Assembly (NCBI GenBank): GCA_000310025.1
Contig: FN648731.1
Coordinates: 1-23,760, forward strand
DNA: 23,760 nucleotides
Direction of reading: 5' to 3'
DNA from: Ectocarpus siliculosus
Taxonomy: Eukaryota; Sar; Phaeophyceae; Ectocarpales; Ectocarpaceae
Below are positions 1 to 23,760 of this stretch, in pieces. The notes below the pieces were generated by a model. That model did no database searches, was not told where the DNA came from, and saw only the letters and a program-made list of their open reading frames with translations. Position 1 is the stretch's first letter; each line of letters starts with the position of its first letter. The translations under genes were made by a program, and so were the position numbers.

Positions 1-540
1 CTGGGGTAACGGGTTGGATAGGGGGAGGGGGGTCTATTTTCCAGGGGGGGTCGGTTACGGGGGATCGGGCCTAAGTGTAAAAAACTATTGGGGGGGGGAT
101 ACTATTAAGTTATGGTATGGTAAAAAAAAATGGTTAGATGAGTAGTTTCATGTCTATTCGTATTCTTTGGTTTCAGGAATGGAAAAAACATGATTAGTTT
201 AGTATTTTCATGTCTATTGCCAGCTTCGTGTTATCGTATGGTAAAAAATAAAAGGGAGAGAGGCGGGGGGGTCTATTTTCCAGGGGGGTTCGGTTACGGT
301 TTGGGGATCAGTTCTAGGTGTAAGAAGCTATTGGGGGGGGGGGGGTCTAGTTTTATACTATTAAATTATGGTCTGGGGAAAAAAAACTGGGTAGTCTAGT
401 AGTTTCATGTCTATTGCCAGCTTCGTGTTATGGTATGGTAAATAAAAAGTGGTAAGTTCCGTTATTTCATGTCTATATCAGGTTTGTGTACTGGAATGGG
501 CAAAGAAAAGTCGGTAAGTACAATTAGTTCATGTCTAGGG
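1..540. repeat. Diverged minisatellite-like array at the left edge
   Basis: The motif TTCATGTCTA recurs at 147, 207, 404, 466 and 528, with spacings of 60, 197, 62 and 62 bases. It is followed each time by related text (CTATTGCCAGCTTCGTGTTA at two copies, a shorter variant at a third) and an A-rich tract. A second, longer unit is interleaved: a G-run followed by GTCTATTTTCCAGG and TCGGTTACGG occurs near 31-60 and again near 269-297. The array therefore looks like a compound tandem repeat of about 62-bp units carrying a larger inserted unit. It is cut by the window start. G-runs of up to 13 bases (333-345) lie in it. No coding sequence is supported here. Confidence 0.75.
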
Positions 541-3500
541 TTCGATGGCTATTTTACGGCGCGGTGCCACCCGACGCCAACCTGTATTCCGATTTAGGGA
601 ACAACGACAACGGGGGGGGGGGAGAAAGCAGCTTACATGGCACCAAATATGCAGCAGGGATATCCATTTGCCTGAAGCATTGATCTCCCTCAGGCGGGCG
701 CTTCCTTGCTGCCGACTAACGAGAGTGGATGGGAAAATCTTCTCATTATATAGTTTGTTTTGCCTGCACCTGACAAATCGGCCAAGGCGCTCCAAGACCG
801 CGGGAATTTCTTCCATGGCATTCATGGTGGGGTTCGAGGCTGCCATAGGAGGGGATGGGGTCGAGCACAAGAGGAAGCCACTGGACTTCTGAGGTTGATC
901 AGCCGCCTAGCACGCGATTTGGAGTCTTTCAGAAAACGCTTCGAGTGCGAAAATTAACTGTGTCCGGAGGCACGAAACTAGAAATGGTGTGGCCTTTCCC
1001 TGGTCTTATGCCGACCTCTAGCCGATTACATCGAAAGTTGAAGAACCCCTCATATCACGGCCGCATCCTCACTGTACGAGAGAATGGATGGGGACGGAGC
1101 AGCGAGGGAGCATGGGGTAGAGAATACGGAACCGTTACAGATGGGGTAGCCCCCCGGATTGTTAGTTGGTGTGTTGCCGGAGAGAGAACGGCGGGCAAGG
1201 TTGGCATATCGAATTTCGGAACTTGTTTTTATCATGTATGTATGGCACTGGGATGTCGAGCGCCGTGAGAAGGAGTCGGCTCGCAAATCAGATGTGTTTA
1301 TCGTACAAAAATGTTTTTGAGGCAGGAGAGGAGGAGGGGCACATCACCCGGTTTCAGGGACGTTCGAGCATGAGGGGAGACGTGGTGGAATTTGGCCTAG
1401 AGGGGGGCGGGTGGTCTACAGTAGCGACTTGGAGTGGGCGTGGAATAGATCTCGCCTACTGCGGACGGTATGTCAGTCCTACGTAGGATAGAGAGGGATT
1501 GGAGGGGGACATAACTCACATACCTTGGGACGTCGTGCTCTGATAGTAAACAGTGTGGTTGGGCTTGACTCCATAGAGCTGGTTGCTGCCGATGAGGACG
1601 TGTGGCCTTGGCTAGTCATTTGTGTGACACTCTCGCGAAAGAAGCCGAAGATGGAGCCGAAGAAAAACTCGCCCTGGATGAAGTGATCCCTCTCAGAAAA
1701 ACACCGAAGCAGTTCTTGGGCTGCATCGTGTACCCAGAGGGAGTGTACTCGTGAAATAGTGTAGGTACACAATGTGTTGGTGTTGTACGCTTTCCCCCCA
1801 ATCGCTTGCTCTCTCCGATGTCGTCCTGGTAGACGTAAACAGCGAACGTGTGGAAAGGCGAGACTAGGGTTAGGGTTTGAGGTAGGGTGTGGCAAAGGGT
1901 ACTTGGGTGAGATTTGCGCCCTGGGAAGCTCCACCGCTGTTGTTTACATTCCGTGAGAGATGTGTTTAATCTGTTTAAGGTTTTGCTGGTGGGGCTCCTG
2001 CTTTTGACGCGCAACGAGAATTTCGAGCGCTGATGATACCGCTGCAGTCTGCCGGCCCGCCGTCCGGAGGAGGTTCTGAAACATCCACATTCGAGCCTGC
2101 AGCTTTATGCTCGCAGCCATTTTTCTTGCCAAGATTCTTGGCTTGGAAACGTGTAATGCATGAACTTCAAGCCGGCTGTGGTTCACGTTTGATCTTGGGG
2201 CTTTTAGAACAGCGCGGAAGCTAGGCAAAACAGTTGAGCACAAAACCATCCGCGCTTCTCAGGGACACTACGCGCGCCTGGTAAAAAACTGTCATTTGTG
2301 GGTGGATGATAAAAAAACGTAGGACTCCCGGGGGTTTATGAGCAACTCGATATCTCCTGTAGCGTAGCTCCTTCATGATGCCAGCTTTTCCTTTAGGCTA
2401 AGAAGAGCATAGGTTCGATCGTGATCTAAACCACCAGCTGTGGTGTTGCGTTGTCGGGGGCATGTTTGTACGCCAACACCACGGAGTACGGAAAAGCAAA
2501 CGAGAGAGGAGTCAACACACGCGCCAGCTCACGGTACACAAGAAGGCGGCAGGCTGACTCCATCAAGGTTTGCTGAAGACAAAGCCGCTTCTTTCTTCTT
2601 TCCGCCCAACTGTTCTGAGAGCCAGTCTACACCTGTCGGTATACATGTTTGTTCGACGCACCGATCGGGTGGGGCCCCACAGGAGAAACTCTCCACTTCT
2701 CCTCCTCCGGTGATTGCGTTTAATTGTGGTACACGCGAGAGAAGGGCTCAGCAGTCCGTCCTTGTTGTGTGTACACACGACCTAAGACAGCTCCTGGACA
2801 GCCTAAGGGTAGTCCCTGGAAGAACTGAACATATCACCTGATTATGTAGATTCAAAATACTGTAAGTTCAACTCTTTTGGTGACAAGGATGCCCGACGGC
2901 GACCACGGAAAATGCCGCAAAGGAAGTGGTTGATGACTCCAGGCCAGGAGTATTGCAAAAAAAACACAAGAAAACATACACCATATCGTACACACGGGGC
3001 CCGTTCCATCTCAACAGAACAAGTTACGGCCTTCTTGAGCACGCAAAACATTCGACATCGCCCCTAGCGGAGGTCGACAAGCCAACAGACGCGACCCTTT
3101 TCTCCCAAAAATTCGAAGTGTGCTCAAGCCGTTTCCAACGCAAACCATTCCCCTCATGCCGAACAAAATATTTCCACGAAGTGCGTACTTCCAGAACGCG
3201 TTTCCTAAAACGTTGTTGTCGGAGAACTTTCAAAAGGATCTGCGCCGGCCACACCCTTGTACTCCTCTTCCCGCCGTCTAGTCTTTCTCCGCCACAAGTC
3301 TGAGCATTTCGCGGCACTGTCCGGCGAAGAACGCCTTCTGTATCGGCCGGATGACGGGCATGGCTATCTGTGCTTGGAGCGGGTAAGGCGGCCAAAGAAC
3401 ACGCGTAGGAGGGCACTAAACATCAGGACGGGGGCAGCAGCCAGCACTGGTTGGCAAAGAAAAGAGAGCGCTCGGGGTTGAACGCGTGTCAGCGAGAGAC

Positions 3501-4782
3501 GGCAAGACAAGCACCAGGATCCACCTCTCGAGAAAAATCCTTACCGCCGTCCCGCTGCGCTACGAGCCAGCTAGCCGACACGTATTAATCAGACTACGCG
3601 TGCCACCCATATCGCGTTCACTATTGTTTTCAATCTGACTTGCTTCAGATCGCCTCCCTTGGGTGCGGCCAAAAGCGCGTAGGTGCGGGACTCACTCCAC
3701 GGGTAACTTCCGGGTGTGGTTTAACCGCACCGCCGCGCTTTCCGCGAAGCTCCCGGTCGCTCCACCGCTGCTTCTTTGGCACCCAACATATTCGGCGATA
3801 CTGTAAGAACGAAAATCTAATCTGTCGTCCCACCGAAAAAGACGAAAAAAACATTGGAACGTACACGGGCCATTGTCCTCCAGTATACCTACCCAGAGGG
3901 TACCCGGGATGAACGCACCTTCCCCAACACACTTGAGCCCCTTGAGACCGAGTACAGATCCAGCCATACTGTTGAGTCCTGCTCTCGGAACTCAACGCTG
4001 AAGCGCTCTTCTCCCTCAATGAGGTGGCCTACGACGGTAGAAAAACCCAGGCTGGAGAATCTCCCTTTCCCCTGTGTCGGGAAAAGCGGACGGCAATGCG
4101 TTACGCCGTGTTCTGATCCTCACAGAGAAAGGCGGAAAATTATCCTTGCGCACCGCTGTTTTGTAAAATGAGTGCGCTTCTGTCAAAAACAAAGACGTGA
4201 AAAGAAGGGTAATTTTTCAAGACGAGTATCAACCCAGCGTTTAAGCACGCGTGAACAAACAAACTACGACGTGATCGGCTGGCATTTCGACGTCGGCACT
4301 TGGTTCATCGGCTCAGCGCGTAGATGCAAACAGGCCGGTACCCAATCAGATACTGGAGGTTCCATCCAAAGCAATTCGTAGTCTGCCCTGTATCACCTTG
4401 ACGGACCCCCCTCCCCTGACATCTTCCACACTGCAAAGAAACGTGCGTGATGATGAAACATCGCCCCTCACCAGCGAACGAGGGAGTTCCCTGTCCCAGT
4501 GGGCGTACACGAGCCGGCAAGGGTTGGCAGACCACAGTACGCCGTAGCACTTCACCACAGTCAGCAGACCCATTCCCTCCTTCCATCGCCTTGAGTCTGG
4601 AGGTGCACCCAATTCATGGACGTGCGTAGGTGCACGACAGACGCGGAAAAGACGTGTGGGCGAGGAGGAAAAGGGGGGGTTCTGTCCGAATGAGCACGTC
4701 GTTCCCTATGCCATGTCCCATACGCGCGCTCGTTCGTGTGTGGATGTCATGTCCGGTTTGCACTAAGAACGGGTGTGAACGC
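541..4782. other. Unassigned region, no recognisable gene
   Basis: Many open frames of 60-150 codons lie on both strands, as expected by chance in moderately GC-rich DNA, and none resembles a protein family I know. The best weak exon candidate is on the minus strand, roughly 1616 to 1523. One frame there reads HVLIGSNQLYGVKPNHTVYY and ends at a good donor, GTATGTGAG. A competing open frame over the same bases (ending RARRPK at the same donor) makes it impossible to choose. A minus-strand piece near 870-760 (frame containing NAMEEIPAVLERLGR) is another weak candidate. I assign no function to either. Confidence 0.4.
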
Positions 4783-5038
4783 TGGCAATTACCGTAAGAG
4801 TCGGAGAGATGGCACCCCCGTGTTAGAGTTTTTGTATAGCGTATTTCTCCACAACCAGGGGGGTACTACTGCCGAAAAGGGGAGTTTTGGAAACATCTCG
4901 TCGAGGGCTTTCCGGAGAGGTATCGGTTGGTGTTCACACCCTCCTGGTTGTCCTTGACAGTTGTGGAGAAATACGCTGTACAAAAACGCTAACACGGGGG
5001 TGCCATCTCTCCGACTCTTACGGTATTGATATTGCTGG
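4783..5038. mobile_element. Foldback (MITE-like) inverted-repeat element
   Basis: Two 66-base arms, 4790-4855 and 4960-5025, are reverse complements with only about two mismatches. They start TACCGTAAGAGTCGGAGAGA on the left. Weaker similarity continues outward with small gaps (CTGGCAAT on the left against the complement of ATTGCTGG on the right), so the true ends are probably near 4783 and 5038. A nested inverted match (ACAACCAGG near 4851 against CCTGGTTGT near 4943) lets the element fold in a second register. The 104-base centre has no credible coding frame. This is the architecture of a short non-autonomous terminal-inverted-repeat or foldback element. I could not define a clean target-site duplication. 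Confidence 0.8.
4871..4907 (+). repeat. Dispersed 37-bp repeat core, copy 1
   Basis: This stretch in the loop of the foldback element matches 21424-21460 at about 32 of 37 positions without gaps. The best conserved part is GGAAACATCTCGTCGAG. Having one copy inside a foldback element and one in an intron of the IspD gene suggests a dispersed repeat family. Confidence 0.65.
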
Positions 5039-7121
5039 TGTCGGCCTGTTGCTACAAAAAGCTTGATGTAGAGGGTCAATGTGTCGACTTCTCCGTCCCG
5101 TAAAGCTGGAGAAAACGAATTTGCGGCGAAGGTAGTGCAGATGTCAACGGTGGAACATGGATTAAGTTCCAAGCCTGGACTAGACATGCGAACATGTTAC
5201 TATAAAAACGTGGCAGTACCCAACCACACCAAGGGACTGGGGAGCAATAAAAGGGCGAGATACGCACTAAACAGTTTCAAATGCCGAACTTTGTCCGCAT
5301 GAACGGCCGCACGCTATTGGCATCGCAATGACTTCTAAGCCATCCTCCACACGTTTGACTACCGCTACCGCCGTGTATCATCAGCATGACTATTGACGCA
5401 GCAGAGTCTGGCTACTGTTTGGCGAACCTTGCAGAGAGTCTACGAAAACCAAACAATACATGACCCCTTTTCAGCTCCCGTCAGGAAGCGTTGGCCCTAC
5501 ACTCTCACTTATTATTACTGTTATTCTTGGCTCGGGTTTCTGCTGGTGATCCTCTCGTCGCCCCGCCTGCTGCAAGCATGCCGGGCTCGGTAAAACACGT
5601 AACACGAGGGGTGCGGAAGCACAGGGCAACCGCGCCCCCCCACCCACACAACAGGGATAGATAACGAGAAAACGGGTGAAAGTCGTGGCCTCGATCCCTT
5701 GTTCACGTTACTTTCTTGCCCTGCGAGCGCCAACGTGAAATTACCTTGCTCGGCAACCTCCATGCTGGCCCATTGAAGACGGTTGACTATCCCCCTTTCT
5801 CTTAGCCCCACTCGCACGGCTCTGTCATAAACCTTCACATGGCGGAGCGGGCAGATAGGACGATATGCGAAACTAAATGAGTTTTAGGAGGGGGGGGGGG
5901 GGGTATTTGCGCCGCGCCTTCCCCTGTAGGTTTCCGCTGCGCCTGCCCAGTCTAAAAAACGACACGATTTAGATATGTGTAACCGGACCACAAGCTGCAT
6001 CTCTCACGGTCAAAAAGATTTCGTCATGTTCCCTGCCATTGCGTTCAATAATAAAATAGGCAGAGGTAAGCTGCTGCTTGCGAAAAGAAATATAATTACG
6101 TCGGATAGAACGTCTTGTCCGGCATACATGTGAGGACTAATTTCTCGCCTTTGACCCAGTGCCCAAGAGCTGCCGTCGAGCGTTGACTCTGAAGCCTTTG
6201 GGAACAACTAGCGTGGAGGACGGCGTGCACAGCGGCGGTTGAACCGCGGTGATGCCCACGTGGTCGTGGTTGAAGGACCGGGTGGCGATCTCAGATAGAA
6301 ACCCTGCGGTCGCGGGGCAGGCCGGGTCAAAAGACCCGGGAGCAACAACATCGGAGAAGACAGATATCGATTGACTCCGCGAGAAAAATCTTTCCCGTCT
6401 TTCTCAGTGCCCTATCTAAAACGGCTGAACAACAACTTCTACGGTAGTCTTGTCTACGGAATCAAGAAGTAGGCTATAAACAAGGGCGAAACTGCTGTTG
6501 ATGGAGAGAAGTGTGTTGTGCGGATCATCCGCTCCTCATCTACGTAAAATGACGGTCAGAGCAAGAATAATCAACATCGGAGAGGAGCGTGCATGTTGAA
6601 CGAACGCACTCATTCATCAGGATCAGGCCTTGTGAGTTTTACAAACGTCGGAGCAACTCTTCGCCTGTGTGCACGCTATTTCCATGGAACCTGATTGTCC
6701 TTGCCTGACAAAGGCAGGTGATAGTCTACTCCACGGTATGCCTATTACTGTTGTAGAATGCTTGCAGCTGTTGTCATGTTCGTCATGTTGCTCGTTCTTC
6801 TGTACTACGGAGTATTTGTGAAGGAGGCCGAGAGCTGTGCTATGCTATGAAGAATGATCCGAAGACTGAGCCTCGCGAGCAAAAATCACGGTGTTGCCTG
6901 AAGCTAATCCAATCAGACGCTACACACGTGATGAAGCGAGGCGCTGGTCGGTCACACAGAAGGCCATCTCTTATTCACCCACCAGTCAAAGCCGTTTCGG
7001 AGTGTTTGAAGATCAAGCGTAGACTTGGCAACCATGCCGTCCGGCCATGAAGCTTGGCATCTGCAACATGAGCTGCCACCAGGCAAAGGGAGCCCACAGC
7101 AAGCCACGTCGGTGTCCACAT
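5039..7121. other. Unassigned region, no recognisable gene
   Basis: No protein family could be recognised on either strand. A run of 14 G lies at 5890-5903. A weak minus-strand candidate exon spans about 6303 to 6137. It begins after a CAG acceptor, reads FLSEIATRSFNHDHVGITAV and continues to a TAG stop. It has protein-like composition but no identifiable homology or partner exon. The sequence around 6330-6347 has a short hairpin (GGTC-AAAA-GACC). Confidence 0.35.
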
Positions 7122-7240
7122 GGAAGGGGGGAGAGAGAAGGGGAGAGGAAGACGGAGAAAGAGGGAGAGACAGCCAGCTAGGGAGCAGCAGGAGGGAGGA
7201 GGGACGAGGGACGAGAAGAGAGGCTTGGGAAAAGGCGGAG
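7122..7240 (+). repeat. Polypurine (G/A-rich) tract
   Basis: The plus strand is almost entirely purine for about 120 bases, built from GGGAGA, GGAGGA and GACGAGG words, with a short interruption (CAGCCAGCTA) near 7171-7180. In one frame it would encode a low-complexity Arg/Glu/Gly stretch leading into SSVDEGDSPAVPSLKPRR before a T-run at 7350. That frame could belong to an exon, but I cannot support it. Confidence 0.7.
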
Positions 7241-9486
7241 ATTTGGAGTTCCACGAGGTGGTCGTCGGTGGACGAAGGTGACAGTCCCGCCGTGCCGTCG
7301 CTGAAGCCGCGGAGGCTGCTTATTTCGCCCGTGTTTGTCAGTTACATTTTTTTTTTTTTATGTTTTGTTTCTACGTGAGCCCCAAAGCGCGCATAAATAT
7401 GTTTGTGGGATCCTTTGACAAAATAAGAGCGGACACCTTATTCGGTTGGAACTGGGATGAGCGGTCGTGTTGCGGCTGAAGAGAATTGTAAAGTTCGCCT
7501 CGGAGGTGCCGGAGAATGATGTTGCCGACACGGACGACCCACAACCGAGTAGTCTAAATGAGGTTAACCATCGATTGATTGTCAATCAACCCTTGACGGT
7601 TTTTCATGTCGATTATTACATGCGGTTCCAGGCTACGTTTTCGTTTGGTGTGCTTTATGTTCTGTGCTCGCGCGCCTAGTTGCCCCTCCTGCCCGTCAGG
7701 TCCTCCCTTCCTTCATTGAGCACACAAGTGCGGGACAAGGGGGGTGATGCCGCCTGCTGTAGTCGAATTGTAGTGTGTGGGCGTGTAGTTCAGTTGTGAG
7801 CACGCAAACGTGCTGCAGGGATTGTAGGTGTACCTCCTCGGGCTTGTGTACCCTTTTCTTGCTAATAGTGTGCGTGTTCTTTAGATCTTCTGATGATGGC
7901 TTTAGCATTTTTGTGACCACGGGCCGAGTCTTTGCTAGATTTTGGGATTAGCAACTGACACGAGTTTAATGTGAAGAAAAACAACAAGAACAACAAACAA
8001 CAACAACACTCGACCGGTCGGTCCGTTGATGCGATTCGTTTGTAGTTTTTCCCTTCGCGTGTCATCGTCTTTTCGGCTCGGATATTATTTTATTTTTATT
8101 TTTATTAATATGACACAACGAAACCATCTCTATCATAGAAAAGAGTCTGAGATAGATTAGCAATGGATTCATAGCCTTTGTCTTTTTTAGCACCCCGCGC
8201 CGCCTTTTTCCCGGTTTTATCCGCCGACTTTGCCGTCCCCGGCTACTTTGTTTGCCCCTCCCTTCCTTTTGCTAGTGTATTGAGAGATGCGAGTGAGGGA
8301 TTTCAGTTGCCGCATCTTCGATCTCTCTCCCCTCAACCTCTTCAAGGTTTCCTCATGTTTCTGCAACTTTAAACCACTAATGGTGTGTAGGCTTTCTTAT
8401 GCAATTTGGCCTTACAGTAGCCCCGTCATAGATCGTGACCACGCCGTCGTCAGGTATTATTTCGTTCGACGCCATGCATTATTGCGGCCTTATGCCGACT
8501 CATATGCCGTTCTGATCAGCGTGATATCGGGTCTCATCGTGTGCAACTAACGGCGATTGCCCACGACTTTCTTGGAGTCTGGCTGCACGGTGTGCGTGCG
8601 AAAGGATAGAAAAGAGATAATCAAGGACCACCACCGAAGAGAAGCAGCAACAACCCGCATTAGATGTCTGTGCTCGGACTTAATCGCGTCATCTTCTTCG
8701 AAGTACTAAAACAAAAACAATTAGGGAAACAGCCGTGGACACACGGCAACCTAATCGCCATCGTGTACTTCTACTCGCGAAACAAGCGTACGAACACAAA
8801 CCAAGGAGTTTCGCAACACTCGCTGCGTCGGGCGAACAACCCCCCATGGCCACATCCACGACACGTAAACGGGGAACACAAGGGCGGCGTTGTAGCACCT
8901 AACCGTTTTGGTTTGCTCGTGCCAGACATCTTTACACATGGCGGGAAAACCGCCGCTCGCCTGCTCCCGGACCCGGTTTGTTTACCACGTCCCTAAAACA
9001 AATACCTTCGGGAACGCCACAAATAAAACCCAACACGACGAAGGCTTGACCAAAAATGGCAGATTCCAGAAGTCCCACTCCGAAGCATCTTATTGTGGCC
9101 GAGGCTCGTTTCTTTGCAGGGTGACCAACCGCGCTTTTATATAATCTTAGGATAGAATCCCTAGCTGAACACCTGTGCATACGGTCGCTATGTTCGAATC
9201 CCGATGTTTCCAACTCAGGAGTTCTTTAACGATGGCGTCATATTTTCTACATGATGTACTAACGGCGCTATAACCGAGGCTCGAGATCACTTCACCACAG
9301 ACGAACGACCGATATCAAGGTATGGTATCATCCCAATCCCGTGCAGGGGAATGGGTGAGGAGGGGTACAGCAAGAAAAGGGGAGGAAAACTCTTCAGCAC
9401 GCTGCTGTTAAACAACACACGCAAAACTGGCCCGCGTTCGGCCAGGCGGGAGAGAGAATGTATGTGCCCTTCGGAAGGTGGTACGC
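7241..9486. other. Unassigned region downstream of the GDH-like gene
   Basis: Nothing is recognisable as a gene. The part nearest 9486 must hold the 3' untranslated region of the minus-strand GDH-like gene, but no polyadenylation signal stands out close to its stop codon. A CAACAA-rich stretch lies at 7974-8009 and a T-rich, A/T-only stretch near 8085-8110. A plus-strand open segment around 7470-7560 (frame containing KRIVKFASEVPENDVADTDD) is the most protein-like piece and remains unassigned. Confidence 0.35.
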
Positions 9487-12400
9487 TTAGACGGCGCCGT
9501 GAGCCATCATTGCTCTTCCTACTCGAAGGAAACCCGCTATGGTGCACCCCTTGTCAAGGTTTCCTTGTTGGTTGAACTCCCTGGCAACCGATGACGCCAC
9601 CTCGTAGACCTCGTCCATCTGGGAAAGGCGGGAATGGGCGAGCGCGGGGGGAAGGTGCACTCATAGTCGTGCATGCCGTAGTCGTTAGGCCATTGACCTC
9701 GCATCCCTACAAAGCCGGGACGGAGCACTCCGGGTTCTCACCGGATCAGGCTCTCACATCACCAAGCGCGAAGCGCCGTGAGGTACTCGGCGAGTCGCAT
9801 GAAAGGTGGGGGGGGGGTATTGACTTTGTGCCTAAAATGCTATTCTGCACCATTTACATTTCGTGTCCAGGTATTGATTTCGCTGAGGTGCCAATACTGA
9901 CGCGAGCCACTACTGACGCGATTGGGACATTCGATGCTATTGACACTACTGACGCAACCAAGACGATACGACGTCAACGGCATTGATGCTTGTAAATCGT
10001 CACGCAGGAACGTAAGCGTCAGTCAAAATCGATGCCACGCAGACTCCATCGAAAACGCGACATGGGCGTTGTTATTCCACGGCTCCAAAATCGAAGATGA
10101 GGAGAGGATACAGCTGTAACGGAGAAGTAGATTGTGAACATAGAAGCAAGTTCAAACACAGCGAGGGCTCTGATTGGCAAACAAAAAAAAAAAAAGAGAG
10201 AGAAAGCAAAGCGTGTTGCACGCCTATGTCATCGGTGGAAGGGTGCGCTCCCGGAGGGGCATGACTTCAATGAAGGGTTGAAATGCAGCTAAATCGTATG
10301 TTCGAATAGGAGACTCTTGGCACAGGACCAACTCAGAGCAGTATTCTACAGTAGTGCAAAAACCGCCCTCGATCCTACCTTCTTCTCGAGCCTGTCGTCT
10401 ATGGTCTCTCCGGGCTGAAGAGGGTTGCGGTCTAACTCCCTTCCCCCGCTGATGGCGGCGCCAATCATGGTCCCGCGGTACGGCACGTGGAAAATCCCGT
10501 TCTTCTTGAGAACCTGAGAAACCGTTCAAGAAAAGACGAAGTCGGACGACGAAGTCGGGGCGTGAGAGAGCAGGCAGCGGCCCGAGTTGAGCGTTTCCTC
10601 GAGGAAGCGTCGAGGGTTTGTGCAGGAGAGCACACGAGGTTGAAAGGGCCATGCGATCTTGGTAAGACAAGAGAGGATTGACCAGGATGTCGAAGAGCGT
10701 CTCTGGGTGTTTCTCACGCGTGTCCCAGAACGGAGGCGTGTTTCTCGACAATCTCGCGGCAACAATCGCTCTGGACCGCTAAAGCAATCGAGCCAAGTCA
10801 CTTTGGAGCGGCCTAAACCTGAGCTGTCCCTGGGTTGTTTTTTGTGTCCAATACTTGGTTTGTTGTCAAAATCGCAATACATCGAATAAGCACCATCATT
10901 TCGCCGCTGCCAAGTATCCGATTGCGGTAACGCCCATTCCGTCATGTTCAGAAGCACCATGCTAAGGCAACCTTTCGACTCTCGTCACACTCTCGTCACA
11001 CAGCAAGACAAGACAAGTCCAGTCCACCTTTGAACCCTGGTCTGAATGAACCCTAACTCTACGTATACCCAAACACAACCGGGTCACGTAAGGGCAGCGC
11101 AATGTGCATGCAGTAGGTGTTTTGGCGGGCTTGTACTGGGGTTACGTGCCAGCGTGAGGTGGCATCGTGTTCCGACATGGGGACCACCAATTTCCACCAG
11201 TTTCAACCAAGCGGTACAAAGCTGCTGATCATTCTCTCGGTTGTGTGAAATCACCGTTGCAATTCCTTCCAACGCACACGTGCGATAATTCTGTTCTGAG
11301 TCGCATACCCGTTGGTCTCAAACTGGCGTCTATGAGCGGAGACGACGACGAGGACGACAACGAAACAACAACGACAACAAAGTTAAGGCTCAATGTGGTA
11401 TTTTATCCATGAGAGAGGACGAACATGAACCACCACCAACAACAACAACAACAACCATAGCAACAGCAGCAGTAGCATACGTCCACACCTCAGCCGCAGC
11501 CGTCGACACGGGCCGGTACCCCCCGTCAACGACGGTCTTGCAGCCGCTCGCGACCAGCGCATTTGCCTCCACTTCGGTAAGCTCGTTGGAGGTCCTGCAG
11601 AGGAATGCCACGTCTGCCGGTGCGTCAAACACCGACTGCGGCTCGTTGTACTTTGCGGAGGGGGAAGCGACGATGTACCTGACGGCAAGAGAACACAATA
11701 AAAGACGAGGCAAGACAAGTCAAAACGCCGTTGTCGCTGCTGGTAGTGGGTGCGACACCAGCAGCGTGGGCCTGATTTCCCTGTTCAAATGCGTACCTCA
11801 GGAAAAACTATGATACCTATTAATAGTCATGGGACAACTCTGGAAACGAGTGTCGGACGAAAAACAAGGAAAAGGACGCTGGTCTGGCCAGATCAACGCC
11901 ACCGCAAGGTGGTGGTACGGATACACAATATGGGAGTTTGATATTTCTTGGCGAGCAGTGATACCGGAATACACCGTATGTAGTTCGTTTTCGGTGCCGG
12001 GCTGATCCTGGCATGGGGTCGATCAATCTCAGGGTTGGATTGGAAGCCAACATTGATCGTGGGTCGGCGTGTGGGTGCACTGCCACCCGCGGTGAACACC
12101 GGTGTCAGCAGCAATGCGATCAACACGGGTCAAGAGGACGGCGCAAGTACCATCGGCTTCCGGATGATCATGCTGAAAAAGAGCATGTGATTGGGAATGC
12201 TACCGCAGCTCAACCCAACAACAATGGCTATGACGTGCACTTCAAGGAGATAGTGCATGCAGATCACGTCGGGCTTTCCATATGTTCCGGACCAAATTCA
12301 CCCATTCTAGATCGTCAAACGAGCCCCCTTGGGGTCCCGTGTGCAGCCATCACAGCAGCGATGATAAGAGTGGGGGCCTCACCTTCCAACTCGTGCTCCT

Positions 12401-15400
12401 CTCTCCTGCTTAATCTTGGCGATTTTCTTGAACTTCTCGACGTCGAAACCCTGACGCGGGGGTAGCAAAAGGAAGCAGCGTGTGGTTGTCACCGTGGCTC
12501 GGCATTTAACAATGTTGTCCCGTACACGGGCCTAACGGAGCCGCGTCGGCTGGCGGTGTTGCTCCGTCTATTTTCTTGTTCCTGTGACGTTGTATCAACA
12601 AAACTAACCCCTTAGACTAGTCAGCAGGACCAGTACCCACTCGTGGTCACGGCTACAAATACGGTAGGCTTTCGTCGGCGCGAAGGTGTTTTCGTTGCTG
12701 TGACTACGTCGCCTTGGTCGGTTTGCTCTTGTGTGATATTTTTAGGTTGTTTCCTTGTGAAACTTGGGGCGCAGAAGGCGGTCATAAAGATATCATCGTC
12801 TTTCAAGGAATCAGTAAACAACAGCAGGAAAATACACGACAGCACGAAAACAACGTCACCGGCAGCGGTAGGTAGGTCTCACCTCTGGCTCGAAGACGTG
12901 TCCACTGCTGTCTGTGAACGTCATCGGAGTGGCACCCAGCTCGAGAAGTTTCTCCGCGACATGCAGGGCCACCTTGATTGCACGACGAAAACCCATCACG
13001 TCGTCGGCACGTCACGCAGAGGTACGCCACAAGGGCTCAGCGCATGACGGTGGTTCAGCGCATTGAAACATTGAACCACATGTCGCGTATATGTACAACA
13101 CACACAACAAATGCTTGCCACGTCACAGCTCAGTGTGTAAAAAAGGTTAGCCCATCGCATGACGACCCACAGAGAGGACATGCAACAGCGCAGACACACA
13201 CGCGCTGTGTCCACTGCACCAAGACTCGGCTGGCACACCAGACACGACACATCGGGTCCCTCGCAGCCGTCATTCACAAGTCCGAACCCATATTTGCAGA
13301 AAATATCCTGCTAACCGGCAACCACAATAGCATGCTATCCGAAAACACGAAACCGGAAAACCGAGACCCAAGAGATCAATACGGACATTCCACAGGACCT
13401 CGTATGAACGTCACCTTAAAGACGTATTGAGCACTAATTTCCTCTTGCGCGACCCCTGCTGGTGCATCAAGCATACAAGCCATACTGTGCATAGACAGGG
13501 GCCCGAGAATAGATGGGACAAAACACGCACGCGCGCTAGCGAAACTAGTTGGTTGCGCGTGCCACGCCGCTCCGAACCTATCGATCACCTTGCCGCTTCC
13601 CGTAACGATGCACCGCTTTCCCATGAGCGACTCGCCCCGGCCTCGCATCGCCTTCTCCGCGAAGTAAACCACGCCGTAGCCCGCACACTCCGGGTGGGGC
13701 ACAGCGCCGCCCCACAGGAGGCCCCTTCCGATCGGAGACGCGTCGAGGCTCATGCGCTTGTACTGCATGCGGGGAGTTGGTCGCGCGGACACAGGGGAGG
13801 CGTCGTAGGGGGGAGTCGTCGGGCTAGAGTAGCAAGGTTGAGAAGTGTCCTGGGCCATATGCAGCTTGTACCGCCCGTGGACGTTTTGGTAGCATAGACA
13901 GGGGAGTAGTGGTGCTCATAGAAGGGTTGTTGGGTGCAGGGGATAATAGGCTGGCGTCCGGGCTCGTCCATTAGTACGACCATGGCCGGGTTCGGTATTG
14001 CCTAGAACGCACCGAGTTGAGTTGACCTCCTAATTACTCCGATGTCCACCTCTGGGACCCACCGCCCATGCCAACTTGAGGGGTCGTATTCTGCACCCCC
14101 TCCAACGATACTCAAGTCCCTCGACAAACTATCCAGAGCATCCACATGTAGCCTGCCGCAAGGCGTACCCAGACTCCGTGACGACACTCCGCGCGAAAGC
14201 ACCAACTTTGTGCGCATACAGTTTTCGATGCCTGTCGCCCCTCACAGGCGTCAACATGTTCGTGCAAACATATATTTTTCTTACCCGTAGAACACGTCTG
14301 GTCCTTACCCTGGCCGTAGCGATACACGACTGCTCATTTAAATGCCTGAGGAGAGACCATCTCGTCGTCTACCCTCACAGACATCCAGATTGTTTCCTAA
14401 ACTTACCAGCAAGGAATTTCAACGTCTGCCCGGCAAAGGCAGGTGCCCACTCTTTTCTGGCCCCTCCCTCCCCGCAATCTCTTCCTCACCAACCTGGCAA
14501 GGTCTATTCTGTCACTTCACACCATTGTTCATACGCAAATAGTCTCCAGTCTAAATCATGCAATGTACATGCATGCCATCAAACTCTCCAACTACAAACG
14601 TGATATTCCGATCTATCTCATGCAATGTGCCTGTACATCGCCAACCTCCCCACCAACGCAAATGTTTCCCCAATCTATCTCATGTAATGTGCTTTAATAT
14701 CATCAACCTTCTCCAACCCACCCGCTCTACCCTATTTTCTGATCTCTCCTTCTCAAATTCCAATAAAGACATCCGGGCTCCCCTCCTCAGGTCGCTAAAA
14801 CTCCATTAAGACGCCTGGTTCAATTACTCCTTGTCTACCAGCGAAGGACGTCCGGGCTCGACCGCTAGATCTTCGAAATACATCGAATCTAAAAAGACCT
14901 AGATCGGTAGCACCCCCAGGGAACATCTGGTCCAATTTTTCCCTCTCTATCTTTTCGCTCTCCCTTTTCTATGTATCTCTGCCTGCCTGTCTGCCTGTCT
15001 CTGTCTCTCTCTCTCTGCCTCTCTGTCTCTGTCTCTGTCTCTGTCTCTGTCTCTCTCTATATATATACATATATCTCGCACCTGCCCGTAGAGGTACCCG
15101 ATCTCGGGGGGGCCGACGCACAAGCCCATGGAAGGGCAGTCCACCTCGGTCCCGATGTGCTTGGTCATCGCCGACATATAAGCCTGGCAGAACCTGACAC
15201 CCACACAAACCCAAACCCATCCACCCGGAACAGAAAAAGCACACGGGCCGGACCGGCAGGAATATGGTTACCCGCGACCGTGATGGACTCGGGGCAAGAG
15301 TCTTGTGCCTTCCCGCGGGACAACCACACCACAAGACCACTATCCTACCTTGGTCTTTTAGCGGGTAGCAGGGTCAGAAAACCTGTTGCCTGTTTTCACA

Positions 15401-18400
15401 AGACGGTGTGTCCGCTTCTAGACTACATCTGTCTCCGTGCCGATTTTCGTGGAAAGTGAGGCTCTCGCTCCCCGGTATCGCACGTTTCTCGAGCTCGTTG
15501 ATTGAAACGAGTAAGGCGAGAACGTCCGCGTCACGGTTCTCCTGCGGCGGTTCTAATCGACAGTTTGTGCACACGACCCTCTCTCGCCCTGTCTCTCTTT
15601 GTATGGCTGTCTGGCGGCACTGTCTCTGTCTCTGTTTTTCTCTCCACAGTAATTTGTTTTGGACTATTTTGTAGGTAGGATAACCAAAACTCTTCCAATG
15701 AGCCAAAAGCAAGACGACAAGCTAGTGGTGACCTCTCTGGCGCAGTCTTGTGTGCTCAATTCGCACTTCGTTACCATATGCACCTATTTTTTGCGTACCT
15801 CTCGGCCTCTGGAACTCTATGCATAACATGATGTAGCCCACCCTCCCCTATTCTAAACGTATTCCGGAAGAATGACTTCTAAATGTGCATACGTCTTCCT
15901 CGTTACCTCTGGATCTCTGCTTCGCTCTTGTCGTGGACGTTGAAATCTGCTCCTCCGACGCTTGCGCCGACCTTGAGGCCCGACAGAGAGTTGCTCAGGA
16001 CCAGGTCGAAGGCGTGAGCCTTCACGTCCGCCGCCGTAAGCTCCTTCGAAAAGTGCAGAGGTCCCTGCGTCGAAGAAGGGCGTGGTTGTTTCGCGTTCCG
16101 GCAGGTTTGCAGAGGGTGAGCGCTGAGATGTACTATTTACCTCGTTGTTGTCACTAGCCATGCTCGTTGCAATCTGAATCGTGGTTTGACCGGACTAGGA
16201 CGGGTACACCCTCTGTTGGTCAGGTCAGAAAGAAAAAACAAGGAAGCACTCACCACGAAGGGCCCTAGCGCGCTCGAGTACTGGTAGCGATACCCGCGGT
16301 TGACGCGGATGATGCCCTTGTCGTCCAGCCAGGCCACCCGGAAGGATAACGCCTTTTAAAGTTAACGAACAGGAAATGCGTTTGATCTTTGTCAGGAAGA
16401 CAGCAGAGGAGACCACACAACGCGTACCAGAATGTTTGCGTTGAGACAGACACGCGGAGCAGCTGCTATTGACAGCTACATCGCTGCAGGAAGACCTGTA
16501 ACAGAATGCGTGGAATGCACGAGACCGTTGGTTGTCTCCAGACTGAACAAAACTTAACCCGCAGTGGTGTGCGGACAGTGGGCGCATTTCAAGGAGTACC
16601 GTATGCATACCACGTGGAGCGCAGAACTTTCATTGCGAGAAACGCAAGCTTTTCGGGCACAACAGCAGTAGTGGCACATTTTCCTCAAGGCACAACACCA
16701 GCGCAAGAAGAAAAAAAAACGTCGTTTCAGATTTATTCCAGCGGGCAGTGCTGCAAGCACCCTCGGCGTGCAAAAAAAAAAGGAGGAGAACCCGCCTTTT
16801 TCCACGGGTGGTTGGCCACCCGAGCGTACAGCAAAAACATAAAATACCCTGCCACGCTCACCCGCTCCGCTTCCAGAAGCTGCTTGGCCACCCAAGCGTA
16901 CTGCGGCCAGCGGTCGATGACGGGAGCGACGGAGTCCAGGACGTCTCTTACGGTGTCAAGGAAGATCTGATCGTGGGGTCCGAACCGTAACGCCTCGGCG
17001 TACAGCATGTCGGCGGCCTCTGCTCCCGTGCGGAAGAAGCCTTCGCCCCGGCCCGGCCGAAAAAGCGGCCGTTTCTTCCAAGAGATCTGGATTTTTTAAT
17101 AGTGTTCAACACGGATTGACGATGCGCCTGGCTTCGTTGCATTGAGCGTGTACGTACTTGTGGGAGACGCTCGTTGAATCGTTCGGTTAATGGAAAGGAT
17201 CAGCACCAACTGTCGGTTGGTTGTGTTGCTCGTGTTTCGAGGGGAAACGCTGACTAGGAAACGCGCATGAAGGGATGGGCGGACAAACGAAGGACACGAC
17301 ACGGGAAATGTGCCCGTGGAACTGACTCAAGTAGCTGTCGGCGTTTGTGCTTCCGGAAGCAACACATGACTTTGGCTAGACCTATGCACAGTACACATAA
17401 CATGACCCCACGCCTTCAAATCGACTACGATGACGAGGAGGATGCGTGAGGGAAGAGCTGCGCTCAAGTCGGCGGTCATACGGACTCACGTGGGCTCTGA
17501 CTTTGCGGTCGCTGTGTGGTTGAAGAGTCCGAAATCGGGACCGCACATAGCAGAGGCATTCTACATCCTAAATCCTGGTTGTAGCTCATCGAACACTATG
17601 ATTTAGTTCTCGTTGGAGGGACGACCCTTGCTAAGCCGCTGGCAAAGAGGAACAGGGCTTTAGTTGAGGCCGGGGCTATCCCCCGGGTTGGTGTAACACA
17701 AGAAAACTCTCTGTGCCTTTGGATTTGACCTTCCTCCTGTGGTGTGACTCCGGGTGATAAGTCCGAAACGGACACCGAAAAGGTGTGTGTACTGTTGCTG
17801 TAGACTGGCGTTAGAATGATGGGAGGAACACTCGCACTAGCAACTCACACCAACTTTGCCTACTTTAGGCGTAATATTGTCTGATTGACATGTGTGCTTT
17901 TCTGACTGACGCCACGACAATTTCGTGTGTCGACCGACCACCCATGTAATGAGCATTTTCGTCGACGTTGCGTTTATTTACCGTCGTTCATTGCTGTTTT
18001 CTCTCCCTGCCACCGCTCGGATTTCCCTCTAACCGCTCAACGAAAGTTGAACTCGAAGAGCTCGCAGGCCATGGTACGATATGAGAGTGATCCAGACCCA
18101 AAAACATGGCTGCGGACCTTCGTATGTACCAACGTAGTTGGGGTTACGGGCTCAACTGCTGAAGTCATCATTGCTGTGCTCCGTGTATGCATACCAAAGG
18201 GGAAAGCCAGGTGGCGACGTGAGCGGCACAGTTGGCAACCCAGCCAGCCTTGGCCACAGCAGCAGTATACATGTACTTCCGGAGTGCACCCTGCTGTACG
18301 CGGTAGTCTATGATACATACAACGGTCTACAGATGTTACGCAATAGCGGGGCGTTTCCGTGAACATGCACAAGGGCGGGTTGTTTCGGTTCTGAGAGGAA

Positions 18401-18918
18401 AAATTGCGATGGTGTACACTGCACAGCGTTCGCAAGGAAGACATTTGGCATGGCTGATCCCCGACGTAATCTAAGTGCTGGTGAAGCGTACAAACTACGG
18501 TTTGCTGTCGTTCGTTGGTTGGGTGCTGCGCCAAGCTGCGCATGTTTTGCATACCGCCGGTTTGTGTCTTGGAAGTACCGCGGAGGCAGCAAAGCACTTT
18601 GTATGTACGACGTGTCGGTAGCAAGCACCGAAATATTGCACGAGCGATCGAAACATTAACATTGGTCCGACTCGCTCGAACCTTGACAAATCTCACCTCC
18701 TCTGACTGCGGTCCCTTCACGCTCCTGAACTCATCGAGGAGATGCTTTTCGGTTCTCGAGTTGCCGAGAACCTTGATCCCCCTTGTTGCTGCCGCCAAGT
18801 TCAACATCGTTGAAGTAGCGCCACCAGGTTTTAGCCCAGCTCCTGCTCTTGCTGTCAGCACGCTTGCACGCCCACCGCTGAGCATGCCCACAAGGGGCCG
18901 CATCTTCGTAGACATCAT
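9487..18918 (-). CDS. Glutamate dehydrogenase-like protein with a degenerate active site (probable mitochondrial pseudoenzyme), 11 exons
   Basis: Exons on the minus strand are 18918-18697, 17017-16862, 16352-16254, 16064-15907, 15193-15082, 13762-13589, 12972-12883, 12450-12383, 11678-11489, 10513-10379 and 9618-9487 (stop TAA). All introns are GT-AG and all phases agree, giving 511 residues. Residues 1-60 are rich in Arg/Ser/Ala with almost no acids, like a mitochondrial presequence. Residues 75-511 align end to end with hexameric NADP-type GDH (E. coli GdhA, about 447 aa): QYAWVAKQLLEAER, VNRGYRYQYSSALGP, DKSEAEIQRFCQAYM, EIGYLYGQYKRM, ECAGYGVVYFAEKAM, VTGSGK, FTDSSGHV and a C-terminal GCTIAGFLRVGRAMMAHGAV. 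Active-site residues are lost: V159, S183, V195 and G235 stand where E. coli has K92, K116, K128 and D168. No stop or frameshift occurs, so it does not look like a decayed pseudogene. The start is uncertain, because an in-frame ATG also lies at 18978. The exon 2 acceptor could instead be at 17086. Confidence 0.93.
11431..11478. repeat. ACC/AAC trinucleotide repeat at the start of intron 9
   Basis: The plus strand reads CACCACCAACAACAACAACA and then CAACAGCAGCAGTAGC. On the coding (minus) strand this is a GTT/GTTG-rich tract that begins about ten bases inside intron 9 of the GDH-like gene (donor after 11489). It keeps the frame open past the donor and so creates a misleading reading frame. Confidence 0.75.
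12642..12709. repeat. Imperfect palindrome in intron 7 of the GDH-like gene
   Basis: The outer 20 bases of the left side (GTGGTCACGGCTACAAATAC) match the reverse complement of the right side (GTTTTCGTTGCTGTGACTAC) at about 15 of 20 positions, around a central segment of roughly 28 bases. As a result both strands encode similar short peptides with VTAT and VAVTTS. It is probably a diverged inverted duplication. Confidence 0.55.
14550..14745. repeat. Three-unit 62-bp tandem repeat in intron 5 of the GDH-like gene
   Basis: The phrase TC-ATG-(C/T)AATGT recurs with its CATG at 14557, 14619 and 14681, exactly 62 bases apart. It is preceded in two copies by AATCTATCT or GATCTATCT, and followed by diverged C-rich text ending in CTCC-AAC words. 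The copies are clearly diverged, and the third trails off near 14745. Confidence 0.6.
14980..15074. repeat. CTCTGT microsatellite ending beside a splice donor
   Basis: A pyrimidine tract built from CTGCCTGTCT, CTCTCT and repeated CTCTGT units runs into an ATATAT stretch. On the minus strand it forms the beginning of intron 5 of the GDH-like gene, starting about seven bases after the last exon base (15082). The donor is followed by AT-rich and then GACAGA-rich sequence. Confidence 0.85.
16812..16901 (-). repeat. Partial exon duplication beside exon 2 of the GDH-like gene
   Basis: Bases 16884-16901 in exon 2 (encoding YAWVAK on the minus strand) recur at 16812-16829 in intron 2 with 17 of 18 identities, 72 bases apart. 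The intronic copy would encode YARVAN. Similarity fades on both sides. This looks like the remnant of a local tandem duplication. The exon copy is the one that fits the GDH alignment. Confidence 0.55.
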
Positions 18919-19331
18919 CGATGTGCTGTTGATCCTTGCGTATGCGTGTTGTGTTGGAAGACGAGAAGGACACAACAAGAGAGACAGCGTGGGTCTCTTG
19001 ATCCCGGTTCAGATCCTCTCGCTCGGAAACTTAACTTTACTCGGAATCCAGCGCACACGGCTGTTGTTGCCTACGCTTCGGCGACGAGGAGACCGATATT
19101 TCAGTATGGGCGCAGATGGTCTGGTTGACGGCACTGCCTATCAGCTAGTCGGCAATGTAGCACCAGCTGCAGCAGCGCAGAGCATATTGGTGCTGGAACC
19201 GGAAACGCTCCGCCGATTCCTTCGGTACAGAGTAGGGGTATGGCGTGATGGCAAAGCCCTCTTCGTTGTGCCCCCCCCCCCAACCAGCGACCAGCGACCA
19301 ACACACACTACCCTTGCGCGTGTCATCCATC
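18919..19331. promoter_or_regulatory. Shared intergenic region between two divergent genes
   Basis: Only 413 bases separate the proposed start codons of the GDH-like gene (leftward) and the IspD gene (rightward), so both 5' regions and core promoters must lie here. This shrinks to about 353 bases if the upstream ATG at 18978 is used. No clear TATA box is visible. Near the IspD start there are a run of 11 C (19271-19281) and a short direct repeat of CCAGCGA. A long plus-strand frame (18515-19435) crosses the region, but it is the complement of GDH exon 1 and is not proposed as a gene. Confidence 0.6.
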
Positions 19332-22300
19332 ATGGTAGCATCGCTGACATCGATCGCGGCCTTGCTCGCCCTTGTCTGGCCCGCCTCGGCGTTTGTCAAG
19401 CCAAATGTTGGCAGCTCTCTCCAGGTCTGGCGTAATCGTGGCCTGTCGGCCTTGTGTATCATGTTGCACGTCGCCTTTTTTTGGTTCAGCTCTCCCTCTC
19501 GCACGTACATGTGCGCCGCATACGCTTTTGTAGCTGTGTGGTAAGATAGTAGCGACTACTGGGGGGATAAGGTGAAGCAGCACTTGCAGTGGTTGCTTCG
19601 TCGGATCGAGGAATGTATGGTATCTCGCTCTCTCTGTGTCTATCTGTTTGTTGTGCTATCTTTCTGGCGAGGGGCTCGTCATGCGCTCAACAAAACGTAA
19701 ACGTTATCGCTCCATCAGCTGTCACATCCCTTTTGTCTTGCACCCTCCCCCCGTGGTAGCGATGCCCCCTTCCTTCGGGCCGGTGAAAGGCCCAGCGAGG
19801 GGGAGGCAGGGCAGGGCGGTGCAGGGCACTGGTTTGCCCCCCAATATCGATATTTACTAGTCCCCACGTTCCTCTTCGCGTGGGCAAAATGTCGGAAAAT
19901 TTCAAATCCCGAGCCTGCTGCTGCTATGCTATCTATGCTGTGCAAGACACAGGAAACAGCTGTCCATTGCCACCAAGTGCGAAGAACATATACCAAAAGC
20001 CTACACAATCAAGTCCGCGTCCTCCGGCAGCAAATCTGCTCGTGAATCTCGAGATACAGCAGTTAGATTGCCCATTTCGGCGGCATGTGTTTGCCCCACG
20101 TGCCCGTTGCATTGCTACGATCCCATTTGCAACTTTGTCCCATGGTAACCGCGGTGGGTATCAGCTGGTTGCTCCTCCGGAGCCCTACGAGAGCATGACC
20201 ACCGCGCGTCGAAGAGGGTGTGCAGCGGGCATTCATCGCCTTAACCTAGCCGGCTGTTCCACACGCGCGCAAGACACAGCAGTGCTGGGCTGGTTGCCAA
20301 TCGCGACGCAATTTGTCGACGCCGTGTTGGAAGGACAAGACGTCTTCGACGCGCACGATCTATCGCCGTCGATACGATTCGATTCGCCAACTCGCCCCCA
20401 CGCCTTCGGCACTGTTGTATCTGGACTGCGAGCGTGTCGGCACATGCTCACGTCGTCATGATGTTCCTTGGTCGGTTGGATAGCACCCGTAGTCACCCCC
20501 ACCAAAGCCGACTACTCAGCACCGCCTGTCAGGCTGTGCGTCGACCCTTACCGACCGACCACCTTCTTCCGTTCGATGCTGTTTCTCCCTCCGGTTGCAG
20601 GCGAGGACCAGGGGTGTGAGGGACGCCGCTCCTGCATCGGCCCCTCGACTGTCGATGGCCGCTGGGCCCACGGTGAGTCAGCAAGAGAAACCAGCCTACT
20701 GAAAGCCTCCGTCGACTACCACTACTTACCCAGAAGACTGGTGGGATTGATTGGCGCAGGGCCTTGGCTCTCCTTTTCTGTTGCGAATGTTGTGGCGTGC
20801 CTGAAACGTCCAGAGGCTGGATTCGACTACAACTACCCTGAAGAGCAGAATCGTTTTTGGTACGCTGCCACCGTACCGTGCTTGGCCCGCACCGGGACAT
20901 CGCCCAAGAAACAATCGGCTCCGAATCACCTGCATCACTACCGCCCCCCCCCGCCCCCCCCGCAGGTGGAAAACGTGGCAGCTGTTGTCCTTGCCGGAGG
21001 CGTCGGCAAGCGGATGGAGGCAGGCATGTAAGTACGCGGAAGCCAGGAGTTTGGGATGACCGAGCGTGAGGTTTTAAATGGGCGGGGGGCACGAGTAAGC
21101 GGTACGCACAACCGCCACAAGGTTGATGCCGTATGTTGGTAGCGACAAGACTTCCGCTGTCTTCGCACATGCCGGGTGTACACGTTGTTTGGCTTACATC
21201 GGCTGCAGGCGAATTCGTCTCGACGCCTGACGGGGTTGCGTTGCTTCACAAGCTGTTTTATTATCGTCGTGGCTTGGTAAAACTGTCACTGCTGTGGTCT
21301 GAAGGGATATACGACGGATTTTACTCTCCGTAGCCGACGATGTGTCTGAACGCACAGAAAGCAGTCCCTCGATCGATTCTTAGGTATGTTCGATTGCTCC
21401 TCAACCATCAAGAGGCTGTCGACGCCGAAACGGGTGGTTTCGGAAACATCTCGTCGAGAGAGAGCTTCCTTAGTGGACATTTGCAGCAACCCTTGTTGCG
21501 GTGCAATCCATTTTGTAACAATCGATCACATACATTCCCGTGCGTTCGCCCGCACGCCTTGCGGGTTGTAGCCACACCCACCATTGCGTTGAGCACCCAT
21601 GTCGTTTTTCGATGATGGGTGTTTGGGCACCATGTGATGATGCTTGACGCTGCAACCGTACCGCCGTTCTCGCATCCTCCCTCCACGAGAGGAAAGCTTA
21701 ATCCCGCCCGTGTCATTTCGTCCGTTCCCCCCCCCCCCCCCCCCACTCAACCTGATTTCCAATGCCGCTTTTTCTTCGAAAAAAGGCCGAAGCAATTCCT
21801 GGAGCTGCAAGGGGAGACCGTGTTGGAGCACAGCCTCAAGCTCTTCCTCAGGCTCAAGGGAGTGTCACAGTGAGTTCCTTTGATTTTTTGGTCGCTGGCC
21901 AAGACTGTTTCAACACGCATCTTGCAAACTCCAAGCCCTTGCATAGATGGAGTACGTGCTTGTGGAGGTGCCCAAGGAGAGGTTCAGGGACCCGCCGTCG
22001 CCGTCCGTTCCCCATGACCCCCGTAGGTTTTTTTTTTCAAGGCAACGAGTGTACCTTCTTACCGTGAAGAGATCGTAGTTAGCTGCGTTTGTTTGGCCCG
22101 TGTCATACCGGCGCGTTCCGGACCTAGGACATCGGCCACTTCTGTGTACCCTAAATTATGGCCGTCTATCACCAGCCCCGTGGATGCCGTTTTGTTCTTC
22201 GAAGGAGCAAGAAAGCGTTCTACTTATATTTTGTCCAGCAGAACCTCCCCTTTCGTTCTTTGCCAAGGCGGAGACGCGACATATCCGTGGTCACGAGCTA

Positions 22301-23760
22301 TGCATGTAGAACCGAAAATCACGTACAAACGGGAATTACGATGAATGTAAATGGTGGGGGGTTTGGTGATCCCAAAAGTAAGGTGCAAAACTGCTGTATG
22401 ATTGTGAAATGGTCATGGTGAGGGTTCCGATGACTCCAAACAAGGCACAAACAACCCGATAGGTGGAAACGTAACGGAGAGTGCACATCGATTCTAAGTG
22501 AGGTATAGACCACAAGAGATCGTAAACGACGTGTTTGATGACAGTTACGGCGGGCGACCTTCACGGTGACCAATATCCCCCCGCCCCGTTTCTGTGGCTG
22601 TGTGATCGTCAGGCTTATCCTCGTCCTGGATGAGCAGTACCGCCCGATGCTGCAGGATCTTCAGAAGCGAGAAGGGAGGCTGGTATTCGCAGACCCGGGA
22701 TTGTGAGAGACGGTGCTGTTGCGAGAGATATTTATATACCCATGCCTTTGTCAGCCTTCGCAATGCCTCCCCCTTCCTGTTGACTTTGCAATACGGAGGG
22801 AAGAATGTCCGCTAGTCGGAGAATAATGGCCAACTGCGTGTGTTTCGGCGAGCCCTGCAGTGTAGGTTAAACAGGGCGGTTCATTCATATCTGGAAATTG
22901 CTTGTTGACTTGAAACTCTATACAATAATTAAATCCGGCTCTGTGCGTAGGTCCCCGGGTTGGAACTGACCGGCTGTGTAGGTACGTATCTGTATTCACA
23001 AGTCGCCTCATCTGTGTACCTCCACCGCCCAAGCCGTTGTCCGTGTAGGTTTTGCTGCACTCACAGGTTTGCGTCGCTGTGTACCCCTACCGCTCAGGTA
23101 TCATGCGTTGGAAAGGAATGCTCGAAATTTCTTTTCTCACTTGACTTTGTAATTTTTTTGAGTTTGGCTCTAAGTTCCCTTGCGTGCAGGCAGAGCGACG
23201 GAAAAACAAACTGCTTCTAATTTATTTAATGAAAACAGACGTGTATGTGCTGCAGCCCGAGCCCGCTACGGTGGTGCGCGTTCGACTGACCAGAAAATAA
23301 AAAAGGCAGGCGGGAATCGGCCGGTCTTTCGGTATTGGTGGCTCATCATATAGAACGGTTAGAATACCGTATGGAAGTAAAGGGTTATCTGGTGTAATGT
23401 TTGCGCGACTTGCTCTGCGGCTACCGAAATGGGTTCGTATAACGCCTACCCCGTGTTTTTCTGTCCAGAGATAGTCTATGCGGTGGGAGCACCATCACCC
23501 GTGGAATTAACTCCACATATATTGCGTCCCCAAAAATCAAAACTAAAGTATATGTACCCAAAACAAAGTTTGGACGCGAGAGGAGGGCGGTTGACGGAGC
23601 GGCTGCAGCGACGGCACTGGTCTGCCTGGGTGGTGAAGTTGTCGGAGTTCAGGGTCTTCTGCGAGGCGGTACATTGCTCTGTCCTGCTGCCGGTGGCTGA
23701 TTCCGTGGACGGAGAATCCGTCGGCCACGCCGTCGTGATGGTGGGACCGCTCCATTTGAT
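19332..23760 (+). CDS. ispD: 2-C-methyl-D-erythritol 4-phosphate cytidylyltransferase, plastid-targeted, 3' end outside the window
   Basis: IspD joins MEP to CTP to make CDP-methylerythritol in the plastid isoprenoid pathway. Exons visible are 19332-19424, 20601-20672, 20966-21027, 21786-21869 and 22613-22702, with GT-AG introns and matching phases. They give about 133 residues. Residues 1-20 form a signal peptide ending PASA, then Phe-21, followed by an Arg/Ala/Ser/Pro-rich stretch to about residue 55. This is the two-part leader of secondary plastids. The catalytic domain starts VENVAAVVLAGGVGKRM, the nucleotide-binding loop, and continues PKQFLELQGETVLEHSLKLF, with the conserved Lys and Gln after the loop, then LILVLDEQYRPM and LVFADPG. 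The later DSV, HDAARP and C-terminal segments are absent, so the remaining exons should lie beyond 23760. Exons 1 and 2 have weaker support than 3-5, since leaders are not conserved. The exon 1 donor (GTCTGG) is a choice made to keep phase. Confidence 0.9.
21424..21460 (+). repeat. Dispersed 37-bp repeat core, copy 2, in an IspD intron
   Basis: This copy lies in the intron between IspD exons 3 and 4 and matches 4871-4907. No long inverted-repeat arms like those around copy 1 are visible nearby. A short hairpin (CACCCAT with ATGGGTG) occurs about 135 bases downstream, near 21596-21620. Confidence 0.6.
21727..21744 (+). repeat. Run of 18 C upstream of IspD exon 4
   Basis: An uninterrupted C homopolymer ends 41 bases before the acceptor of IspD exon 4. 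A similar C-rich tract (20943-20962) lies immediately before exon 3. Both may serve as the pyrimidine tract of the acceptor. Their exact lengths are prone to sequencing error. Confidence 0.8.
22350..22475 (+). repeat. Diverged two-copy tandem repeat, about 62 bp, in an IspD intron
   Basis: Text of the form GGTTTGGTGATCCCAAAAGT followed by AAGGTGCAAAAC (near 22359-22391) recurs as GGTTCCGATGACTCCAAACA followed by AGGCACAAAC (near 22423-22452), about 62 bases apart. It is clearly diverged and non-coding. Confidence 0.5.
22703..23760. other. IspD intron 5 (start) and unassigned right edge
   Basis: The sequence begins with the donor GTGAGA after IspD exon 5. I find no segment encoding the next expected IspD motifs, so this is probably a long intron. 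A diverged two-copy tandem repeat of about 66 bases lies at 22972-23103 (CTGTGTACC at 23012 and 23077, each followed by CC-CTACCGC or a variant). From about 23543 to the edge, several frames on both strands stay open. One minus-strand frame contains CTASQKTLNSDNFTTQADQC. It may be part of another exon, but which strand or gene cannot be decided. Confidence 0.4.

Follow-up and report, generated by a model that had tools for sequence, protein, structure and literature searches.

The window analysed here, a stretch of 23,760 nucleotides from Ectocarpus siliculosus (contig FN648731.1), carries an intact gene for a full-length glutamate dehydrogenase (GDH) homologue whose catalytic residues have been replaced, and a second gene of the hexameric-GDH type on contig C16, 51% identical and likewise intact, has lost them too. 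Judged from these residues, it is very highly probable that neither copy is a working GDH, and the pair is under purifying selection. Taken as a whole, our reading is that the window gene encodes one of two ancient pseudo-GDH paralogues and that its product may serve in mitochondria as a regulatory or scaffold pseudoenzyme that binds NADP(H), a proposal made tentatively and at somewhat under even confidence.

The pseudo-GDH gene lies on the minus strand of the window, with its start codon at 18918 and the end of its stop codon at 9487, so the coordinates of the first-pass annotation were correct. Spliced alignment of E. coli GdhA, combined with inspection of the 5' end, gave 11 exons and 10 introns encoding 534 amino acids with no stop codon, in a model fitted to homology under a penalty for stops, which favours a stop-free outcome. 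The 11 in-frame exons of the earlier model were thus recovered. The good splice sites claimed for them gain no independent evidence from the GT-AG borders of all ten introns (donor GTGAG in five), because the aligner permitted GT/GC-AG introns only. Exon 1 (18697..18918, donor GTGAGA), which was placed by eye, holds the start codon and an N-terminal extension and shows little conservation, matching the C16 copy at 17 of 63 aligned residues. Exon 2 (16862..17086) holds the conserved part of the extension (SWKKRPLFR...FRTGAEA) and the start of the GDH domain, with 42/74 aligned residues identical; its 5' end was also set by eye, and the join of exons 1 and 2 is the least certain portion of the model. 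The first 45 residues resemble a mitochondrial presequence in containing five K/R and no D/E, and the corresponding stretch of the C16 copy has eight basic and no acidic residues. Exon 11 (9487..9618), assigned by alignment, encodes the C-terminus (AGFLRVGRAMMAHGAV) and the stop codon.

Both Pfam domains of the family were matched nearly end to end: ELFV_dehydrog_N (PF02812) at residues 148-274 (profile 2-128 of 129, 115.6 bits, cut-off 25.3) and ELFV_dehydrog (PF00208) at residues 290-532 (profile 1-241 of 241, 144.9 bits, cut-off 23.4). Homology over both domains places the window protein in the ELFV dehydrogenase superfamily, as a full-length GDH homologue as previously claimed. The match to NCBIfam NF006929 extended across 432 residues with E 1.6e-114, and chance resemblance to GDH is therefore no concern; no phage family matched the window protein in the profile search. 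When the core of the C16 copy was compared with PDB sequences, the best matches were 3r3j (presumably the Plasmodium falciparum GDH), 5ijz and 5gud, all named as glutamate dehydrogenases. The likeness to E. coli GdhA and other hexameric NADP-type GDHs (GDH50s) covers the two full-length domains, the NADP fingerprint and the C-terminal motif. The pair departs from them in the replacement of four substrate or catalytic residues and three nicotinamide-site asparagines, in the N-terminal extension of the window copy, and in scores of 383.3 and 444.5 bits, below the NF006929 equivalog cut-off of 536 bits.

The replaced residues were located exon by exon by alignment (E. coli numbering first, window protein second). 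Exon 3 (16254..16352), part of the N-domain also matched by Pfam, ends with K92>V182 at its last codon (16256-16254); exon 4 (15907..16064) contains R96>H186, K116>S206 (15995-15993) and K128>V218 (15959-15957, motif GASVGG); and exon 5 (15082..15193) contains the catalytic D168>G258 (15126-15124, motif PSMGLC). Exon 6 (13589..13762) carries R207>H295, T211>A299 and a Rossmann GSG followed by N242>K330 (13591-13589), exon 9 (11489..11678) the nicotinamide-ribose asparagine N348>Y437, and exon 10 (10379..10513) the nicotinamide-site changes N373>M462 and S380>G469. Exon 10 is also the part of exons 2-11 with the smallest share of residues identical to the C16 copy (17/45). The replacement of K92, K116, K128 and D168 by V, S, V and G agrees with the first-pass annotation, whose V159, S183, V195 and G235 are each 23 lower than our V182, S206, V218 and G258, an offset implying that its model had a shorter N-terminus. 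Splice mis-assignment was dismissed as a source of the losses, since the positions of K116, K128 and D168 fall within exons 4 and 5; a one-codon shift of the exon 3 donor would remove V182, and a lysine results from neither choice.

Comparison with 30 bacterial GDHs, a set that omits locus L012 because the C-terminus of that locus is gapped, showed K92, K116, K128, D168, R207, N242, N348 and N373 to be invariant in 30/30 and missing in both Ectocarpus copies. The catalytic lysine (K128; Lys102 of AtGDH1) is V in the window copy and A in the C16 copy, and the catalytic aspartate (D168; Asp142 of AtGDH1) is G in both. At K92 and K116, which we take to be the substrate lysines, the window copy has V and S and the C16 copy E and A. 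At the nicotinamide site (N242/N348/N373/T211) the window copy has K/Y/M/A, and the C16 copy has K/S/L with T211 retained. Among the 142 invariant columns both copies keep 70 and both lose 43, so the earlier claim of well-preserved structural motifs away from the active site holds only roughly. The joint losses are concentrated in the pocket, taking 9 of its 11 positions but 34 of the 131 invariant positions elsewhere (Fisher p = 0.0004, for a list of 11 that was not drawn up blind). On these residues catalysis is nearly certain to have been lost, and both copies would qualify as pseudoenzymes, that is, homologues without essential catalytic residues in a conserved reading frame.

A former GDH gene now in decay would account for the loss of 64 of the 142 invariant columns from the window copy and for its long end branch (3.77, against 1.52 for C16, a 2.5-fold ratio). 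Such decay is nonetheless very improbable, given a model with no stop or frameshift, a strong codon-position signal, a GC3 far above intron GC (0.76 against 0.52) and the same losses in the C16 copy, which also led us to reject a sequence error at this locus or a recent onset of decay. Neither stops nor frameshifts nor a loss of codon bias, the marks of a pseudogene, are found in the window copy, and none of 1000 neutral simulations at 0.5 replacement events per site remained free of stops. Over 432 codons the two copies share 54.4% amino-acid identity, with identities of 0.66, 0.72 and 0.42 at codon positions 1, 2 and 3 and a pN/pS of 0.44 (bootstrap 0.38-0.50). With dN 0.39 and dS about 2, dN/dS is about 0.2, a rough value because dS is saturated, and a pairwise average. 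The purifying selection sought by the first-pass annotation was thus found between the paralogues, and an intact copy at 51% identity that lost the same four residues gives good support to its argument that a non-catalytic function is under selection. The shared losses, the absence of stops, the dN/dS and the GC3 together indicate a duplicated pseudo-GDH family rather than local decay, and it is very probable that the pair is being kept by selection.

In the tree the two copies formed one group with 100/100 support, under the tool's warning that long branches may be joined falsely. Of the 43 positions lost jointly, 17 have the identical new residue in both copies, for example S-M-G of PSMG, R96>H and N242>K, and these shared residues and the grouping fit one loss preceding duplication. 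Most parsimoniously, the substrate lysines, the catalytic Lys and Asp and the nicotinamide-binding asparagines would have been lost before the duplication; as the tree was built without eukaryotic GDHs, this is an argument from parsimony and not a test. The common derived residues, the retention of both copies in one genome at 51% identity and the basic, acid-free N-termini are also what would be expected if the two paralogues hetero-oligomerise, with one carrying out the function and its partner as stabiliser. This is a minority possibility, though one of some weight; the discordant intron layouts and unequal rates of the two copies speak instead for separate histories.

The coenzyme half of the site is better preserved. 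Exon 7 (12883..12972; 23/30 residues identical to the C16 copy) retains D351-S352 (E. coli D263, S264), and exon 8 (12383..12450) retains K374, R377 and R380 (K286, R289, R292), both by alignment. Alignment with the bacterial GDHs showed G239, G241, V243, A244, D263, S264, K286, R289 and R292 to be kept in both copies, so that the NADP fingerprint (GSGxxA, D263-S264, K286/R289/R292) is present in each; in the window copy T takes the place of S262. The NADP specificity of E. coli GDH is attributed to the GSGxxA turn, P7, a Ser at P8 and K286/R289/R292 (PMC12364357); equating P7/P8 with D263/S264 is our own mapping. The residues reading the adenosine-2'-phosphate end of NADP are retained, and binding of an NADP(H)-type ligand is slightly favoured. 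With N242>K the side chain that positions the nicotinamide amide is gone, and the coenzyme may accordingly bind differently or not at all. The retained fingerprint would also suit a neofunctionalised enzyme with another NADP-linked or a different reaction, whose new pocket residues H96, S166-M167-G168 and K242 are the same in both copies despite 51% identity, as expected if selected. Such an enzyme is improbable, because the loss of N242, N348 and N373 in both copies does not favour hydride transfer to nicotinamide and other pocket positions differ between them (V/E, S/A, V/A, H/Y). Among the sensors suggested earlier, one for glutamate or 2-oxoglutarate is unlikely, as neither the two substrate lysines nor R207 survive and the window copy also lacks S380, and a nucleotide sensor is favoured.

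The first-pass annotation had also proposed a structural or regulatory subunit joining an active GDH hexamer. Homology across both domains would permit mixed hexamers, but this is quite improbable, since no catalytic hexameric partner was found in the 189 Mb assembly: only two loci, both of them dead, rose above chance in matches to E. coli GdhA or to the models for hexameric GDH, and the only other rows in two of the searches had E 0.09 and 0.45, one each. A DNA pattern for the canonical motif (V/I)PAxDIG or (V/I)PAxDMG had three matches in the genome, none in a GDH-like frame. For the large GDHs, PF05088 had no match in the alga and detected its control in Caulobacter, and PF23152 matched neither the alga nor the controls, a weak null for large NAD-GDH. 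The alga must possess a glutamine synthetase, and PF00120 found none in this genome although it detected 14/14 controls, which weakens every such negative here, the absence of a catalytic GDH included. The glutamate synthase domain PF01645 had eight matches, six of them on contig C27. When prokaryotic contigs were scanned with the full-length pair, 110 stretches fitted the pattern and none was confirmed; the trimmed core found six loci (L009-L014), and all four catalytic and substrate residues were kept in 5/5 of L009-L013, the partial L014 being outside the residue alignment.

The reading proposed here is that a hexameric NADP-type GDH was the ancestor, that the protein is probably imported into mitochondria, and that it may still assemble into an oligomer like that of GDH, by itself or together with its paralogue. 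NADP(H), or a phosphorylated adenosine ligand resembling it, would bind at the retained half-site, and the protein would act as a ligand-responsive regulator or scaffold through partner binding and not by oxidising glutamate; this role is plausible, if not quite an even prospect. In Bacillus subtilis, RocG and GudB act with GltC through protein contact. The Staphylococcus aureus GDH YwlG is likewise reported to act with HPF (PMC9522360). These are precedents for GDH-family proteins mattering through partner binding, in catalytic GDHs unlike the Ectocarpus pair.

The open-access literature searched, as far as its accessible portions go, yielded no description of a catalytically dead algal GDH; a diatom NADP-GDH is reported to be induced when nitrogen is lacking (PMC4588885). 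In the relevant passages, Saccharina latissima 'gdhA' (K00262) is annotated as GDH with the cautious wording 'possibly GDH' (PMC6742357), Ectocarpus Esi0028_0164 is annotated as 'glutamate dehydrogenase 1' (PMC4108028), and these genes are reported to be transcribed and to change in gametogenesis or copper stress; a loss of catalytic residues is not mentioned there. By lineage and annotation they are possibly orthologues or close paralogues of the pair. That brown algae turned their whole hexameric GDH family into an NADP(H)-sensing pseudoenzyme pair, so that the 'gdhA' genes of kelp and Ectocarpus regulate mitochondrial nitrogen or redox metabolism and make no glutamate, is a bolder and rather unlikely extension. 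GDH stands at the junction of carbon and nitrogen metabolism, and papers on brown algae assign its reaction by annotation. Should a brown alga have no hexameric GDH genes but catalytically dead ones, such expression stories and metabolic models would need revision, and ammonium assimilation would fall to GS/GOGAT. The two copies, kept at 51% identity, have a pocket whose substrate end is lost while the end that reads NADP survives, and would make a good natural case of a metabolic enzyme becoming a sensor or scaffold.

The window gene is a full-length, duplicated homologue of glutamate dehydrogenase (GDH) that is without the catalytic apparatus and in which the NADP-reading residues are present. 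It lies on the minus strand (18918 to 9487) of C198, a contig of 64,793 bases among the 492 of the 189 Mb assembly, whose first 23,760 bases form the window. The exon model was built on Escherichia coli GdhA (NC_000913), which was spliced-aligned to the window in 11 segments. The first aligned segment (36 bases, spurious) was discarded and exon 1 was substituted for it; this exon and the 5' extension of exon 2 were placed by eye, from open frames and likeness to a second copy on contig C16. Eleven in-frame exons, as proposed in the first-pass annotation, were thus recovered with 10 introns (189-1610 bases), no stops and 534 residues, by an aligner that penalises stops and allows only GT/GC-AG introns.

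Both copies were compared with 30 bacterial GDHs presumed to be catalytically active (E. coli and the loci L009, L010, L011, L013 and L018-L042); L018-L042 were the best 25 of 115 matches from 89 of 96 genomes, so the set leans towards the query, and L012 (C-terminus gapped) and L014 (partial) were excluded. Eleven pocket positions (E. coli numbering) keep the original residue in 30/30 of these enzymes. The replacement of K92, K116, K128 and D168 claimed in the first-pass annotation was confirmed, as V, S, V and G in the window copy and E, A, A and G in the C16 copy. R96 is H in both and N242 is K in both, while R207, N348 and N373 are H, Y and M in the window copy and Y, S and L in the C16 copy; T211 and S380 are A and G in the window copy and kept in the C16 copy. 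K92, K116, R207 and S380 are pocket residues, the first two being the substrate lysines. A study of Arabidopsis GDH1 (PMC7326016) attributes catalysis to Lys102 and Asp142; it places Asn216, Asn312, Asn337 and Thr185 in the nicotinamide site and Arg70 at the ribose of the nicotinamide. By motif-based mapping these seven residues correspond to K128, D168, N242, N348, N373, T211 and R96, respectively. Among 142 columns invariant in the 30 GDHs, the window copy keeps 78 and the C16 copy 91; both keep 70 and both lose 43. With a pocket list that was not blind, losses in both copies affected 9/11 pocket columns versus 34/131 others (p = 0.0004), those in the window copy taken by itself 11/11 versus 53/131 (p = 0.0001), and those in the C16 copy taken by itself 9/11 versus 42/131 (p = 0.002).

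The NADP specificity of E. coli GDH is set by the GSGxxA turn, P7, a Ser at P8 and Lys286/Arg289/Arg292, as stated in PMC12364357, and all of these are present in both copies. Seven of the eight NADP-set positions invariant in 30/30 are kept in both, versus 63/134 other columns (p = 0.03; set not blind), the exception being S262, which is T in the window copy. The coenzyme site is thus preserved at its adenosine-2'-phosphate end, and the nicotinamide and substrate ends are destroyed.

In a whole-genome Pfam search, both ELFV domains matched only in the window and at one place on C16, where the second copy (5641253-5635443, minus strand) has 5 exons and 527 residues. Protein identity between the copies is 51% overall, 54% in the GDH domain and 68% over a 167-residue core. 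The duplication is probably old, because only one intron position, a phase-2 intron in EIQ/R, is common to the 10 of the window copy and the 4 of the C16 copy. Part of the C16 copy (5636721-5635883) is one 839-base exon, versus several exons (5 to 11) in the matching stretch of the window copy, which suggests either that one copy partially lost its introns via cDNA or that the other gained introns.

The same new residue occurs in both copies at 17/43 jointly lost positions, and the copies group together with 100/100 support in a tree containing no eukaryotic GDH. Because of these two facts, catalysis would most simply, by parsimony, have been lost before duplication, in which case constraint between the copies acted on dead enzymes. 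The purifying selection expected from the first-pass proposal of a non-catalytic function was found between the paralogues over 432 codons: pN was 0.305, pS 0.70 and pN/pS 0.44 (bootstrap 0.38-0.50), with dN 0.39 and dS saturated at about 2. Identity over these codons was 66%, 72% and 42% at first, second and third positions. The window's 534 stop-free codons were matched by 0/1000 neutral simulations at 0.5 events per site and 5/1000 at 0.2, and GC3 versus intron GC is 0.76 versus 0.52 in the window copy and 0.65 versus 0.50 in the C16 copy. Counting against these readings, the end branch of the window copy is 2.5x longer than that of C16, with a long-branch warning from the tree tool.

The first-pass annotation also suggested a regulatory subunit of an active GDH hexamer, and no active partner was found for it by tblastn or by motif pattern. 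Searching the genome with the C16 protein or E. coli GdhA by tblastn returned the window and C16 loci, plus one chance-level row each. E. coli GdhA detected three exons of the strongly diverged, 11-exon window gene at E < 0.001 and two more at E < 1, so a normal GDH should be easier to detect. The canonical (V/I)PAxD(I/M)G DNA pattern had three matches in the genome, none in a GDH-like frame; an intron or gap in the motif would hide one. However, absence of an active hexameric GDH is unproven, because PF00120 also missed glutamine synthetase across the whole assembly though 14/14 control genomes matched, more likely through a limit of exon-by-exon search than true absence. A large NAD-GDH may also exist. 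The glutamate synthase domain gave six Glu_synthase matches on contig C27. Partial matches were also seen at C105:124793-125032 (internal stop) and C24:237942-238052, possibly a second glutamate synthase or fragments.

Elsewhere in the window, two exon-like peptides lie on the plus strand at 20966-21028 (VENVAAVVLAGGVGKRMEAGM) and 21787-21870 (PKQFLELQGETVLEHSLKLFLRLKGVSQ). Joined by hand they match PF01128 (3.8e-11), the family of IspD in the MEP isoprenoid pathway; taken singly, the PKQFLELQGETVLEHSLKLFLRLKGVSQ frame fell below the cut-off and the VENVAAVVLAGGVGKRMEAGM frame had no match. The EsV-1-7 cysteine-rich repeat, a family expanded in brown algae, had at least 150 matches in the assembly (150 of 880 candidates scored) and none in 14 prokaryotic controls, which fits a brown alga; among the matches listed, many were clustered on contigs C30, C45, C26 and C191.

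Published work reports a regulated 'gdhA' in kelp, 'possibly GDH' in the authors' own wording (PMC6742357), and a regulated 'glutamate dehydrogenase 1' in Ectocarpus (PMC4108028); by lineage and annotation, both may be orthologues or close paralogues of the window and C16 copies. No description of a catalytically dead GDH in algae was found in the portions of the literature searched. In both proteins the N-terminal 45 residues are basic and include no acidic residue, which suggests mitochondrial import. The window protein, by itself or together with the C16 paralogue, may act in mitochondria as a regulator or scaffold that responds to NADP(H).
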